A stretch of DNA of 64,000 nt. Origin: Occallatibacter gabretensis (lineage in GTDB: Bacteria > Acidobacteriota > Terriglobia > Terriglobales > Acidobacteriaceae). Both the position numbers and the translations under genes were made by a program. Shown here piece after piece: positions 1-64,000 of the stretch. Under the pieces are notes generated by a model. It worked only from the letters and a program-made list of their open reading frames with translations. It made no database searches and was not told the origin of the DNA. The stretch covers positions 310,001-374,000 of the forward strand of contig NZ_LAIJ01000002.1 in assembly GCF_001449115.1 (NCBI RefSeq). The letters run 5' to 3'. The first letter of the stretch is position 1, and every line of letters starts with the position of its first letter.

Positions 1-2
1 TC

Positions 3-224
3 AAATGGAACCACCTAGGACGTGAAGCTTTCCTCGCTAACCAACAAAATCGCTTCGACAAATATATGGCTCATCCGCAAAGTGTCATCGCTCTCGTAGT
101 TTTCAGCATTTTCGCCATGCTCGTGTGGGCTGCCCTGTATGAGGGACTTGCTTTTGCCGGCAAAAAGCTCTTTTCAAGAGCACCGAAAAAAGAGAGCTTC
201 CCTCAACAAAGCATTCCATCCTGA
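3..224 (+). CDS. C-terminal part of a membrane protein (5' end outside window)
   Basis: An open frame runs in from the window edge and stops with TGA at 222-224, giving 73 residues. It holds one clear hydrophobic segment of about 25 residues (SVIALVVFSIFAMLVW and on) followed by a lysine-rich tail (GKKLFSRAPKKE). This fits a C-terminal transmembrane anchor with a cytoplasmic basic end. The fragment is too short to assign a family. Confidence 0.5.
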   Translation, partial: KWNHLGREAFLANQQNRFDKYMAHPQSVIALVVFSIFAMLVWAALYEGLAFAGKKLFSRAPKKESFPQQSIPS

Positions 225-294
225 GCGCAGTCATCCTGCAAGCGGAACAATGACCTGCTTTCTGCCTATCGACACACCTCTCCTCTTTACGATT

Positions 295-317
295 ATGTAT
301 ATATCTGATATATACAT
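295..317. promoter_or_regulatory. Palindromic operator in front of brnT
   Basis: A perfect 9-bp inverted repeat (ATGTATATA / TATATACAT) is separated by 5 nt and ends 3 nt before the brnT start codon. BrnA antitoxins are known to bind and repress their own promoters, so this is the natural autoregulatory operator. It would cover the -10 region and the ribosome-binding area. Confidence 0.6.
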
Positions 318-320
318 TCC

Positions 321-638
321 ATGAGCGTGAACGATCCGCTTGCTCAATGTGTCGGCTTCGATTGGGACGACTCCAATGCCATCAAGAATTGGGAGAAGCA
401 CAAAGTCACGCCTGAAGAGTCCGAAGATGTCTTCTTCCACGATCCATTCGTGCTGCGATCAGACTCGGCACACTCGCGGAGCGAGAAAAGATATTGGGCT
501 CTTGGCCAGACAGGTCACGGACGAAAGCTGTTCGTAGCCTTCACCGTCCGCAGAAAGCTCATTCGAATCATTTCGGCCCGCGACATGAGCCACAGAGAAA
601 TCGAGGAATATGACAGGCATGAAAAAAACGATTCCTGA
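321..638 (+). CDS. brnT: BrnT family ribonuclease toxin
   Basis: The 105-residue protein has the BrnT layout: FDWDDSNAIKNWEKHKVT near residues 14-31 (the family's F-W-D-x-K-x-x-x-N-x-x-K-H pattern), a central EDVFFHDP, then KRYWALGQTGHGRKLFVAFT and RKLIRIISAR before an R/E-rich end. BrnT toxins are RelE-fold ribonucleases that block translation and are neutralised by BrnA. The gene overlaps brnA by about 20 nt, so the two are co-translated. The toxin-first order is usual for brnTA. Confidence 0.85.
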   Translation: MSVNDPLAQCVGFDWDDSNAIKNWEKHKVTPEESEDVFFHDPFVLRSDSAHSRSEKRYWALGQTGHGRKLFVAFTVRRKLIRIISARDMSHREIEEYDRHEKNDS

Positions 639-909
639 CTTCAAAAGCAAAGACGAAGAGTTCGAGTTCTGGTCCTCGTCCGGTCCCGGCGCGGATTCAA
701 CCAGGTATCTGGATTGGCAGAAGGCGAAACGCGCTAGATTGCCCAACCTCAAGCCGTCCCTCAGAACCATCTCAGTCCGCCTTCCTGTGGCCATGATCGA
801 AGACCTAAAAATCCTGGCCAATCAGCGGGACGTTCCCTACCAGTCGTTGCTGAAGGTATTTCTTGCGGAGCGCCTGGAAGCAGAACGCGCTCAGCGCCGA
901 GCCAGCTGA
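619..909 (+). CDS. brnA: BrnA family antitoxin
   Basis: The 96-residue protein begins MKKTIPDFKSKDEEFEFW, typical of the BrnA/CopG-like antitoxins. The C-terminal half (LRTISVRLPVAMIEDLKILANQRDVPYQSLL) is a ribbon-helix-helix DNA-binding and dimerisation domain. I chose ATG 619 over 610 because it matches the family start and has GAGGAA at a usable distance. It forms a type II toxin-antitoxin pair with brnT and probably represses through the palindrome upstream of brnT. Confidence 0.8.
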   Translation: MKKTIPDFKSKDEEFEFWSSSGPGADSTRYLDWQKAKRARLPNLKPSLRTISVRLPVAMIEDLKILANQRDVPYQSLLKVFLAERLEAERAQRRAS

Positions 910-1065
910 TCGGGCTTCAGCTCAGGGGAGTGCGTCGAAGAACCTGCATTTGCTTTTTCGTCCCTCATTACCAAAGTCCAACTCCCTTTCGTACCGTCCC
1001 TCCGCTCCAGATAATTTGCATGCAATTAGCCCCATTTGTGCTTTACTCATAATTAGCAGAGATGA

Positions 1066-1102
1066 AAGACGGCCCGAATCCACACTGGATTCGGGCCGTC
1101 TT
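1066..1102. terminator. Strong intrinsic terminator in the 910-1324 gap
   Basis: A perfect 17-bp stem (AAGACGGCCCGAATCCA and its complement) with a 3-nt loop is followed by TTGTTT. It lies in the otherwise gene-free stretch between brnA and the leader peptide at 1325. It probably ends the brnTA transcript. The rest of this gap shows nothing I can support. Confidence 0.75.
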
Positions 1103-1306
1103 GTTTATGGGAGGGGAGGGGGGACCCCTGCCCCACCCCTTTTCACTGGCACTGCGAAATCCCGTAAATCTGGCATCGCACAGTCTCGAAATAAAGATTG
1201 CATAAAGATTTCTATAAGAAGTGTGGAACCTCCCACAACCCAAACAAAGAACATCACTTCGGAAACTGTGCAGCACAGGATAACTCACGCATTCAAAACT
1301 TTTTGC

Positions 1307-1312
1307 TATACT
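1307..1312 (+). promoter_or_regulatory. Probable -10 box for the leader/paiB/cimA transcript
   Basis: TATACT matches the sigma-70 -10 hexamer. It would start transcription near 1319-1320, only about 5 nt before the leader-peptide ATG at 1325. The leader would then be almost leaderless, which agrees with the absence of a Shine-Dalgarno sequence. A convincing -35 is not visible. Confidence 0.45.
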
Positions 1313-1324
1313 CAAATCCAACTT

Positions 1325-1399
1325 ATGCAGCTCATCTCCATCGCGCGCCTCATTCCCGCCATTCGAATTAGCGGACCCATCGCGCGCATGGAAATCTGA
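1325..1399 (+). CDS. Isoleucine-rich leader peptide of the paiB-cimA transcript
   Basis: A 24-codon reading frame begins MQLISIARLIPAIRIS and ends in TGA at 1397-1399. Seven of its 24 residues are isoleucine and two are leucine. It starts a few nt after a likely transcription start and is followed about 30 nt later by an intrinsic terminator hairpin (1430-1467). A downstream gene encodes citramalate synthase, which commits carbon to isoleucine. Peptide composition, terminator and target pathway together match classical ribosome-mediated attenuation. The peptide function is inferred. Confidence 0.6.
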   Translation: MQLISIARLIPAIRISGPIARMEI

Positions 1400-1429
1400 G
1401 GCCGGGTTTAAGATTCAAAAGCAGAATTC

Positions 1430-1467
1430 AAAGGCCACCAGCGCGCACCAGCCGCCGGTGGCCTTTT
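1430..1467 (+). terminator. Attenuator terminator hairpin
   Basis: A 10-bp stem (AAAGGCCACC with GGTGGCCTTT) closes a GC-rich 17-nt loop and runs straight into TTTT. It lies between the leader peptide and the paiB start. The loop contains GCGCGC, which can pair with the GCGCGC inside the last leader codons (about 1381-1387). That pairing offers a possible antiterminator whose formation depends on where a ribosome stalls. The alternative pairing is my inference. Confidence 0.6.
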
Positions 1468-1499
1468 CAATTTCAGCGTAATCATCTAATCGGAGCGCC

Positions 1500-2138
1500 A
1501 TGTACACTCCAAAATTCAACCACATCGACGACCGCGCTACACTCCTCGAAGCAATGCAGACCTACTCCTTCGCCATCCTCGTCGGCCCCAACGGGATTGA
1601 CCCGATGACAGCAACGCACCTGCCTCTCGTAGTCAAAGATGAAGGCGAACACGGCCTCATCGAGGGCCACTTCGCCCGCGCCAACAAGCACTGGGCCAGC
1701 CTCGCCGGCCACGAAACACTCGTCATCTTCCCCGGCCCGCACACCTACGTCACCCCGGCGCTCTACACAGAAGACCTCTCCGTCCCTACCTGGAACTACA
1801 TCGCTATCCACGCCTACGGAACGCTCGAACTTATCGAAGACCAGGACACCAAAAACCGTCTCGTAGAAGAGCTAATCACCAAACACGATCCACAATTTCT
1901 CAACCACTGGCACGCCGAACCCGACGGCTATCGCCGCACCATGCTCGCCGGAATCACAGGCTTCTGCATCCCCATCGCACGCATTGAAGGCAAATTCAAA
2001 ATCAGCCAGAATCGCAACGCCGAAGAGCGCCACAATATCCAGACCGCACACGCCGCTGGATCAGACGACGAGCGCGAACTCGCCCGCTGGATGACTCGCC
2101 TAATCCCCGCACTCGAATCACAAGAAGGAAAAGCATGA
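1500..2138 (+). CDS. PaiB-like FMN-binding protein
   Basis: The 212-residue protein belongs to the PaiB/FMN-binding transcriptional regulator family. It starts MYTPKFNHIDD, as these proteins do, and contains THLPLVVKD, the 'GHFARANKHWASL' segment and FPGPHTYVTPALY with VPTWNYIAIHAYG, the conserved flavin-fold motifs. Family members bind FMN in a split-barrel fold. The B. subtilis protein is linked to repression of sporulation and protease genes. The gene ends inside the first codon of cimA (ATGA overlap), so the two are translationally coupled under the leader/attenuator. Why a PaiB protein is tied to isoleucine synthesis is unclear. Confidence 0.8.
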   Translation: MYTPKFNHIDDRATLLEAMQTYSFAILVGPNGIDPMTATHLPLVVKDEGEHGLIEGHFARANKHWASLAGHETLVIFPGPHTYVTPALYTEDLSVPTWNYIAIHAYGTLELIEDQDTKNRLVEELITKHDPQFLNHWHAEPDGYRRTMLAGITGFCIPIARIEGKFKISQNRNAEERHNIQTAHAAGSDDERELARWMTRLIPALESQEGKA

Positions 2139-3811
2139 CCGCACCACGACAAGTAGAAATCTTCGACACCAGCCTCCGCGACGGCCTTCAACAGCCGAAT
2201 CTCGAGATCTCCGTCCCCGCCGCCGTCCATCTCCTGGAGCGCATGGGAGCCTTCGGCATCCACTACGCGGAAATCGGCTTCGCCGGCGCAAATCACTTCG
2301 TAACCCAGCTAGCCAGCGCACTCAAAAACGCCAACACCGGCGCCATGAAGCTAGCACTCTTCGGCCGCACTCGCGGCCGCAATATTCAAGTCGCCGACTG
2401 GCCCGACCTGCAGCTCATGCTCGCCCACAAAGATCGCATCTCCACCGCAGTCATCGTCGCAAAATCGCGCCTCCTCGACGTTCAGCGCTCTCTCGAAACC
2501 ACCCCCGAGGAAAACCTTCTCATGGTCCGCGAAACCATCGCATATCTTCAGGACCACGGCCTCGAAGTGATCGTCGATCTCGAACACGCCATGGACGCCT
2601 TCTGCAGCCGTCAGGAATTCGGCCAACCCTCCACACCCGATTTCGCCGCCCAAACCCTCTCACACTTCCACGCCCTCGTCGATCAGTGCGTATCGCAATC
2701 CGTCTCCCGCATCGTCATCTGTGACACCAACGGCGGAGCCAGCCCGGAAGAAGTCTCCGCAATCTTTACCGACCTCACCACCCGCCACACCAACGCAAAA
2801 TTCGGCTTCCACGGCCACACCGATCGCGGCCTCGGCGTAGCCAACACCCGCGCCGCCATTCTTGCCGGAGCCGTGCAGGTGCAAGGCACTCTCCTCGGCA
2901 CCGGCGAGCGCTGCGGCAACGTCAACCTCACCACCGTCATCGGCAGCATGCAGCTCCGCGGCGAAGCCGAATTCGTTCCCACCGCATCCCTTACCAGCCT
3001 AACCAGCCTTGCGCACTCCGCCTTTGACGCCTTCGCACTCGAAGTCCCCCACGGCGCGCCGATCGTCGGTCCCGGCGCATTCAGCACCTGGGCCGGCATG
3101 CACGGCAGCTCTGAGCGCAAGCACCCCGGAGCCTACCTCTGGTGCGACCCGGCGCGCGTCGGCGCAACTCCCGCCATTGGCGTCAACGCCCACTCCGGCA
3201 AGGCCAACGTCCTTCTCCTCTCAGAGCAGTTGGGAGTCCAGCTCAATAACATTCAGGCGCAGGAGTTCATCGAGGCAAACACCGCCATGATTGACGGCGG
3301 CGGCTTCACAGCTAGTGAAGTCTCATTCCGCCTCGCCTGCATGAAGATTCTCGGAACACTCCCCGATCTTTTCGCTGTCCGCACCTGGCGCGTCTTTGAC
3401 GAGTCGGATGAATCCGGCAAGCGCTACGTACAGGCCTCCATCTCCCTCGCCATCAACGGCGTCATCCTTACTTCACGCTCAGAAGGCGAAGGCCCCGTCG
3501 ATGCCCTCACCCGCGCCATGCGCCGGGAGCTCGACAAGTGGTACCCAGACCTGCAGCGGATGCGCCTCGGCCGTTTCTCCGTCACCGCCATCGACGTCTC
3601 CGCTCTCGACTCCGCCGCCCGCGTCCGCGTAACCGTCAGCTTCACCGCCGACGGACACGACACCCACACAACCGAATCATGGACCACTGCCGGCGTCTCC
3701 TCCGACATGAACCAGGCCGCCCTCAACGCCATCCTCGACGGCTTCCACTATTGGCTGCTGCAAACAACCGTCCATGCCATTGAGAAGCAACCTGTTTCTA
3801 CCGCTATTTGA
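2135..3811 (+). CDS. cimA: (R)-citramalate synthase
   Basis: The 558-residue protein is a LeuA/CimA-type acyltransferase. The N-terminal TIM barrel carries VEIFDTSLRDGLQQPN (metal- and substrate-binding D-x-x-x-R-D), YAEIGF, FHGHTDRGLGVANT (metal-binding HxH) and GTLLGTGERCGN. A C-terminal regulatory LeuA-type dimer domain follows from about residue 400. CimA condenses pyruvate and acetyl-CoA to (R)-citramalate, the threonine-independent route to 2-oxobutanoate and isoleucine. The length and the GFAGAN segment fit the long acidobacterial/deltaproteobacterial CimA group better than isopropylmalate synthase. Transcription probably responds to charged tRNA-Ile through the upstream leader. Confidence 0.85.
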   Translation: MTAPRQVEIFDTSLRDGLQQPNLEISVPAAVHLLERMGAFGIHYAEIGFAGANHFVTQLASALKNANTGAMKLALFGRTRGRNIQVADWPDLQLMLAHKDRISTAVIVAKSRLLDVQRSLETTPEENLLMVRETIAYLQDHGLEVIVDLEHAMDAFCSRQEFGQPSTPDFAAQTLSHFHALVDQCVSQSVSRIVICDTNGGASPEEVSAIFTDLTTRHTNAKFGFHGHTDRGLGVANTRAAILAGAVQVQGTLLGTGERCGNVNLTTVIGSMQLRGEAEFVPTASLTSLTSLAHSAFDAFALEVPHGAPIVGPGAFSTWAGMHGSSERKHPGAYLWCDPARVGATPAIGVNAHSGKANVLLLSEQLGVQLNNIQAQEFIEANTAMIDGGGFTASEVSFRLACMKILGTLPDLFAVRTWRVFDESDESGKRYVQASISLAINGVILTSRSEGEGPVDALTRAMRRELDKWYPDLQRMRLGRFSVTAIDVSALDSAARVRVTVSFTADGHDTHTTESWTTAGVSSDMNQAALNAILDGFHYWLLQTTVHAIEKQPVSTAI

Positions 3812-3849
3812 GGAGAATTGATATATCACCAGCGGACTAAAATAAGGGC

Positions 3850-4278
3850 ATGGACGAATTGATCCTTGCGCTGCTTTCCGGAGTTGGCGAAATACTTCTG
3901 GAGGCGGTTTTGCAGGTGATCGGAGAAGCGTTAACCGCGCTCATTATTCGATCTGTTCAAAATCTTGCCGGAGATGTTCGAAATGTTGACAGAGAATCAA
4001 TAACTATCAGCCCAGTTTTCGCCGCTGCAGGATACCTTTTGCTCGGCGTTGGGTTCGGAGCCATAAGTGTGCACATTTTCCCGCATCATATGGTCCAACC
4101 ATCCAGAATTCATGGAATCAGCCTTATAGTGAGCCCGTTCATCACAGGCTCAATCATGAGGCAGATTGGCTTGGCGCGTCGCCGCAAGGGTGCAAATACG
4201 GTTCAAATTGAAAGCTTTTGGTATGGCTTCACTTTTGCCCTGGGAGTGGCTCTCATTCGCTTCTTCTTTGTGATGTAG
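3850..4278 (+). CDS. Small membrane protein of unknown function
   Basis: This 142-residue protein has an amphipathic N-terminus (MDELILALLSGVGEILLEAVLQ), a hydrophobic segment around residues 55-75, another around 88-105 and a last one near 125-142. A GLARRRKG cytoplasmic loop lies between the last two. It sits alone between cimA and tRNA-Leu. I recognise no domain. It reads as a three- or four-helix inner-membrane protein. Confidence 0.6.
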   Translation: MDELILALLSGVGEILLEAVLQVIGEALTALIIRSVQNLAGDVRNVDRESITISPVFAAAGYLLLGVGFGAISVHIFPHHMVQPSRIHGISLIVSPFITGSIMRQIGLARRRKGANTVQIESFWYGFTFALGVALIRFFFVM

Positions 4279-4349
4279 TCCGTGCGCGCAGCACCGCCGA
4301 AGACGCCTTCCGTCATCCTTGCAGGGCTGGTATACTCATGAAGTCACCT

Positions 4350-4434
4350 GCGGAGGTGGCGAAATTGGCAGACGCACTAGCTTGAGGTGCTAGCGCCGCA
4401 AGGCATAGGGGTTCAAGTCCCCTCCTCCGCACCA
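4350..4434 (+). tRNA. tRNA-Leu (anticodon GAG), integration site of the island
   Basis: An 85-nt class II tRNA with encoded CCA. The acceptor stem GCGGAGG pairs with CCTCCGC, the anticodon stem is CTAGC/GCTAG around TTGAGGT (anticodon GAG), a long variable arm folds as GCC-GCAA-GGC, and the T arm is GGGGTTCAAGTCCCC. A TATACT box lies at 4331-4336, just upstream. Because the element integrated here, everything from the anticodon stem onward is the element-borne 3' half. Confidence 0.95.
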
Positions 4435-4435
4435 A
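4378..4435 (+). repeat. Left attachment repeat inside tRNA-Leu
   Basis: This is a 58-nt direct repeat of 57262-57319. The first 18 nt (anticodon loop and stem) and the last 31 nt (T arm, acceptor, CCA, A) are identical. A 9-nt block, the variable arm, differs: CCGCAAGGC here and GGTAACTCC at the right end. Identity begins in the anticodon stem, so crossover in or near the anticodon loop is likely. Confidence 0.9.
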
Positions 4436-4457
4436 TCCTTAGAATCAATGAGATACG

Positions 4458-4492
4458 AGAAGGCCAGCCCGAAACGGCTGGCCTTCTTTTTC
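4458..4492 (+). terminator. Intrinsic terminator after tRNA-Leu
   Basis: A 12-bp perfect stem (AGAAGGCCAGCC with GGCTGGCCTTCT) with a 6-nt loop is followed by a T run. It lies on the element side of the junction, so the element supplies a replacement terminator for the tRNA it interrupts. Confidence 0.8.
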
Positions 4493-4497
4493 GCCAC

Positions 4498-4522
4498 TGT
4501 AGTGGTTTTTGTAGTGGTTGTA
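4498..4522 (+). repeat. Left copy of a paired GTAGTGGTT repeat (possible integrase arm site)
   Basis: Two tandem copies of GTAGTGGTT sit about 65 nt inside the left att repeat. The same tandem, with one T fewer, occurs at 57152-57175, about 90 nt inside the right repeat and overlapping the int stop codon. Matching short repeats at both ends of an element are what arm-type integrase binding sites look like. Confidence 0.5.
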
Positions 4523-4624
4523 ACCAGCTTTCGTTTTTTGCAGGGGCCAACCAAGCGCCTTCGCCGTTTGCCTCCCGTACAAATGGACGATGTAGGCTAG
4601 GACTCGGATACACAGGGAGACACA

Positions 4625-5038
4625 ATGATGCGCCCCACCCCGCAGAGCATTCCAATCAGCGCGTTGCACCAAGAAACCGGCGCCCAAGATCTCGTCCGTT
4701 CGGAAAAGATGAGGCCGTATCTGGAACTGCTCAAGGCCCATATTGGAGGGCAGGACACAGCGCCTTACCTGGCCGGATTAGCCGAACTGCCGCTCGAAGA
4801 AAGATACGTTTGGCGGGTCATCTCCGCCTTGAAGTGGGCGTTCTGCGATCTCGAAACCGAAAACGTACTCGCCGATCTCGAAACCCTTTCCGAAGACGAT
4901 CTCAAGTTGGTTTCAGAGCCTCTCGCAATCCGGGCAATGCAGTTCTCCTTGTTTGCAAAGGCACTCCTCGGTCAAGAAGCCGCGGAGCAAGTCATGTTGG
5001 GGGCCATAAGGTGTCTCAAGCAATCCGACAACGGATGA
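4625..5038 (+). CDS. Hypothetical protein, first gene inside the element
   Basis: The 137-residue acidic, leucine-rich and probably all-helical soluble protein has a good ribosome-binding site (AGGGAGA) upstream. I see no known motif, signal peptide or membrane segment. It stands alone between the att site and a convergent TetR gene. The interval 5039-5163 holds nothing supportable. Confidence 0.5.
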   Translation: MMRPTPQSIPISALHQETGAQDLVRSEKMRPYLELLKAHIGGQDTAPYLAGLAELPLEERYVWRVISALKWAFCDLETENVLADLETLSEDDLKLVSEPLAIRAMQFSLFAKALLGQEAAEQVMLGAIRCLKQSDNG

Positions 5039-5163
5039 CCGCACAGCTATCGGACAATATCACTTCCGAAAACGGCGTTTGTCGGTACCGCTCAACAAAC
5101 CCATTGGTGAGTTCGCTTCAATATGCCACTGCTCACCAATTGTCAGCTCCGTTCAAAGATGCT

Positions 5164-5751
5164 TCAGAGCCCAAGTCCGGTGAGAAAGACATCGATCTGC
5201 CGCTCGAAGCTAGACCTCTCGTAAGACACCAGGGCCATCCGCCAGAGCCCCTGCATATAGGTACTGACGATGGGCACCACAAACTGAGGCTCGAAACCCG
5301 CCGTGAGAAGTCCATCTCGCTTGTCGGCGTTCATCCGAGCGATCATCGTGTCCCGAAGCGTGGTCATCCGCCCTTCGATGTACTCTCGCAGTTCAGCCTC
5401 ATCAAGTACTTCGTGCGTCAGGCTTCCGGCCATCATGCAGATGACCGCAGGTGTATCGGGATTATCGAGAGATTCCAGCATGTTGTTGAACAGCGCACGT
5501 ACGCCCAGTGCAGCCGTGGGTGCCTCAAGAAATACCTTGGCGCGCTTTCGAGCGACGGTCTCGTTGTAATGCTTCAGGCACTCCAGGTACGCTCGCTTCT
5601 TGCTTTTCATGGTGTTGTAGAAAGAACTTTCCCCAATACCCATTTCCTTGAGCAGATCGCGCAGCGAAGTGCCGGCATAGCCGCTCTTCCAAAAGAGGCG
5701 CGTTGCCCGCTCCAGCGTGGTGTCGTAATCGAACTCTAAAGTTCGCGCCAT
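5164..5751 (-). CDS. TetR family repressor, divergent from the peroxiredoxin operon
   Basis: The 195-residue protein starts MARTLEFDYDTTLERATRLFW. The N-terminal helix-turn-helix (GYAGTSLRDLLKEMGIGESSFYNTMKSK) spans about residues 22-50, and a C-terminal ligand-binding domain follows. I prefer ATG 5751 over the longer frame because family members start just before this helix. The 117-bp divergent region carries two GAGTGC(C/T)ACA direct repeats (near 5773 and 5827) that may be its operator. It probably controls the genes from 5869 to 9902. Confidence 0.8.
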   Translation of the reverse strand: MARTLEFDYDTTLERATRLFWKSGYAGTSLRDLLKEMGIGESSFYNTMKSKKRAYLECLKHYNETVARKRAKVFLEAPTAALGVRALFNNMLESLDNPDTPAVICMMAGSLTHEVLDEAELREYIEGRMTTLRDTMIARMNADKRDGLLTAGFEPQFVVPIVSTYMQGLWRMALVSYERSSFERQIDVFLTGLGL

Positions 5752-5868
5752 GATGCCCTTTCCCGTTCTGTAGTGAGTGCCACAAAATAATGCTTGACTC
5801 CGGCGAGCCACTCTCCCATTATGTATCGAGTGCTACAGATCGTCAACGCATGGCACCTAGGAGAACAT

Positions 5869-6534
5869 ATGGCTTACAAACAGGCGGCAGAGGCATTACA
5901 GGCAAAAGTCAAGGCTACACTCGGAGAAAAATTCAGCATTATTTCCGGTGACATGGAGCGCGTCCGCTCGTCCGACGTGCTCGACAACGCTTTGAAAGTC
6001 GGCGATCCCGCGCCTGAATTCGCCCTGCCGGATGCATTCGGCCATGAGATTTCACTCAAGGGGCTGCTGGCTGAAGGGCCACTCGTCATCAGTTTCTACC
6101 GAGGCGAATGGTGCCCGTACTGCAATCTCGAACTGCGTGAACTACAGGCGGCTCTGCCAAAGATCCAGGCACTGGGCGCAAAACTGGTCGCGATCTCGCC
6201 TGAGAAACCGGACGGCGGAATCATCGCGACCGAAAAGAACCAACTGACCTTCCCAATCCTCAGCGATTTCGACAATAAGCTAGCGCGGCAGTTCGGCATC
6301 GTCTTCCAGGTGGGAGATGGTGTGAAGGAACTCGGCAAAACTCGCTTCAACAACGATCTAGAACTCCGCAATGGAGAAGGGTCCTACCAACTCCCTGTGC
6401 CCGCGACGTATGTGATCGACGCCTCGGGGATCATTCGGTTTTCCCACGTCGATGCGGATTACATGACCGGACGTGTGGAGGCGGAGACAGTGGTGGCGGC
6501 ACTGGAGGCAATCGCTCGTCCCGTCGTGCAGTAG
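5869..6534 (+). CDS. Peroxiredoxin-like AhpC/TSA family protein
   Basis: The 221-residue cytoplasmic protein has a thioredoxin fold. KVGDPAPEFALPDAFG is followed by FYRGEWCPYCNLELREL, with Cys82 and Cys85 forming a CxxC redox centre instead of the usual single peroxidatic Cys. VPATYVIDASGIIRF is the conserved cis-proline strand. AGGAGA lies 8 nt before ATG 5869, which decides the start over the upstream in-frame ATG at 5794. Members of this 'redoxin' group reduce peroxides or disulfides. It is the first gene of the block that ends with an MFS pump. Confidence 0.85.
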   Translation: MAYKQAAEALQAKVKATLGEKFSIISGDMERVRSSDVLDNALKVGDPAPEFALPDAFGHEISLKGLLAEGPLVISFYRGEWCPYCNLELRELQAALPKIQALGAKLVAISPEKPDGGIIATEKNQLTFPILSDFDNKLARQFGIVFQVGDGVKELGKTRFNNDLELRNGEGSYQLPVPATYVIDASGIIRFSHVDADYMTGRVEAETVVAALEAIARPVVQ

Positions 6535-6652
6535 CCCCAGGATCTCGACGCTGCCCTTTTAACAAGGCACCGTTTTTCGCGGCAATGATCCCCGTCATCT
6601 CTTCTTACTCAACCTGACCTCCGCCATGAGCGGACGATCTATGGAGACCATC

Positions 6653-7840
6653 ATGAACACTAGCAATCAAGTCATCCCAGAATCGGCGGGGGCTCTTACC
6701 TTCAACCCGGATGGGGTTCTCTTTGTAGGCGACAGCAAGCTCGGGGCTGTTTTTGCATTCGAGACGGAACGCGGCCAGGTGCCAGCCTCGCTAGACCCCT
6801 TCCTCTTCGAGTCGATCGACGAAAAGATCGCAGCGGCGCTGGGAGTAACGGCGAAAAGCCTCGTGATGAACGGCATGGCCGTTCATCCGGTGACGCGCGA
6901 GCCCTACTTGTCAGTTGGCGTGCGCGATGGCGACCGCCTGAGGCCCGCGATTGTGCGCGTCTCGCTTACCGGCGAGATCCACCCATTTGACCTCTCATCG
7001 TCAAAGGTGACGGTGCACCAACTCTCCGACGTTCCCGACGAGGACGCGACCTTCAAGTCGCGGGCTGGTACTTTCCCATATCCACCAGCGTCGTACTTCG
7101 ACGAGAAGGCACGTACGCCGATCCGTTCCATGACGATCGTCGATCTGAAGTTTCATGACGGCGAGGTGTTCGTCGCCGGCGTCTCGAACCAGGAGTTCTC
7201 CTCCACGCTGCGACGAATCGCCTATCCGTTCACCGGCGCAGCCAGCGAAACCCAGCTGGAGATTTACCACGTCGCTCATGGCCGCTACGAAACGCGCGCG
7301 CCGATCCGAGCCATGCAGTTCGCCACACTCGATGGTGTAGACACACTTATCGCCGCGTACGCCTGCAGCCCACTCGTCACCATTCCGGTTTCAGAGCTGC
7401 AGCACGGCGCGAAGGTGAGGGGCAAGACGATTGGCGACATGGGCAACGGTCAGCCCATCAGTATGGTCGTCTTCCGTGACGGAGACGAGGACAAGCTGCT
7501 CGTCACAAATCTGGGTCGCGGTCCTATGATCGTTCCGCTCTCTGGTGTTCGCTCCGCCGTAGGTTTTACGCCCGAGAACAGACCGGCCCAGGGCCCGATG
7601 CTGGACCAGTCACCCTTCATGCCCGCAGGGCCAGTCGGGAAGCAGGTGCTGTTCGTGGGGTCGTCGTTGCGGGCGGACCTGTTCAGCGAGAAGTTCTTTG
7701 TCTCTCTGACTCGCTACGCAGATACCGGCGATCTGACGCTTGAGACTTTGATGGTCAGCCCGCTTCCTGCACGGCTAGACAAGATCTGGGTGGAGTTCGA
7801 TTTCCCAGGCGTCGAGTTCCCGCGAAAGCACGCAGCATGA
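6653..7840 (+). CDS. Beta-propeller-like protein of unknown function
   Basis: The 395-residue protein has no signal peptide. Repeated short strands (LTFNPDGVLFVGDSKLGAVFAFE, VTREPYLSVGVRD, DGEVFVAGVSNQEFSSTLRR, EDKLLVTNLGRGPMIVPL, GKQVLFVGSSLRADLF) suggest a six- or seven-bladed propeller like those in NHL, lactonase or quinoprotein folds. I do not recognise an active site. It overlaps the next gene (ATGA), so the two products are made together. Start ATG 6653 is preceded by TATGGAGA. Confidence 0.6.
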   Translation: MNTSNQVIPESAGALTFNPDGVLFVGDSKLGAVFAFETERGQVPASLDPFLFESIDEKIAAALGVTAKSLVMNGMAVHPVTREPYLSVGVRDGDRLRPAIVRVSLTGEIHPFDLSSSKVTVHQLSDVPDEDATFKSRAGTFPYPPASYFDEKARTPIRSMTIVDLKFHDGEVFVAGVSNQEFSSTLRRIAYPFTGAASETQLEIYHVAHGRYETRAPIRAMQFATLDGVDTLIAAYACSPLVTIPVSELQHGAKVRGKTIGDMGNGQPISMVVFRDGDEDKLLVTNLGRGPMIVPLSGVRSAVGFTPENRPAQGPMLDQSPFMPAGPVGKQVLFVGSSLRADLFSEKFFVSLTRYADTGDLTLETLMVSPLPARLDKIWVEFDFPGVEFPRKHAA

Positions 7841-8658
7841 GCAGCGGGCTTGACCCCTTGAGGGCGCCAGAGATGCGGATTCAAACAGTCCCTGAGACAC
7901 CGATCCGCATCTCTCCTGAAACCAAAGTGCTCCCCGCCAACACTCTTCGTTTCTACTTGTATTTTCCAAGGCCGGCAGAAGCGCACTTCGATCGTGACCA
8001 GCTCAGCTTGCTGGACGACGAAGACCAGGTGGTGCGTGACCCTTTCCTCGTCCTATCGCAGGAATTATGGTCACCTGATGGCCGCCGCCTGACGGTGTTG
8101 ATGGAGCCGGGACGAATCAAGCGTGGTCTCGGTGCGGGCGTGGCTCACGACCCTGCGCTTATTGTCGGGCGGACGTACAGCCTAGTCATTACGGCGCTCG
8201 GGCAGACGGCGCGCCACACCTTCCGCGTAAGCGATCCAGTCCTGCAAGCGATCAACGAGGCCCAGTGGCGTCTCATTTCTCCGACGGTGGGGAGCCTCGA
8301 TCCCGCCGTCGCGCATTTCGACAGGGTTATGGATGCTGAGCTTTGCGAGGACGAGATCGGGGTTATGGCCGGTTCTGGGGAGATCGTTCGCATTAGTGTG
8401 TCAGTCGCACCGGACGGAACCACAGCGCAGATTATCCCCAGCCATCCTTGGCACGGCGGGGAGTACCACCTCGTTGCCTCTGAACGACTCGAAGACGTTT
8501 GCGGCAACAGGTTGGGTGAGGCTCTGGATCACGACCTGAGCACGGGCGGACGACCGCGCGCTGGGAAAATCAGATTCACATGCCATGACGCACAAGGCAG
8601 AGATACGTTGCGGAACAGTTCTACAACCCCGGTACGCCCGGACGAAACACCCGGTTAG
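7837..8658 (+). CDS. Ig-like domain protein of unknown function
   Basis: The 273-residue protein has no signal peptide and appears all-beta. Segments such as ISPETKVLPANTLRFYLYFPRP and SPTVGSLDPAVAHFDRVMDAEL resemble SbsA/'Big' Ig-like domains, which usually occur outside the cell. It is translationally coupled to the propeller protein and followed 11 nt later by an MFS transporter. A joint role with both is likely, but no function can be named. Confidence 0.5.
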   Translation: MSSGLDPLRAPEMRIQTVPETPIRISPETKVLPANTLRFYLYFPRPAEAHFDRDQLSLLDDEDQVVRDPFLVLSQELWSPDGRRLTVLMEPGRIKRGLGAGVAHDPALIVGRTYSLVITALGQTARHTFRVSDPVLQAINEAQWRLISPTVGSLDPAVAHFDRVMDAELCEDEIGVMAGSGEIVRISVSVAPDGTTAQIIPSHPWHGGEYHLVASERLEDVCGNRLGEALDHDLSTGGRPRAGKIRFTCHDAQGRDTLRNSSTTPVRPDETPG

Positions 8659-8669
8659 GACGGAAAACT

Positions 8670-9902
8670 ATGACAAGCGCGATGCAGATTCCAATTACCC
8701 CGTCAGCTCCTCCCATCGGAAAAGTTCTTTTCCCGATTTTTCTCATCGTCTTCACAGACATCATGGGTTTTGGCTTAATGATTCCTTTGTTGCCTTTTTA
8801 CGCAGAGCATTTTGGAGCTTCCGCCTTCACAGTCGGTATGCTCCTCTCGGTTTTCGCTCTCTGTCAGTTGCTCGCTGGACCTCCGCTCGGTCAGCTCTCG
8901 GATCGAATTGGCAGAAAACCTGTGTTGGTGATTAGCCAGATCGGCACACTTGCGGGATACCTACTGCTCGCCGTATCGAATACCCTATGGCTCGTCTTTG
9001 CGGCGAGGATCATCGACGGCTTGACTGCGGGGAACATTTCGGTCGCGCACGCATACGTCTCGGACAATACGGCACCCCAACAGAGAACAAGGGCATTCGG
9101 TATCGTCGGAGCTGCTTTCGGTCTAGGCATGCTTGTTGGGCCAAGCCTCGGCGGGCTCCTGGCCAGGCACAGTCTGACGACGCCGATTTGGGGAGCTTGC
9201 ATTCTCTCAGCCCTCAGCATCGTGGCGACGGCCGTGCTATTGCCGAAGGGAATAAAGGCTGAGCACAAAAGGCCGTCCGAGACTTTGCTGCCCGTCAAAC
9301 CGATCCTGGATTGCTTTCGCGATCCAGCAACGAGCGGAATCTTTTTTCTCTTGTCTCTCTTCTACTTTGTCTTCAACACATTCATATCCGGCTTCGCTTT
9401 GTTTTTGGCCGGGCGCGTCACCTGGGGCGGAGAGGCGATCGGACCGCAGACCGCCGGGTTTATGTTCGCTTACGCCGGTCTCCTGAATTTCTTCTTCCAG
9501 GCGATAGCTCTGGGACACCTCTTACGGTGGTTCCGGGAACGCACCTTGGTCTTGGCAGGCTTCCTGCTGATGGCCATCGGATTTGGTCTGCTTTCGCTGA
9601 GCCATACAGTTCTCGTAACGCTGGTATTCCTTACCCTGAGCCATAGTGGTGCGGCGGTGCTCAGGCCGACGATCACGGCGCGGCTCTCTAAACGTGTTTC
9701 ACCACAGCGTCAGGGTCTGGTGATGGGAGTCAATCAATCTGTAATGTCGATTGCCTCTGTTCTCGCACCTCTGGTGGTAGGCATTTTGATCAATCATGGC
9801 TTATACGTTGGCTGGGCTCTCTGGATGTCAGTAATCGCCGCTGCAGGAGCTTTTGGCGTGTCTCGTATTTCGTCAATGAGAGATGAACCAGATTTGAGTT
9901 AG
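8670..9902 (+). CDS. MFS efflux transporter, TetA-like
   Basis: The 410-residue protein has 12 predicted membrane helices. Helices 2-3 are joined by the MFS signature loop GPPLGQLSDRIGRKPVL, and the TetA/DHA1-type IIDGLTAGNISVAHAYVSD and GIVGAAFGLGMLVGPSLGGLL (motif C) follow. The DHA1 family exports drugs or small toxic molecules by proton antiport. It is the last gene of the block after the TetR repressor, so its substrate may be the inducer of that repressor. Confidence 0.85.
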   Translation: MTSAMQIPITPSAPPIGKVLFPIFLIVFTDIMGFGLMIPLLPFYAEHFGASAFTVGMLLSVFALCQLLAGPPLGQLSDRIGRKPVLVISQIGTLAGYLLLAVSNTLWLVFAARIIDGLTAGNISVAHAYVSDNTAPQQRTRAFGIVGAAFGLGMLVGPSLGGLLARHSLTTPIWGACILSALSIVATAVLLPKGIKAEHKRPSETLLPVKPILDCFRDPATSGIFFLLSLFYFVFNTFISGFALFLAGRVTWGGEAIGPQTAGFMFAYAGLLNFFFQAIALGHLLRWFRERTLVLAGFLLMAIGFGLLSLSHTVLVTLVFLTLSHSGAAVLRPTITARLSKRVSPQRQGLVMGVNQSVMSIASVLAPLVVGILINHGLYVGWALWMSVIAAAGAFGVSRISSMRDEPDLS

Positions 9903-9966
9903 GAGGAAGGTTAGGTAACGGAAAGCCGGTTTATCTCCAGCTATCTGAGACTGACGAGAAGCGCGT

Positions 9967-10599
9967 TTATCGGGACTGATCCGACTCGAAGTGGTCAAGA
10001 CCAAGTACGAGCAAAATTGCCCCTGTGACGCGGCCCTTACGCGGCGGTTCCTGAACGCTCGTTCCCTGGAGGGAAAGCCCCGTGGTCAACGCCATGATGA
10101 TATCCGCGAGATCTTTCGGCGCAGATCTTGGCTGTTGGCCCAGCTTGGCAAAAAGCCTCGTAACCAGTCCGGCCATTGTGTCCCGGTGAGTGCGATGCAA
10201 CCTGGCATAGGTCTTCGCGAAGGTCTTATCGCGGCAGGCCTGCAGTTGAAACTCTGCCGAAAGCAGACCGAAATCGAAATCAGAACCGCGAACGCTTTCA
10301 GAGTTGCGGATTAGCGACAATAGTTCCGACGCGGGTATGTCCTGTGCCAGAAGCTGAGCCAGGGCATCGATTTCCTGCCGTTTATGAATGTCGAGAAGCT
10401 CCAGAAATATCGCTTCCTTGTTCTCAAAATTCGAGTAGAACGCCCCCTTCGAGTAGCCCGCGCTCTCGGCGATCAAATCGACCGACGCTCCCTCATATCC
10501 GCCACGCGCAAACAACTGCGCTGCCGACTCCAGAAGCCTCGTCCTGGTTTCAAGCCGGCTTTCCTGCCGGGTCAATCTCTGCCTGAGCGCTTTAGCCAC
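9967..10599 (-). CDS. TetR family repressor, divergent from an SDR gene
   Basis: The 210-residue protein opens with a GTG start. The DNA-binding domain (LLESAAQLFARGGYEGASVDLIAESAGYSKGAFYSNFENKEAIF) covers about residues 22-66 and matches the AcrR/TetR consensus very well. A helical ligand domain follows. The palindrome at 10638-10651 between this gene and the divergent SDR gene is the likely operator. Confidence 0.85.
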   Translation of the reverse strand: MAKALRQRLTRQESRLETRTRLLESAAQLFARGGYEGASVDLIAESAGYSKGAFYSNFENKEAIFLELLDIHKRQEIDALAQLLAQDIPASELLSLIRNSESVRGSDFDFGLLSAEFQLQACRDKTFAKTYARLHRTHRDTMAGLVTRLFAKLGQQPRSAPKDLADIIMALTTGLSLQGTSVQEPPRKGRVTGAILLVLGLDHFESDQSR

Positions 10600-10626
10600 G
10601 CTTTAAGCATAGCGCACAAAAACTAT

Positions 10627-10660
10627 TTGCAACTCAAATACCAAGTGGTATATCTATACT
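10627..10660 (+). promoter_or_regulatory. Promoter with TetR-type palindrome
   Basis: ATACCA-AG-TGGTAT at 10638-10651 is a perfect 14-nt palindrome in the TetR/SDR divergent region. It falls between TTGCAA (10627-10632) and TATATC (10649-10654), plausible -35 and -10 boxes 16 nt apart for the SDR gene. A repressor bound there would block the polymerase. Confidence 0.55.
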
Positions 10661-10677
10661 GATGAGGATGCGTAACC

Positions 10678-11481
10678 ATGATGGCTAAAACAATTTTGAT
10701 CACAGGCGCTTCCAGCGGTATCGGACGAGCTACCGCACTTCTTTTTGCAGACAAGGGTTGGAATGTCGCCGCTACCTTGCGCGACCCGCTTAGGGCTGAC
10801 TCCGCGCTACGGCACCCAAATATCAGCCTCTTCGCTCTGGACGTGACGAAAGCGGACTCTATCGCGCAGGCTGTCGTCGATGCGTTGGCTCGCTATCAAA
10901 CGATAGATGTGCTCCTGAACAACGCAGGCTACGGTTTGTTCGGCCCGATTGAGGCCCTTGATGATCGGCAGATTCAGCAGCAATTTGCGACGAATCTCTT
11001 CGGCCTGATAGGCGTCACGCAACAGGTGCTTCCTATCATGCGAGCCGCAGGCGAGGGTCTGATACTCAACATCTCTTCGATCATCGGCCGTATGGCGCTT
11101 CCTTATGCCTCGTCATACATCGCGACAAAGTTCGCAGTGGAAGGTTTGAGCGAATCGATGCGCTATGAGTTGGAGCCATTCCATATTCGCGTCAAGATAG
11201 TCGAACCCGGCAGCATCGCTACCGAGTTCGGTAAGGGCAGCATGCAGATGGCGGTACGTGACCCCTATCGAGCAAGCATGAATAAGTTTCTGAGTGTATT
11301 CACGAAGAGTAACTCTGCAGGAGCCAAGCCAGAGGAGGTTGCGAAAGTCATCTACCGTGCCGCGAACGATTCCAGCAATCGACTACGGTACCTCGCCAAA
11401 CCTGGCCCATTCTTTTGGTTGAATCGCATTCTGCCGGATGCGATTTGGCGCCGACTGTTGGTGAAAGTCATGGTGAGCTAG
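10678..11481 (+). CDS. Short-chain dehydrogenase/reductase
   Basis: The 267-residue protein is a classical SDR: TGASSGIGRAT at residues 9-19 binds the nucleotide, NNAGYG follows strand 4, and Ser (NISSIIG) with YIATK provides the catalytic Ser-Tyr-Lys set. The C-terminus (PFFWLNRILPDAIWRRLLVKVMVS) resembles SDRs acting on hydrophobic ketones or alcohols. It is controlled by the divergent TetR and followed by a membrane protein 4 nt downstream. Confidence 0.85.
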   Translation: MMAKTILITGASSGIGRATALLFADKGWNVAATLRDPLRADSALRHPNISLFALDVTKADSIAQAVVDALARYQTIDVLLNNAGYGLFGPIEALDDRQIQQQFATNLFGLIGVTQQVLPIMRAAGEGLILNISSIIGRMALPYASSYIATKFAVEGLSESMRYELEPFHIRVKIVEPGSIATEFGKGSMQMAVRDPYRASMNKFLSVFTKSNSAGAKPEEVAKVIYRAANDSSNRLRYLAKPGPFFWLNRILPDAIWRRLLVKVMVS

Positions 11482-11485
11482 CGCT

Positions 11486-11908
11486 ATGACTCCAGATACC
11501 CTTTACAAATTCGGCCCACCGTTGATTGCCCTGCAGATTGCCGCACTGGGATGGAGAATCAATCGAGAGATGAGTCTCGGCTACGCTGAGCGGGCGATAT
11601 TTTTACTCGTCCCAGACGTTCTCAACGTCATGAGCTTGTTCGCTTCGGTGATTTGCCTGATTGTGCTCCCCGTCGTAACAGAAACCTATTTCTGGCTTTC
11701 GCGCATGATTCTGACGAGCGGGTACATGTTGATTGCGTTCTATCCTCTGGCGACAGCGGCGCATTACCGCCTTTGGAGCAGAAGAAGAACTCGCATCCAT
11801 CCTGAAGATGGATGCGCTTACCCCTATGTAACCGGTGAGGAGTTGGTTGCGGTATGCCTTTCCGTGATCTCAGCGGTATCGAGTGCCGCTTATGTCGAAA
11901 TGCATTGA
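11486..11908 (+). CDS. Four-helix membrane protein of unknown function
   Basis: The 140-residue protein has hydrophobic segments near residues 10-25, 40-65, 70-92 and 115-135, with a basic loop (LWSRRRTRIH) between the third and fourth. It lies 4 nt behind the SDR gene and must share its transcript. I recognise no family. Confidence 0.55.
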   Translation: MTPDTLYKFGPPLIALQIAALGWRINREMSLGYAERAIFLLVPDVLNVMSLFASVICLIVLPVVTETYFWLSRMILTSGYMLIAFYPLATAAHYRLWSRRRTRIHPEDGCAYPYVTGEELVAVCLSVISAVSSAAYVEMH

Positions 11909-11919
11909 GCGTCGGTTAG

Positions 11920-11943
11920 TACCGATATGTCGGCTTATCGCCA
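11920..11943 (+). repeat. 24-nt direct repeat, copy 1
   Basis: The sequence beginning TACCGATATGTCGGCTTATC recurs at 13216-13239 with 2 mismatches, in the same orientation. The two copies enclose the cupin gene and a decayed stretch of about 1.3 kb. The second copy also contains CGATAA-N6-TTATCG, an inverted repeat. Confidence 0.5.
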
Positions 11944-12039
11944 GGGACCGCCAAATGAAGAAAGTGGATTTCTCGAGGAATACGATTTAACCCTGGCACT
12001 TGCGCAGAAACAGGGACAGGATACTGGAGTGAACCCCTG

Positions 12040-12849
12040 TCATCGGTCCCTGCCTAACACTGCGGGGGATCTTCCGCGTTTCAGCCAGAAATTGATCATC
12101 AGAGAGTCTTCGTGGTTCTCCACGAAATGACTCCACCCCGCAGGCACATAGAGCAGATCGCCCGCACGCTGCATGATGGAGATCGGTGTAGCCTTCGAGA
12201 ACTCCGGGAAGCGCGTCGCATCCGGAGACTTCGCGTTAACCATGCTAACCCCGAAGTCTGGAAGTGCATTCGGTCTCGGATGAATCATGTATAGATAAGG
12301 AAAATCGGCTGGCGGATAGAGGAGCCATTCTTTGGCGCCGAAGGATGCGAACGAGAAGTTGTCCGGAAGGTCCTTGTGCAGGGCAGTCACCGTTCCCTTC
12401 TTGCCTATCCACATCCGTGGCTCATTGAAAAAATACTCAGGGTAAAACATCGGAAAAGGGACCCCGAGATCGCGCGTCATCTTGACGGGTATCACGGTGC
12501 CGGCGGCGTAGGCTGTCCCGGCATCGTTTACCTGCATGAAGTGTTCCCCAATGAAACTTCCTAAGGGCATCTCTTCTTCGCGGCGATTCAGGTAGCTACC
12601 CGGATCTGCCATATTGCCGAAACGGACGTTCACGGTCTGATCGCCGTAAGCCCCTTGCAGCAGACCTAAGATCTCTGCTTCAGAGAACTTTAACGGACCC
12701 AACCGCAACAGAAAAGGCTTGGAGCGCGCTGCATACTCCTTCGAAAACGCCTTATCACTCAGAGAATCAAGAACGTCCAGGGCGACGAGGCGAGGTATGT
12801 TACGGGTAGCCTCACATATCTGAGGAAACCAAACAACAGGACTGTCCAT
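12040..12849 (-). CDS. Cupin-like JmjC-type dioxygenase
   Basis: The 269-residue protein has a cupin_8/JmjC fold. VTALHKDLPDNF gives the HxD iron ligands, and GDLLYVPAGWSHFVENHEDSLMINFWL gives the distal His with the family's 'VPxGWxH' strand. KEWLLYPP is the usual strand between them. Such proteins are Fe(II)/2-oxoglutarate hydroxylases of proteins or small molecules. AAGGAG precedes the ATG at 12849. It is isolated from its neighbours and flanked by 24-nt direct repeats, like a transferred cassette. Confidence 0.75.
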   Translation of the reverse strand: MDSPVVWFPQICEATRNIPRLVALDVLDSLSDKAFSKEYAARSKPFLLRLGPLKFSEAEILGLLQGAYGDQTVNVRFGNMADPGSYLNRREEEMPLGSFIGEHFMQVNDAGTAYAAGTVIPVKMTRDLGVPFPMFYPEYFFNEPRMWIGKKGTVTALHKDLPDNFSFASFGAKEWLLYPPADFPYLYMIHPRPNALPDFGVSMVNAKSPDATRFPEFSKATPISIMQRAGDLLYVPAGWSHFVENHEDSLMINFWLKRGRSPAVLGRDR

Positions 12850-13672
12850 CTATCGACTCCTTACACATTTTGAGAACAGATCCTGGACGACTCCAGCCCG
12901 GTCTACTGTAAAACAGTCCGTACGAGAATACCGGTGGCTTAGGCGTCTTCTATGCAGTTATGCAGTCTCGACCGGTTCACGGGACGGGCTCGAATATCGC
13001 GTCGCCCGTCTTCGAAAATCTTCACGCGCTGCCGCCCTCCATGCTGAGGTTCAAAGAGACGCTTAACTGTTTTCTGCGAGGGACGGAGCGTGCGGGCCGT
13101 AGCTAGCGTCACCCGAAGTTCCTTATAGAATACGGCGGCGTCCGACGGTGCAGCATGGCATGACAGCCGCCGCACTATGACTTCCGCCGGATCCTTCCTG
13201 CACGCGGCGAATCGGTACCGATAAATCGGCTTATCGCCACCGATCCGCGCACCCGTTCTGAATTGGTGAAGACAGGCCAACTCACTCGTCCAGAACTCGA
13301 GCGGCTCGATGAGTGCATTGGCGATTATGCACTCATCTAGATCACAGCTGACGACAAGCGCGTTTACCGTTACCTATTCTCTTATGTGGCGTGGACGACT
13401 CTCCAACGACAAACAAGAACGCCACTGGCGAGAGCACCAGGAGATCCACATGAGCAGCCGAAAGCAGTCCATGTAGCAGAGGAGGCTGGCCTCCCGGTTG
13501 ATTTCATCATGTATCAATCCGAGCGCTCAAGCTACCGCGTGGCTACTGGAGTCTCCGGCAAACCTCCGAAAGAACTAGATACTGGCCTGCGGAGGTAGCG
13601 GAGTACGGCATTGCACATCGTCTGCTCCAGGCGCGGACGGGCGTGAGGCGAGGCGAAGCGACGGTCAGTTCG
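12850..13672. other. Decayed stretch without an intact gene
   Basis: No frame here looks like a complete protein. A plus-strand frame at about 13207-13338 reads like a real C-terminus (RTRSELVKTGQLTRPELERL and on) but has no start. A 22-nt piece (13348-13369) is repeated at 9951-9972 with 2 mismatches, and both copies read as (D)(E/D)KRVYR. The 113-residue minus-strand frame at 12939-13280 lacks a convincing start. I read the whole segment as remnants left by past insertions. Confidence 0.45.
13216..13239 (+). repeat. 24-nt direct repeat, copy 2
   Basis: This matches 11920-11943 at 22 of 24 positions, on the other side of the cupin gene and the decayed stretch. It lies inside the remnant coding frame noted for this region. 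Confidence 0.5.
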
Positions 13673-13700
13673 TCAAGAATTCCGCGAAAGATCATATGGG

Positions 13701-14168
13701 CTACCTGTCCATGGTGGGCCGGTTCGGCGAGAGAGTAGGTAGCGCACGTCGGAGCCGTACCTCGATGAAGTCGACGAAAACCTGTCCAAGAACCTGCTTA
13801 TCTTCGCACGCGGAAGATGAGAGCGGTGCGTAGACCACGAGGGTGTGAAACTCGGGACGCTTCCGGTTGAAATTCGTGCACACATCGATCAGTTCGCCGA
13901 CAGCTTCTGTGAAACTCAAAGGGCCTTCGGAATCGATTGCGCGTTCTGTCTCAGCCATTTCACGCGCGTACATCGAGGCGAGTGCAGTCGCGATAGGATC
14001 TTTATTGGAGAAGAACTGGTAAGGGGTAAACGGAGATACTCCCGCTTCCGTGACGATGGCGTTTGTGGTGGTTTGATGGCATCCCAGACGGCCGAAACTG
14101 CGGCAGCAGCGGGGAGCAGAGCCTGCTGGCGCTGCTCCCCGCGCTGGGCTAGATCGGCGACGAGCCAT
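13701..14168 (-). pseudogene. Broken TetR family regulator
   Basis: Residues from TTTNAIVTEAGVSPFTPYQFFSNKDPIATALA onward are a clear TetR DNA-binding segment with part of the ligand domain (PEFHTLVVYAPLSSS). The first helix is out of frame: the reading frame before TTTNAI gives a Cys/Arg-rich nonsense stretch, while another frame reads QRQQALLPAAAAVSAVWDAI, as expected for helix 1. The protein also stops early, near residue 155 of an expected 190-200. It lies directly downstream of the epoxide hydrolase gene on the same strand and was probably its regulator. Confidence 0.65.
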
Positions 14169-14173
14169 TTGAA

Positions 14174-15469
14174 CTAACGCAGTGATTTGAATGCTGCTCT
14201 GATCTCTGCACTGAAGAGTTCCGGCTGCTCCCAAGCGGCGAAATGGCCGCCCTTGGCGACTTCATGGAAGTAGTACAAGGACGGATAGGCTTGCCGCGAC
14301 CAGCTTTCCGGAGCTCGATAAATCTCGTGCGGAAACACGGTGATGGCCACCGGCACTTTGATCTCATTCGTCTTCTGTGCGGCGGCGCTGAAATTGTTGT
14401 TGTTATTTTCCCAGTAAAATCGAGAGGAAGAGGCGCCGGTATTGGTGACCCAGTACAGAGTGATGTCGTCGAGTATTTCGTCGCGACCGATCACGCTTTC
14501 CGGGTGGCCATCGCTTCCGGACCACTCGGCGATCTTCTCGTACGTCCAAGCCGCCAAACCGCTAGGGGAATCGGCGAGCGAGTAGCCGATGGTCTGTGGA
14601 CGCGTTACCATCATCCCGCCGTACGCCGCATTTCTTCCGAAGAAGGTGCTGAGGGCGTTGTACGCCCTCAGTTCCGGGGTGGACAGTTCAGGGGGTGCCG
14701 GGTCGCCGGCGTTGATACCTTTCACAAGATTCGGGGGAATCGTGGCCGGCATGGTGAGATGAATGCCCAGCAATCCGGCGGGGGCTTGGCGCGCCAGCGC
14801 GTCAGAAATGACCGAGCCGTGATCGCCACCCTCCGACACGTAACGGGTATATCCCAAACGTTTCATGAGCACGTCCCATGCCCGCGCAACGCGGTCGGGA
14901 TTCCAGCCGAGATCCGTCGGCCTGCCTGAGAAACCATAGCCTGGAATAGCGGGGATCACGACATCGAAGGCGTCTTCCGCGCGCCCTCCGTAGGCAACGG
15001 GATCGGTAAGCGGGCCTATCACCTTCAGAAATTCCAGGGGTGAGCCGGGCCAGCCGTGGGTAAGGATAAGAGGAAGCGCATTCGGTTCATGCGAACGTAC
15101 ATGAATGAACTGAATATCCACGCCATCGATTGTAGTGATGAACTCCGGCAGTATGTTCAACTTCGTCTCAACGCTGCGCAGATTGTAGCCGTCGCCCCAG
15201 TAGCGCACCAGCGCCTGCATCTCTGCCAACCGAATACCCTGGGATTCGTCATTGACCGTCTCTTTGTCAGGCCAGCGCGTCGCCGCCAAGCGTTGGCGGA
15301 GATCAACGATTTGCTCCTCCGGAATGTTGATATGAAACGGACGGATTGCGATGTCATCAGCCGCTTCGGGCCCGCTCATGGGAGGGCGTTTTTGCTGCTG
15401 TGCGAGTGAAGTCATCGCAACCAGAAATGCGATTCCGATGAGAAAGGTCATCCTTCGCAGTGTGTTCAT
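14174..15469 (-). CDS. Exported epoxide hydrolase (EHN type)
   Basis: The 431-residue protein has a Sec signal peptide (MNTLRRMTFLIGIAFLVAMTSLAQ). The EHN N-terminal domain (IRPFHINIPEEQIVDLRQRLAATRWPD) precedes an alpha/beta-hydrolase domain with HGWPG (oxyanion, about 138-142), GGDHGS (nucleophile Asp216) and a C-terminal GGHFAAWEQPE (catalytic His). Epoxide hydrolases of this group open epoxides to diols. AAGGAGAAG before ATG 15469 fixes the start, rejecting the much longer upstream frame. A Tat-exported paralogue is transcribed divergently from 16278. Confidence 0.9.
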   Translation of the reverse strand: MNTLRRMTFLIGIAFLVAMTSLAQQQKRPPMSGPEAADDIAIRPFHINIPEEQIVDLRQRLAATRWPDKETVNDESQGIRLAEMQALVRYWGDGYNLRSVETKLNILPEFITTIDGVDIQFIHVRSHEPNALPLILTHGWPGSPLEFLKVIGPLTDPVAYGGRAEDAFDVVIPAIPGYGFSGRPTDLGWNPDRVARAWDVLMKRLGYTRYVSEGGDHGSVISDALARQAPAGLLGIHLTMPATIPPNLVKGINAGDPAPPELSTPELRAYNALSTFFGRNAAYGGMMVTRPQTIGYSLADSPSGLAAWTYEKIAEWSGSDGHPESVIGRDEILDDITLYWVTNTGASSSRFYWENNNNNFSAAAQKTNEIKVPVAITVFPHEIYRAPESWSRQAYPSLYYFHEVAKGGHFAAWEQPELFSAEIRAAFKSLR

Positions 15470-15776
15470 GTTCTTCTCCTTATGCCGTTCAGATAGTGAA
15501 TCGTGTATCAACGTTCCTGCCTTGGATAGCTCCGCAGGAACACTCTTTTTCCAAGCTGTTAGGGGCATTTGTTGTGACAACACTGGCATGCGATCTCGAC
15601 TTCGCAGCCCCCGTACTTCGGCAGACATCCCGCAGTATTCATGACGGGGTTCCACATCACACGTGCATGGAATGTGCGCGCGCACTTGTCTTTCTGTAGT
15701 TTCACGCGTCCCTTCGTTTGAAGCTCTTTGCACAGTTGCGATCACACCAGAACCTTGACGGTGAATCTACTAGACA

Positions 15777-15796
15777 AGGGTATTGATCAATACCTT
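15777..15796. promoter_or_regulatory. GGTAT-N6-ATACC operator, copy 1
   Basis: GGTATTGATCAATACC (15779-15794) is a perfect palindrome in the 808-bp region between the two divergent epoxide hydrolase genes. Further copies lie at 16156, 26994 and 41026. The rest of the 15470-16277 interval shows no gene. An 8-bp inverted repeat (CGGCAGAA/TTCTGCCG, near 15898-15940) is the only other structure seen. Confidence 0.65.
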
Positions 15797-16155
15797 CGGA
15801 TCAGTCAACGTAAAGGCCTTGAATTGTTGCGACAGGCGAAGCGAACTGCCGAGTCTAAGATGTTGCCGTTGTAAGGAGACGCATTCCTGACGCAGCACGG
15901 CAGAATGATGGAGGAAGGTGTGAATGTCTTTCTGCCGCGCGGCCGACGAGCATAGGCCGGTCCTGAGCGGGATTGTTTAGCGGAAACTCGTCGTCTTCAC
16001 ATAAGTCCATGTCACGAAGCGATATGAATCCAAGTTCTTTATGCAGATGAATCGATGTCAGAAAAGCGAAATAGAGTTTCGGCTTTCAGACAAGGAAGCG
16101 CGTTCAGTGTCATCTGGCGTAGTTGCTCGCTGAGTCTCTCGCAGGAACTCATGCC

Positions 16156-16175
16156 AAGGTATCAATCAATACCTT
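16156..16175. promoter_or_regulatory. GGTAT-N6-ATACC operator, copy 2
   Basis: AAGGTAT-CAATCA-ATACCTT has perfect 7-bp arms with a 6-nt centre and extends outward to CCAAGGTAT/ATACCTTTGG. It lies about 100 nt before the second epoxide hydrolase start, where an operator or activator site is expected. Confidence 0.65.
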
Positions 16176-16277
16176 TGGCTCATAGATCCGCCCCAACCGT
16201 TCTGTTTTGATCACAGCTGTGTAACGGATCCGATTTAGCGGATGCGTGTAACGGCAGTTTCTCAAGGAGAAAAGATC

Positions 16278-17612
16278 ATGACAGAATTCCAAACAATCGT
16301 ATCGACTCGGCGAAGTTTTCTCGCCACTTCAGCAGCCGCAGGTGCAATGGGTCTTCTCGGACTTGCCGAACCGACCGACGCTCGCGCTGCAAGCAGCCAA
16401 CCGGAGAACAAGGGATCGAGTAGCGCGAATGGAGACTCATCCATCCGCCCCTACCGTATCAACGTTCCGCAAGCAGACCTAGCAGATTTGCGCAGGCGCA
16501 TCGCTGCGACGCGGTGGCCGGAGAAGGAGACAGTAAGCGATGTAACGCAAGGCGTTCAACTCGCGACGATGCGGAAACTCGCGAAATATTGGGAAAAGGA
16601 TTATGACTGGCGGAAAGTTGAAGTGAGGCTGAACGCCCTTCCGCAATTCGTGACGACCATCGACGGGCTCGATATCCATTTCATTCATGTCCGGTCGAAG
16701 CATGCGAACGCATTGCCGATCATCATCACCCATGGTTGGCCCGGATCGATCATTGAGCAGCTAAAGATTATCGGCCCACTTACCGATCCCACGGCATTTG
16801 GTGGCACTGCAGAAGACGCTTTTGACGTAGTCATTCCTTCACTGCCGGGTTATGGGTTTTCGGCAAAACCGACTACAACTGGCTGGGATCCGAAGCGCAT
16901 TGCTAGCGCCTGGACTGTGCTGATGAAACGCCTCGGGTACACGCGATTTGTAGCGCAAGGAGGCGACTGGGGGAATTCTGTTACAGAGCTGATGGCTCTA
17001 CAATTGCCTCCGGAGTTGATTGGAATTCACACCAATATGCCGGGTACGGTTCCTGCAGATATTGAACAGGCACTCCAGTTAAGGCAACCGCCGCCATACG
17101 CACTTTCAGCCGACGAGGATCGCGCTTGGGAGCAGCTCGACTTTTTTTATAAGCACGGTCTTGGATATGCGCAAGAGATGTCCGGTCGTCCGCAAACGCT
17201 CTACGCCCTTGAGGATTCACCTATCGGACTGGCCGCCTGGATACTCGATCACGACGCCAGTAGCCAGGCACTCATCGCGCGTGTTTTCGACGGACAGACG
17301 GAGGGTCTGACACGAGATGACGTTCTCGAAAATATCACGCTGTACTGGTTGACCAAGACAGCGGTCTCGTCGGCTCGTCTTTATTGGGAATATAAAGGCG
17401 GCTTCTTCGATCCGAGGGGCGTCTCCATCCCGGTTGCCGTAAGCGCCTTCCCGGACGAGATTTATCAGGCCCCGAAGACTTGGACGGAGAAAGCGTATTC
17501 CAAACTGATCTATTACAACCGACCCGCGAAGGGTGGGCATTTCGCGGCATGGGAGCAGCCAGAGTTCTTTTCCCAAGAAATGCGAGCAGCGTTCCGTTCA
17601 CTACGCGGTTAA
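16278..17612 (+). CDS. Tat-exported epoxide hydrolase paralogue
   Basis: The 444-residue protein begins with a twin-arginine signal (STRRSFLATSAAAGAMGLLG, residues 10-29). The EHN domain (IRPYRINVPQADLADLRRRI) and alpha/beta-hydrolase core follow with HGWPGS, GGDWGNS (nucleophile Asp) and GGHFAAWEQPEFF (His). It is closely related to the protein encoded at 14174-15469 along its whole length, but uses a different export route. AAGGAGA lies upstream of ATG 16278. Tat export suggests folding, or cofactor or partner binding, before transport. An SDR gene follows. Confidence 0.9.
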   Translation: MTEFQTIVSTRRSFLATSAAAGAMGLLGLAEPTDARAASSQPENKGSSSANGDSSIRPYRINVPQADLADLRRRIAATRWPEKETVSDVTQGVQLATMRKLAKYWEKDYDWRKVEVRLNALPQFVTTIDGLDIHFIHVRSKHANALPIIITHGWPGSIIEQLKIIGPLTDPTAFGGTAEDAFDVVIPSLPGYGFSAKPTTTGWDPKRIASAWTVLMKRLGYTRFVAQGGDWGNSVTELMALQLPPELIGIHTNMPGTVPADIEQALQLRQPPPYALSADEDRAWEQLDFFYKHGLGYAQEMSGRPQTLYALEDSPIGLAAWILDHDASSQALIARVFDGQTEGLTRDDVLENITLYWLTKTAVSSARLYWEYKGGFFDPRGVSIPVAVSAFPDEIYQAPKTWTEKAYSKLIYYNRPAKGGHFAAWEQPEFFSQEMRAAFRSLRG

Positions 17613-17699
17613 GCCTACGGCGGGAGTGCATGTCGCGTGTGCGCAGGCACTCCCACGTCATCACGATGAAATCGATCGAACCACATAGGAGAAAAGACG

Positions 17700-18557
17700 A
17701 TGTCCTCAATAGTCAATAAGGAGCGCAGTCGCTTCTTGAGTAACGCCCTCAGCAATTCAAGTTCAAAGGGCACGGCCGTGATTACGGGAGCTTCTTCCGG
17801 CATAGGTGCCATCTACGCCGATCAGTTAGCGAGTCGGGGATACGATCTGATCCTCGTCGCTCGCAATCGAGAGCGCCTTAGCGCGGTAGCAAAGCGTGTC
17901 AGCGAAGATACCGGCCGCCCCGTTGAGATCATTGTCGCGGACCTGGGCGACCGAGCGGATCTCGCTCAGGTTGAGCAGGTCTTACGGAAGGACGCGAAAA
18001 TCACTCTGCTGGTTAACAATGCGGGCGTAGGTGTGCCGACACCGTTCCTAGCCGCAGGTATCGAAAAGATTGCTCAAATGATCGAACTCAATGTTACCGC
18101 TCTTGTGAGGCTAACCTATGCCGTCATGCCAGCATTTGTGGAGAGGGCCAACGGAGCGGTTATCAATATCTCTTCGGCACTGGGTATTGCTCCTGAATTA
18201 CTTAACGGCGTCTATGGGGGCACCAAGGCTTTCGTTCTGGCCTTTGGCCTTTCACTCCACAAGGAGTTCAGCGGGCGCGGAATCCGCATTCAGACAGTCG
18301 TGCCAGGTGCGACCGCGACCGACTTCTGGGAACTCTCCGCGACTCCACTCAATGGACTCCCAGCAGAAGTTGTGATGAATGCCGACGATATGGTCGAAGC
18401 CGCCATTGCCGGCTTCGAATTGGGCGAGATAATCACCATCCCCTCACTGCCCGACGTCGCTGATTGGGAGACCTACGAGGCAGCGCGACAAAATCTGATA
18501 CCGAAGTTATCCCTGAGTTCTCCTGCCGGGCGATACGTGTCGGCCCATCAAAGCTAG
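17700..18557 (+). CDS. Short-chain dehydrogenase/reductase
   Basis: The 285-residue protein has TGASSGIGAIYADQLASRG near residue 27 (cofactor binding), NNAGVG, NISSALG and YGGTK (catalytic Ser, Tyr, Lys). A 24-residue N-terminal extension precedes the Rossmann fold. The size and the IQTVVPGATATDFW segment fit the DltE/SDR-a type acting on carbonyl substrates. AGGAGA precedes the ATG. The gene is followed 8 nt later by a response regulator, so the pair is likely co-transcribed with the epoxide hydrolase. Confidence 0.85.
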   Translation: MSSIVNKERSRFLSNALSNSSSKGTAVITGASSGIGAIYADQLASRGYDLILVARNRERLSAVAKRVSEDTGRPVEIIVADLGDRADLAQVEQVLRKDAKITLLVNNAGVGVPTPFLAAGIEKIAQMIELNVTALVRLTYAVMPAFVERANGAVINISSALGIAPELLNGVYGGTKAFVLAFGLSLHKEFSGRGIRIQTVVPGATATDFWELSATPLNGLPAEVVMNADDMVEAAIAGFELGEIITIPSLPDVADWETYEAARQNLIPKLSLSSPAGRYVSAHQS

Positions 18558-18565
18558 GAGAAACG

Positions 18566-19213
18566 ATGCGGAAAGAGATGAACGATATTGTCCTTGTAGA
18601 CGACAATCCGGCAATCCTCTATGGGCTTTCAGAGATATTCAAAAGACGGGGCTACACCGTTCGTACAGCCTCAGATGGATTCTCGACCCTGGCGCTGTTA
18701 AGAGATCGAATTCCGGGCATTCTCCTGTCTGATCTCAATATGCCAGGCATGTCGGGGTACGAGCTCCTGTCGGTCGTGCGACGTCGATTCCCAGTAATCG
18801 CAGTCATCGCCATGAGTGGAGCGCACTCAGGCATGTTCGTTCCTTCGGGGGTTGCGGCAGATGCGTTTTATGCTAAAGGTTCAAATGGCGCAGCTCGATT
18901 ATTTGAGATCTTATGGTCGATCGAGGATAGAGACTCACGTGAATCGTTGCGAGCTTCGGTACCGATTTGGATACCGAACCTGTCGGCTCATGAATGTGGC
19001 GGGTCAGCCGTAGCAGTATCTTGCCCAGAATGTCTGCGGGCTTTTTTCAATCCAGTTAGCCGGGGGAAGGGCTCAACTTACCTGACATCTTGCCCACACT
19101 GCTTCTATCCGGTGCAACTGGCAATCGCCACGCAACCCGGCGAGATGGATACAACTTCTCTCGGGTTGCACAGAAGTGCTAGCCAGCCTGGAGTCGCAAT
19201 CTATGGGGACTGA
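18566..19213 (+). CDS. Response-regulator receiver fused to a zinc-ribbon-like tail
   Basis: The 215-residue protein has a receiver domain at residues 7-120: acidic pair D12-D13, phospho-acceptor D56 (LLSDLNMPG) and K104 (FYAKGS). Instead of a DNA-binding output domain, the tail carries two CxxC pairs (C153/C156 in SCPECLRAFF and C176/C179 in SCPHCFYP), the spacing of a zinc ribbon. CTAGGAGAAACG supports ATG 18566. Its first residues are closely matched by a gene fragment at 41247. The partner kinase may be the one encoded at 20476-23505. Confidence 0.75.
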   Translation: MRKEMNDIVLVDDNPAILYGLSEIFKRRGYTVRTASDGFSTLALLRDRIPGILLSDLNMPGMSGYELLSVVRRRFPVIAVIAMSGAHSGMFVPSGVAADAFYAKGSNGAARLFEILWSIEDRDSRESLRASVPIWIPNLSAHECGGSAVAVSCPECLRAFFNPVSRGKGSTYLTSCPHCFYPVQLAIATQPGEMDTTSLGLHRSASQPGVAIYGD

Positions 19214-19398
19214 GTGCATGTCGGACCTCGTCGGCCAATGATCAGCACATTTTGCAGCGTCCTCGTAATCGCCGTACTAAAAGGAACCTTCCTAAAACTG
19301 TTCGTGTCTGGAGAAGACCCTGGCAGTAAAACACGGGAATCAAAGAACGGGCAAATCGAGAAGAATTCTAGCCCCAACGAATTCATTGCGTTTAAGCT

Positions 19399-20073
19399 TT
19401 AGGTCTTCGGAGCAACCGTAAGGCGAAGCCGCACAGCCATTTTGACTAAGTCCGCAAGAGAAGCGGCGTTCATCTTTCGCATAACATTGCCTCGATGAGT
19501 TTTCACGGTGATCACGCTGATACCGAGTTCTCCGCCGATCTGTTTGTTCAAGCGACCCGTCACGACGAGCGCCATAACCTCCCGTTCCCGGCGCGTGAGC
19601 GAGGCATAACTATCGCGGATCGCTCGTACTTTCTCCTGGTGGCCGAGAGTAACTTGGCTTCGTTCGATAGCATTCCCGATAACGCCTAACAGAACATCTT
19701 CGCTCACTGGCTTTTCCAGAAACTCGACGGCACCCGCTTTCATGGCTTGAACAGACATTGGGATATCGCCTGCCCCAGTGATGAAGATAATGGGTATGTC
19801 GATGCGGTCCAAGGCAATACGCTTCTGCAAGTCGAGTCCGTTGAGATCAGGAAGACCGACGTCTAGTACTAGACAACTTGGAGTTGGGGTCCGGGGATAG
19901 GAAAGAAACTCCTCAGCGGACGCGAACACCTCGGGCCGCCAGCCAGCGCAACGAATCAAGGATTCCAACGACTCGCGTACCGAGATGTCATCGTCTACAA
20001 CAAACACTGTAGCTGTCGCTTGGGGCATAAGTAAGGGTCTCGAAGCATGTTGAATTACTGTTGCTAGGTTCAT
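19399..20073 (-). CDS. FixJ/NarL-type response regulator
   Basis: The 224-residue protein has a receiver domain with D27-D29, phospho-acceptor D71 (LVLDVGLPDLNG), T/A switch region IIFITGAGD and K (FLEKPVS). A LuxR-type helix-turn-helix follows (LTRREREVMALVVTGRLNKQIGGELG, about 155-210). GAGGA precedes the start. It is encoded downstream of, and on the same strand as, the single-domain regulator and the large kinase, forming a phosphorelay operon with FixLJ-like organisation. Confidence 0.85.
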   Translation of the reverse strand: MNLATVIQHASRPLLMPQATATVFVVDDDISVRESLESLIRCAGWRPEVFASAEEFLSYPRTPTPSCLVLDVGLPDLNGLDLQKRIALDRIDIPIIFITGAGDIPMSVQAMKAGAVEFLEKPVSEDVLLGVIGNAIERSQVTLGHQEKVRAIRDSYASLTRREREVMALVVTGRLNKQIGGELGISVITVKTHRGNVMRKMNAASLADLVKMAVRLRLTVAPKT

Positions 20074-20104
20074 AAGTCCTCGTCAAGCAAATTCGACTTT
20101 TTAC

Positions 20105-20476
20105 TCAGTTCACACAGAGGGCCCTATCAAGCGCCTTGAGAAGAGTGGCTTCACTGACGGGCTTGAAAAGGCAGTCTACCGCGCCCTGTTCGAGCATGCG
20201 CGGTCGGATGGTCTCATCTTCATCTGCGGTAATAAAAACTATCGGAATCTCTTGCCGCCGGAGGATCAACTCTCGTTGGAGGTCGGGACCGGTCATGCCG
20301 GGCAAGGCGATATCGAGAATAAGGCATTTAGTTGCGCTGATGCTATCGGACGCGAGGAACTCTTCAGCAGATGAGAATGCTTTGACCGCAAAGCCGAATT
20401 CCTTCAGCAAGTCAGGAAGTGACTCAAGTACGGACTCGTCATCATCTACAAGTGATACGAGTGAAGAAATAGCCAT
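20105..20476 (-). CDS. Single-domain response regulator
   Basis: The 123-residue protein is a receiver domain only: D11-D13, D55 in LILDIALPG, IVFITADED and K in CLFKPVS. With no output domain it may act as a phosphate sink or relay between the kinase and the FixJ-type regulator. Its start overlaps the kinase stop codon, so the two are translationally coupled. Confidence 0.85.
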   Translation of the reverse strand: MAISSLVSLVDDDESVLESLPDLLKEFGFAVKAFSSAEEFLASDSISATKCLILDIALPGMTGPDLQRELILRRQEIPIVFITADEDETIRPRMLEQGAVDCLFKPVSEATLLKALDRALCVN

Positions 20477-23400
20477 TACGGGTTCCCCATGACGCGGGCC
20501 GCTTTTGTTGCAGCGACGGGCGTCTGAATGGTGTCGATACTGTCGACACCGGTTACAGCCCCGGGTCCTCGAGGAATTGAAAAGGAAAATGTAGCTCCGG
20601 GACCACTATTCGGCGCTGCCCATAGACGTCCGCGATGTTTTTCGATTATGGAGCGGCTTATTGAAAGCCCGATTCCCATACCGCTGGTCTTTGTTGTGTA
20701 GAAAGCTTGAAAAAGCTTGTCGACAGCCTCAGAATCTAGTCCTACCCCCGTATCTTGTACGGTCAAACGCACACGATCTCCTTCGTCTCCCTCGGTCTTA
20801 ATCACCAGCTGTCTAGGCCGATCCGTGACGGAACTCATTGCGTCGGACGCGTTTCGCAGAAGGTTGAGAATTACCTGCTGAAGTTGGACACGATCGCCTA
20901 TAACGAGCGGGAGGTCGCTGGCGAGTTCTGACCGCAAGATGACGCGATTTCGTTGCAGGTCACTCAGGGACAAGGCCACTACCTCGCGCGCAGCTTCGTT
21001 TAGGTCTACAGATTCGGTAACGGCTTCGGCCTTTCTGAAGAGCGCGCGCAAGCGCTTAATAACGTCAGAGGCACGATTTCCGTCGCGGAGCGTACGTCGC
21101 GCTGTCTCGAGTGCTCCTTCGATATTGGGAGGATCGGCCGCCAACATGCGCAGACAAGTGCTCGCATTGTTCACGATGCCGAACAACGGCTGGTTCACTT
21201 CGTGGGCGATGGATGCCGTCATGGCTCCTAGGCTTGTGACCCGGGCTACATGAGCGAGCTCCGAACGCACTTTACTCAGCGCCTGGTCTGAAAGCCGGCG
21301 TTCTGTTACGTCTTGGACGGCACCGATGTGCTCCATTTGGCCCGCTTCGTCCACAATTCCATGAGCGATCATATGGAGGTACTTAGTTGAGCCATCTTGC
21401 ATCTGGAGCCGATGCTCGTACTCGAAGTCTTGGCCGGCTTGCGCGCGGGCTACCATGTCGTGCATTAATGGGAAGTCGTCTGGGTGCACGCGTGAGCCGA
21501 TGAGTTCGAGCGTCACTGTCAACGCCGGATCAAACTCGAAGATGCGATAGGCCTGCTCCGACCAAGTTATTTCACCGGTTGCCACTCGCCATGAAAAACT
21601 TCCTGTCAAGCTAAGCTGCTGAGCTTTCGCAAGGAATGCTTCGCTGCGCGTCAACGCCGCCTCACCTTGCGCGCGCTCGATTGCGATGCTTGCAATATGG
21701 GTGAATTGGCCGATTAGTGCCTGGTCCCGAAGCGTGGGTGTTCGAGGGTCTTTGTAGTAGATGGCGAAGATCCCGATTACGGTTCCATTGGTGGACGATA
21801 TGGGAGTCGACCAACAGGCCTTCAGTCCGTTTGCCAAAGCCATAGGGCACCATGCGTATTCCGCCCACCGTCCATCAAGTGTAATGTCGGCGGCGATCAC
21901 CTGTTCATTCAGGCACACCGCCGTGGCGCAGGGTCCCGAACTGATGACTAGCGGAAGCCCATCAACGGACGCATTGAAACTGACCGGGAGACTCGGCCCG
22001 GCCGCGTGCTGAAGGTGAGTGCGCGTTGGGTCGACCAATAGAACGCTGCAATAACTGCTGGTGACAGTGGCTTCAACAAAATGACAAAGGTCTTCGAGAA
22101 TCGATCTCAACGGGGTACCGCTGGCAACCCTTTCTAACAAACGCTTCTCGCCCGCAAGCAGAGAATCGGCTTGCTTGCGATCTTCAATATCCGTGTTCAA
22201 GCCGTACCATCTGATGATTCGACCAGTCTCATCTCGCAACGGAACGGCTCGAATCAAGAACCAGCGGCAGCTGCCATCGAAACGGCGAAATCTCGCTTCA
22301 AACTCGCCAGGCTCTCCAGACGCCAGCAGAGATGCCCAAGAGCCTGTCAATCGTTCCGCATCCTCCGGGTGAAGAGTCTTTGCCCAGCCGGACCCGCCTG
22401 CGTCCTCAAGTCCGACGCCCGTATAGTCGCACCATGCTTGATTCAAAAAGTCCACGTTTCCGTCAGGACCGGCGCTCCAAACGAGCCCGGGAATTGCGTC
22501 GATCGTTGTGCGGAGTCGGCCTTCCGATGCCTTAAGTTCATCGAGTGCCTTTGATAGTGACATCTGTGACTGTTGGCGTTCGATGGCGATACTCGCGATG
22601 TGATTGAACTGGGCGATTAACACTTGGTCTTCGGTGGTGGGTGTTCTCGGTTCCTTGTAATAGATCGCGAAGGCGCCGAGAACCTTTCCGATCGTGGAAG
22701 AAATGGGGGTCGACCAGCATGATCGCAGTCCGTGCGCCAAGGCCATCGGACACCACTGATATTCCTCCCAGCGCGTTTCCAAGGCGAGATCGACGGAGAT
22801 AACTTGTTCGTTGAGGTAAGCGGCCATCGCACACGGGCCAGAGTCAGTGTTTACGGGGCGCCCTTCAATGGCGGCGGTGAAGGTATAGGGAAGGCTCGGC
22901 GCAGCCCCGTGCTCAAGATGAGTCCCGGAACTGTCCACCAGTACAACACTGCAGTACGAAGCGGTAGCCGTGGCTTCGACAAGACGGCAAAGCTCACCGA
23001 GTATCTCCGATATCGAGTTGCCGCCCGCAACCATTTCGAGTAATCGGTTTTCGCTTGCCAACAGAGTTTCCGCTCGTCGGCGATCTTCAACGTCGTTAAG
23101 TAGGAAGTACCAGTTGAGAATGTGGCCCGCCGAGTCTCGGACTGGGAGCGCGCGACCATGAAACCACCGGTAGACGCCGTCGAAACGCCGCAGACGGTAC
23201 TCGAGATCGTAGGGGCAGCCAGTGGTCATCGAAAGCTTGAAGGCTTCGACCAGACGGGGAAGGTCATCAGGATAAACGATGCCGCCTGCCGTCCAGTTTC
23301 TTAGCTCATCGGGCGTCTTGCCGAAAAATTCCAAAACCGGAAGGCTAAAGAGCTCAAGCTCACCTGTAGCGGCGGCTGTAATCACCAGCCCTGGGATTCC

Positions 23401-23505
23401 ATCTAAAATGTCGCAAAATCGAGCCGCGCCGACAGACGAGGTGTGAAGTCCAGTGGCACATCCTGGATCGCCTGGTTTTCCGGTATTCCGCGGCTCGTAC
23501 CCCAT
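20476..23505 (-). CDS. Multi-sensor histidine kinase with tandem PAS-GAF pairs
   Basis: The 1009-residue protein has no membrane segment, so sensing is cytoplasmic. Domain order: PAS (about 30-150), GAF (160-300), PAS (320-445), GAF (455-600), PAS (610-735), HisKA with SIAHEVNQPLFGI (phospho-His), and HATPase with NLLRNASDAM, DTGVGL and GMGIGLSIS. The two PAS-GAF units are obvious duplicates (compare SYCSVVLVD...WCPMALAHGLRSCWSTPISS with SYCSVLLVD...WCPMALANGLKACWSTPISS). The kinase type resembles FixL-like and NtrB-like kinases. Conserved Cys in the GAF copies could sense redox state. No strong start signal is visible. Confidence 0.85.
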   Translation of the reverse strand: MGYEPRNTGKPGDPGCATGLHTSSVGAARFCDILDGIPGLVITAAATGELELFSLPVLEFFGKTPDELRNWTAGGIVYPDDLPRLVEAFKLSMTTGCPYDLEYRLRRFDGVYRWFHGRALPVRDSAGHILNWYFLLNDVEDRRRAETLLASENRLLEMVAGGNSISEILGELCRLVEATATASYCSVVLVDSSGTHLEHGAAPSLPYTFTAAIEGRPVNTDSGPCAMAAYLNEQVISVDLALETRWEEYQWCPMALAHGLRSCWSTPISSTIGKVLGAFAIYYKEPRTPTTEDQVLIAQFNHIASIAIERQQSQMSLSKALDELKASEGRLRTTIDAIPGLVWSAGPDGNVDFLNQAWCDYTGVGLEDAGGSGWAKTLHPEDAERLTGSWASLLASGEPGEFEARFRRFDGSCRWFLIRAVPLRDETGRIIRWYGLNTDIEDRKQADSLLAGEKRLLERVASGTPLRSILEDLCHFVEATVTSSYCSVLLVDPTRTHLQHAAGPSLPVSFNASVDGLPLVISSGPCATAVCLNEQVIAADITLDGRWAEYAWCPMALANGLKACWSTPISSTNGTVIGIFAIYYKDPRTPTLRDQALIGQFTHIASIAIERAQGEAALTRSEAFLAKAQQLSLTGSFSWRVATGEITWSEQAYRIFEFDPALTVTLELIGSRVHPDDFPLMHDMVARAQAGQDFEYEHRLQMQDGSTKYLHMIAHGIVDEAGQMEHIGAVQDVTERRLSDQALSKVRSELAHVARVTSLGAMTASIAHEVNQPLFGIVNNASTCLRMLAADPPNIEGALETARRTLRDGNRASDVIKRLRALFRKAEAVTESVDLNEAAREVVALSLSDLQRNRVILRSELASDLPLVIGDRVQLQQVILNLLRNASDAMSSVTDRPRQLVIKTEGDEGDRVRLTVQDTGVGLDSEAVDKLFQAFYTTKTSGMGIGLSISRSIIEKHRGRLWAAPNSGPGATFSFSIPRGPGAVTGVDSIDTIQTPVAATKAARVMGNP

Positions 23506-23604
23506 CCGATAAGGATGCGCCTCTTTTGGGGTGCGCGTCCATCATCCTTTGGTCTCGGTTTTTACCCGGAGTCGTATCCGCCTCAGGGTAAAACCATGAG
23601 GCCG

Positions 23605-23702
23605 ATACCTTTGTCCCATAGATTCTCGCCAATGTTTATGGTGTGATCGCAAGTGTCCGAATGACCGGATTCTACTGAGTTAACCTGCCATGACAAAGGT
23701 AT
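23605..23702. promoter_or_regulatory. Divergent control region with separated half-sites
   Basis: ATACCTTTGTC (23605-23615) and GACAAAGGTAT (23692-23702) are a perfect 11-bp inverted repeat 76 nt apart, between the kinase (minus) and the thioredoxin-like gene (plus). Each half contains the AAGGTAT half-site of the palindromes seen at 15777, 16156, 26994 and 41026. Looping by the same regulator is possible. Confidence 0.4.
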
Positions 23703-23754
23703 GGTGGTCGTCGTGCATCACCTGCCAGGAAGAGCAATAAAGAGGTTCTGAACA

Positions 23755-24879
23755 ATGAGATCTAAGCCGCTACCGACGCAGCAGCAAATTCCGGCGGACA
23801 TCGATCATAACCGTCGTCGCTTTCTAGGAACTTCGACCATGGCGATTGTCGCGGCCCAATTTGGCTTAATCGGTTGCGCAAATGCCCAATCAAACAAGGG
23901 GGCAGTTCGACTAGCTTCTGAAGGTTCGATGCCGTCTCTTGCCGGCGCGACCGAGTGGCTAAATTCGCCTCCGTTGACTCCAGCAAGCCTGCGCGGGAAG
24001 ATCGTTCTTATTAACTTCTGGACCTTCTCGTGCATCAACTCACTTCGTCAACTTCCTTATCTCAGGGCATGGACGGCAAAGTATAAGGATCAGGGATTGG
24101 TAGTCGTTGGTGTACAGGCGCCGGAGTTCGAATTCGAAAGGAGCCTCGATGACGTTCGCTGGGCCAGGAAGACCATGAAGCTCGACTATCCGATCGCGAT
24201 CGATAACGATCATGCGATATGGCGCGCCTTCAACAACAACGCGTGGCCGGCGCTTTACTTCGTCGATGCAACCGGACGCATTCGCCATCATCAACTCGGT
24301 GAAGGCAACTATGATCGAGCCGAACTGATCATTCAACAATTGCTCGCTGAAATCGGGAATTCGAGCGTCGCTAGCGGCTTTACTTCGGTCGATGCGCGTG
24401 GTCCGGAAGCTCCTGCCGATTGGAACAGCCTGCGATCTCCGGAAACCTATGTTGGCTACGAGCGAGCAGAGAACTTCGCATCACCCGGCGGGGTGGCGAC
24501 AAATAAGAGTCACAACTATGCTGCCCCGGCGCACTTGAAACTCAATCAATGGGCCCTCTCTGGTGATTGGACAATACACAAACAGGGTGGTGTCCTCAAC
24601 AAGATGAATGGTGGCATCTCATATCGGTTTCATGCTCGTGATCTTCACCTGGTCATGGGACCGGCGAGCCGAGGAGCATCTGTGCGATTCCGTGTGCTCA
24701 TCGATCAACAGCCTCCGGTCGCTGCTCACGGAGGCGATGTTGATCCTCAGGGCAACGGCACGATCGTCGAGCAGCGGCTCTATCAACTCATTCGACAAAC
24801 AGAGCCAATTGTTGACCGACAGTTCGACATCGAATTTCTCGATCCCGGAGCTGAAGCTTTTGTGTTCACTTTCGGCTAA
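23755..24879 (+). CDS. Tat-exported thioredoxin-like lipoprotein with CxxS centre
   Basis: The 374-residue protein has a twin-arginine motif (NRRRFLGTST, residues 19-28) and LIGC at 38-41, a likely lipobox. The thioredoxin-like domain (about 65-200) matches the TlpA/DipZ C-terminal type (GKIVLINFWTFSCINSLRQLPYLRAW). A beta-rich DipZ-type domain follows (YVGYERAENFASPGG to the end). Relatives carry CxxC, but here the centre is C93-I-N-S96, so the second cysteine is a serine. Such a change favours isomerase or mixed-disulfide trapping over reduction. An alternative is a sequencing difference. Confidence 0.75.
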   Translation: MRSKPLPTQQQIPADIDHNRRRFLGTSTMAIVAAQFGLIGCANAQSNKGAVRLASEGSMPSLAGATEWLNSPPLTPASLRGKIVLINFWTFSCINSLRQLPYLRAWTAKYKDQGLVVVGVQAPEFEFERSLDDVRWARKTMKLDYPIAIDNDHAIWRAFNNNAWPALYFVDATGRIRHHQLGEGNYDRAELIIQQLLAEIGNSSVASGFTSVDARGPEAPADWNSLRSPETYVGYERAENFASPGGVATNKSHNYAAPAHLKLNQWALSGDWTIHKQGGVLNKMNGGISYRFHARDLHLVMGPASRGASVRFRVLIDQQPPVAAHGGDVDPQGNGTIVEQRLYQLIRQTEPIVDRQFDIEFLDPGAEAFVFTFG

Positions 24880-24939
24880 TCCAGAGACTGCCATCGACAT
24901 CGGTGCCTATTGATCTCATAAATAAAGAAGGCGTGAAGC

Positions 24940-25974
24940 ATGACCTCTCAAAACTCACCTTTTTCTAAGCGCTTCTCCCATACAAAGCTTTTCGATAGCC
25001 CCACGCCGATTCAACGATTGAACCGCCTTGAGCGCGAGTTGGAAACCAATGTACGGCTCTATGTAAAGCGAGATGATCTCATGGGTCTCGGTGGAGGTGG
25101 CAATAAGCTGCGGAAGCTCGAATTCCTGTTGGGTGATGCGATTTCGCAAGGCTCTGACACTTTCATCACGGTCGGCGGCTTGCAGTCAAATCACGCACGC
25201 CTCAGTGCGGCGGCCGCAGCGCACATTGGGATGACATGCGAACTCGTTCTGACCGAGGTTGTACCGCGGAGTGATGAAGCCTATCGGCGCAACGGCAATA
25301 TACTCCTTGACGAAATCTTTGGAGCGAAAATTCACCTGCTTTCTGGCACGGAGAACGCCCTGGATTTTGCGACGGATCGGGCCAAAGTTTTGAAGAGTGA
25401 AGGCCGACGACCGTATTTGGTTGGGTCTGGCGGTAGTTCTCCGGTCGGATGTCTTGGCTATGCCAATTGTGCAGTGGAAATTATGGAGCAGGAGCAAGAA
25501 ATTGAAGGCGGCTTTACCCAAATCATCGTTCCCAACGGGAGCTCTGGAACACACGCCGGTCTTGCGGCCGGATTTGTTTCGGTTGGGATGGATCCTGCGA
25601 GGATTAGTTCGTATGCCGTTCTTCATCAGGCTAAGGAAACACAATTGAGTACCTACGAGCTTGCCAGAGCGACGCTAGCTTTCCTTGACTCAACGAAATC
25701 GGTCTACTCAGATGCAATTCACGTGAGTGATGATCAACTCGGTGGCGGTTATGGCATTCCGACTTCGGCAATGTTGGATGCTGTTCGAATAATGGCTCGA
25801 ACACAAGGGCTGCTGCTAGATCCGGTCTATACGGGTAAAGCGTTCGCGGGCGTTCTAGCAGCCGTTCGCAGCAGAGCCTACAAACCAAATGATGCTGTTC
25901 TATTTCTGATGACTGGCGGCCTCCCGGGTCTCTTTGCATATCAACCGGCCTTTGAAGAGGCTTCTTATAAATAA
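24940..25974 (+). CDS. D-cysteine desulfhydrase / ACC deaminase family enzyme
   Basis: The 344-residue protein is a fold-type II PLP enzyme: LYVKRDDLMGLGGGGNKLRKLE carries the Schiff-base lysine, VGGLQSNHARLSAAAAAHIG binds phosphate, and IIVPNGSSGTHAGLAAGF is the conserved glycine loop. D-cysteine desulfhydrase converts D-Cys to pyruvate, H2S and ammonia. The close relative ACC deaminase needs specific active-site tyrosines, which I cannot verify here. H2S production fits beside a periplasmic thiol protein and a redox-type kinase. Confidence 0.75.
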   Translation: MTSQNSPFSKRFSHTKLFDSPTPIQRLNRLERELETNVRLYVKRDDLMGLGGGGNKLRKLEFLLGDAISQGSDTFITVGGLQSNHARLSAAAAAHIGMTCELVLTEVVPRSDEAYRRNGNILLDEIFGAKIHLLSGTENALDFATDRAKVLKSEGRRPYLVGSGGSSPVGCLGYANCAVEIMEQEQEIEGGFTQIIVPNGSSGTHAGLAAGFVSVGMDPARISSYAVLHQAKETQLSTYELARATLAFLDSTKSVYSDAIHVSDDQLGGGYGIPTSAMLDAVRIMARTQGLLLDPVYTGKAFAGVLAAVRSRAYKPNDAVLFLMTGGLPGLFAYQPAFEEASYK

Positions 25975-26007
25975 ATCTGTGAATTTGTAGTTGAAGGAGA
26001 AGTCGGT

Positions 26008-26187
26008 ATGAAAAAACGATCACAAGAGCAACCTACCTCCGACTCGTCGATCGATTCGCCAGAAGAGTCGCGAGCCAGATTGAGGAGTATGCAACAACTG
26101 GTTTGCCATTTGCTCTCTAGGAACCAACAACTGCGAATGGAATTATCCGATTCGAGTAAAGCAAGTGTGAGCGATGGTCATTACTAA
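26008..26187 (+). CDS. Small 59-residue hydrophilic protein
   Basis: A 59-codon frame starts at ATG 26008 behind an excellent ribosome-binding site (GAAGGAGA, 7 nt upstream) and ends at TAA 26185. The product begins MKKRSQEQPTSDSS and has a central helical, coiled-coil-like stretch (RARLRSMQQLVCHLLSRNQQL). It lies 33 nt after the desulfhydrase and is probably co-transcribed. Function unknown. Confidence 0.6.
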   Translation: MKKRSQEQPTSDSSIDSPEESRARLRSMQQLVCHLLSRNQQLRMELSDSSKASVSDGHY

Positions 26188-26302
26188 AAATCTAGCGAAT
26201 GCACGCGCTGGACGCCGTTTCATCTTAGATAGACACGACTTGGTATTGCTCGCATTTATCAAATCTGATTGTGAACCTATTCAAACCTAGAGGAGAAATA
26301 AC

Positions 26303-26986
26303 ATGGAAAGTAAGTATGAAGTTCGTAGCAATAATGCGACCAGCGACGAGAGATTAGCAAGAATCGATCTGAAACTAGAGGCGATCGTGATTCCAGTCTC
26401 GGACGTCGACCGGGCAAAGGAATTCTACGGGCGGCTTGGGTGGAGGCTCGACGCAGACTTCCCATTCGAGAACGGATTTCGGGTGGTCCAATTCACGCCG
26501 CCCGGTTCAGGATGCTCGGTGCAATTTGGCACGAGGATAACATCGGCCACGCCTGGTTCAGCCCAAGGCCTCTACCTGATCGTCTCCAACATCGAAGCCG
26601 CGCGTGACCAACTCGTTGTTCAGAGTGCCAAGGTCAGCGACGTCTTCCATGCGGGAACACCCGGCGCTCAGTTTGAGCCTATTGGCGCGAGTGGGCGCCT
26701 TGACGGGCCTGCATCCGATCACGCCAGCTATAGCTCATTTGTCACGTTTAGTGATCCGGATGGTAACGCGTGGCTATTGCAAGAGGTCACCGCCCGATTG
26801 CCCGGTCGCATTGATCTGGCTAAAACGTCGTTCGCCTCAGTGAACGATCTTGCGACGGCACTTCGCCGTGCGGCGGCCGCTCATGGCCAACACGAGGAGC
26901 GTATTAAACATGCGGATACGGACTGGCCGGCTTGGTACGCCGAGTATATGGTGCGAGAGCAGGCTGGAGGCGAGCTGCCCCAATGA
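26303..26986 (+). CDS. VOC superfamily (glyoxalase/bleomycin-resistance-like) protein
   Basis: The 227-residue protein starts after AGAGGAGA. The VOC fold is seen in LEAIVIPVSDVDRAKEFYGRLGWRL (first beta-alpha module) and YSSFVTFSDPDGNAWLLQEV (last strand with metal-ligand Glu). A C-terminal extension (from residue 170) ends with ADTDWPAWYAEYMVREQAG, a tail often seen in acidobacterial and proteobacterial VOC proteins. The substrate is unknown; glyoxal-type or electrophilic compounds are plausible given the neighbours. Confidence 0.8.
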   Translation: MESKYEVRSNNATSDERLARIDLKLEAIVIPVSDVDRAKEFYGRLGWRLDADFPFENGFRVVQFTPPGSGCSVQFGTRITSATPGSAQGLYLIVSNIEAARDQLVVQSAKVSDVFHAGTPGAQFEPIGASGRLDGPASDHASYSSFVTFSDPDGNAWLLQEVTARLPGRIDLAKTSFASVNDLATALRRAAAAHGQHEERIKHADTDWPAWYAEYMVREQAGGELPQ

Positions 26987-26993
26987 GAAATCG

Positions 26994-27013
26994 GGGGTAT
27001 TGATCGATACCTC
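26994..27013. promoter_or_regulatory. GGTAT-N6-ATACC operator, copy 3
   Basis: GGTATTGATCGATACC (26996-27011) is the same palindrome as at 15779 with one base changed. It lies about 150 nt before the cytochrome P460 start, in the gap after the VOC gene. Confidence 0.65.
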
Positions 27014-27161
27014 CGGTTCACGAAATTACGACAGTGCTTCTGGTGTTATCTCAAGCATTGAGCGCGTTCATAACATTCGGATTTAGAACATCTCACCGCC
27101 TATGCCGACGCCGGATGCAGAACTCTAAGCATGGCGCTGAGCATTTTAAGGAGGTAATTCT

Positions 27162-27683
27162 ATGAAACGAATCGCTCTCTCACTGGTTGCAGCGGCGATC
27201 GTAGCCGGTGTCGCTGCCTCAACGCCTCGCGCATCTGGACACACCGACGAAAAGATCGCTCCGATCGTCGGAATCACAATCCCGGACGGGTACCGGGACT
27301 GGAAATTGATCTCCGTAGCCCACGAGGCGGGCGATCTCAACGATATTCGTTCCATCTTGGGCAACGATGTGGCGATCAAGGCTTATCGGGAAGAAAAGCT
27401 ACCATTTCCGGATGGCACAATTATTGCCCGGCTGGCCTGGAAATACGTCCCATCCGAGGAAAACAACAAAGTCTTTGGTCGGGAACAGTCCTTCGTTGCC
27501 GGGTCTCCCACAAATGTTCAGTTCATGGTCAAGGATTCCAAAAGGTATCCCGCAACAGGAGGCTGGGGATTTGCTCAATTCACAAACGGTAAACCTCTAA
27601 ACGAAGCGGAACCCAAGACCTGTTTTTCTTGCCATAAGCCTGCGAAAGCTCGGGACTTTATCTTCACTCATTACGCACCTTGA
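27162..27683 (+). CDS. Exported cytochrome P460 family protein
   Basis: The 173-residue protein has a Sec signal (MKRIALSLVAAAIVAGVAAS), then the P460 pattern IPDGYRDWKLISVAHE, KAYREEKLPFPDGTIIARLAWK and KDSKRYPATGGWGFAQFTNGK. A C-terminal CFSCH (C154, C157, H158) binds haem c. P460 cytochromes oxidise hydroxylamine or detoxify nitrogen oxides in some bacteria; the role of the acidobacterial forms is not established. A close paralogue with the same length is encoded at 38451-38972. AAGGAGG precedes the start. Confidence 0.85.
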   Translation: MKRIALSLVAAAIVAGVAASTPRASGHTDEKIAPIVGITIPDGYRDWKLISVAHEAGDLNDIRSILGNDVAIKAYREEKLPFPDGTIIARLAWKYVPSEENNKVFGREQSFVAGSPTNVQFMVKDSKRYPATGGWGFAQFTNGKPLNEAEPKTCFSCHKPAKARDFIFTHYAP

Positions 27684-27748
27684 AAAACGAATCTGGCACT
27701 ATTATCTTTGGCCGCTCCACAGGTAACGAGAAGTCGGCTTGTCGTCAT

Positions 27749-28669
27749 TTACCGGTCAACCCAGGGGCCGCCAGCTTGCCAAGAACGGTTCCAGTGCCCT
27801 CCCTCGGCCACACCCCTAACCATGGGCATGATGAACTGCTCGATGACTGTCACAGCAGTCATGAGTGGGATGGCCTCGATGTAAAGACTGTTCTTCTTGT
27901 TGAAGGCGGTCCACTGTCGCTGCTTCGATTCGTCTTCAAAGAACTCAGCCGTGAACGCTGTTGGCGTTCCGGATGGTAACGGCGTTTTGCGCCGCTCAAA
28001 TGTCCGCACGATCGCGTCAGAGAGGATTTGTACTTCGAATGAGAAGAGACGGGCCAAGGTGTACAGGTCGTGAAAGTCTTTCATCCGGGTGTTCGCGATA
28101 CCGAGCTTCACCATCGCCTCGAACTTCTCCGCCACGACGGTCTCCCTAGGATAGGTGAGAAGAACGGCTGCCGGCCCGTCCAAAATCGTCGGGAACGCTG
28201 TCTCTACTGCGGGAGGTGTCACCGCGTCCCCAAATCCGATGTCGAGCTGCATGGGGATTCTGGCTTTCTCCAAGTAGCCCAGGAAACTCACCCGCACTCC
28301 CTCGTAATCCGCCCCCTCCTTGATCTGCCGAGCGGTGATGCTTGACGAGTCGAAAATCAGGCCGTCGTCAATGACAGGTAGACCACAAATCTCTTTGAAG
28401 ATGTCTGCAAAGCGGCGAGGATCGCTGCTCCCGATTGAGAGAAAATCCGCATCCCTAGTTGGTCGATGGGTCTCATCCGTCCAAAGCTCAAAGAGCAGGG
28501 CTCCCTTCAGAATGAAGGTCATTTTGTGCTCCGACTGGCTAACTCGGAACAGCAGACGCTCCAAGGCGTATTTCGTCAGCAGCACGCCAAAGTCTTCGTT
28601 GCGTTCTCTCGCGAGGTTAAGGAGACGCTGCCGGACGGAAGCTGCGACGTTGTTGACAGATTTACTCAT
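27749..28669 (-). CDS. abiEii: AbiEii-type nucleotidyltransferase toxin
   Basis: The 306-residue protein starts MSKSVNNVAASVRQRLLNLARER. FILKGALLFELW with RPTRDADFLSIG carries the nucleotidyltransferase G(G/A)...DxD motif, and ETVVAEKFEAMVKLG with NTRMKDFHDL carries the conserved family lysine and aspartate. AbiEii is the toxin of a type IV toxin-antitoxin system that gives abortive phage infection and stabilises mobile elements. Start 28669 overlaps the abiEi stop (ATGA), which decides it over the upstream frame. Confidence 0.85.
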   Translation of the reverse strand: MSKSVNNVAASVRQRLLNLARERNEDFGVLLTKYALERLLFRVSQSEHKMTFILKGALLFELWTDETHRPTRDADFLSIGSSDPRRFADIFKEICGLPVIDDGLIFDSSSITARQIKEGADYEGVRVSFLGYLEKARIPMQLDIGFGDAVTPPAVETAFPTILDGPAAVLLTYPRETVVAEKFEAMVKLGIANTRMKDFHDLYTLARLFSFEVQILSDAIVRTFERRKTPLPSGTPTAFTAEFFEDESKQRQWTAFNKKNSLYIEAIPLMTAVTVIEQFIMPMVRGVAEGGHWNRSWQAGGPWVDR

Positions 28670-29253
28670 GCCAGCGATTCCATATACGGACGCATCACGT
28701 TCGCAACGCGGCAAACTTTCGCCGCCTCCCAGAGTTCGTCCATCGTAGCTTTCTTCCCTCGGAAGCATTCGCGAAGAGCCTGGAGTGCCAGCTCCGTTCC
28801 GATCGTTGATCGAAACTTGAAACAATCCGCAACAGTCTTCGCAGGAGTGTAAACCTTCACCTCAGTCCCCTCTACCGGATGTCCCACCACGCCGAAGGTC
28901 AGAGCCGCACCTGAAAAGCGGACGACATGCACCGGCGGATACTCCATGCGAGGCGACCATGCTCCCTGCTTGAGCGCAATCCAGACCTCGAACGGATTTT
29001 CAGTGGTGAGTTCATGAAAGCGCAGAGCGGACGAGAGACACACCACAGCTTGAGGCACCTTACGGCACACCTCGACCAGAGTTCGGTTCTCCGAGGGCGG
29101 ATGGTCGGCAGACGAATAAAGTCCGCGCCCGACCCTTTCAAGCTTCCCTTCCCGAACCAGACGACCGAGATAATTGCGTGGGACAGCCAGGCGCTCCAGA
29201 TCGGCAGACCGTATTACGGGCTGCTCGTCGGCAAGTCTTCGAAGCTTCTCCAT
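28666..29253 (-). CDS. abiEi: AbiEi family antitoxin
   Basis: The 195-residue protein has an N-terminal winged helix (MEKLRRLADEQPVIRSADLERLAVPRNYLGRLVREGKLERVGRGLYSS) followed by the AbiEi C-terminal domain (VCLSSALRFHELTTENPFEVWIAL, VKVYTPAKTVADCFKFR). It represses its own promoter and prevents toxicity of AbiEii. AAGG 5 nt before ATG 29253 supports this start; a GTG at 29265 is the alternative. Confidence 0.85.
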   Translation of the reverse strand: MEKLRRLADEQPVIRSADLERLAVPRNYLGRLVREGKLERVGRGLYSSADHPPSENRTLVEVCRKVPQAVVCLSSALRFHELTTENPFEVWIALKQGAWSPRMEYPPVHVVRFSGAALTFGVVGHPVEGTEVKVYTPAKTVADCFKFRSTIGTELALQALRECFRGKKATMDELWEAAKVCRVANVMRPYMESLA

Positions 29254-29263
29254 GTGCGCCTTC

Positions 29264-29284
29264 ACTTTGGTAGTGTACCAAAGT
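29264..29284. promoter_or_regulatory. Perfect palindrome in front of abiEi
   Basis: ACTTTGGTA-GTG-TACCAAAGT has 9-bp arms. A second inverted repeat (AATATAG-N10-CTATATT) follows within the next 30 nt. AbiEi antitoxins bind inverted repeats in their promoters, so these are the expected autoregulatory sites. Confidence 0.6.
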
Positions 29285-29332
29285 CAATATAGTTTTCCTC
29301 TTCTATATTGGTTTTGGTACAAGCTGCTCAGG

Positions 29333-29641
29333 CTATGAAATTACCGGTGCGACCGGATGAACCGGTCGCACGAACGTTGCGGTGAGGAGCGGGAGAGTTG
29401 CAATGTTGTCTGGCTGGGATTGTGCCTGTACCACTAGCTTGATGCGGGTTCCCGTATGGAGCTGCTTGGCGAAGTGGCCCTGTCTGCCGAAGGCAACGAC
29501 GTTGTAGTGAAAGGCCTGGAGGTTGCGGTCGCAGATGATGGAAACTCCGAAGGCGGTGTACTTGCGTCCGGTCTTCGAAGTGCGGCTGGTGGCTGAGTTG
29601 CTGACAGTGCCGAAGAAGGTGATGGTCTGTTGGGTCTGCAT
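29333..29641 (-). CDS. Single-stranded DNA-binding protein-like (OB fold)
   Basis: The 102-residue protein matches SSB-type OB folds: ITFFGTVSNSATSRTSKTGRKYTAFGVSII, then AFHYNVVAFGRQGHFAKQLHTGTRIKLVVQA. It lacks the acidic SSB tail. Small SSBs are common on conjugative elements and protect transferred single strands. AAGGAGAAAC precedes ATG 29641. Confidence 0.7.
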   Translation of the reverse strand: MQTQQTITFFGTVSNSATSRTSKTGRKYTAFGVSIICDRNLQAFHYNVVAFGRQGHFAKQLHTGTRIKLVVQAQSQPDNIATLPLLTATFVRPVHPVAPVIS

Positions 29642-30074
29642 GGTGTTTCTCCTTTTGCCCGGTCAATCGGGACACATCCCAAAGGGCGCGAAGGTGCGCT
29701 GCTCCCAAGTCGCGGAGTAGCCGCGTTGCCAAGAGAAGAAGTTTTTGGAAAGGGACCCGGAGCCTGCGAGGGGGGAGGAGTCCAACACCCGAAGGGCGCG
29801 GTACGCGAGTTCTGAACGAAGAGCCGAAGGGCGCAGCTCCTGCACCGTAGCGGTGGCCGAGTGAACGCGCAAACAGGAGATCGTGCAGACTGTTTAACAT
29901 CAATCTCGGGTGTTACCCACACTAGACCTCTCACGGACGCGAAGTCACAATGAACGCGTTCATGGGAAGTTCAAGCCACATCGTTCCCTCGGCCCCGGGC
30001 AATCGAAGCACAGTTCCCAAAACTCCATCTGCCTCCGAAAAGAATCAGCCGGGACAAATAGGTATGCACAAAAA
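29642..30074. other. Non-coding stretch upstream of the ssb-like gene
   Basis: No convincing gene is seen. The motif GAAGGGCGC or AAAGGGCGC occurs three times (near 29684, 29791 and 29826) in the first 200 nt, and a CCCGGTCAATCGGGA inverted repeat lies just upstream of the ssb start. These may be regulatory. The long frames here have biased Ser/Pro/Arg composition and look like chance readings. Confidence 0.35.
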
Positions 30075-31385
30075 CTAAGCAATAGTAGTCGCGCGTCTCC
30101 GCGTAAGCCCGAATGCCGCTATATAGACGTAGCAGATGAATGGCAGGAAGAATGCGTGATGCAATCCGATCGAACTGTCCGCAATGCGTCCCTGGAGCAG
30201 TGGAATCAACGCCCCGCCAACGATGGCGGCGACCATGATGCTCGAGCCCCTTCCAGTGAGCGGCCCGAGGTCGGCGATGCCAAGAGCGAAGATGCTTGGA
30301 AACATGATCGAGTTGAACATGCCGACCGCGACCATCGAGATCACCGCGACATGTCCAAAGCCGACCATCGAAGTGACTACGAGAATGCCAGCGATGGAGG
30401 CCGCGAGAGCAAGCACTCGTCCCGTAGAGAATCTTCGTAGGATTGCGGAACCGATGAAGCGTCCGACCATCGCTCCGCCCCAATACAGCGAGACATATAA
30501 GCTGGCGGTACGAGCATTAAGATTGCCAATATCTGGAAGCTGAAGGTAGCTGATCAGAAAACTTCCGATCGCAACCTCCGCTCCCACGTAGAGGAGGATT
30601 CCCAGGGCCCCGAGAAAAAGTTGTGAGTGATTCCGAAGTCTGTCTGAGGTGGACGGGTCCGCCTCCCCCGGCCTAAGGTCCTGCGTAAACGTCAACTTTG
30701 GTAGGTTAATCAGGGCCAGCGCCGTTGCGAGGACGGCTAGGGTGATTGCAATCCCCAGATATGGACCATCGACTCTAGATGCCTGTTGTAAGCGTTGCGC
30801 TTGCAGCGCGGTGCCGGTCACTTCAGTCGAGGTAGGCAACATCTGCAATTTGGACAGAATGAGATATCCACCAAATATTGGGGCAAGGAAGGTTCCGAAA
30901 GAGTTGAAAGCCTGCGCCAGATTGAGGCGGCTTGACGCAGTGCCCTGAGGACCGAGGTTTGCAACATAGGGGTTTGCGGCAACCTGAAGAACGGTGATGC
31001 CGGCCGCTAGGACGATCAAAGCCGCCAAAAAGAGATCAAACGACGGAACCCGGGAGGCAGGGATAAAGAGGAACGCGCCAGCCGTCATGATGACGAGACC
31101 AACTACCATCGTCCGCTTGTAGCCGAGCCACTCGATCACCTTCCCTGCCGGAAAAGCGAAGACGAAATAAGAAGAGAAGAACGCGAACTGAACCAACATC
31201 GCTTGCGTGTAATCCAGATCGAAGACTGATTTGAGGTGCGGAATAAGCGTATCGTTCAGTGATGTCAGAAATCCCCACATAAAGAAGAGGGATGTCGCCA
31301 CACTCATCGCTCGAACGTTCGTACCATCAGTTCCGGGAGCGATTGAGCTCAAGCCCGCATTACGTTGCTCAACTAGCTGTGACAT
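30075..31385 (-). CDS. FucP/GluP-type MFS sugar permease
   Basis: The 436-residue protein has 12 membrane helices. FFMWGFLTSLNDTLIPHLK, AFFSSYFVFAFPAGKVIEWLGYK and QVAANPYVANLGP are typical of the FHS family (L-fucose, glucose and galactose:H+ symporters). ATG 31385 starts just before the conserved region with AGGATGG upstream; the longer frame adds a low-quality extension. It lies 37 nt behind the OprB-like porin gene, forming an uptake pair. Confidence 0.85.
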   Translation of the reverse strand: MSQLVEQRNAGLSSIAPGTDGTNVRAMSVATSLFFMWGFLTSLNDTLIPHLKSVFDLDYTQAMLVQFAFFSSYFVFAFPAGKVIEWLGYKRTMVVGLVIMTAGAFLFIPASRVPSFDLFLAALIVLAAGITVLQVAANPYVANLGPQGTASSRLNLAQAFNSFGTFLAPIFGGYLILSKLQMLPTSTEVTGTALQAQRLQQASRVDGPYLGIAITLAVLATALALINLPKLTFTQDLRPGEADPSTSDRLRNHSQLFLGALGILLYVGAEVAIGSFLISYLQLPDIGNLNARTASLYVSLYWGGAMVGRFIGSAILRRFSTGRVLALAASIAGILVVTSMVGFGHVAVISMVAVGMFNSIMFPSIFALGIADLGPLTGRGSSIMVAAIVGGALIPLLQGRIADSSIGLHHAFFLPFICYVYIAAFGLTRRRATTIA

Positions 31386-31422
31386 GTTCCATCCTGATCC
31401 GCCCGCGAGGGCCCCAATCCAT

Positions 31423-32757
31423 TTAGAAAATGATTCGCATCCTGACACCGAGAAGCGCTGTACTGTACTTCTTTGCACTGTTTTCAGGATGGATCGACAC
31501 CTCAAGATCAGGGCCAAGTTCGAGACTTTGAGTCATCCTCACCCGGTAGAAGGACTCAAAGAGGCTTTCGTGATGCAGAGCTGCATGGCTGGGGTCTGTA
31601 AGCGTGAAGGAGGCACCGAACATGTCGCCGCGACGACCGAAGGGTCGAATATTCACGATTCCTACATCAACTACGCGCTTGATATTCGAACCTTTATCAG
31701 TCGCGACACCGACACGTCCGAACGGCACCCAGCCACTCTTTAGCTCATAGTCTGTACCGAAGCCCACCCCGGCGCCGCTACCCATGTGAGCTGTATCTTG
31801 CCTCCACACGAGAACGCGGTAAAGGTGCTCTTGTTTCGTTGGAGAGCCGCTCTTCCAACCGAACTCAACTGCGTTCATGTATTTCTTGTCGGCAAGTGTC
31901 TTCAGGTTCGTTTGCTGTGCGCCCTCCGTATCGACGGTTACGGCATGGATGTAGACATGCTCAGTTGCTTGATATTCGAGTGCGGAGCCTCCCGCGTATG
32001 TCCCATCGGAAGGCACCGTCAAGTTGCCGTCATTCTCCGCATTCAGGAACTGGGTGCGCTCATCGTTGTTATAGAGACTCAGGCTGATGAACTCGTTTGG
32101 ATGAATCTTGCCGATATAGAAAGCGAACTTCTTTCGGAAAAAGTCTTGACGGTAGTACAGAACGTTTAGAGTGATAGGTTCTTGAGGACCGCCTCCGGGC
32201 AGGCAGTTCAGGGTCAAGCCGGACCCGAGTGCATCGCTGAGATTGAACTGCTCGCTTACACCCATATTCGTTCCTGATCGAACAAGCAGACTGAACGAGC
32301 CGGCATTCCCACCGTGATCGTAAGCCTTCCAGCCTCCCGCTAAATCGAAGCGCCCGGTAGCCCAATTATGTCGAACACCCTCTGGCGTCACGGTGGCGTA
32401 CTGATTCAGAACAGTGTATGTTGCCGCGAAACTGAGGCCCTTTGCCTTGCGCAGATCGTTCATTGCGCTATCGGTGGGCTTGAGAACCACATGAAACGGA
32501 TCAGAGTGGAACAGCGGATCTGCAGGCACTTTCGATAGCACAGCCACATCCTGATCGAGTGCTTGGCCCGGAAAGGCACTTGGAGCCTCGGTCGGGTCAT
32601 CGGCCTTTGACTGGACCTGTACATGCGCTGAAGCCTGTGGAGCGCCTGAACCCACTTGCGCTTCTCCATGCGGAACTACTAAGACCCCAGCGAGCACGAG
32701 AAATGCCATGCGCAGACTGCTGATCATGTTAAGAACTCGGATTATCGTGGCATTCAT
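31423..32757 (-). CDS. OprB-like carbohydrate-selective porin
   Basis: The 444-residue protein has a signal peptide ending in HGEAQ and an outer-membrane barrel with alternating aromatic strands (KGLSFAATYTVLNQYATV, GGWKAYDHGGNAGSFSLLVRSG, RVRMTQSLELGPDLEVSIHPE). It ends in a C-terminal phenylalanine, as secreted barrels do. The tail and central motifs resemble OprB. It is encoded between an ECF sigma factor and a sugar permease, all on one strand with gaps of 30-40 nt. Confidence 0.75.
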   Translation of the reverse strand: MNATIIRVLNMISSLRMAFLVLAGVLVVPHGEAQVGSGAPQASAHVQVQSKADDPTEAPSAFPGQALDQDVAVLSKVPADPLFHSDPFHVVLKPTDSAMNDLRKAKGLSFAATYTVLNQYATVTPEGVRHNWATGRFDLAGGWKAYDHGGNAGSFSLLVRSGTNMGVSEQFNLSDALGSGLTLNCLPGGGPQEPITLNVLYYRQDFFRKKFAFYIGKIHPNEFISLSLYNNDERTQFLNAENDGNLTVPSDGTYAGGSALEYQATEHVYIHAVTVDTEGAQQTNLKTLADKKYMNAVEFGWKSGSPTKQEHLYRVLVWRQDTAHMGSGAGVGFGTDYELKSGWVPFGRVGVATDKGSNIKRVVDVGIVNIRPFGRRGDMFGASFTLTDPSHAALHHESLFESFYRVRMTQSLELGPDLEVSIHPENSAKKYSTALLGVRMRIIF

Positions 32758-32786
32758 GTCCTACGTTCCTTCCGAGCGACTGCCAG

Positions 32787-33479
32787 TTACACGAACGCGA
32801 GAATCGGTGCCTTGGTGCCAATCAATTTGGCCGGAAGTTCCCGCGCGCCGCTAAAAGCGCTTGGACGTTGAGCCAGCGGCACCATTCTGACGGTGAGTTC
32901 CTTCCTTGCACGAAGTAGGCGAGACTTCGTAGCGGCGACACTCAAGCCAGCTATGCCTGCAATTTCGCTTACCGAAAAATCCCCTGACTGACGAATCTCT
33001 GTCACACCACGCAAGACGGGCGGGAGCCCTCGAATGGCTCGCTTTAGTCGCAGTGAGAGTTGAGCTTTCGCCACGATGCTCTCAGGACTCGGCGAACCGT
33101 CTGAAAATTGAAAGCATTCTCCGCTCTCACCTCGCGTGAATTCTTGAAGCGACTGGGCGTGGCAAGACTTCCTCTTCCGAAGAAGCATGAGCGCACAATT
33201 CACAGAGATCCGTGTGAACCAAGTCGAAAACTTGGCACGACCATCGAAGCCCTCTAAATGGCGATACCCTTTGAGCATCGCTTCCTGAAGAATGTCCTCA
33301 GTGTCTTCGTGGTTTCTAACGATTCGGTGAATGATCCGTGTCGCCATACCGGAGTGGCGACGGCAAAGTTCTCCGTATGCAGATCCGTCACCGATCTTCG
33401 CCCGAATGACCAGCTTTTCGTCCCGGAGCAAGCTGAGTGAGTCTTGCTGGTCAGCTACGCAAATGAATGCACTTCGCAT
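32787..33479 (-). CDS. ECF-type RNA polymerase sigma factor
   Basis: The 230-residue protein has region 2 (GSAYGELCRRHSGMATRIIHRIVRNHEDTEDILQEAMLKGYRHLEGFDGRAKFSTWFTRISVNCAL) and region 4 (GLPPVLRGVTEIRQSGDFSVSEIAGIAGLSVAATKSRLLRARKEL). AGGAGA supports ATG 33479 over the longer frame. No anti-sigma gene follows; instead there is a porin and a permease. A C-terminal extension of about 35 residues may regulate it. Confidence 0.9.
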   Translation of the reverse strand: MRSAFICVADQQDSLSLLRDEKLVIRAKIGDGSAYGELCRRHSGMATRIIHRIVRNHEDTEDILQEAMLKGYRHLEGFDGRAKFSTWFTRISVNCALMLLRKRKSCHAQSLQEFTRGESGECFQFSDGSPSPESIVAKAQLSLRLKRAIRGLPPVLRGVTEIRQSGDFSVSEIAGIAGLSVAATKSRLLRARKELTVRMVPLAQRPSAFSGARELPAKLIGTKAPILAFV

Positions 33480-33552
33480 AAATGTCTCCTTTTTCAATAC
33501 GATCGGTTCATCTAGCACGTTAGGAACGCCTGGGCATCCACCGCAATCGCCT

Positions 33553-34668
33553 TCAATGATGTTTCCATCGAAGCAATTCATCCAAGGGGCCTGCAATATC
33601 CCTAAGCATCGAGTCCATCACTGCATCAACCTCGGTTGATCTGATAAGGGCAGCGCTTTGCCCCGACCACATGGGCAGCAAAGATTCATCCCGAGCTCTG
33701 TCGGCGGCGATCGACAGATTGCGAATCAGATGGCGCTGCAGTGGATATGGCAGGATTTCCGCGTGATCTGCATTAAGCTCGTCCATTAACTCATTTTTGA
33801 TCGCGCGGGCGAGCCGACCGGTAAATCCCCGAGTGAGGCCAGTGACCGCTGCCTTACCGCTCAGGAGTGTCTTCCGGTGAAGGTCACTCGCCCCGGAAGC
33901 CTCACAGGCCAGGAACACGGTTCCGACTTGCACTGCTTCGGCCCCAAGAGCAAACGCCGCGATGACGCCCCTGGCATCCGCTATTCCGCCAGCCGCGATT
34001 ACCGGAATATTCACAGCGTCCACAACCTGCGGGACCAGAGACATGGTGCCCATCAGCGAATCTTCTGCTTTCCGTATGAACGATCCGCGATGTCCGCCCG
34101 CCTCGAAGCCAGACGCGACAACAACGTCGACTCCTGCATCAGCCAATACCTTGGCTTCGTCCACGGTGGTGGCGGTCCCCATCATGATGATGCCAAGCCG
34201 TCTGCATTCATCAAGAACTTCTTTCGGCGGCAAACCGTAAATGAAGCTGAAAGCCGGAACTTTGGCGTCTATCAGGACACGCACCTGGTCCTCAAAGCGA
34301 AGTGGCTCATATGCAGCGTAGGAAGGTGCAGTTGCACCCACGCGATCCAGGTGATGAGATATGTGGGAGAGCGCCTTCTGGAAGGCTCCTGCCCCCGAGG
34401 ACACGGCGGCGGCGTCCTCCATAGATATCCAGAGGTTTATAGCGAATGGCTTGTTGGTAAGAGAACGAATTTCGTCGATTCGCTCCTGAATGATGCGCGG
34501 TTCGAGGCTATGTGCTCCAAGCGACCCGAGTCCACCGTAGTTTGAAACCGCGGCTGTGAGTCGCTGGGATGAGAGGCCGCCGAGCGGTCCTTGAATGATT
34601 GGGTATTCAATGCCCAGAGCAGAAGTGACTCTGGTTCGTTTCCACGAGGTTATGCTTCTGTCGTCCAT
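33553..34668 (-). CDS. Nitronate monooxygenase-like flavoprotein
   Basis: The 371-residue protein is an FMN TIM barrel of the NMO/2-nitropropane dioxygenase family: YPIIQGPLGGLSS at the start, KPFAINLW, ASGFEAGGHRGSF (FMN phosphate and catalytic His region), VIAAGGIADARGVIAAFALGAEAVQVGTVFLA near the end. NMOs oxidise toxic nitronates such as propionate 3-nitronate. It stands first in the minus-strand group with the ECF factor. Co-transcription is possible (73-nt gap). Confidence 0.8.
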   Translation of the reverse strand: MDDRSITSWKRTRVTSALGIEYPIIQGPLGGLSSQRLTAAVSNYGGLGSLGAHSLEPRIIQERIDEIRSLTNKPFAINLWISMEDAAAVSSGAGAFQKALSHISHHLDRVGATAPSYAAYEPLRFEDQVRVLIDAKVPAFSFIYGLPPKEVLDECRRLGIIMMGTATTVDEAKVLADAGVDVVVASGFEAGGHRGSFIRKAEDSLMGTMSLVPQVVDAVNIPVIAAGGIADARGVIAAFALGAEAVQVGTVFLACEASGASDLHRKTLLSGKAAVTGLTRGFTGRLARAIKNELMDELNADHAEILPYPLQRHLIRNLSIAADRARDESLLPMWSGQSAALIRSTEVDAVMDSMLRDIAGPLDELLRWKHH

Positions 34669-34705
34669 AGCTTGGCTACCTTGTTGTTTCGGCCATGCGA
34701 TTCAA

Positions 34706-34741
34706 GGCTGCGTCTTGCGGGGGTTGGCGAAAGACGCAGCC
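34706..34741. terminator. Hairpin between the MmgE/PrpD-like and NMO genes
   Basis: GGCTGCGTCTT pairs perfectly with AAGACGCAGCC around a 14-nt loop. On the minus strand it follows the MmgE/PrpD stop, where a terminator belongs, but no clear T run follows. It may be a processing or attenuating hairpin. Confidence 0.45.
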
Positions 34742-34785
34742 TCGCTGTTTGGGTTCAATCGCGGCGACTGCAAGTCGCAGTGGAC

Positions 34786-36252
34786 CTACTGGATTCCGGG
34801 GTGAGTCTTTGGGAAGACCGCAGTGCGCCGAACCTGGGCAAGAAGTCCAATCAAATGCGAAATTGGGTTCGAGTCAAGCTGTTGAACGGCTTCTATGATC
34901 TTCCCTCGCAACGCTTCATCTGCAAAGGATTCGCTTAGCCAATGGAACTTCGCAACGGTCCGATCCCAGGACATAGGGTTGTCCAAGCCGCCTTCATAAC
35001 CAAGATGCTCTTTGACTAGAGTGCGCCCGTCCTTCGTGAAGACTGTGACGCGAGCGGCGAGTTCCTTGGGGAACCGCGCCGTAAGTTCTGCGTCTGGACA
35101 GACTTGTACCCTGGCTACCAACGCCTGTGCATCTGGCGATTGAATTCGCGCGGGGTTGAGTTGCGCCGGTCCTACCTGGCCATCGAGCAACGCGGCGGAG
35201 ATGAGGTATTTGAGGTTATAGTCGCCCTGCTCCTTGACCCAAACATGATCTTTTGGTCCGTAGCTTCCTCCACCCGCAAAATCGAAGCCCGCCTCGAAGA
35301 TGTCGCAACGCACATGATCAACTTCAGCTCCGGTTAAGCCATAGGTTCGCCTGAGATCCAACGTCGCTTCGCACACCGGCTGGCCGTGTATTAGGGATGA
35401 ATATTTCTTCAAGACGGTCTGCGTGATGAATCCAAGCGAAGGGTTTTCCCAATCCACGACGATCGGCTGACCGAACATTTGTTCAAGCCCCTTTGGGCCT
35501 TCAAACAAGCCACTTGGACCTGTGAACCCATGCTTGGCCATTGAGACGGCATACACTGCGCGCATCCCCGTCATTCCCGGTGAAAATCCCTTCCACTGGG
35601 ATACGGGTTCAACATGCACACAGGCGAGCGAGATATTGTCGACCGTAGCAATCGAAACTGCATTCGCGATCTGCTCGTCGGACAGCCCGAGCAGTTTGCC
35701 GGTTGCGGCGGCCACAGACATGGCCAGCTGTATGGCATGGTTAAAGCCCTTGGCCATGACCGGGACGGCCGCAGTGAACCTGCAAATGACCTCATACGCC
35801 ACCGCCAGCGCAAGCATGAATTCCTCACCCGTCGCGTCTGCCAGTTCGGCCGCCGCCAGGACGGCCCCGAAGCTATCGCTCGGATGACAGAGGCCACCTG
35901 GTGACATGTAGCTATCGAGAAGATCGACATAGCGTACAAGCCCAGAGTTATACAAAGCCGCCTGATCGATGGATGTCTTGCCCCCACCGATGAGGGTGCA
36001 CAGACCGGGAGCTCTGAATTCTTCGAACTGTTCGCGCAACGCTATGAAGGGCGGTCCGGGCTGAGCTGCGATTGCGCACCCTAGGCTATCCAAAATATTA
36101 CGCTTGTAGAGCGTCCGAATATCTGGCTTCAGCTGTTCCGCTTTCGCTGCAAGTGTGAAAGCTCCAATGCGCTGGACTGCAGAAAGCGAGGCGGTTTGGG
36201 CCGTGTTCGAACTCGCAGCGACTGTAACTTTTTCTTCGACGATGACACTCAT
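34786..36252 (-). CDS. MmgE/PrpD family protein
   Basis: The 488-residue protein has the MmgE/PrpD layout: an alpha-helical domain with RNILDSLGCAIA, ALYNSGLVRYVDLLDSY and GGLCHPSDSFGAVLAAAELADATGEEFMLALAVAYEV, then KGFSPGMTGMRAVYAVS and a small C-terminal lid. Known members are 2-methylcitrate dehydratase, cis-aconitate decarboxylase and iminodisuccinate epimerase; a wider group has no assigned reaction. GGGAGAAG precedes the start. No other methylcitrate-cycle gene is nearby, so the reaction is open. Confidence 0.8.
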   Translation of the reverse strand: MSVIVEEKVTVAASSNTAQTASLSAVQRIGAFTLAAKAEQLKPDIRTLYKRNILDSLGCAIAAQPGPPFIALREQFEEFRAPGLCTLIGGGKTSIDQAALYNSGLVRYVDLLDSYMSPGGLCHPSDSFGAVLAAAELADATGEEFMLALAVAYEVICRFTAAVPVMAKGFNHAIQLAMSVAAATGKLLGLSDEQIANAVSIATVDNISLACVHVEPVSQWKGFSPGMTGMRAVYAVSMAKHGFTGPSGLFEGPKGLEQMFGQPIVVDWENPSLGFITQTVLKKYSSLIHGQPVCEATLDLRRTYGLTGAEVDHVRCDIFEAGFDFAGGGSYGPKDHVWVKEQGDYNLKYLISAALLDGQVGPAQLNPARIQSPDAQALVARVQVCPDAELTARFPKELAARVTVFTKDGRTLVKEHLGYEGGLDNPMSWDRTVAKFHWLSESFADEALRGKIIEAVQQLDSNPISHLIGLLAQVRRTAVFPKTHPGIQ

Positions 36253-36320
36253 AGTCTTCTCCCTTTAAGGCCGACGCTATCCGCATCGGTGTGTTTGAGA
36301 AACATGCAACAACCTAGGCC

Positions 36321-37286
36321 CTAGTTCTGACCTTCCAAGAATCTGCGAAGCAGTACAGCAATCTCATCTGCCTTTGTATCTAGCGCAAAATGGCCGGCGT
36401 CAAGTATGTGGATCTCTGCTTGGGGAACGTCGGTTCGATAGCGTTCGGGTTCGCCTGGATCGAACGACAGATCGTGTTTGCCCCAGAAGACAAGAAGCCT
36501 AGGTTTGGTCTCGCGCATCCACGCTTGCCACTTCGGGTATGCCTGAACGTTGGTGCGGTAGTCGTAGAAAAGGTCGCTCTGAATCTGCGCCTGCCCGGGA
36601 GCATTAAGGAACGCATACTCGTCGGTCCAAAGATCGGGATCATAAAGCGCAGGGTTCGGATCGTCTCCGATATGGCGGGTCTTCGTGGTTGCAAGTGACA
36701 ACAGATTCGTGCGCAACACTTCTTCATAAGCTGGCCGATCTGCCCAGAATGCCCTACGTGTTGCCCAGCTTTCTCCAAGGCCTTCGTTGTGCGCTACTGC
36801 GTCCTGAACCACAAGGGCATCCACTCTTTCCGGGTGCTCAAGTGCCATGCGGAATCCTACCGGTCCCCCGTAATCCTGCATATAGAGTGTGTAGTGCGAC
36901 AATTTCAATGCTTGCGTGAAGTCGTTCATCACGCTCGCGAGATGGTCAAAGGTATAGGCAAATTGCCTGGGGTCGGGCCAATCGCTGTGGCCAAAACCGG
37001 GGTAGTCAGGTGCGACGAGGTGGTAATTGTCTGCCAGTCTCGTCAGCAAGGGCTGGAACATTCGTGATGACGAAGGAAGTCCATGCAATAGGAGTAGGGT
37101 CGGGGCATTTTTTGGCCCCGCCTCTCGGTACGCGATGGAAAGGCCATCGACCTCTATCGTTCGGTAGGCGATTGGGTACTTCATGGGAAGTTCCTTTCCT
37201 TGCAACTGTGCCGAAACAGATGTAACCGATACCAAGCAGCACACCAGAAGAAACCACGACAACCAGGACCATCTAAGAATGCGCAT
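36321..37286 (-). CDS. Exported alpha/beta hydrolase
   Basis: The 321-residue protein has a Sec signal peptide (SWFLLVCCLVSVTSVSAQ). LLLLHGLPSSSRMF is the oxyanion loop, MQDYGGPVG carries an aspartate nucleophile as in haloalkane dehalogenases and epoxide hydrolases, and DAGHFALD the catalytic His. With Asp instead of Ser it is not an esterase. It probably cleaves halides or epoxides. It shares a strand with MmgE/PrpD (69-nt gap). Confidence 0.8.
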   Translation of the reverse strand: MRILRWSWLSWFLLVCCLVSVTSVSAQLQGKELPMKYPIAYRTIEVDGLSIAYREAGPKNAPTLLLLHGLPSSSRMFQPLLTRLADNYHLVAPDYPGFGHSDWPDPRQFAYTFDHLASVMNDFTQALKLSHYTLYMQDYGGPVGFRMALEHPERVDALVVQDAVAHNEGLGESWATRRAFWADRPAYEEVLRTNLLSLATTKTRHIGDDPNPALYDPDLWTDEYAFLNAPGQAQIQSDLFYDYRTNVQAYPKWQAWMRETKPRLLVFWGKHDLSFDPGEPERYRTDVPQAEIHILDAGHFALDTKADEIAVLLRRFLEGQN

Positions 37287-37343
37287 CGCGTCCTCCTACT
37301 CGATTCGTGCTGCTGTGCTGCTCCCGCTCTGTTGTCCTTCACG

Positions 37344-38378
37344 TCACATTGTGAGGACAACTCGGAATTGGGCTTTGCCGCTGAGCATGCGCTCATAGGC
37401 TTGCGCGACCTGTTCGAGCGGGTAGGTTTCGATCATTGGTCGAACGCCGCTGAGTTCAGCGAACCGGAGCGTGTCGTCAGAATCCGCTGGAGTACCCGCA
37501 GCCCAACCCTCAACGGATTTACTGCCGCCAATCAACTGGACGGGCGCTATTTCTATGGGATCGAAGGAGACTCCGATAACGACTAGCTTCCCGTTCGGAC
37601 CGAGCCCGCTAACCAACTTCGACATTGCCTTTGAGTCGGGTGCCGTGGCGAGAATCGCTTTAGCGCCACCCAACGTCTGGAGCACCTCGGCTGGATCCGC
37701 TACCTTCGAATCGATGTAGACGGTGGCACCAAGCTTTTTCGCCAAGGTCTCATCTTCAGCGCCGCGTCCGATTGCTACGACTTTGAAACCGAACTTGTGA
37801 GCGAATTGAATACCGAGATGGCCTAGGCCTCCAATCCCCTGAACAGCGACAAGGTCGCCGGGCAGCGCGCCACTATGCCGGAGAGCGTTGTAGGTCGTTA
37901 GACCGGCGCAAAGCAACGGTGCGGCGTCGGTGTCGTTGAGATCATCGGGGATCGATACAAGTGCCTCGATCGGCGCCACCATGTACTGCTGGTACCCGCC
38001 GTCGTAGCTGATACCTGTGATCTGCTGATTCTTGCAATTGCGGAAGTCTCCACGCCTGCATTCCTGGCAAGTGTTGTCGTGGCCGCCATGCCAACCAACA
38101 CCCACACGCTGTCCTTTCGTCCATGCGGAAACGCCGGTTCCAACTTCGTCGATGATGCCGGCCACTTCATGTCCCGGGACTCGCGGATACTGAATTCCAG
38201 GCCACTGTCCTTCGACGGTGAGGACATCGCTATGGCAAACACCGCATGCCTGCACTTTGATTCGTACTTGGCCCGCGCTGGGCTCGGGAAGTTCACGCTC
38301 GACAATTTCAAAACCCTTGCCTGGCTTACCGATTTGGGCAACCTTCATTGTCGCTACTGCAATTGCTGTGGATGTCAT
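37344..38378 (-). CDS. Zinc-dependent alcohol dehydrogenase (MDR family)
   Basis: The 344-residue protein has CGVCHSD and PGHEVAG (catalytic zinc), HDNTCQECRRGDFRNCKNQ (structural zinc cysteines) and GIGGLGHLGIQFA (NAD(P) binding). The order fits the AdhP/YjgB-type medium-chain dehydrogenases that reduce aldehydes. TAGGAGA precedes the ATG. It heads the minus-strand group with the alpha/beta hydrolase. Confidence 0.9.
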   Translation of the reverse strand: MTSTAIAVATMKVAQIGKPGKGFEIVERELPEPSAGQVRIKVQACGVCHSDVLTVEGQWPGIQYPRVPGHEVAGIIDEVGTGVSAWTKGQRVGVGWHGGHDNTCQECRRGDFRNCKNQQITGISYDGGYQQYMVAPIEALVSIPDDLNDTDAAPLLCAGLTTYNALRHSGALPGDLVAVQGIGGLGHLGIQFAHKFGFKVVAIGRGAEDETLAKKLGATVYIDSKVADPAEVLQTLGGAKAILATAPDSKAMSKLVSGLGPNGKLVVIGVSFDPIEIAPVQLIGGSKSVEGWAAGTPADSDDTLRFAELSGVRPMIETYPLEQVAQAYERMLSGKAQFRVVLTM

Positions 38379-38450
38379 AATGTCTCCTAAACTTCGGTGA
38401 ATGTTGAAGTTGCTACTTCTCCTAGTCGACGATGCTTACGAGTTCGGCAC

Positions 38451-38972
38451 CTATGGTGCGTATCGCGTGAATACGTAGTCATGATCTTTAGCGTTGGCTT
38501 CGTGACAAGCAAAGCATGTATTGTGTTGTGCAACATCGGCTGCCTTGCCATTGGTGAACCGGCCAAATCCCCAGCCGCCGGTCGAGGCATATCTCTTTGC
38601 ATCCTTGACCATCACTTGCACCGTCGTAGCATCCCCGGGAACATAGGCCTGCGGCGGGGCGGAGAGATCGGACGGCATCGTGAGCGGCACGTGTTTCCAA
38701 GCGAGTTTCACGAGGACCGTGCCGTTTGGGAATGGGAGCGCATTCGCTCGATAAGCTTTCATTGCTCCTTTGTTTCCGACGATCAATCGCAGCTCAACAA
38801 GAGTGCCTGCCTCGTGGGATGGGGCAACAAACTCCCAGTTCCTGTAGCCGACTGGAACGGTGACCCCGTATATTGGAGAACGCTCGACTTCGGAACGCTG
38901 TGCGCCGACAAGCGTGGCGGAGGCTATCCCAGCGGCGATCGTGAGCGATGAGACCGCAAGTAGATGCTTCAT
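38451..38972 (-). CDS. Exported cytochrome P460 family protein, second copy
   Basis: The 173-residue paralogue of the protein at 27162-27683 has a signal peptide, VPVGYRNWEFVAPSHEAG, KDAKRYASTGGWGFGRFTNGK and haem-binding CFACH (C153, C156, H157). Its start overlaps the RidA stop (ATGA), so it is the last gene of a three-gene operon SDR-ridA-P460. Two intact copies 11 kb apart suggest related but separately controlled roles. Confidence 0.85.
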   Translation of the reverse strand: MKHLLAVSSLTIAAGIASATLVGAQRSEVERSPIYGVTVPVGYRNWEFVAPSHEAGTLVELRLIVGNKGAMKAYRANALPFPNGTVLVKLAWKHVPLTMPSDLSAPPQAYVPGDATTVQVMVKDAKRYASTGGWGFGRFTNGKAADVAQHNTCFACHEANAKDHDYVFTRYAP

Positions 38973-39466
38973 ACCGACTCCTCTAAGACTTCGAAGATTA
39001 CTTCGAGTTCAATCGGCATGCCCAACGGGAGGCTGGCAACTCCTATCACCATCCGCACTGGAGTCCTCGCGACACCGAAGACGTCGCGAAAGAGATCGGA
39101 CACCGCATCCGCGATCCTCGGCTGGTCAACAGAGTTCCCAGAAGTTGCAATAAATACTCCCAGTCGCACGACACGAGCAATTCGATCAAGAGAACCAAGG
39201 TGTTGTTTCGTTGCCGCAAGTGCGCCCAACGCCGCAATGTAGGCGGCATCCCTCCCCGCTTCAACGTCGAGTTCCTTTCCAAGCCGGCCAAGATACTTGG
39301 GCTTGTGATCGACGACTGGAAGCATTCCACTCAGAAACAATAGGTTGCCGGTCTGTAACACCTCAACGTACGTACCAAATGGAGTCGGTGCGCCCGGAAG
39401 TTCAATTCCAAGATCCTTCAGCCGCTGGTCCGCGCCGCTCTGCAGCAAACCCGGGCCCCCTACCAT
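38969..39466 (-). CDS. RidA/YjgF family protein
   Basis: The 165-residue protein matches RidA-type trimers (GTYVEVLQTGNLLFLSGMLPVV, AALGALAATKQHLGSLDRIARVVRLGVFIATS, ARTPVRMVIGVASLPLGMPIELEVIFEV), with Arg in TPVRMVIG where the catalytic arginine lies. It belongs to the longer 'Rid7-like' group by size. RidA enzymes hydrolyse reactive enamines/imines. It overlaps both neighbours and is translated with them. Confidence 0.85.
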   Translation of the reverse strand: MVGGPGLLQSGADQRLKDLGIELPGAPTPFGTYVEVLQTGNLLFLSGMLPVVDHKPKYLGRLGKELDVEAGRDAAYIAALGALAATKQHLGSLDRIARVVRLGVFIATSGNSVDQPRIADAVSDLFRDVFGVARTPVRMVIGVASLPLGMPIELEVIFEVLEESV

Positions 39467-40182
39467 TTTCCTGAGTGTGCACCGCCGTCCACGTGCAGCA
39501 CCTCCCCAGTGACGTGCCGAGCTTCCGTCAGATAAATGACAGCGTCGGCAACATCTTTTCCGTCCGTAATGGTGCCCATCGGCGAGAGGGACTTCATGAA
39601 GTCCCTCGGCGTCTTCGTATGAAGAGGAGTGTCGACAACGCCTGGGGCCACCGCATTGAAACGGATGTTGTCCTTGGCGTACTCGCTCGCAAGGCTAAGA
39701 GTAATGGCGTTTAGGCCGCCCTTGGTGATCATCGGTATTGAAGCTGTGACGCCTGCAATCGGATTGTCAGCAAGTGCCGCCGTGATAGTTGTCACGCTCC
39801 CGCCGACACCTTGCGCCAACATCTGCTTGACTGCTAACTGTGTGGTGAAGATGAAGCCTTCCAGGTTCGTAGAGATCAACTTTCGGAAGTCCTCAACCGT
39901 GTAGTCGGTGAAGGGTTTGGTCGAGAAGATGCCTGCATTATTGACCACGTGATCAATTGAACCGAACTTGGCCAAAGCGATCTGCGTGATCTTTTCTGCA
40001 GTGGCCAGCTCCCCGATGTCGCCGTCCACGAGCGCGAGGTGCGGTGAGGCTGCGAATCCCGCACTGCTAATTTGCCGTGAGGTTCCGACTACTTGGTAGC
40101 CGCGCTCCAGGAACGCATATACGATCGCGGCTCCTATACCTTGCGAGGCTCCTGTAACGATAACTGTCTTTTTGTCTGCCAT
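39460..40182 (-). CDS. Short-chain dehydrogenase/reductase
   Basis: The 240-residue protein has TGASQGIGAAIVYAF, NNAGIFSTKPF, and a Ser/Thr-x-Lys region TAALADNPIAGVTASIPMITKGG. The usual Tyr of YxxxK is replaced by isoleucine (IPMITK), so normal SDR catalysis is doubtful. LHVDGGAHSG is the typical C-terminal motif. It is the first gene of the SDR-ridA-P460 operon, with GAGGGACTTG upstream. Confidence 0.8.
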   Translation of the reverse strand: MADKKTVIVTGASQGIGAAIVYAFLERGYQVVGTSRQISSAGFAASPHLALVDGDIGELATAEKITQIALAKFGSIDHVVNNAGIFSTKPFTDYTVEDFRKLISTNLEGFIFTTQLAVKQMLAQGVGGSVTTITAALADNPIAGVTASIPMITKGGLNAITLSLASEYAKDNIRFNAVAPGVVDTPLHTKTPRDFMKSLSPMGTITDGKDVADAVIYLTEARHVTGEVLHVDGGAHSGKW

Positions 40183-40248
40183 TTCAAGTCCCTCTTTCTT
40201 CCGGTGCGTGCTGATGAATTCACTTCAAGGCACTTGCGTGGAGAACGC

Positions 40249-40935
40249 TTAGGCGCTCTGGTTGGGAAACAGGCTGAGAAGCGCCTTTGCGGCAGCGGTC
40301 GAGGAAGCTGGATTTTGGCCTGTTACCAAACGGCCATCCACGATGGCAAAGCTCTGCCAGTCCGGGGCTTTTTCGTAGAGCCCACCTATCCGCTTCAACT
40401 CGTCTTCGACCAGGAACGGAACAACGTGGGTGAGTTGGACGGCTTCTTCTTCACCATTGGTGAAGCCGGTAACGCGTTTACCTTTGATCAGCAACTCGCC
40501 ATCGATCGTTACCCGATGAAACACCGCGGGCGAGTGACACACGGCGGCAACCGGCTTTCCGGAGTTATAGAAAGACTCAATCAAGGCGATCGAAACGGGA
40601 TTGTCAACAAGATCCCACATTGGTCCATGCCCACCAACGTAAAACACGGTGTCAAATTCTTCGAATTTCACGCTCGCGAGGAGAACCGTCTGTGAAAGTG
40701 CTTTCTGTGCGCTCTTGTCTTCTTTGAAGCGCGACATTGAATCCGTCTGATTTTCAGGCAAATCGCTCTTTGGATCGATAGGCGGCTGACCGCCTCTCGG
40801 TGACGCGAGAGTGAGTTCGACTCCGGCGTCTCTGAAGACGAAGTAAGGAGCTGCAAACTCTTCAAGCCAGAATCCAGTTTTGCGACCGGTATCGCCGAGT
40901 TGATCGTGGGATGTGATTACCATCAGAATTTTCAT
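40249..40935 (-). CDS. DJ-1/PfpI family protein (Hsp31-like)
   Basis: The 228-residue protein starts MKILMVITSHDQLGDTGRKTGFWLEE. VFYVGGHGPMWDLV, AVCHSPAVF (nucleophile Cys with His next to it) and GFTNGEEEAV match the Hsp31/glyoxalase III branch of DJ-1. Members convert methylglyoxal to lactate or act as chaperones. ATG 40935 is chosen because it begins exactly at the family start; the longer frame runs through the promoter. A perfect 24-nt palindrome lies about 90 nt upstream. Confidence 0.85.
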   Translation of the reverse strand: MKILMVITSHDQLGDTGRKTGFWLEEFAAPYFVFRDAGVELTLASPRGGQPPIDPKSDLPENQTDSMSRFKEDKSAQKALSQTVLLASVKFEEFDTVFYVGGHGPMWDLVDNPVSIALIESFYNSGKPVAAVCHSPAVFHRVTIDGELLIKGKRVTGFTNGEEEAVQLTHVVPFLVEDELKRIGGLYEKAPDWQSFAIVDGRLVTGQNPASSTAAAKALLSLFPNQSA

Positions 40936-41023
40936 CTTCTGTCTCCGAGAAATCTCTTGCCAGCCGAGTGTGTCGATTGGCATGACCCGATATGACCAGA
41001 AGGATGGAGCCGGAACAATTGGA

Positions 41024-41047
41024 CGAAGGTATTGCGCAATACCTTCG
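41024..41047. promoter_or_regulatory. GGTAT-N6-ATACC operator, copy 4
   Basis: A perfect 24-nt palindrome (CGAAGGTATTGC and its complement) lies upstream of the DJ-1/PfpI gene. Its core AAGGTAT-N6-ATACCTT is the same as copies 1-3, and it is the most symmetrical of the set. Confidence 0.7.
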
Positions 41048-41246
41048 TGTCGAGTGAGCTTCTTAGGTTCTCTGGAAGCCAATGGCTCGTGACGATCTTT
41101 CACCCATTGTTAGCGCCGCAACCGGTAAAAGAAAGACCGCGACAAAGGTCTCGATCAACACCATCGTCTGATGGTGATGCTGGACTTCACCTGTTTTGAT
41201 CTCTCTAGGTTTCAAGCAATGCAAGAACCCAAAGAGGACACCGATT

Positions 41247-41288
41247 ATGAATCGTATGAACGACATCGTAGTGGTCGACGACAACCCG
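41247..41288 (+). pseudogene. First 14 codons of a response-regulator gene
   Basis: ATG 41247 behind AGAGGA starts MNRMNDIVVVDDNP, the N-terminal strand and acidic pair of a receiver domain, and nearly repeats the start of the regulator at 18566 (MNDIVLVDDNP). At about 41288 the sequence switches into antisense relaxase DNA, and the frame continues as nonsense for 24 codons. A breakpoint has destroyed the gene. Confidence 0.75.
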
Positions 41289-42280
41289 CTCTTGCTCTGC
41301 GCATCCGGGACTCGATTCGGTGCAAGCCCCTCCGCCCGTTCTCTGGCCGCTGCAACCACATGATCTGCCTGGTTGCCGAACTCGGCCGCAATCTGCTTAT
41401 GAGCGGCGATCACCTCGGACGGAGTATGAATTTCCTTCCGGTCGCGGGTGTTGTGCGCCGCAATCTCCGCTGCCTCCGGCCCGCTGAAGCCGCTCCGCGC
41501 AATAGCTTCCTCGATCTGCTGGCGACGTGGGCTGGACGCTTCAAGGTACTCGGGGGTGTAGCCCTTTACGTCGGGAGCCCCGCTCTTGCCAGCCTCAATC
41601 TCGTAGCCGAGATTGCGGAGACGGTATGTTAGTTCGGATTGATAAACGGCGGTAGCAAACTGCTGGCTATCGAAGTAACCCTGGGGTTGAAGTGCGCGTG
41701 TCGAGCCATCGGACCGCTCGGTCATATTGAGGATGACGGCGTGGGTATGGAGCTGGGGTGCGGCGTAGCCGTCGACCGGGCGGGCGGTGTCATGCTCGAA
41801 CTTGGCAACGATGAACTTGCCGGTGGTCTCGGCGGGATTGTTGCCGCCGATGCGCGCCTGAGTGTACCGCTCCAACTCCGTGAGGGCGATGGTTACGGCC
41901 TGCCGGTGAGCCTCGCGAACACGATCATCTCCGCCTACCAAAGCAGTCAGCGAGACGGACTTTGGAGCCGAGAACGTCGCGTCCCACCCCGCACGATGCT
42001 CCACTGGTTTTACGGTCGTTCCGTCTGCGGTCGTGTACTCCTGGCCCTTCCGATGCTTGACCAACTGCTCGGCGGTATGGGGGTTCTGGCCTTCGCTAAG
42101 GCGAGCGAAGTGTCGCGCGTCGATGGCTCCGGCTAGGCCGTACTTCTCGGCCAACTGACCCTGCCATTCTCCAAGAATCGTGTCGCCCTGCTTCCAATAG
42201 TTCTGCTCGGCAGACGTGAACTCCTTGGCGTGGTACGTCTGTGCCTGGCCGGAGCTGATTGGTTTGGAAATAGTGAGCAT
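41288..42280 (-). pseudogene. MobF-type relaxase, truncated after the HUH domain
   Basis: The N-terminal 330 residues are a TrwC/TraI relaxase domain: Tyr16 and Tyr28 are candidate nicking tyrosines, FSAPKSVS is the family motif, and H163, H178 and H180 (FEHD, PQLHTH) form the metal-binding HUH triad. Intact MobF proteins continue for 500-1000 more residues with a helicase domain, which is missing. After about Ser331 the frame runs to 41063 through unrelated DNA, starting in the antisense of the response-regulator fragment. Nicking might still occur, but strand unwinding is lost. Confidence 0.8.
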
Positions 42281-42286
42281 ACGGCC

Positions 42287-44356
42287 CTACCGTCCCACAA
42301 AGTCGAGCGTTGACTGGACCCCTACTTCGTCCTGAACTTCGCCAGAGTCCACGGGAGAATCAGGGTCAGTTCGAGTCACCGCAAGCTCTTCTTCGGTTGG
42401 TTCATCAGCCACCGGCACGACGGCATCCTCCACCTTTGTAGAGTCACCCGCCTTCACCTTCGGCACCTCGGCTTCCAGGTCAATCGTCGGCTGCCGCGCC
42501 GGTTGAGTCTTCGGTATAAGGGTGATCGGATCGAAGCCCAGAGCATCGTCTTCCATGTCGCGGGCGATGAAGCCGCGAGTCCTCTGGGGCACCTCCATGT
42601 AGTCGAAATGGAAGCGGGCGACGTTGTTTCCCAGCTTGAGAAAGGCGTGCCGATTCTCCAGTCCGGAGATTTCAGAGTCCATGACCAACGGCTCTACCTG
42701 ACGGTCCAAGGTGAAGTTCTTGCCGGAACGGGTACCGTCGAAATGCGTCTCCTTCATCCGCTCAATCTCGATCTTGCCGATGGCTTTCGACACCCATTCC
42801 GCTGCTTTCGGCTCAGTGGTCTTGAGGAAGATTTTGGTCGCCGGCTGGGAGAGCATCACCTCGGCCAGGTGGCCGTAGATCACTTCAAGCTGGGCCTTTC
42901 CTTGGAAGCCGAGAACCAGCGGGTTCTGGCTCTTCCGATTCTCGGTGATGGCCGTATGGAGCTGAGGGAGACGCTGTAAACTCGCCAGCTCGTCCAATAC
43001 AAACCACACAGGCTTCTGAGCACCTTGCGGGGCGGTTAGCAGCCTAAGAACCAAGAGGTCTATCCAAAGACTGTGAAGGGGACGGAGGGCTTCGCGCTCA
43101 GTCGCGCTAGAGGTGATGAAGATCCAACCTTTACGCGTCTCGGACCATTCCGTGGCACTCCACGTCGTCTTCGACTGCTCCTTGGTGGGCAGCATCCGTA
43201 GGCTGTCCGCTACCAGTCCGAGCGAAGCCAGGACGCCGTTGCGCTGCTGCTGTGCGCCTTTAGCAATCATGGCCTGCATCTCTGTTCCGAGCACACGTTT
43301 GTCGATCTCACCCGGGTTGGAGAGCCAAGCGACCAACTGCGTCGGGGTCGGCCCGAAGGTGAGGAGATGGGCAAAGATTTTCTGTGGCGTCTCGGTGAAA
43401 AACTCACCCTTCTTGTCGCTGGTCGGCTGGTAGAGCGAGGCTGCAATCGCCTTGGCTTCCGCCTTCCGGCGAAGCTCCTCAGACGGCCCCCAGTAGGGGC
43501 AGCGGGCATCTAAAGGGTTGAGCACAATGTCTCCACGATCGGCATCGTAGAACCTTTGAATGAACTCGCAAGCCGGGTCGTAGACGATAGCCATCTCCTG
43601 TCTGTCCTGAATTTGCCGGAGGATCTGCATGATGAGGCTGGTCTTCCCCGCCCCGGTGTCGCCCATGAGTTCAATGTGCTGCGCCTCGGCCCTCAGCGGT
43701 ATCCTCATCATCTCTTTGGCTTCGGTAGTTTTGAAGCCAATCCCGTCACCCTGCACCGTCTCGTTGAACTCTTTTGGGGTCAGAAGCACTGGCCCTTTCA
43801 AGAGCCGCCCATACTTTATTTGCTTCCTGCGCTTTATGTCCTTGCGTATAGAAAGTGGGAGCTGGGCGAGCAGTGAGAGGAAGCCAAACAGGATCGGAAG
43901 TTTGTAGATGTCCCTGAGCTGGTCGCCCTGGAAGACGCTGGTCTTGAGGTACTCGTGCATGGACTTGTCGAGGTATGGCTGCTGCGGCCCGCGATAGAGT
44001 GCTCGGAGCCCACGCGCTTCCGCAGCGCTCGAAAGCGCAAGCGGGATATGCTTGCCTCCGGGGGCCGAAGTGGTGCCTTGTTGTACGTCGGCTTCGACGG
44101 CGAGTTGTCCCATCTTGGTGCCGTCACCGATGTAGAGCAGTTGATATTTATCCTTCTTATTGAGTGCCGCGCCCGCCGCCGATCGTGCGTACATCGGCGT
44201 GTAGAACTGCTGTAAGGGTGTCTGGCCGTAGGCAAAACGAACATACAGAAAGCACCCGGTCATCACGAAGGCAAGGAATACCGCGCCATAGGTGTAGATG
44301 GCGGAATGCGGCGGGAAAATGACAGTTTCTTTGCGACCCCACTGTTGACCTGCCAT
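42287..44356 (-). CDS. VirD4/TrwB-type coupling protein
   Basis: The 689-residue protein has an N-terminal membrane region (about 20-42 and 153-172), Walker A GDTGAGKT at 232-239 and a Walker B/DEAD-like VWFVLDELASLQRLPQL, with TrwB/TraD-type spacing and the MFLKTTE-like IFLKTTEPKAAEWVSKAIG. The hexameric ATPase links the relaxosome to the secretion channel. An acidic C-terminal tail follows. Its start overlaps the preceding gene's TAA (TAATG), and the relaxase starts 6 nt after its stop. Confidence 0.9.
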   Translation of the reverse strand: MAGQQWGRKETVIFPPHSAIYTYGAVFLAFVMTGCFLYVRFAYGQTPLQQFYTPMYARSAAGAALNKKDKYQLLYIGDGTKMGQLAVEADVQQGTTSAPGGKHIPLALSSAAEARGLRALYRGPQQPYLDKSMHEYLKTSVFQGDQLRDIYKLPILFGFLSLLAQLPLSIRKDIKRRKQIKYGRLLKGPVLLTPKEFNETVQGDGIGFKTTEAKEMMRIPLRAEAQHIELMGDTGAGKTSLIMQILRQIQDRQEMAIVYDPACEFIQRFYDADRGDIVLNPLDARCPYWGPSEELRRKAEAKAIAASLYQPTSDKKGEFFTETPQKIFAHLLTFGPTPTQLVAWLSNPGEIDKRVLGTEMQAMIAKGAQQQRNGVLASLGLVADSLRMLPTKEQSKTTWSATEWSETRKGWIFITSSATEREALRPLHSLWIDLLVLRLLTAPQGAQKPVWFVLDELASLQRLPQLHTAITENRKSQNPLVLGFQGKAQLEVIYGHLAEVMLSQPATKIFLKTTEPKAAEWVSKAIGKIEIERMKETHFDGTRSGKNFTLDRQVEPLVMDSEISGLENRHAFLKLGNNVARFHFDYMEVPQRTRGFIARDMEDDALGFDPITLIPKTQPARQPTIDLEAEVPKVKAGDSTKVEDAVVPVADEPTEEELAVTRTDPDSPVDSGEVQDEVGVQSTLDFVGR

Positions 44357-44733
44357 TATGCACGCTCCAGGTCTTGCTTCGTCTCGACTGCAAGCGCAGT
44401 CTTCCGCTTCTTGACCTCGACCATGATTCCGTCGAACACCTCGGGCGTAATTTTGAGGCCGGTTGTGAGCGGCTTCAGGAGGTTGGTAAGCATGAGCCGA
44501 ATCCCCACGATCTCGCTCAACTCAGGGCTGGCGGTGGGGGCTCCGCTATCTCGTATCAGTTCGTCAAGGATGAGCCGGCGGATGAACTCTCCACGTTGCT
44601 GGCCGCGCTTTTTGGCGAGCAAATCGAGTCTTTCTGCTTCGCTTCGGCTCAGCTTCGATGAGACATTCGTGAGACGAAATGATGCCCGCTGCTGTGCCTT
44701 TTCGACCATCGCATCATCGTTGAAGAGGGACAT
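44356..44733 (-). CDS. Ribbon-helix-helix-like relaxosome accessory protein
   Basis: The 125-residue basic protein contains NVSSKLSRSEAERLDLLAKKRGQQRGEFIRRLILDEL (about 22-60), a ribbon-helix-helix pattern found in TraJ/MobC/TrwA-like oriT-binding proteins. It sits directly between the coupling protein and the inverted-repeat region 44752-44846, the right place to bind oriT and regulate the mob operon. Confidence 0.7.
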   Translation of the reverse strand: MSLFNDDAMVEKAQQRASFRLTNVSSKLSRSEAERLDLLAKKRGQQRGEFIRRLILDELIRDSGAPTASPELSEIVGIRLMLTNLLKPLTTGLKITPEVFDGIMVEVKKRKTALAVETKQDLERA

Positions 44734-44751
44734 ATGTACCTTCGATCCGTC

Positions 44752-44846
44752 AGGGATTCTTGGGAATACTCGGGTATTCTCAAGAATCCCTATGCTCCGT
44801 AAGTTGTTGAGGATATTCTGTCGCCTTCAAGAATCCGTCAGGATTC
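44752..44846. other. Candidate origin of transfer (inverted-repeat cluster)
   Basis: An 18-bp near-perfect inverted repeat with a 4-nt loop (44752-44791, one mismatch) is followed by a second hairpin GAATCC-GTCA-GGATTC (44831-44846). The motif ATCCGTCAGG(G)ATTC occurs at both ends. The 207-nt gap lies between two ribbon-helix-helix genes and upstream of the coupling protein and relaxase, as known MobF oriTs do. The nick site cannot be placed by eye. Confidence 0.5.
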
Positions 44847-44940
44847 CCAGCACGACCCTCGGAGGGGTGGAGTGTCATAATTCATCCGGTGCGTAGCACC
44901 GCTTCCATCCCGGCACAAATCATTGAGGGGGCAATACTCA

Positions 44941-45264
44941 TTACTTCACCGCTGCATGAGCCGTGGGAATCGCTGTCTGAGCTGGCACTGATGTTGCCGG
45001 CTTACGCCCCGGCGTTCCCTTTGGCCTATCCTCGCCATTACGCTTGATACGCAATGGATGGATCGGCTTTGAATCGTTCGGTGCCCCGATATATTTCTGG
45101 AAGTCCTTGTCTTTGGTGAAGACGTATTCGAGTGCTTTATTCACCACATCGTCAGCGGCTACTCGGGTAAATGCGGCATATTGATTGACGAGGTTTGCAG
45201 TGGGCTCTTCAAGCGAGACGGTGGCAGTGACTTTACGGCTGGTTGTGATCTCAAGCAATGGCAT
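44941..45264 (-). CDS. Small ribbon-helix-helix-like protein
   Basis: The 107-residue protein starts MPLLEITTSRKVTATVSLEE. The first half (TATVSLEEPTANLVNQYAAFTRVAADDVVNKALEYVF) looks like a ribbon-helix-helix or similar DNA-binding fold, and the tail is Pro/Lys-rich. GAGGGAGAA supports ATG 45264. It overlaps the end of virB11 by 14 nt, so it is part of the same transcript. Confidence 0.55.
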   Translation of the reverse strand: MPLLEITTSRKVTATVSLEEPTANLVNQYAAFTRVAADDVVNKALEYVFTKDKDFQKYIGAPNDSKPIHPLRIKRNGEDRPKGTPGRKPATSVPAQTAIPTAHAAVK

Positions 45265-46282
45265 GGACGTTCTCCCTCTTGTTGCTGGTTGAAATGATTG
45301 GGTGGATTGCTGGGACATCGCGCTCACCTGCGAGATCAAAGATGGTGTCGTACATGAATTGTTTGGTCGTGCGGTCATATCCACGCACAGCGATAATCTC
45401 GCTCACTTTGCGACCATCGGCGAACCTGCCAACTTGGGCGACGATCTGAACCGTCTCGGCGATCTCCGCCGAGATGTCGTCCCGATTCGATTGCTGGTGC
45501 GAACGCATTGCCAATTCACCGAATCTGCGGAGGGCCTTCACCGCAGAACTGGCATGAATCGTCGCCATCGAACCCGCGTGCCCGGTATTGAACGAATCGA
45601 GCAGTGTGCGGGCTTCCTCGCCACGCACCTCGCCGAGGATGATGCGGTCGGGCCTCCACCGCAGCGCGGCCTTCAACAGGTCATTGAAGCTCACCGTGCC
45701 GGTGTGTGATTCTGTCTGGCACTCCGACGCCAATAGATTTGGCTTGCCAATACGCAGCTCGGACGTGTCTTCGATCACCACAATGCGCTCTTCCTCGGGG
45801 ATGTAATCAGCGAGTGCGTTCAGCAAGCTGGTCTTGCCCGCGCCAGTTCCGCCGCTAATCAGCATCGTCTTCCCGGCCTCGATATAGCCGCTCAGTGTCG
45901 CACCTATCTCCGGCGTCATCGCGCCAGTTTGAATGAGGTCGGCGATGCTGAACCGGGTCTTGGAAAACTTGCGAATCGTGACTGCGGGGTTGGGCCGCAC
46001 AACGGGCGGGAGAACCGCCGCGAGGCGGCTACCGTCCGGCAGTTGGGCATTCAATAGCGGGTGCGCCTCGTCCAGCTTGCGGCTCAGCTTGTTTGCAATC
46101 ACCTCAAGGCCGGTACGGAGTGCTTTCGCATCGAAGACGATCTCCGCGTGCTCCAACTTGCCCCCGCGCTCAAACCACCACTGACCGTTGGGATTGCCCA
46201 TAATCTCGCTCACCGTGTCGTCAAGCAGTAGCTCTTTGATGGGCTGGAGAAACGATATGAGGAGGTCAAGATCGTGGTTCAT
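45251..46282 (-). CDS. virB11: VirB11/TrbB-type secretion ATPase
   Basis: The 343-residue protein has an N-terminal domain, then ISGGTGAGKTSLLNAL (Walker A), VVIEDTSELRI (Asp box), PDRIILGEVRGEEARTLLDSFNTGHAGSMATIHA (Walker B and His box) and the VirB11 C-terminal region. It is a hexameric cytoplasmic ATPase powering pilus assembly and substrate transfer. TAGGAGTTGAT precedes ATG 46282; the longer upstream frame is rejected. Confidence 0.95.
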   Translation of the reverse strand: MNHDLDLLISFLQPIKELLLDDTVSEIMGNPNGQWWFERGGKLEHAEIVFDAKALRTGLEVIANKLSRKLDEAHPLLNAQLPDGSRLAAVLPPVVRPNPAVTIRKFSKTRFSIADLIQTGAMTPEIGATLSGYIEAGKTMLISGGTGAGKTSLLNALADYIPEEERIVVIEDTSELRIGKPNLLASECQTESHTGTVSFNDLLKAALRWRPDRIILGEVRGEEARTLLDSFNTGHAGSMATIHASSAVKALRRFGELAMRSHQQSNRDDISAEIAETVQIVAQVGRFADGRKVSEIIAVRGYDRTTKQFMYDTIFDLAGERDVPAIHPIISTSNKRENVHAIA

Positions 46283-46290
46283 ATCAACTC

Positions 46291-46974
46291 CTAGTTGAAT
46301 GCCTGGTCTGCGCGGTAACGAACGATAGTGAGTCCAAGCGGATTGAAGGCGAGCGCGTTGTTCTCGACGTGATCGGCGAAGACATAGGTCACACTGGCGG
46401 TCCAACGCTCCGTCTTGATCTCCGAATGGTCGTTGGCGTTGGTGTAGACCTTCTCAAACTCAATCCGCGCCGAATAGGGCGACTGCCGGAGGTCGTCGAG
46501 GACGACGCTCTTGATATTGATATCGACATAAGGGAGCGTGCTGTCCTGCTGGAAAGTGGTAATCGTCTTGCTCAACTGCTCCTGCCGAATGACTGCCTGC
46601 TGCACATCCGAATTAAGGAAGTAAAGCGCCTGGGTTTGGTCGCGCTCGATGGTATAGCGATTGCGCTGGAAGTAGAGCGTGGCCCACCGCGAGAGGTAAT
46701 ACTTGTTCTCTGCCTCCTGCGGTTTGTAGTCATAATTCCGATAGTCGATTGCGTCCGCGTGTCCCACATCGTTGATGCGGATGACAAGCGGTTTCATCCC
46801 AGCGAGAGCCTTTTGGCTCTTGAAGGTGAGTGCGCCTAGCATCAGGCAGACGACGCCCAGGACAAGGATCGTGATCTTCAGATAGGTGTTCATCACGAGC
46901 GGGTCGCCATACTGCTCCAGATAGCGTTCCGCTGCGCGTGTAATCTCGGGTGATTTCGTCTCTTGAGCTGGCAT
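46291..46974 (-). CDS. virB8: VirB8/TrbF-type inner-membrane channel protein
   Basis: The 227-residue protein has a short cytoplasmic tail, one membrane helix (ITILVLGVVCLMLGALTF, about 34-51) and a periplasmic NTF2-like domain (YYLSRWATLYFQRNRYTI, RIEFEKVYTNANDHSEIKTERWTASVTYVF). It nucleates the channel core. It lies 8 nt upstream of virB11. Confidence 0.85.
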   Translation of the reverse strand: MPAQETKSPEITRAAERYLEQYGDPLVMNTYLKITILVLGVVCLMLGALTFKSQKALAGMKPLVIRINDVGHADAIDYRNYDYKPQEAENKYYLSRWATLYFQRNRYTIERDQTQALYFLNSDVQQAVIRQEQLSKTITTFQQDSTLPYVDINIKSVVLDDLRQSPYSARIEFEKVYTNANDHSEIKTERWTASVTYVFADHVENNALAFNPLGLTIVRYRADQAFN

Positions 46975-46987
46975 GTGGGATCTCCGT

Positions 46988-47848
46988 TTACTTCATGATT
47001 CCTGCGGTGATGGCACCGGTGATGGCACCCATGCCTGCGTCGTGACCGCTGCTGCTACCGGAAAAGATGGAGGCGGTGATTGCCGGAATCTTGATGAGGA
47101 TGAAGATATTGACGACCGTGAGCAGGATGATGAAGGGAAAGTTTTGCAACATCTTGATCGGATTGGTGAAGTCCATAAGGTTCGTCGCGGAGGACATATA
47201 GAGATGTCCGAGGATGCTCATCGTTGCGGCTGCGACCACCTTGTAAAAGGAGAAACTGAGGAACGCCCTGAGCCAACCCCAGAAGAGAAACTCCAGCTTC
47301 TCGATGATGAGAAAGGGAATGAAAATAGGACCGAGAAGACCGATGATTGCTGCGGCTATCTCACCATAGGCGATGATGACCGAGACAAGCGCCGCGAGGA
47401 TTGCAAGTGAAAGCTGATTCATGATGTAGGCGACTATCATGTACGGCGCGGTGAACATCGCAATGCCAGGCCCAGACTTCTGCAAACTTGTGTCGATGGA
47501 TTGCAGCATCGAATTGGTCGCATCGTATCCGATGGTGTTAGCAAGATCGGTCGTTCCATCGCTGATGAAACTCTTGAGCGAATAGCCGATGCCTGGAATA
47601 GTGCTGTCGTAATAGAGCACGAACATATATGCGAAGCTGATGAGCATAAAGAAGTTGAGGAAGCGGGCCATGTTGAATCCCTGCCCACCTTGGGCGGATG
47701 CAAGCGCTTCCTGAATGCCGTACCAAACGAGCATGATGGTCGCGAGTGAGAGAACGATGCGGAGTCCAATCGCGTCGATGGTCGGTGCCGTACTTGCGGT
47801 CAATGACTGGCATTGCTGCGCGATGAAGTTGAGTAATTGGAATCCCAT
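46988..47848 (-). CDS. virB6: VirB6/TrbL-type membrane protein
   Basis: The 286-residue polytopic protein has at least five hydrophobic segments (near 30-45, 60-80, 135-165, 170-190, 240-262) and the VirB6/TrbL-like aromatic region KLEFLFWGWLRAFLSFSFYKVVAAATM. It forms part of the inner-membrane pore. Its place between virB5-like and virB8 fits the usual order. Confidence 0.8.
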   Translation of the reverse strand: MGFQLLNFIAQQCQSLTASTAPTIDAIGLRIVLSLATIMLVWYGIQEALASAQGGQGFNMARFLNFFMLISFAYMFVLYYDSTIPGIGYSLKSFISDGTTDLANTIGYDATNSMLQSIDTSLQKSGPGIAMFTAPYMIVAYIMNQLSLAILAALVSVIIAYGEIAAAIIGLLGPIFIPFLIIEKLEFLFWGWLRAFLSFSFYKVVAAATMSILGHLYMSSATNLMDFTNPIKMLQNFPFIILLTVVNIFILIKIPAITASIFSGSSSGHDAGMGAITGAITAGIMK

Positions 47849-47879
47849 AATCGCCCCCCCATGGCTTGTAGCCGAACGT

Positions 47880-48686
47880 CTAGTAGCTGAATGCCTTGCT
47901 CACTCCACTTTTGTCTGTGCTGGTATGAGTCGCATAATTGCTTTCGTAGCCATCAGCAGCCTGCATGGACATCTTCAATCCGTCCTGCTGCTGTTTCTGT
48001 TGCACCATCTGTTGCAAGCTCTGAGCCTGCGTCATCTGGCTTGCTTCCTGCTGTGTACGGAGCTGCAAGAGCATCGCCTGGTTGATGCGCTGCAATGTCG
48101 CAAGGTCTGTCTGTTGGGTGGGATCTGTGGAGTGACTGGCGGTTTCCAGCGTTTTGATGTCGGCCTCGCGTTGCGGAGCGTTTGCCCGCACCGTGCCAAT
48201 CGTTTGTAAGCTGGTTGTATTTACTGCATCTCCCAAATCAGCGGTTGCACCCTGCGCGGCAATAGCCTGTTGGCCTTGCGCGCTCAGCGAGCCATAGCCA
48301 GATATTTGACCTGTTCGCTGGATACTTGCTCCTTGGTTAGCTGCCGCCGCTCCGCTGCCGTTCGTCGCCGAAGTGGTCCACGGAAGCGAATTGCCGTAGG
48401 TATTGGCAGGGTGAGCAACCGGTGCCCAAGTTTGCTGCGCCATGTTGGTGTACGCCGTGTAGTAGCTGGATGGCGCTGTCGCCATCCGCTGGGCAAGGTT
48501 GTACGCTTGCATGACGTTCTGGGTTGTCTTGATCGTCGTTGTGTAGAGCTGGCTGGCTTGTACGAGTTGTTGCACGGCATGGGCGGATTGGGTGGGGTCT
48601 AACACTACGCCCACGCCAAACTGTGCGTGCGCTGGATTGGCTGAAGTGGTGACGGCCAATAGGACGGTTAGGATTAATCCCTTCAT
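47880..48686 (-). CDS. VirB5/TrbJ-like pilus-associated protein
   Basis: The 268-residue exported protein has a signal peptide (MKGLILTVLLAVTTSANPAHA), GVGVVLDPTQSAHAVQQLVQASQLYTTTIKTTQNVMQAYNLAQ and long Gln-rich helices, typical of TrbJ/VirB5 minor pilins. GGAGAACC precedes the ATG. Position and length agree. Confidence 0.75.
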   Translation of the reverse strand: MKGLILTVLLAVTTSANPAHAQFGVGVVLDPTQSAHAVQQLVQASQLYTTTIKTTQNVMQAYNLAQRMATAPSSYYTAYTNMAQQTWAPVAHPANTYGNSLPWTTSATNGSGAAAANQGASIQRTGQISGYGSLSAQGQQAIAAQGATADLGDAVNTTSLQTIGTVRANAPQREADIKTLETASHSTDPTQQTDLATLQRINQAMLLQLRTQQEASQMTQAQSLQQMVQQKQQQDGLKMSMQAADGYESNYATHTSTDKSGVSKAFSY

Positions 48687-48762
48687 GGTGGTTCTCCTTG
48701 TAGGGGTCGGTGGAGGTTAGATTGCGTTAGGGGACGACTATGGAAACTCTTGGCTAGGCGCA

Positions 48763-49083
48763 TTACTGAACGAGCATCTTCTTCGTTATGTCGTCGCGCT
48801 GAGCCTCTAACTCCTTGCAATGCGGGCTGCTCTTTCGGGCTTCCGCATCGCGCTGATGTTGGTCAATCACGGCCTGCTGTTGCGGCGAAGGCTTATTCCC
48901 GAATGCTGAGCCAACAATCGCCTTTCCGTCTTGATCCGAGGTCGATGCAGAGCAGTCTTTTTGATATGCGGCATTCGCGGCCTGATATGCAGCCGTGAGA
49001 TCTTGGCTTTTCTGTTCCTTACTTTTGCAGCCCGACAATAAGAGGGCGGCGAATGCAAAGGCGATGACGAGGGCTTGACGCAT
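48763..49083 (-). CDS. Small lipoprotein of the transfer cluster
   Basis: The 106-residue protein has a lipobox LLLSGC (Cys at 19) and a helical, charged body with three further Cys. Its place between virB10 and virB5-like suggests a VirB7 or a TrbK-type entry-exclusion role. Sequence alone does not decide. AAGGAGC precedes the start. Confidence 0.65.
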   Translation of the reverse strand: MRQALVIAFAFAALLLSGCKSKEQKSQDLTAAYQAANAAYQKDCSASTSDQDGKAIVGSAFGNKPSPQQQAVIDQHQRDAEARKSSPHCKELEAQRDDITKKMLVQ

Positions 49084-49092
49084 GGAAGCTCC

Positions 49093-50433
49093 TTAGAATG
49101 ACTGCGCGATGCGGTGATTCTCATAAGCCGGCAAGAGCATATCTTGCGTAAAGTAGACCTTCACGCGGTGCCCTTCTCGGATTGTGATTGTGGGTGGAAT
49201 CTGGATGAACTTGTCGAGAATCGTCGTAGCTGATTGCGACACGCTCGAAGCTGCACCGTTGGTAAAGGACTGCGAGCCTGAGCTGTTTAGGTTTGATCCG
49301 CCCTGGCTGATTTGAGAGGCACCGGAGATGACGCCGAGTGCAATCGACGTTCCGAAGATCTGGAGATAGTGATTGTTGACCTGGTCTTTTAGTCCCTCCT
49401 CTCCGATCTGGTCGAGGCCGTGGAATTGGTCTAAGTCCACGCTGTATCCGTCCGGCATGAGCAGACGATGAAAGGCAACGGAAATCCGGCGCTGTTGTCC
49501 GAACCCGGCACTACCGATCTTGCGGGCTTCGCCCAGCACGATCGTTCCTTCTGGTATGAGTATGTGCTGATGGTCATGGGAATACACGGGATTCGACACA
49601 AGAACCTTCACCGGTCCCACCGCGTCACCATCCAAGCGGTTCATCAACACGGTATCCAGCGTCAATCCTTCGTAGATGACATAAGGCTGGCCCACGGCAT
49701 TGTCGATATTGACCTCGGACGGGCGTTTGTACTCTGTCGCGGGTATCTGATCGCCGGAAGTCCTTTGTTCTCCTGCTGCTCTAGCCGTGGTCAATGCGGT
49801 TGGCTGACCTGCCTGCACGGCGGCAGCAAAGGGGTTCTGGGGCGCACCGGAGGGCTGGGATACATTCTGCTGCTGGGGCGTGGCCTGCTCCGCTGGCCGC
49901 GCATAGGCGATGTTGGACGAGAATCGTGCTGTGTCTGCCCGTTCCTTTTCGGTCGCCGCAAGCTGCTGTCCGGCTTGCTGGGAGGGCGTGAGCTGGGGCT
50001 GGCCGTTGGCCTGTGTGCCATTCTGCTGCCCATTGGCGAGATAGGTTCCTGACTGGGCGAGTGGACGCCCGTCGGGGCCGAAACCCGACGCTGCCGCCTG
50101 CTGCGCTCCTGTGCCTCCCGCCGCTGGGTTGCTGGTTGAGGCTGCCAATTGCGCGTCCTGCTGTGCTTTCAGCTTGTCAGCTCCAAGCTGACGCTGCAGA
50201 GCGTCTACATTGGTCGCCGTGTTGTCCTGAACATAGGGCTGCGGCCCGTTGGCCTTGGCCTTCTCAGCATCGGTCGGAGCCTTCTTCCGGGAACTGATGA
50301 CGGTAGCCAGGATGAGGAGCACGACCGCTCCTAGATAGAGAAACATCTTGAGGTTCTTTTGGAGAACGCCTTTGGGCTGGGTCGTGTGGTCGGTGAGCTT
50401 CGCGTCTGCTGCTGTGGTGACGGTATCGGCCAT
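49093..50433 (-). CDS. virB10: VirB10/TrbI-type core channel protein
   Basis: The 446-residue protein has a cytoplasmic tail, one membrane helix (MFLYLGAVVLLILATVIS, about 30-47), a long Gln/Pro-rich periplasmic stretch and the TrbI domain (YEGLTLDTVLMNRLDGDAVGPVKVLVSNPVYSHDHQHILIPEGTIVLGE, ISVAFHRLLMPDGYSVDLDQF). It spans both membranes. GAAGGGGTAACG supports ATG 50433. Confidence 0.95.
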   Translation of the reverse strand: MADTVTTAADAKLTDHTTQPKGVLQKNLKMFLYLGAVVLLILATVISSRKKAPTDAEKAKANGPQPYVQDNTATNVDALQRQLGADKLKAQQDAQLAASTSNPAAGGTGAQQAAASGFGPDGRPLAQSGTYLANGQQNGTQANGQPQLTPSQQAGQQLAATEKERADTARFSSNIAYARPAEQATPQQQNVSQPSGAPQNPFAAAVQAGQPTALTTARAAGEQRTSGDQIPATEYKRPSEVNIDNAVGQPYVIYEGLTLDTVLMNRLDGDAVGPVKVLVSNPVYSHDHQHILIPEGTIVLGEARKIGSAGFGQQRRISVAFHRLLMPDGYSVDLDQFHGLDQIGEEGLKDQVNNHYLQIFGTSIALGVISGASQISQGGSNLNSSGSQSFTNGAASSVSQSATTILDKFIQIPPTITIREGHRVKVYFTQDMLLPAYENHRIAQSF

Positions 50434-50437
50434 GACG

Positions 50438-51202
50438 TTACCCCTTCCTCGTGAAGTCCATCTTTTTCTTGCCGAGTTCGACGTACCCGTTGTCCATGAC
50501 CTTCGGGATGATGTACGTCCCGTCGCGGAGGTCGTAGTTGATGAGGTTTGGCTTGCCGTCCCGCATCTCGTACACGCTAAATTTCTCCGGTGCATTGGTC
50601 TTGATGTAGGTGAACTTGTCGTCGTGGTAGATCGACTGGATATCGAAGGGAGCTTCGTTCAACTTGAACGTGTAGTCAAACTTCAACGCAAGCGGGTAGG
50701 CACTCTTGTACTCATCGACGGTTGCTCCTACGTGAGACTGAAGCGTCGATATCTGTTGATGGGCCTGTTCAAGCTGGGCGGCTGGAACATATTGGGCTGG
50801 TCCATTCGCCGCAACGATATTGGAAGCATCCGCTGGCTGGATGATGACCTTGAGATCGGGGTCGCCGCCCGACGCGGTGATGTCGGTCAAAGTGAAGCTG
50901 TAGATATTGCCCTTGTCCGTAATCAGGTTGAGGTTCGAGCTGATGCCCGCCTTGGCTGGATGAACGAAGCAGAAGTTGCCAACCACATCCACAATCCAGA
51001 AGTCCTTATCTCCGGTCGCAGCCTCCATGATCTTCTCGGTCGCCGGGACAACAATGAGCGTCGTGTACTTCACCTTCGCCCTGATCGGCACGATGTCCTG
51101 CGAGTGGTAAGAAACATTGCGGGAGGCAGTCTGGGCGCAGACTGCCACGCTTCCCACGATGGCGAACACAAGTGCGATGGTTGTTGTCTTCAGGCTCTTC
51201 AT
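50438..51202 (-). CDS. virB9: VirB9/TrbG-type outer-membrane complex protein
   Basis: The 254-residue protein has a signal peptide and two VirB9 lobes: an N-terminal beta domain (TTLIVVPATEKIMEAATGDKDFWIVD) and a C-terminal domain (LKFDYTFKLNEAPFDIQSIYHDDKFTYIKTN, GTYIIPKVMDNGYVELGKKKMDF). It forms the outer-membrane core with VirB10, which begins 4 nt downstream. Confidence 0.9.
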   Translation of the reverse strand: MKSLKTTTIALVFAIVGSVAVCAQTASRNVSYHSQDIVPIRAKVKYTTLIVVPATEKIMEAATGDKDFWIVDVVGNFCFVHPAKAGISSNLNLITDKGNIYSFTLTDITASGGDPDLKVIIQPADASNIVAANGPAQYVPAAQLEQAHQQISTLQSHVGATVDEYKSAYPLALKFDYTFKLNEAPFDIQSIYHDDKFTYIKTNAPEKFSVYEMRDGKPNLINYDLRDGTYIIPKVMDNGYVELGKKKMDFTRKG

Positions 51203-51211
51203 GGGAACTCC

Positions 51212-53674
51212 TTAGTGGCGCGGTTGAAATGGGTGAGTGGAAGCGAGTTGGCGAACGCCCTCTGCGATTCCGTATTGCGCGAAAGCCTCCCGCTTGAGCA
51301 GGTTGTCGCGGGCGTTGTTGGTCGCAATCCAGTACGAGACGGAATCGACATTGAGCCGAACCTTCTTGCTGGACTGCGCCTTGCGAATCAGCATCTCGCC
51401 GGGTGGAATGAGATCGGCGATGATATCGATTTCGGTGTCATTGAGGTGGAACGCCTCGCGGTAGACCTGGCGATTCATCTCGGGGTTTGCGAGGAAGATC
51501 TTGGTCGGGCAGCTCTCGGCCACGACAGCCAGCATCCCCGATTCCTCAAGCTCCTTGATGGACTGCGTGGCCAGAATCATCGCCGCGTTATGCTTCCGCC
51601 AGGTCTTCTGTGCGGCCACAATATAGGTGCGGATGGTTTCGTTCTTGATGAATAGCCAAGCCTCATCAAGCAGGAACGTCTTGAAGGTCGCCAGCTTCGC
51701 GGGGTTTGCAATCTCGTTGCTGGCCCGGTGAAGGACGTAGAAGAGCAACGGCTCCAATACCTCGGGCGCATCACCCCAGCCGGCGAAATTGAACGTCTGG
51801 AAGCTGGCGAAGCTAAGCGTGTCTTCCACGTTGTCGAAGAGAAAGCCGTACTGCCCCTCCTTGGTCCAACGGTGGAGACGTTCCTTCAGCTCCCCGATGA
51901 TCTGGCTGAAGGTGGAGAGTGTCCGCTGCTCCGGGGAAACGACGTACATCCGCTCTATCGCTTCCCACAGCTTGCGCTCTTCCTTGAAATCGAGCCGGTA
52001 ACGCTTGTCGTTACCCTCGATGAGCACACGAAAGAAGGAGAAGAGAAACTGCATGTTCTCCTTTGTCTCCGGGAGGCTGAACGGGTTGATGGTGAAGTCC
52101 CGGTTCTCCTGGCCGACGTTCAAATACGTCCCGCCGAAGATCTCCGTAAGCGACTGGAATGAGCCGCCGATGTCGAAGATGTACGTCTGCGGCCGATATT
52201 TCTGGGCATTCGTGAGCAAGAAATTACATAGAAAACTTTTGCCTGAACCTGTCATGCCGAGGATGAGCGTGTGCGCCACCTCGCCGTTATGGAGGTTGAG
52301 GTAGTAGGGCGTGGCGTTGTCCGTCTCCAAGACCGCCAGATACTCCGAACGAAGGTGGGGGTTCGTTTTCTCGCCGGGGTGAATGGTGAAAAGAAACGAG
52401 AGGTCAGCGTAGTTGGAATTGAGCAGGTACATCTTGCGAAGGTTCTGGGCGTAGTTGCCCGGAACGGTGGCAAACAAGGCATTGAGCTGGTTGTAGGTCT
52501 CGGTGAAGAGCGCACCATCGGCGTTCGTGAACACCCCAGTAAACTCGCCCATCTCCCGGTTGATCGTCTGGAGGTCCGTGCTGTACAGCACGACCGTAAG
52601 CGAAAAATCGCCTAACGTCTGGCCGTCGCCGAGCGCTCGCAGGCACTCGCCAAGATTCTCGATGTCCGCCTGCTTCGACTCATCAATGAGTACGTCACGC
52701 TGGTTCGTCTTCGCCGGGTCGCTGCCGATCTGCGACACGAAACCAGATTTGCTCATGTTGAAGTGACGGCGGCGCTTATCCACTTCCTTGCGGGCCTTCG
52801 CCATCGAAAGCGGCGTCCACTCCGTGACCACGTAGAAGTTGCCTTCAATCTTGAAAAGACGGTCAAGGACCAAGGGCCGCGTCTCCGCAATGGCCTCTTT
52901 CATTGTCAGGACGCGGACGAAATGGTCACCTACTCGGAGGTGGTCACGCTCCGCTTCGATGTTGGAGTTCACCACCTGGAAGTCGAGATACTGGGTCGAT
53001 TGCGGTTTGCCTTTGATCCGCCAGTCATCGAAGTTGAGGAGCCGACGAAAGAAGCTGAACTGCGCCTGTTGCCCCTGTACCTCGATAGGCATAAGGTCGG
53101 CGAGATGCCGAGTAAAGTTCTGGACGCACTGCTCAAGCCGCACCATGTCGGCGTCGATCTGCTTGCGAAGCAAGACCTTCATGTTGTCGTTGGTGAACTG
53201 CGCTTTGAGTTCACGGATACCGCCCTGGGGATCGCGCGGCATCCGTGCGAGAGCGGAGAGGATGCCGGTCTTCGACCGCGCACCCTCCAGCACGATCACG
53301 TAGAAGAGTTCCACCTCATAGAGGCGGTCGCGCTTGGACTCGAAGTATTGCCGCCGCTGGTCAATGGCTGCGTCGATCAGCTCGTCATCGTAAGCGGCAA
53401 ACGGAATCTCGGGCCGGTTTGTCTTGAAGAGATATTGGTAGACGTGGAAGCCTTCGCCGAACGATTTGAGTGCGGATTCGAGCCGCTTCACCGCATACTG
53501 CTGTTCATCGTTGTCAAGGCTTTCATAGTCAACGCCGGTGACGCTCAGAACCATGCCAAGATCGCCGCTCTTGGTGAGGAAAGCCGTCTCTGTCCAGAAA
53601 CCGTAGAGGTTGATGTGGGCGCTGAGAGCGTCCGCTTCCTTCCACGGCTTGATGACGCGAGAGAGATTGAGCAT
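51212..53674 (-). CDS. virB4: VirB4/TrbE-type secretion ATPase
   Basis: The 820-residue protein has the CagE/TrbE N-terminal domain and an ATPase core: LILGMTGSGKSFLCN (Walker A), TFLLDEAWLFIKNETIRTYIVAAQKTWRKHNAAMILATQS (Walker B and motif D) and ESCPTKIFLANPE. It energises pilus assembly. The start overlaps the virB3 stop (TAATG). Confidence 0.95.
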   Translation of the reverse strand: MLNLSRVIKPWKEADALSAHINLYGFWTETAFLTKSGDLGMVLSVTGVDYESLDNDEQQYAVKRLESALKSFGEGFHVYQYLFKTNRPEIPFAAYDDELIDAAIDQRRQYFESKRDRLYEVELFYVIVLEGARSKTGILSALARMPRDPQGGIRELKAQFTNDNMKVLLRKQIDADMVRLEQCVQNFTRHLADLMPIEVQGQQAQFSFFRRLLNFDDWRIKGKPQSTQYLDFQVVNSNIEAERDHLRVGDHFVRVLTMKEAIAETRPLVLDRLFKIEGNFYVVTEWTPLSMAKARKEVDKRRRHFNMSKSGFVSQIGSDPAKTNQRDVLIDESKQADIENLGECLRALGDGQTLGDFSLTVVLYSTDLQTINREMGEFTGVFTNADGALFTETYNQLNALFATVPGNYAQNLRKMYLLNSNYADLSFLFTIHPGEKTNPHLRSEYLAVLETDNATPYYLNLHNGEVAHTLILGMTGSGKSFLCNFLLTNAQKYRPQTYIFDIGGSFQSLTEIFGGTYLNVGQENRDFTINPFSLPETKENMQFLFSFFRVLIEGNDKRYRLDFKEERKLWEAIERMYVVSPEQRTLSTFSQIIGELKERLHRWTKEGQYGFLFDNVEDTLSFASFQTFNFAGWGDAPEVLEPLLFYVLHRASNEIANPAKLATFKTFLLDEAWLFIKNETIRTYIVAAQKTWRKHNAAMILATQSIKELEESGMLAVVAESCPTKIFLANPEMNRQVYREAFHLNDTEIDIIADLIPPGEMLIRKAQSSKKVRLNVDSVSYWIATNNARDNLLKREAFAQYGIAEGVRQLASTHPFQPRH

Positions 53675-53970
53675 TAGCGCACCTCTACGTTTGGGACTGT
53701 CTGCTTGGCCGCGTCATAGCGCAGCTTGAACTTCTCGGAGCGCCCGAGAATCTTGAGGAAAGCCGGATCGGAGTTCGTCACCCAATGTCCGAAGATGGAA
53801 CCGCCGATGAATACTAGGACGGCCCCGATGATCGAACTGAAGAGGTTGAACATCCCCACTGCTGATACCGCAATCATGAAGAAAAGTGTGCGTTCGATGC
53901 CCATATAGGTGAGGGGTTTATGCAGACTCTTGAAGACTCGGTTGCGACGCTTCTGAGTTATTTCCGGCAT
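53674..53970 (-). CDS. virB3: VirB3/TrbD-type inner-membrane protein
   Basis: The 98-residue protein has the VirB3 pattern: a basic N-terminus (RVFKSLHKPLTYMGIERTLFF), two membrane helices (about 30-70) and the FGHWVTNSDPAFLKIL tail. Family size is 90-110. It is located directly before virB4, as in most clusters. Confidence 0.85.
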   Translation of the reverse strand: MPEITQKRRNRVFKSLHKPLTYMGIERTLFFMIAVSAVGMFNLFSSIIGAVLVFIGGSIFGHWVTNSDPAFLKILGRSEKFKLRYDAAKQTVPNVEVR

Positions 53971-54039
53971 AAACCCCTCGCTGTGGAACGTCGTTGGAGG
54001 TGAAGTGAGTTAGATCGCTGGACGATGACGGCGGCAGAG

Positions 54040-54363
54040 CTAAGAGCCCCAAAGCCATGTGAGGATGTTCGTCGCCATGATCGCTATACCGGTTCCGGCG
54101 GCGACACCTGCAAGCGTTTTCTTCGCACCGGGTTCCCCATGCGCGAACGTGTAGCCGCCGATCACAATTGCGATCAGACTGGCAGCCTTGGCGACGGTCC
54201 CGGTGAATAGTGTTTGGATGGAGCTGATACCCGAATCGAACGGCGAGGCATGAGCTGCGAGAGGGAAGATTAATACGCATAGGAGCAGGGCTGCTCCGCG
54301 TATCAGATAGAGCTTTGTCCGCTCAATCGTTGCTGCTGGAATGATGATTCGGATACGTGTCAT
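54040..54363 (-). CDS. virB2: VirB2/TrbC-type pilin
   Basis: The 107-residue protein has a long signal region (KLYLIRGAALLLCVLIFPLAAHA), then SPFDSGISSIQTLFTGTVAKAASLIAIVIGGYTFAHGEPGAKKTLAGVAAGTGIAIMATNIL, the TrbC/VirB2 fold with two hydrophobic helices. It is the first gene of the transfer operon. GGAGGTG precedes ATG 54363. Confidence 0.9.
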   Translation of the reverse strand: MTRIRIIIPAATIERTKLYLIRGAALLLCVLIFPLAAHASPFDSGISSIQTLFTGTVAKAASLIAIVIGGYTFAHGEPGAKKTLAGVAAGTGIAIMATNILTWLWGS

Positions 54364-54425
54364 TGGCACCTCCAACGACCGGGATGGTCGTGATAGCCAT
54401 GACACTAGGCGGCGCTTCCGCGCAC

Positions 54426-54500
54426 GTCCAATACTTATCTCCTATGCCGATTTGAAGCGGAATGTCGAATTTTATAGCGGTTACCTATGGCTGAACCGCT
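54426..54500 (-). promoter_or_regulatory. Promoter/operator region of the virB operon
   Basis: On the minus strand the region carries GCCATAGGTA (54482-54491) inside an AGCGGTT-N11-AACCGCT inverted repeat (54476-54500), then a 23-nt motif ending AAGTATTGGAC (54426-54448), 63 nt before the virB2 start. The same 23-nt motif (18 of 23 identical) lies before the excisionase gene. No terminator other than the inverted repeat separates the region from the LysR stop. Confidence 0.55.
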
Positions 54501-55470
54501 ATGCGAAGAGGCGAAGATTCTCGTCTTCAATATCGGGGCGCACAGAGCGCGGCGGCTTCGACACAGACGACGGAGACACTTGCAACCGCAGTCTCTTACG
54601 CAACTCTCTTATCAGCCCCGGAACGGTCTTCTGTGAAGTGGACTTCCCCAGGATCAACGCACTATCCACAGTCCATGTGACGCCGGTAACAGGCCGAGTG
54701 ACGAGACCAACGTGCATCTCCGACCCCTCGCGGACCAGCGCATATCCCTGACCCGATTCCACCATCCATTGAATGTTGTGAGGAGTCGTTGTCTTGCTCG
54801 CCACATCACCCCGTATCCCTACCTCATCAAGCATCTCCATGAGCCGGAGATGCGCTTCAGGATGTTGTTTTGGCTCCTGAAAGATCGTCAACTTTGCTTG
54901 AAGTTCCGCAGGGGCAATCTCTTTCAAGCGCGCCAGTGGGTCGTCCGACTTCATGCACACGACAAGGCGACTCTTGGTGAAGGGATACGTCTTGAATCCC
55001 GATCCGCTAATCGGAAGTGCTAGCAAAGCAGCATCAATTTCCCCCTTTTGGAGGAGCAGGAGGAGTTCAACATTGTCACCACTTCTCGAAGCGATTTCGC
55101 ACTCTGGGAAAAGCGATGTATGCACTGAGCAAACCATTTCATAGAGAGCATGGTCTACGAATGAAGAGAAGCCCAGGCGCATCGGGGTGAACGTTACACG
55201 ATGCAAGGCGCGGGCGGTCGCAATGAGGCCGTCACGTAGCTTTAGAAGCTCACGTCCTCCAGTGATTAATATCTCTGCGGCTGGTGTCGCATGAACGCCA
55301 TTGCGATCCCGTATGAAGAGCGGAACCTGCAACGCTTCTTCCAAACCTCTCATCTGCGTGCTGAGGGAAGGTTGCGCCAAGTAGAGGCGTTTCGCTGCGC
55401 GAGTGATATTTCCTTCTTCGGCGACGGCGATAAGATATTTGAGATTACGAAACTCGACCAGGTCTGACAC
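54499..55470 (-). CDS. LysR family regulator between transfer and integration genes
   Basis: The 323-residue protein has the LysR helix-turn-helix (RNLKYLIAVAEEGNITRAAKRLYLAQPSLSTQMRGLEEALQVPLFIRD, about 8-56) and a substrate-binding domain. It opens with GTG. It lies between the virB promoter and the xis promoter, both of which carry the same 23-nt motif, so it is the likely controller of transfer and excision. LysR control of an element is also known from some ICEs. Ligand unknown. Confidence 0.85.
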   Translation of the reverse strand: MSDLVEFRNLKYLIAVAEEGNITRAAKRLYLAQPSLSTQMRGLEEALQVPLFIRDRNGVHATPAAEILITGGRELLKLRDGLIATARALHRVTFTPMRLGFSSFVDHALYEMVCSVHTSLFPECEIASRSGDNVELLLLLQKGEIDAALLALPISGSGFKTYPFTKSRLVVCMKSDDPLARLKEIAPAELQAKLTIFQEPKQHPEAHLRLMEMLDEVGIRGDVASKTTTPHNIQWMVESGQGYALVREGSEMHVGLVTRPVTGVTWTVDSALILGKSTSQKTVPGLIRELRKRLRLQVSPSSVSKPPRSVRPDIEDENLRLFA

Positions 55471-55631
55471 TAATAGGGGCCCGCTCTCTGGACTGGTTGA
55501 TGAAGCTCAGCAAGTAATTCAACACGAGTGAAAGGTCAAGACCCGTTCCCCTGAAGTATGGGCGCGGGTATCCAACAAGTCAACGGCCCTGGGCGCTGAC
55601 TTCTCGCTTGTCTAACAGTTTCGGCATACGC

Positions 55632-55678
55632 AAAACCTATGCCAAGTCAGGTTTTGCCATAGGTACGAAGTATTGGAC
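55632..55678 (+). promoter_or_regulatory. Promoter/operator region of xis-int
   Basis: AAAACCT-N10-AGGTTTT is a perfect inverted repeat, overlapped by a near-palindrome of ACCTATG(C)C and GCCATAGGT. The 23-nt motif of the virB promoter follows at 55656-55678, about 90 nt before the xis start. The remaining 55471-55631 stretch is the LysR promoter side and shows no gene. Confidence 0.55.
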
Positions 55679-55767
55679 AGGATGTCCCGCAGGTTCGAGG
55701 GTATGAGTATGCGGGGAAACACCACGCAACTCCGGCAAGCGAAACCTTGAAGGCGAGGCCCACTCAA

Positions 55768-56067
55768 ATGACTTCAGCAGAGAGAATGGCGACGGAAGAC
55801 ATGAAGAGCCCGGCAATGTCTGTGCTCGTGAGAGCAGTAGCCGGCGAAGTGGCATCATTGCTCCGGCTGGAGTTTGCCCGCGTCGCGCCTTCTGGCGTTC
55901 AGCCCGTCTTGCTGGACGTCAAACAGGCTGCCGTGTATCTTGGGCGCACAGAGCAAGCCGTTCAACACCTCATCTTTCAGCGTGACATTCCGGTGGTGAG
56001 GATGGGACGCAGGGTTCATCTCCATCGCCGTGACCTGGACGCATGGATTGAGAAGAATACCTACTGA
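55768..56067 (+). CDS. Excisionase-like helix-turn-helix protein
   Basis: The 99-residue protein ends with LLDVKQAAVYLGRTEQAVQHLIFQRDIPVVRMGRRVHLHRRDLDAWIEKNTY, the MerR-like HTH_17 fold of excisionases and recombination directionality factors. Its first 45 residues are extra. It lies 36 nt before the integrase gene. An upstream TTG start (55747) is possible, but ATG 55768 is preferred. Confidence 0.75.
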   Translation: MTSAERMATEDMKSPAMSVLVRAVAGEVASLLRLEFARVAPSGVQPVLLDVKQAAVYLGRTEQAVQHLIFQRDIPVVRMGRRVHLHRRDLDAWIEKNTY

Positions 56068-56103
56068 CGCGGCACGCACTAGCTTTTCTAACTACAATAG
56101 GTA

Positions 56104-57156
56104 ATGGGCAAGAATGCGTATGGCAGCGGCTCGATCTTCTTACGTGGAACAATCTGGTGGGTTCAGGTCTGGGTCGATAACAAGCAGCTCTCGCAATCGA
56201 GCAGATCAACAAAGAAGTCGGAAGCAATCAAGCTCCGCGACAAGCTCCTGGGCAAGAAACATCGCAGGGAGATCACGGGCGGTCCCGCAGAGAGTGTTCT
56301 CATCGCTGAACTGCTGGATGACGTTCTCAAGAGCGACATCGAAGAATCTACGCGGTACATCTGGAAGCTGGTTGTCGAGAAGAGCCTAAGACCGTTCTTC
56401 GGGCGAACGCGAGGGACAAGGCTTTCTACCGATCTGCTGGAGAGCTATCGTGAGAAGCGGACGGGCGAAGGGGTCACAAACGCTACCGTAAACCGTGAGC
56501 TATCTATCCTGCGAACTGCATTTCATAACGCGCGGAAAAGAACTCCTCCGAAGGTGCATACGGTTCCCTACTTTCCAATGGTGAAGGAAACGACCGTCCG
56601 AAAGGGCTTCCTGTCAGACGAGATTTACGCCAAGCTCCGTGATGCCCTAGAACATGAACTCAAGCCTCTGTTTGTCAGCGGCTATGTAACGGGTATCCGA
56701 AAGGGAGAGCTCCTAGCGATTCAGTGGCCACAGCTCAACTTCGAGAATAGTGAGATTGGACTTGAACCTGACGAGACGAAGGGCCGGGAAGGCCGATCGG
56801 TTCCGATCCTTGATGGTGACATGCGGGATTTACTTCTTGCCTCAAAGAAGGAACGCGACGAATCATGGCCCGATTCGCCCTGGGTATTCAACCGTGGGGG
56901 ACAGCAAATTAAGGACTTCCGGGGTGGTTGGGTGAACGCCTGTAAGGGGGCTGGAGTTCCTGATCTAAACTTCCACGATCTTCGTAGAACCGCCGTTCGT
57001 AATATGCGGCGTGATGGCGTACCACAAGTGATACGGATGAAGATCAGTGGCCACAAGACAGACTCAATGGAGCGCCGGTACAATATCGTAGATGGCGATG
57101 ATTTGGCTGTCGCGAAGGAGTTTATGGAGCGCGGTATGAAGCTCCGCAAAGTGTAG
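56104..57156 (+). CDS. int: Tyrosine recombinase (integrase)
   Basis: The 350-residue protein has a three-stranded AP2-like N-terminal domain (GSGSIFLRGTIWWVQVWVDNK), a SAM-like core-binding domain (65-145) and a catalytic domain with Arg199 (TGIRKGE), Lys226, His291-x-x-Arg294 (HDLRRT), His317 (GHKT) and Tyr326 (RRYN). All six key residues are present. It lies beside the right att repeat, and its stop codon overlaps the right GTAGTGGTT arm repeat. Confidence 0.95.
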   Translation: MGKNAYGSGSIFLRGTIWWVQVWVDNKQLSQSSRSTKKSEAIKLRDKLLGKKHRREITGGPAESVLIAELLDDVLKSDIEESTRYIWKLVVEKSLRPFFGRTRGTRLSTDLLESYREKRTGEGVTNATVNRELSILRTAFHNARKRTPPKVHTVPYFPMVKETTVRKGFLSDEIYAKLRDALEHELKPLFVSGYVTGIRKGELLAIQWPQLNFENSEIGLEPDETKGREGRSVPILDGDMRDLLLASKKERDESWPDSPWVFNRGGQQIKDFRGGWVNACKGAGVPDLNFHDLRRTAVRNMRRDGVPQVIRMKISGHKTDSMERRYNIVDGDDLAVAKEFMERGMKLRKV

Positions 57157-57175
57157 TGGTTTTGTAGTGGTTGTA
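57152..57175 (+). repeat. Right copy of the paired GTAGTGGTT repeat
   Basis: The tandem repeat matches 4498-4522 except for one T. It overlaps the int stop codon. Two further partial direct repeats (AACACCACG.. to GATAC, at 57178-57200 and 57227-57252) lie between it and the att repeat, so the right end holds a small array of possible recombinase and excisionase sites. Confidence 0.5.
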
Positions 57176-57261
57176 CGAAACACCACGATACTGAGCGATA
57201 CAGTGTATCTAATAGAATCAACAACATAACACCACGCGATAGACCGTGATACACTCATTCT

Positions 57262-57319
57262 TAGCTTGAGGTGCTAGCGGGTAACTCCATAGGGGTTCAA
57301 GTCCCCTCCTCCGCACCAA
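57262..57319 (+). repeat. Right attachment repeat: displaced 3' half of host tRNA-Leu
   Basis: This copies tRNA-Leu from the anticodon stem to CCA, but the variable arm reads GGTAACTCC, which also folds as a short stem. It lacks the 5' half and cannot be a functional tRNA. It should be the host's own 3' half, pushed 53 kb away by integration. A weak hairpin with a T run (57328-57350) follows and may be the original terminator. Confidence 0.85.
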
Positions 57320-57368
57320 GAATTTAGGCGCCCATCCGGCGTAGTTTTTTCAGAGAAAGCACCCTTCC

Positions 57369-57665
57369 ATGCAGATTCTTCTTTACTTCGTCATCGCAAT
57401 CCATGTGGTTGCCTGTCTCTTTTTGATCGGCGTCGTGCTGCTCCAGCAGGGCCGCTCCGCTGATCTCGCCGGCGCATTTGGCGGTCAGGGCTCGCAGACA
57501 GCCTTTGGACCCCGTGCCGCCGCAAACATCTTTACGCGCCTCACCGCCTGGGCAGCCGTCATCTTCATGCTCACATCGCTGAGCCTGACCGTGCTCTATG
57601 TACGCTCCACGCACTCGCGCTCCGTCCTCGACGGCACAACGCAGTCCGCTCCGGTCAAGAAGTAG
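57369..57665 (+). CDS. secG: Preprotein translocase subunit SecG
   Basis: The 98-residue protein has two membrane helices: the first in FVIAIHVVACLFLIGVVLLQQGRS and the second in LTAWAAVIFMLTSLSLTVLYV. Between them is the SecG signature LQQGRSADLAGAFGGQGSQTAFGPR. It stimulates SecYEG-dependent protein export. It is the first intact chromosomal gene after the element. Confidence 0.92.
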   Translation: MQILLYFVIAIHVVACLFLIGVVLLQQGRSADLAGAFGGQGSQTAFGPRAAANIFTRLTAWAAVIFMLTSLSLTVLYVRSTHSRSVLDGTTQSAPVKK

Positions 57666-57685
57666 GTACAAAGCTTCACATAAAC

Positions 57686-57713
57686 AAATGGCAGGCCCAT
57701 CGGCCTGCCATTT
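57686..57713 (+). terminator. Intrinsic terminator after secG
   Basis: AAATGGCAGGC pairs with GCCTGCCATTT around a 6-nt loop, and a T-rich tail follows. It ends the secG transcript. Confidence 0.8.
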
Positions 57714-57795
57714 CTCGTTCTCCTATTCCCTACCGGGGTCCCTTGCGTGCGATCTTTGCACGCAGGGGTGGGTTGTCCCTATTCTCTATTCCCTC

Positions 57796-57816
57796 TAAAA
57801 TCACAAAGTGATTTTA
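57796..57816. promoter_or_regulatory. Hairpin over the GTG start of the MBL gene
   Basis: TAAAATCAC-AAA-GTGATTTTA is a perfect 9-bp inverted repeat. The GTG at 57808-57810 is the start codon of the following gene. In RNA it would bury the start codon; in DNA it could be an operator. Confidence 0.5.
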
Positions 57817-58446
57817 GAAACCTTCCCGGTCGGCCCTTTCCAATGCAACTGCACCATCCTTGGCGACGAGGAAACTCACGAAGCCATCGTCATTGATCCT
57901 GGCGAAGAAATCTCCCGCATCCACAACCGCCTCACCGAGCTCGGTCTCAAGCTCAAGCAGATCCTCGTCACGCACGCGCACATTGACCATGTCGGCGGCG
58001 CGCTCAAGCTCAAGCGCCTCACCGGCGCACCCATCCTGATGAATGAAAACGACCTGCCTTTGCTCCAGATCATGGATCAGCAGGCCGGCATGTTCGGCTT
58101 GGAAACTCCGGAAGTCGCCGCGCCCGATGAGAGCCTCAAAAACGGCCTCAATGTCGGCCTCGACCGCTATCCCGCTCAGGTTATCTATACTCCGGGCCAC
58201 ACCCAAGGCTCAGTCTGCCTTCACTTCGCTCCACTCAAGATGCTCTTTGCCGGGGATACGCTCTTTGCCAGATCCATCGGGCGAACAGACCTGCCCGGAG
58301 GCAACGGACGTCAGCTTCTCGATTCCATCCGCACCCATCTGCTCGTCCTGCCGGAAGATACCCTCGTCATCCCCGGTCACGGCCTCAACACCACCATCGG
58401 TGAAGAGCGCGAAATGAATCCATTTTTGCAATTCCGCAGCCGCTGA
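57808..58446 (+). CDS. MBL-fold hydrolase (glyoxalase II-like)
   Basis: The 212-residue protein has the metallo-beta-lactamase metal motif THAHIDHVGG (about 54-63), PGHTQGSVC, AGDTLFARSIGRTD and PGHG near the end, in the order of the YcbL/glyoxalase II-like group. It starts with GTG. Members hydrolyse thioesters such as S-lactoylglutathione. The substrate here is uncertain. No ribosome-binding site is visible. Confidence 0.85.
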   Translation: MILETFPVGPFQCNCTILGDEETHEAIVIDPGEEISRIHNRLTELGLKLKQILVTHAHIDHVGGALKLKRLTGAPILMNENDLPLLQIMDQQAGMFGLETPEVAAPDESLKNGLNVGLDRYPAQVIYTPGHTQGSVCLHFAPLKMLFAGDTLFARSIGRTDLPGGNGRQLLDSIRTHLLVLPEDTLVIPGHGLNTTIGEEREMNPFLQFRSR

Positions 58447-58468
58447 ACCGCCAAAACACCCACAAAAA

Positions 58469-58503
58469 CGGGAGATCCGCAGCAAGGCCGCAAATCTCCC
58501 ATC
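58469..58503. terminator. Terminator between convergent genes
   Basis: GGGAGAT pairs with ATCTCCC around a 17-nt loop, followed by ATCCTTTT. It lies between the MBL gene and the convergent tail-fibre-like gene. Confidence 0.6.
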
Positions 58504-58530
58504 CTTTTGAACATCAATGCGCCGCAACGC

Positions 58531-59079
58531 CTACGAATGTGCCCGTGCCTCAGCCAACGCTGCCTGCATCAATGCCAATTCGTCCTCCAGCGACTGTAAC
58601 CGCTTCTCAGACGCTTTGAACTGCTCCTCGTAACTAACTCCGCCCGCGGTGTAAATCTTACCCGAGACGTACAAGTTACCACTAAGGACAGTGGCATTCG
58701 CCATCAGCGAGAGCTGCGGAAGAGTGCTGCCCAAAGCCCCGGTCAGCAGCATCTCCGCTGCGCTCGTGCTCCCATCGGAGCTCATGCCTTCGATGTAAAT
58801 CTTATTGTCGTTCTGATTGTTGGCGATACGAATCTGTCCGCCGCCATTTGGCGTCAGGCTCAGATATATCTCAGGAGAGTCGACCCGGAAGGTTGTCTGA
58901 GCCAACATTGCAATCTCCGCTGCAGGGTTCGCGATCCCGATATAAACGTTCCCAGAGGGGTCTATGCGCGCCCGTTCCAGGCCCGCGGTTTCAAGGACAA
59001 GTGCGTTGCTATCCGTGGTTCCAAGATTTCCCTGGGAAGCATTCCCTAAAGCATTCCCTCCAACTGACCATGTGCCCAT
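58531..59079 (-). CDS. Tail-fibre-like protein with coiled-coil end
   Basis: The 182-residue protein begins MGTWSVGGNALGNASQGNLGTTDSNALVLET. Its repeated short beta motifs (GNVYIGIANP, SGNLYVSGKIYTAGGVSY) resemble phage or adhesin tail-fibre shafts, and a C-terminal EEQFKASEKRLQSLEDELALMQ forms a coiled coil. The S74 peptidase-type chaperone end is absent. AAGGAGAATC precedes ATG 59079. No other phage gene is nearby, so it may be a domesticated surface protein. Confidence 0.6.
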   Translation of the reverse strand: MGTWSVGGNALGNASQGNLGTTDSNALVLETAGLERARIDPSGNVYIGIANPAAEIAMLAQTTFRVDSPEIYLSLTPNGGGQIRIANNQNDNKIYIEGMSSDGSTSAAEMLLTGALGSTLPQLSLMANATVLSGNLYVSGKIYTAGGVSYEEQFKASEKRLQSLEDELALMQAALAEARAHS

Positions 59080-59280
59080 AACGATTCTCCTTGTGGCGAG
59101 GTTGTGTCCACAACCCAGCAACGCAACGAGCTCTGGTCATGTCATACACTATGTGCCGGTCACACAGTCTTCGTTGCAGCTGTAATTCACTTTTGAAATT
59201 TTGATTTGGAGTGAAGCAATTGGATTGACATTACCGCTCTATCTAAATCAACAACTTACTCTGATAACTTCATCTAACAC

Positions 59281-60534
59281 TTAAACCAGATCTCCACTTT
59301 TATATCCGATCTGATTCGTTCCTAAATAGTTAAGTAACCTGGTTACCCCATTACTAAATTCAGCCTCTGGACCAAGCAGGCTCACCACCAGCCATCCGGC
59401 TTCCGGCATTCCAAAGAAATACCCAGGATGCACCCAAACTCCCTCATCCAACAGCTCACGCACCGTCTGCTCATCGGGCTTGAGCGCCGCAATTCGCAGA
59501 ATGGCATACCAGCCGCCTTCCACTCCCAGCCGCCGTACCACCGGCTCAGTTGCAAGCTGCCGGTCCAGCTCCGCCAGATTCGCCTGTACCCTTTTCCGAA
59601 TCTGCTCCTGAATTCCCTGTCGCTCTTCCAGCCACCGTCCCATGGCCCACTGCACCGGCGCATTCATGGAGAGAAAGGTATCGGCAATCACCTCCAGCCG
59701 TTCCATTGCCGCCGCGCGCTGCGGCCCCGTCGCAACAACCCATGCCGCCTTCATCTGCGGAAGCCCCGCAATTTTGCTCAACCCGCTCACCACATAAACC
59801 GGCACGCCTTCTAAACCAGCCGTAAAGCTGGCAGCTTTCAATTCCAATCCACCCTGCATCGGATAATCCAGAAACACCTCATCCACAATCAGGCTCAATC
59901 CGAGCTCCCGGCACAGCCCCGCCAGAACCTCAGCCTCCCAGGGCTTCGTAAAGTGCCCGGTCGGATTATTCGGATGCACCAGCATAATCGCCCGCGTCTC
60001 AGCCGTAATCGCTCTGCGAAATCCCTCCGGATCAATCTGCCATCCATGGTCATACACCAGCGGAACATTCTTCAGCCGCACGTCATCCAGCACCGCCAGA
60101 AAATCAAACAATGGATACCCAGGCTGCGGCACAAGAATCTCCGCCCCGGGATCGCACAGCAGCCGGAAAAGATAGCTGTAAGCCTCACTGGTGCTCGTCG
60201 TAAGCACCACCTGCTCCGGCCCCACGTGCACATCGTGACCCAGATAGTACTTGCACACTGCTTCACGCGCCGATTTCAGTCCCAGCGGCTGCGGATCATA
60301 ATCCAGCGCCCGGTCATCCTTAAGCGACTCCAGCAGCTTTGCGCCGTAATCAAACCCGCACCGCGTCGGATTCGAAGCCGTCAGATCCGCCACAGGCAGC
60401 CCGGCGCCCACACGTTCGCGATGCGCCCGCGCCAGCGCGCTCTCCTCCGTGTTCCACTCTGTTCTCTTTGAAAACCGCATCAGCCGTCCAGTAACGTCCT
60501 GCTCACGCCCATCAGGCACAATAAGAACAGGCAT
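59281..60534 (-). CDS. Class I/II PLP-dependent aminotransferase
   Basis: The 417-residue protein has DLTASNPTRCGF near the start, TTSTSEAYSYLFRLLCDPGAEILVPQPGYPLFDF, LVHPNNPTGHF, the VDEVFLDY loop and SGLSKIAGLPQMKAAW, with the PLP lysine. It belongs to the aspartate aminotransferase fold. The substrate is not evident. Two starts are possible; ATG 60480 (MRFSKRTEWNTEES) is closer to family starts, whereas 60534 has AAAAAGG next to it. Confidence 0.85.
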   Translation of the reverse strand: MPVLIVPDGREQDVTGRLMRFSKRTEWNTEESALARAHRERVGAGLPVADLTASNPTRCGFDYGAKLLESLKDDRALDYDPQPLGLKSAREAVCKYYLGHDVHVGPEQVVLTTSTSEAYSYLFRLLCDPGAEILVPQPGYPLFDFLAVLDDVRLKNVPLVYDHGWQIDPEGFRRAITAETRAIMLVHPNNPTGHFTKPWEAEVLAGLCRELGLSLIVDEVFLDYPMQGGLELKAASFTAGLEGVPVYVVSGLSKIAGLPQMKAAWVVATGPQRAAAMERLEVIADTFLSMNAPVQWAMGRWLEERQGIQEQIRKRVQANLAELDRQLATEPVVRRLGVEGGWYAILRIAALKPDEQTVRELLDEGVWVHPGYFFGMPEAGWLVVSLLGPEAEFSNGVTRLLNYLGTNQIGYKSGDLV

Positions 60535-60574
60535 CCTTTTTCACCATACACGGGTGCCGATACAGGAGACTCGA

Positions 60575-61204
60575 TTGGCTCTGCGCGCGGTTGTCTTTGA
60601 CTATGGAATGGTTCTCACAAGTCCACAAGACCCAGCGGCTCACGCCGAACTGGTTCGCCTTACCGGGCTTCCTCTCAATCGCTTTGAGGAGCTCTACTGG
60701 GCCGACCGCCATGCCTACGATGAAGGCAAGCTCACCGGCATGCAGTTCTGGCAGAAGCTTATCCTCGATGGCGGACTCATCCGCTCCGAGGCCGAGATTC
60801 AGCGCCTCAGCTTCCTGGACGGGCAAATGTGGTCCACGGTGAACGAGCGCATGGTTGCCTGGCAAGCGCAGCTCAAGAAACACGGCCTGCTCACCGGCAT
60901 CCTCTCCAACATGGGTGACTCCGTGCTCGAAGTCTTGTTGGCCACCCACTCCTGGATTGCCAACTTCGATGTCCAGGTCTGGAGCTATCAGCTGCTCATC
61001 GCCAAGCCTGACCCGGCCATCTATCATCACATTCTCGCCAAACTCGGAACGCAGCCGGAAGAAACCCTCTTCCTCGACGACAGGCTGGAAAACATCATCG
61101 CCGCACGCGATCTTGGCATACAGGCAATTCAATTCTCGAACGCAGACACGCTCCGCCAGGAACTCATCGCCGCAGGCCTTGATGACGAACTGCCGTTGCC
61201 CTAG
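60575..61204 (+). CDS. HAD superfamily hydrolase
   Basis: The 209-residue protein starts with TTG behind AGGAGA (60563-60568), reading (M)ALRAVVFDYGMVLTSP, where DYG holds a Rossmann-like HAD nucleophile. ILSNMGDSVLEVL is motif II and KPDPAIYHHILAKLGTQPEETLFLDDRLENIIAARDLG is motifs III and IV. The sequence resembles YihX/Epoxide-N/haloacid-like HADs. The first acidic residue is in FDYG, as usual, but the second position is Gly. The divergent aminotransferase starts 40 nt away. Confidence 0.8.
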   Translation: MALRAVVFDYGMVLTSPQDPAAHAELVRLTGLPLNRFEELYWADRHAYDEGKLTGMQFWQKLILDGGLIRSEAEIQRLSFLDGQMWSTVNERMVAWQAQLKKHGLLTGILSNMGDSVLEVLLATHSWIANFDVQVWSYQLLIAKPDPAIYHHILAKLGTQPEETLFLDDRLENIIAARDLGIQAIQFSNADTLRQELIAAGLDDELPLP

Positions 61205-61965
61205 TGAGAACCGTGTCCCAGGTGATAGACCAGACCGCCACTGTACATCGCGGAGTCCAGGCCCGGATTGCTCGGCACGATAAAGCCGTTTGAAAAATGA
61301 AAATACGAAAAGCCCACGCGCGCATCCCACCGCGGAGTCAGCCGGAACTGTGTTCCCACGCCAATCTGCAGGCTCCACTCCATGTAAGACGAGTATTGTG
61401 ACAGCGCTTTTTTATCAAATGCGAGCACCCCGCCCTTCGCCACAAAATACGGCTTGAAGCTCTTGCCATCACGCCACAGCAGCCTCGTGCCAATCGGCAT
61501 GATACCGACTCCATAGAGTGTCTCTCGACCCGTCCCTGCCGAATTACCATACACAGTTGTGTGTTTCAATTGGTTCAGCAGCATCACCGGCTGCACCTCG
61601 GCCGCATAATCCAATCGCGCTCCCAATGCCCGTCCCCACGAGTGCCGCTCATACTCCACGCTGGCAAAATGAAGATTGCTCCACCATGAGTTCGCAAAAA
61701 TATGAAAGTGGCCAAAGGATCCCTGCCCCATAAAGGCCAGTTCGCTCTCAGGTCGCTCGTTTTGCACGGGAGCAGGCTGGCTGTCCATTATGCCCGTATG
61801 ATCCGTACCAGAATTGTCGTCCGCAGCGACGGCCGACAGGGTTCCCATCTTCGCAGCATTATTCTGACCGAATGAGATTCGGCAGCACAGCGCGAGCGCC
61901 ACAAATGCAAGCAGGCCCAGGTGCCTTTTTGCAGGCAAAAAAATACTATATGCGAAGCCAGACAT
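61201..61965 (-). CDS. PagL-like lipid A 3-O-deacylase
   Basis: The 254-residue outer-membrane protein has a signal peptide (SIFLPAKRHLGLLAFVALALCCRISFG) and an 8-strand barrel with the PagL-type motif FSYFHFSNGFIVPSNPGLDS, where His and Ser form the catalytic pair. PagL removes a lipid A acyl chain at the outer leaflet. AGGAGGG supports ATG 61965 over the longer frame. Activity is inferred from the motif. Confidence 0.8.
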   Translation of the reverse strand: MSGFAYSIFLPAKRHLGLLAFVALALCCRISFGQNNAAKMGTLSAVAADDNSGTDHTGIMDSQPAPVQNERPESELAFMGQGSFGHFHIFANSWWSNLHFASVEYERHSWGRALGARLDYAAEVQPVMLLNQLKHTTVYGNSAGTGRETLYGVGIMPIGTRLLWRDGKSFKPYFVAKGGVLAFDKKALSQYSSYMEWSLQIGVGTQFRLTPRWDARVGFSYFHFSNGFIVPSNPGLDSAMYSGGLVYHLGHGSH

Positions 61966-62215
61966 TACGCCCTCCTGCTGTGGCCGATTGCACTGTAACG
62001 GGTATGTGGTATCTAAAACCAGTCCAGAAAAATCGTTCTGCAATGAATGGAATGAAATTTCCGTCATTGAGAGAGCTGGATATAAAGAATGACTAACTTT
62101 TACCGGTATCGGTCTATTTCAAAATGACAGCTAATTATATCTGGAACCCGCTGGGCTATGATCCGGGCACAGTTCTCCCATTGAATGCAGTGCTGATCTC
62201 TCTCACAGGCAAGTG

Positions 62216-62695
62216 CTAGGGGGCGGCCTGGTGGTCTTCGGAGTAGTGGACGTGAATCAACCGCCACTTCCCGGATTCCTTGCGGTACACCTGGGTTTCA
62301 ACGCCATGCGTCGTCACGGCCGATCCGTCCTTACGCATCGTCGCATGAAAAGTCCAGCGAAACTCCGACCACGCCGCATCCCCGTTCACGTGGATCATCG
62401 CATCGTGTATCGCAAGCTCACGCGCTGAAAACATGCCGCCCATGACCTTCTGAAAAACGTTCTGCTCAATTGCATCCAGGCCTTGCTCCTCGCCCAGCGG
62501 ATAGATGAATGACACCTCCGGCGAGTGAGACCATATTTGCGACATCTGGTTGAGGTCGACAGTATCCACGGCTTTGGCATACTGCTCAATGAGATGATGC
62601 AATGCCGCAACATCATCCCCAGGGCCGGTATCGGTCTGGGCGGCACACACAGGCACAATGCAGAGAGTAGCGGCGAGCAAAACACGGCTGAACAT
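62216..62695 (-). CDS. Exported SnoaL/DUF4440-like protein
   Basis: The 159-residue protein has a signal peptide (MFSRVLLAATLCIVPVCAAQ), followed by an NTF2/SnoaL-type fold: LHHLIEQYAKAVDTVDLNQMSQIWSHSPEVSFIYPLG, then TTHGVETQVYRKESGKWRLIHVHYSE. The family shares a cone fold with many roles, so no reaction is claimed. Confidence 0.8.
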   Translation of the reverse strand: MFSRVLLAATLCIVPVCAAQTDTGPGDDVAALHHLIEQYAKAVDTVDLNQMSQIWSHSPEVSFIYPLGEEQGLDAIEQNVFQKVMGGMFSARELAIHDAMIHVNGDAAWSEFRWTFHATMRKDGSAVTTHGVETQVYRKESGKWRLIHVHYSEDHQAAP

Positions 62696-62763
62696 AACGC
62701 TCCCAGTCTATTCCACGCTCTCGTTATGCGTCTCGAAATGCATTCACTCCAATATCCCAGCGG

Positions 62764-63795
62764 TTACTCCTCCGTCGTGGATCCATTGTCCGGGAAGGAT
62801 TGATGACTTCGTATCATCACTACGAACGAGGCAATCTCTCGATTCACCAGATCTGCTCTGTCGTTCTGAATGTAATGATCGCTACCTTTGGCAATAATGC
62901 GTTTGCTCTGGCCAGACAGGCTCTTAGCCTCTTCCTGCATCTGACTCCACACGATGGAATTGGCCTTTGAAATGGCTGCCGGCCAGTTAGGTGGCAGAAC
63001 GTTCGGATCGTGTGAAAGGATCAGGACCGGAAGGGTGCCAAAAGGCCCAGCGTGGATCGTTTCTTCTCCTGAGGCCCGCACCGCATCCAGCTCGTTCTCC
63101 ACCGCGTCCATCTGTGACGGAATGCACGAATCGGCTTTGATCCATGCGCTATAGGCTTCAAAGCCCGGAGGGACAGACGTACAGATTCCTTGCAACCGAT
63201 ACCACCCGAACGTCATGAGCAGCTTCTGCCACGGCATCTGGCGGCGCTGGTCTTCCTGAATCTTCACCAGCTCCTTCGGAATGCGATCATCCTGAAGCGG
63301 AGTGGAGCCATCAACTAAGACAAGCCCGGCTACGTCGCCAGGATAATGCGCGATGTAAGATCGTAGATAGATTCCTGAGAGGGAGTGTCCCACAAGCACA
63401 AAAGGCCGCTGAACAGCAGCAGCCTCCATCAGCTGGTGCAGTTGCGAGGAGACCGCATTGGCATCCTGAACATCAGGCCGCGATTCGCTCCAGCCGAATC
63501 CAGCACGATCGTACGAGCAAACTCGCGTCTGCTGCGAGAGCACAGGCTGCACCTTCGCCCAGCCTGTAAAGTCGTCGCCCAGGCCGGAGCTCAGCACAAT
63601 CGTTGGCGTAGCTTGTCCAGTGCAGTACAGGTGCATCGAGTAGCCGTCTATGCGGTAAAGCTTGCCGGGAACTCCGGCGATCTGACGATAGTGGCGAATA
63701 CTCAGCGCGTTATACGCAGCTCCACCACTGCCCGCCAGCAGACAAAGAAGAACAATGGCTATACAGACTCGGATTAAAAGCTTGTAGGGTCCCAT
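62764..63795 (-). CDS. Membrane-anchored alpha/beta hydrolase
   Basis: The 343-residue protein has one N-terminal hydrophobic helix (LIRVCIAIVLLCLLAGSGGAAY). The hydrolase core has VLSSGLGDDFTGWA, FVLVGHSLSGIYLRSY (nucleophile Ser in GHSLSG), LVDGSTPLQDD and KGSDHYIQNDRADLV (His). It is a serine-type esterase or peptidase-like enzyme facing the periplasm, and its substrate is unknown. Confidence 0.8.
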   Translation of the reverse strand: MGPYKLLIRVCIAIVLLCLLAGSGGAAYNALSIRHYRQIAGVPGKLYRIDGYSMHLYCTGQATPTIVLSSGLGDDFTGWAKVQPVLSQQTRVCSYDRAGFGWSESRPDVQDANAVSSQLHQLMEAAAVQRPFVLVGHSLSGIYLRSYIAHYPGDVAGLVLVDGSTPLQDDRIPKELVKIQEDQRRQMPWQKLLMTFGWYRLQGICTSVPPGFEAYSAWIKADSCIPSQMDAVENELDAVRASGEETIHAGPFGTLPVLILSHDPNVLPPNWPAAISKANSIVWSQMQEEAKSLSGQSKRIIAKGSDHYIQNDRADLVNREIASFVVMIRSHQSFPDNGSTTEE

Positions 63796-63927
63796 TCAGA
63801 TGTCATCGTACAGAATGATCCCGCCATCGCATGCCCAGCCAGCCTCCCACTACGCCAGCTTCGCATAGCGAGTGATACACTCCATCCCGTCGCTTTCAAT
63901 CGCCATCGCATCATTCTTGGAGAAACA

Positions 63928-64000
63928 ATGGACTCTGCTCACAGGACCATCCAAATCGTCTCTTGCTCTCGATCTCTCTTTGCAATCTGCACGCTGTTGC
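63928..64000 (+). CDS. Start of an exported protein (cut by window end)
   Basis: ATG 63928 behind GGAGAAACA starts MDSAHRTIQIVSCSRSLFAIC, a basic then hydrophobic beginning like a signal peptide. Only 24 codons are visible, so no family can be given. Confidence 0.4.
   Translation, partial: MDSAHRTIQIVSCSRSLFAICTLL

Follow-up and report, generated by a model that had tools for sequence, protein, structure and literature searches.

A predicted isoleucine leader-peptide attenuator of Occallatibacter gabretensis and its relatives, under which ilvA has apparently been exchanged for cimA

Attenuators known from enterobacteria include ilvL of ilvGMEDA, thrL and leuL, of which ilvL senses Ile, Val and Leu. 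In Sinorhizobium meliloti, the trpL transcript begins at the leader AUG and is subject to ribosome-mediated attenuation (PMC7298713), and for the ilvBNC attenuator of Corynebacterium glutamicum, which precedes key enzymes of all three branched-chain amino acids, competing hairpins with mutational support are reported (PMC11857589). For Acidobacteria, attenuation by premature terminators was predicted in a 2010 survey, with almost none of the cases having an associated function (PMC2965389), and leader ORFs near start codons have been treated statistically (PMC4833913). In the open-licence literature, no earlier isoleucine leader-peptide attenuator from Acidobacteria was found and no paper was recognised that links citramalate synthase to attenuation; work in subscription journals may exist.

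The locus described here was analysed within 64,000 nt of O. gabretensis DNA (hereafter the window). It most probably represents a ribosome-mediated transcription attenuator that senses charged tRNA-Ile, belonging to an ilvA-type leader family and now having cimA under it, a reading to which we assign a probability of roughly 0.88. Between positions 1300 and 1500, an extended -10 element is followed by an ATG, a 24-codon ORF and a hairpin with a short U-rich tail, and then by paiB and cimA (Table 1). The ORF encodes the peptide MQLISIARLIPAIRISGPIARMEI, with Ile at positions 4, 6, 10, 13, 15, 19 and 24. Its ATG is 12 nt from the -10 and is preceded by no Shine-Dalgarno sequence; judged from the promoter, transcription is predicted to start about 5-6 nt upstream of the leader. 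Of the 581 ORFs in the whole window that begin with ATG and span 15-40 codons, counting both strands, no other has seven or more Ile or reaches 29% Ile, and the chance of at least seven Ile in 23 residues is P=1.9e-4 when the Ile frequency is taken from paiB plus cimA. A simple consensus scan of the window detected neither the leader promoter, overlooked because its -35 is weak, nor the terminator, overlooked because its inner loop is long. The sequence-only reading, in which a near-leaderless 24-codon frame with seven Ile is followed by a terminator and then by paiB-cimA, was confirmed by the sequence and by recurrence in relatives.

Table 1. Features of the leader locus, in window coordinates
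Feature	Position	Strand	Basis or remark
Extended -10 TGC-TATACT, predicted	1304-1312 (hexamer 1307-1312)	+	Direct sequence; -35 weak in the O. gabretensis genome
Leader peptide ORF, near-leaderless, 7 Ile	1325-1399 (ATG to TGA)	+	Sequence; in relatives, promoter-proximal and sharing the frame of the CGA-ATT core
Region 1, protector arm UCCAUCGCGCGC	1337-1348	+	11 bases paired to region 2 in the ribosome-free fold
Control-codon core ATT CGA ATT AGC (Ile13-Arg14-Ile15-Ser16)	1361-1372	+	CGA-ATT in nearly all of 55 leaders
Region 2, GCGCGC-A-UGG and GGCC	1382-1403	+	Antiterminator with region 3; leader stop codon inside
Region 3, AAGGCCACCAGCGCGC	1431-1446	+	Common to antiterminator and terminator
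Intrinsic terminator hairpin, arms AAGGCCACC (1431-1439) and GGTGGCCTT (1457-1465), U-rich tail TTTTCAATTT	1431-1467	+	Sequence, folding, covariation in relatives
paiB-like gene, FMN-binding protein (PF04299)	1500-2138	+	Pfam 2.9e-44; beside ilvA or cimA after the leader in relatives
cimA-like gene, citramalate synthase, HMGL-like and LeuA dimer domains	2135-3811	+	TIGR00977 best model; overlaps paiB
tRNA-Leu(GAG)	4350-4434	+	Conserved downstream boundary of the ilvA-paiB and paiB-cimA forms

Upstream of the leader, at 321-909, lies a pair consisting of a BrnT toxin (PF04365) and a CopG-type antitoxin (PF12441). Downstream, a 52.9-kb element (4405-57318) is integrated in the tRNA-Leu(GAG) gene between the copies of an exact 30-bp direct repeat (4405-4434 and 57289-57318), with an integrase-like ORF (56104-57156) adjoining its right end. 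Past the element, secG resumes at 57369, followed by a gloB-like gene at 57808; both stand beside the tRNA in relatives.

The distribution of the leader was determined with a covariance model built from ten leaders, which was searched against 80 same-genus and 398 family genomes. Matches were found in 37 of the 80 same-genus genomes, at one place each, and in 60 of the 398 family genomes, spread over 15 of 79 genera; since the weakest family-level matches are mixed, with leaders that belong to different amino-acid operons and at least one match (G268) that looks like chance, the 60 are not a tally of isoleucine elements. Of the 37 matched genomes of the genus, 30 have ilvA after the leader and six have paiB-cimA; in G039 the leader is followed by a small gene that, by eye, resembles one for an ACT-domain protein. 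The leader is associated with ilvA (P=4e-12, uncorrected for phylogeny), and the leader recurs in frame in dozens of relatives, many of its copies sitting before ilvA-paiB. Three ilvA genomes that the model did not match (G213, G216 and G056) nevertheless have, ahead of ilvA, a short ORF close to the promoter and a hairpin resembling a terminator, and in distant genera of the family plainly Ile-rich leaders (IIIPSIIRSIISIH, IIVVIQIS) precede ilvA, or an ACT-like gene plus ilvA. In relatives, the Ile codon or codons, the terminator, the competing antiterminator pairing and the predicted near-leaderless start were all kept, as the alignment proposed from the sequence alone was meant to reveal, and the genes after the leaders are isoleucine-specific (ilvA or cimA). 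The earlier proposal of an attenuator controlling paiB-cimA was thus right as to kind, but the locus is one case of a family that stands mostly before ilvA, with paiB-cimA in the minority. An exact-pattern scan of public genomes, in which the leader was seen before ilvA as well (the gene being identified by eye from its sequence similarity), returned acidobacterial leaders at 15-nt spacing and one genuine leader at 13 nt (L058); five other matches, in unrelated organisms, were set aside as apparent chance.

Leaders of other operons were also encountered. A His-rich leader peptide and a terminator precede hisI-hisG-like genes in G374 of the same family (L131:1995-2117), Cys-rich leaders with terminators precede sulfite reductase-like genes in G313 of the family (L139:2107-2224) and in G517 of the class (L172:201-349), and the same covariance model matches before sulfur-assimilation-like genes at L129 and L135. 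Thr-rich leaders stand before an aspartokinase-like gene in G086 (L137) and before an aspartate-semialdehyde-dehydrogenase-like gene in G669 of another family (L171:201-349), the latter with CGA-ATT-ACG twice in tandem, while an Ile/Val-rich leader stands before ilvD plus an acetolactate-synthase-like gene in G078 (L134). The matches in G669 and G517, which lie outside the family, were considered as the same element and rejected as leaders of other operons.

The architecture of the leader ORF is shared among relatives. A start codon 9-14 nt after a -10, together with a -35 that has at least five of the six bases of TTGACA, was seen in 47 of the 58 relative leaders, and the near-leaderless geometry of the start is thus predicted to be conserved. 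Almost without exception, the start codon nearest the promoter shares the reading frame of the core, and the N-terminal part differs in length among leaders, from about 10 to 30 codons. Ile content is 12.9% over the 58 leaders, and some ilvA leaders carry a single Ile codon (G051, G048), which is below textbook attenuators. Across 55 leaders the core has CGA as its Arg codon in 51 and ATT (AUU) as its Ile codon in 51, and CGA is otherwise rare, making up one of 43 Arg codons in paiB plus cimA and 6 of 138 in downstream genes. The typed tRNA-Arg genes of the genome have the anticodons ACG, CCG, TCT and CCT; tRNA-Arg(TCG) was not found among the typed tRNAs, a set that excludes a few matches whose size, 82-90 nt, is that of tRNAs carrying a long variable arm. 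Decoding of CGA is therefore expected to depend on I-A wobble, which is generally slow and may have a role in the leader.

These features of the core could also be taken to mean that the signal is not Ile-tRNA shortage as such but a programmed pause at CGA-AUU, for example through slow I-A wobble or nascent-peptide arrest, which some other input would tune. Such a pause would account for both codons being kept at 51 of 55 despite the rarity of CGA, for the missing tRNA-Arg(TCG) among the typed tRNAs and for the leaders with a single Ile codon. It is nevertheless considered unlikely, as the genes that follow are specific to isoleucine, seven Ile occur in the window leader, the distant G286 and G173 have Ile runs without CGA-AUU, and the dicodon may merely time a stall that senses Ile. 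With sensing of charged tRNA-Ile as the preferred reading, a tentative and on balance doubtful elaboration is that CGA-AUU, at its near-fixed distance from region 2, might be the sensing point of an attenuator found throughout the Acidobacteriaceae, where slow decoding by tRNA-Arg(ICG) would hold the ribosome in register and a single Ile codon would gate transcription. Because a switch of this sort would sense the end product only, the first enzyme of the pathway could change from threonine deaminase to citramalate synthase with regulation left as it was.

The downstream part of the ORF is under a different constraint. In G281, G243 and G158, about 10 nt have been inserted and shift region 2 into a different frame, yet its bases persist; the constraint on region 2 therefore lies in the RNA, and that on the core in the codons. 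By eye, the insert seems able to fold into a small hairpin (GCCC/GGGC, and GCAC/GUGC in G158). An insert of 10 to 12 nt between core and region 2 was seen in four genomes of one genus (g44; L100, L101, L104 and L112), where it could form a small hairpin that preserves the distance between the two. The shift of frame bears on whether the ORF encodes a functional small peptide, with the hairpin acting as a plain constitutive transcription filter and no switching. The C-terminal pattern RIS/T..N...AG..A, conserved in many leaders, would suit a microprotein, yet its AG..A portion maps to the very region 2 nucleotides that are kept out of frame in those three genomes, the N-terminal half varies in both length and sequence, and the native arms of the antiterminator match each other more closely than permuted arms do (see below), so that a microprotein or a plain filter is judged very unlikely.

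Folding of the window sequence supports a set of mutually exclusive hairpins. The region 1320-1480 folds with z=-4.1, better than 200 of 200 dinucleotide shuffles. Its terminator is present as claimed from the sequence, although the stem comprises nine contiguous Watson-Crick pairs and not 10; the U tract is short. In the ribosome-free fold in silico, regions 1 and 2 are paired and the terminator is formed. Ribosome stalling was then simulated for each Ile codon by placing the front edge of the ribosome 15 nt from the first base of the A-site codon and folding the RNA beyond it. A stall at Ile codon 4, 6, 10, 13 or 15 lets 13 region 2 bases engage region 3 once the latter is transcribed, whereas the pairing is partial at codon 19 and zero at codon 24 or at the stop. 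The notion that stalling on Ile codons relieves termination accordingly suits codons 4-15, which are appropriately placed, but not codons 19 and 24. Once region 4 is complete, folding predicts the terminator for each stall position; antitermination must therefore be kinetic, that is, readthrough would require the antiterminator to persist while the polymerase passes, which is the usual assumption for known attenuators.

The two sides of the terminator stem covary in relatives (15 cells with double-sided changes; 0 of 500 shuffles). For the antiterminator, 90% of the column pairs are kept with zero double-sided covariation, the arms being too constant for this test. The fit between its arms was also read from duplex energies: native duplexes of region 2 with region 3 are at -17.9 against a permuted mean of -16.0 (SD 0.25; 0 of 20000 permutations; shared ancestry not corrected). 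The window is the clearest case, since both of its arms are unlike those of relatives and no foreign region 3 fits its region 2 equally: its native duplex is at -20.9 kcal/mol, compared with -12.2 +/- 2.1 kcal/mol with region 3 of other genomes. A competing antiterminator pairing is kept in relatives, but the GCGCGC letters put forward from the sequence are specific to the window and relatives pair GCGGG..GCCUG with CAGGC..CCCGC. Region 1:2 pairing is only weakly conserved in relatives (73% of cells, no covariation), a count that speaks neither for nor against it, and pairing of the core with AT-rich stretches ahead of the terminator, inspected by eye, was not consistent.

T-boxes control isoleucine genes in other phyla, and a T-loop-like UUCGAAU lies within the core, both of which would be compatible with direct recognition of tRNA or a metabolite by the RNA (a T-box or riboswitch), the ORF being there by chance. 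However, a search of the window against Rfam at gathering score matched the tRNA alone (4350-4431), with no T-box, riboswitch or other RNA element at the leader, and the frame, start and stop positions of the ORF are conserved. The T-loop-like hairpin does not retain its GCYA/UAGC stem, which is lost for example in G223 (L066) and has a C-A mismatch in most leaders; UUCGAAU as a T-arm mimic was rejected on these grounds. Direct binding of this kind is thus regarded as extremely improbable.

Taken as a leader-peptide attenuator, the locus combines a short ORF near the promoter in which end-product codons are enriched, an intrinsic terminator between that ORF and the first structural gene, an antiterminator that excludes the terminator and in silico is freed by a stall at codons 4-15, and downstream genes (ilvA or cimA in relatives) that make the amino acid sensed. 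A near-leaderless transcript would be made, and a ribosome would load at once on the leader ORF. With ample isoleucine, the ribosome would reach the 3′ end of the ORF and cover region 2, so that the 3:4 terminator forms and paiB-cimA is off. When charged tRNA-Ile is short, the ribosome would wait at Ile codon 4, 6, 10, 13 or 15, of which Ile15, the AUU after CGA, would be the conserved stall codon; it would then mask region 1, leaving region 2 to pair with the emerging region 3 and the polymerase to read through. If the leader is not translated, the 1:2 hairpin would form and termination would be expected again.

The genes under the leader were then compared among genomes. The CimA-like protein has NCBIfam TIGR00977 as its best model at 320 bits, which is below the cut-off of 450, with the runner-up at 164 bits; citramalate synthase activity is predicted, and the missing ilvA supports this role. 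A paiB-like gene accompanies ilvA or cimA beneath the leader in many genomes. CimA orthologs are found in 47 of 59 same-genus genomes. Among the cimA loci read, all six with paiB upstream (five from the genus and one from a sister genus) have a homologous leader before paiB, and neither paiB nor the ATTCGAATTAGC core was seen upstream in the others. The leader as a property of cimA was rejected on account of these lone cimA genes in other genomes of the genus; cimA itself therefore does not require the leader. Two genomes (G044 and G037) have cimA without ilvA and without a leader match, and the switch is therefore not indispensable.

The leader-paiB-cimA arrangement is present in seven genomes (G000, G020, G055, G058, G007 and G219 of the genus, plus G153 of another genus), that of O. 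gabretensis included. An ilvA ortholog is absent from all seven (G153 being checked with the N-terminal 70 residues only), the best ilvA-like match in the six genus genomes being a paralog of about 40% identity that is found in ilvA genomes too. Given the frequency of ilvA-less genomes, this absence in the five near-complete genus cases has a chance probability of 0.024, and the argument for an exchange therefore rests mainly on synteny. Where contigs allow, both forms are at the same place, next to tRNA-Leu(GAG)-secG-gloB: the order ilvA-paiB-tRNA-Leu-secG is found at five loci (L161, L162, L163, L166 and L167) and paiB-cimA-tRNA-Leu-secG at two (L004 and L009), with L006 and the window extending to the tRNA. 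The leader-linked cimA genes form one clade (support 100/99), for which one origin of the arrangement is sufficient. From the seven genomes without ilvA and the shared locus, it follows that ilvA has apparently been exchanged for cimA under a retained isoleucine attenuator. Since the ilvA form is the more widely distributed, the simplest reading is that the leader family stood mainly before ilvA and that, in the O. gabretensis lineage, ilvA would have been lost and cimA would have arrived behind paiB under the old leader, the paiB-cimA arrangement apparently being the derived form.

In kind, the locus thus appears to be a known mechanism, ribosome-mediated attenuation, in a new family whose cargo has changed in an informative way. 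As a natural example of an end-product sensor apparently retained above an exchanged metabolic route, it raises the testable question of whether regulation is inherited with the product of a pathway or with its enzymes. The conserved CGA-AUU and the near-leaderless start also bear on how few control codons an attenuator needs.

Like ilvL, thrL and leuL, the acidobacterial leader has an ORF rich in codons of the end product, alternative 1:2, 2:3 and 3:4 pairings and a terminator before biosynthetic genes. It differs from ilvL in being enriched in Ile codons only, and from enterobacterial leaders in general in its near-leaderless start without a Shine-Dalgarno sequence, in its place before ilvA or paiB-cimA and in a conserved CGA-AUU that replaces a long run of control codons. 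The start, regarded as unusual in the sequence-only reading, is not unique, as the trpL transcript of S. meliloti begins at its own AUG (PMC7298713); that system shares the leaderless-type leader ORF and ribosome-mediated attenuation, but has Trp codons, trpE(G) and another phylum, whereas the prediction here is a 5′-UTR of about 2-7 nt. Competing hairpins at a branched-chain amino acid operon are shared with C. glutamicum ilvBNC, which differs in belonging to another phylum, in concerning all three branched-chain amino acids and in being supported by mutations (PMC11857589). Premature terminators are common to this locus and to the acidobacterial attenuators of the 2010 survey (PMC2965389); here they are linked with genes, codons and folds, which would give attenuation a concrete gene function in a phylum where that survey had almost none assigned.
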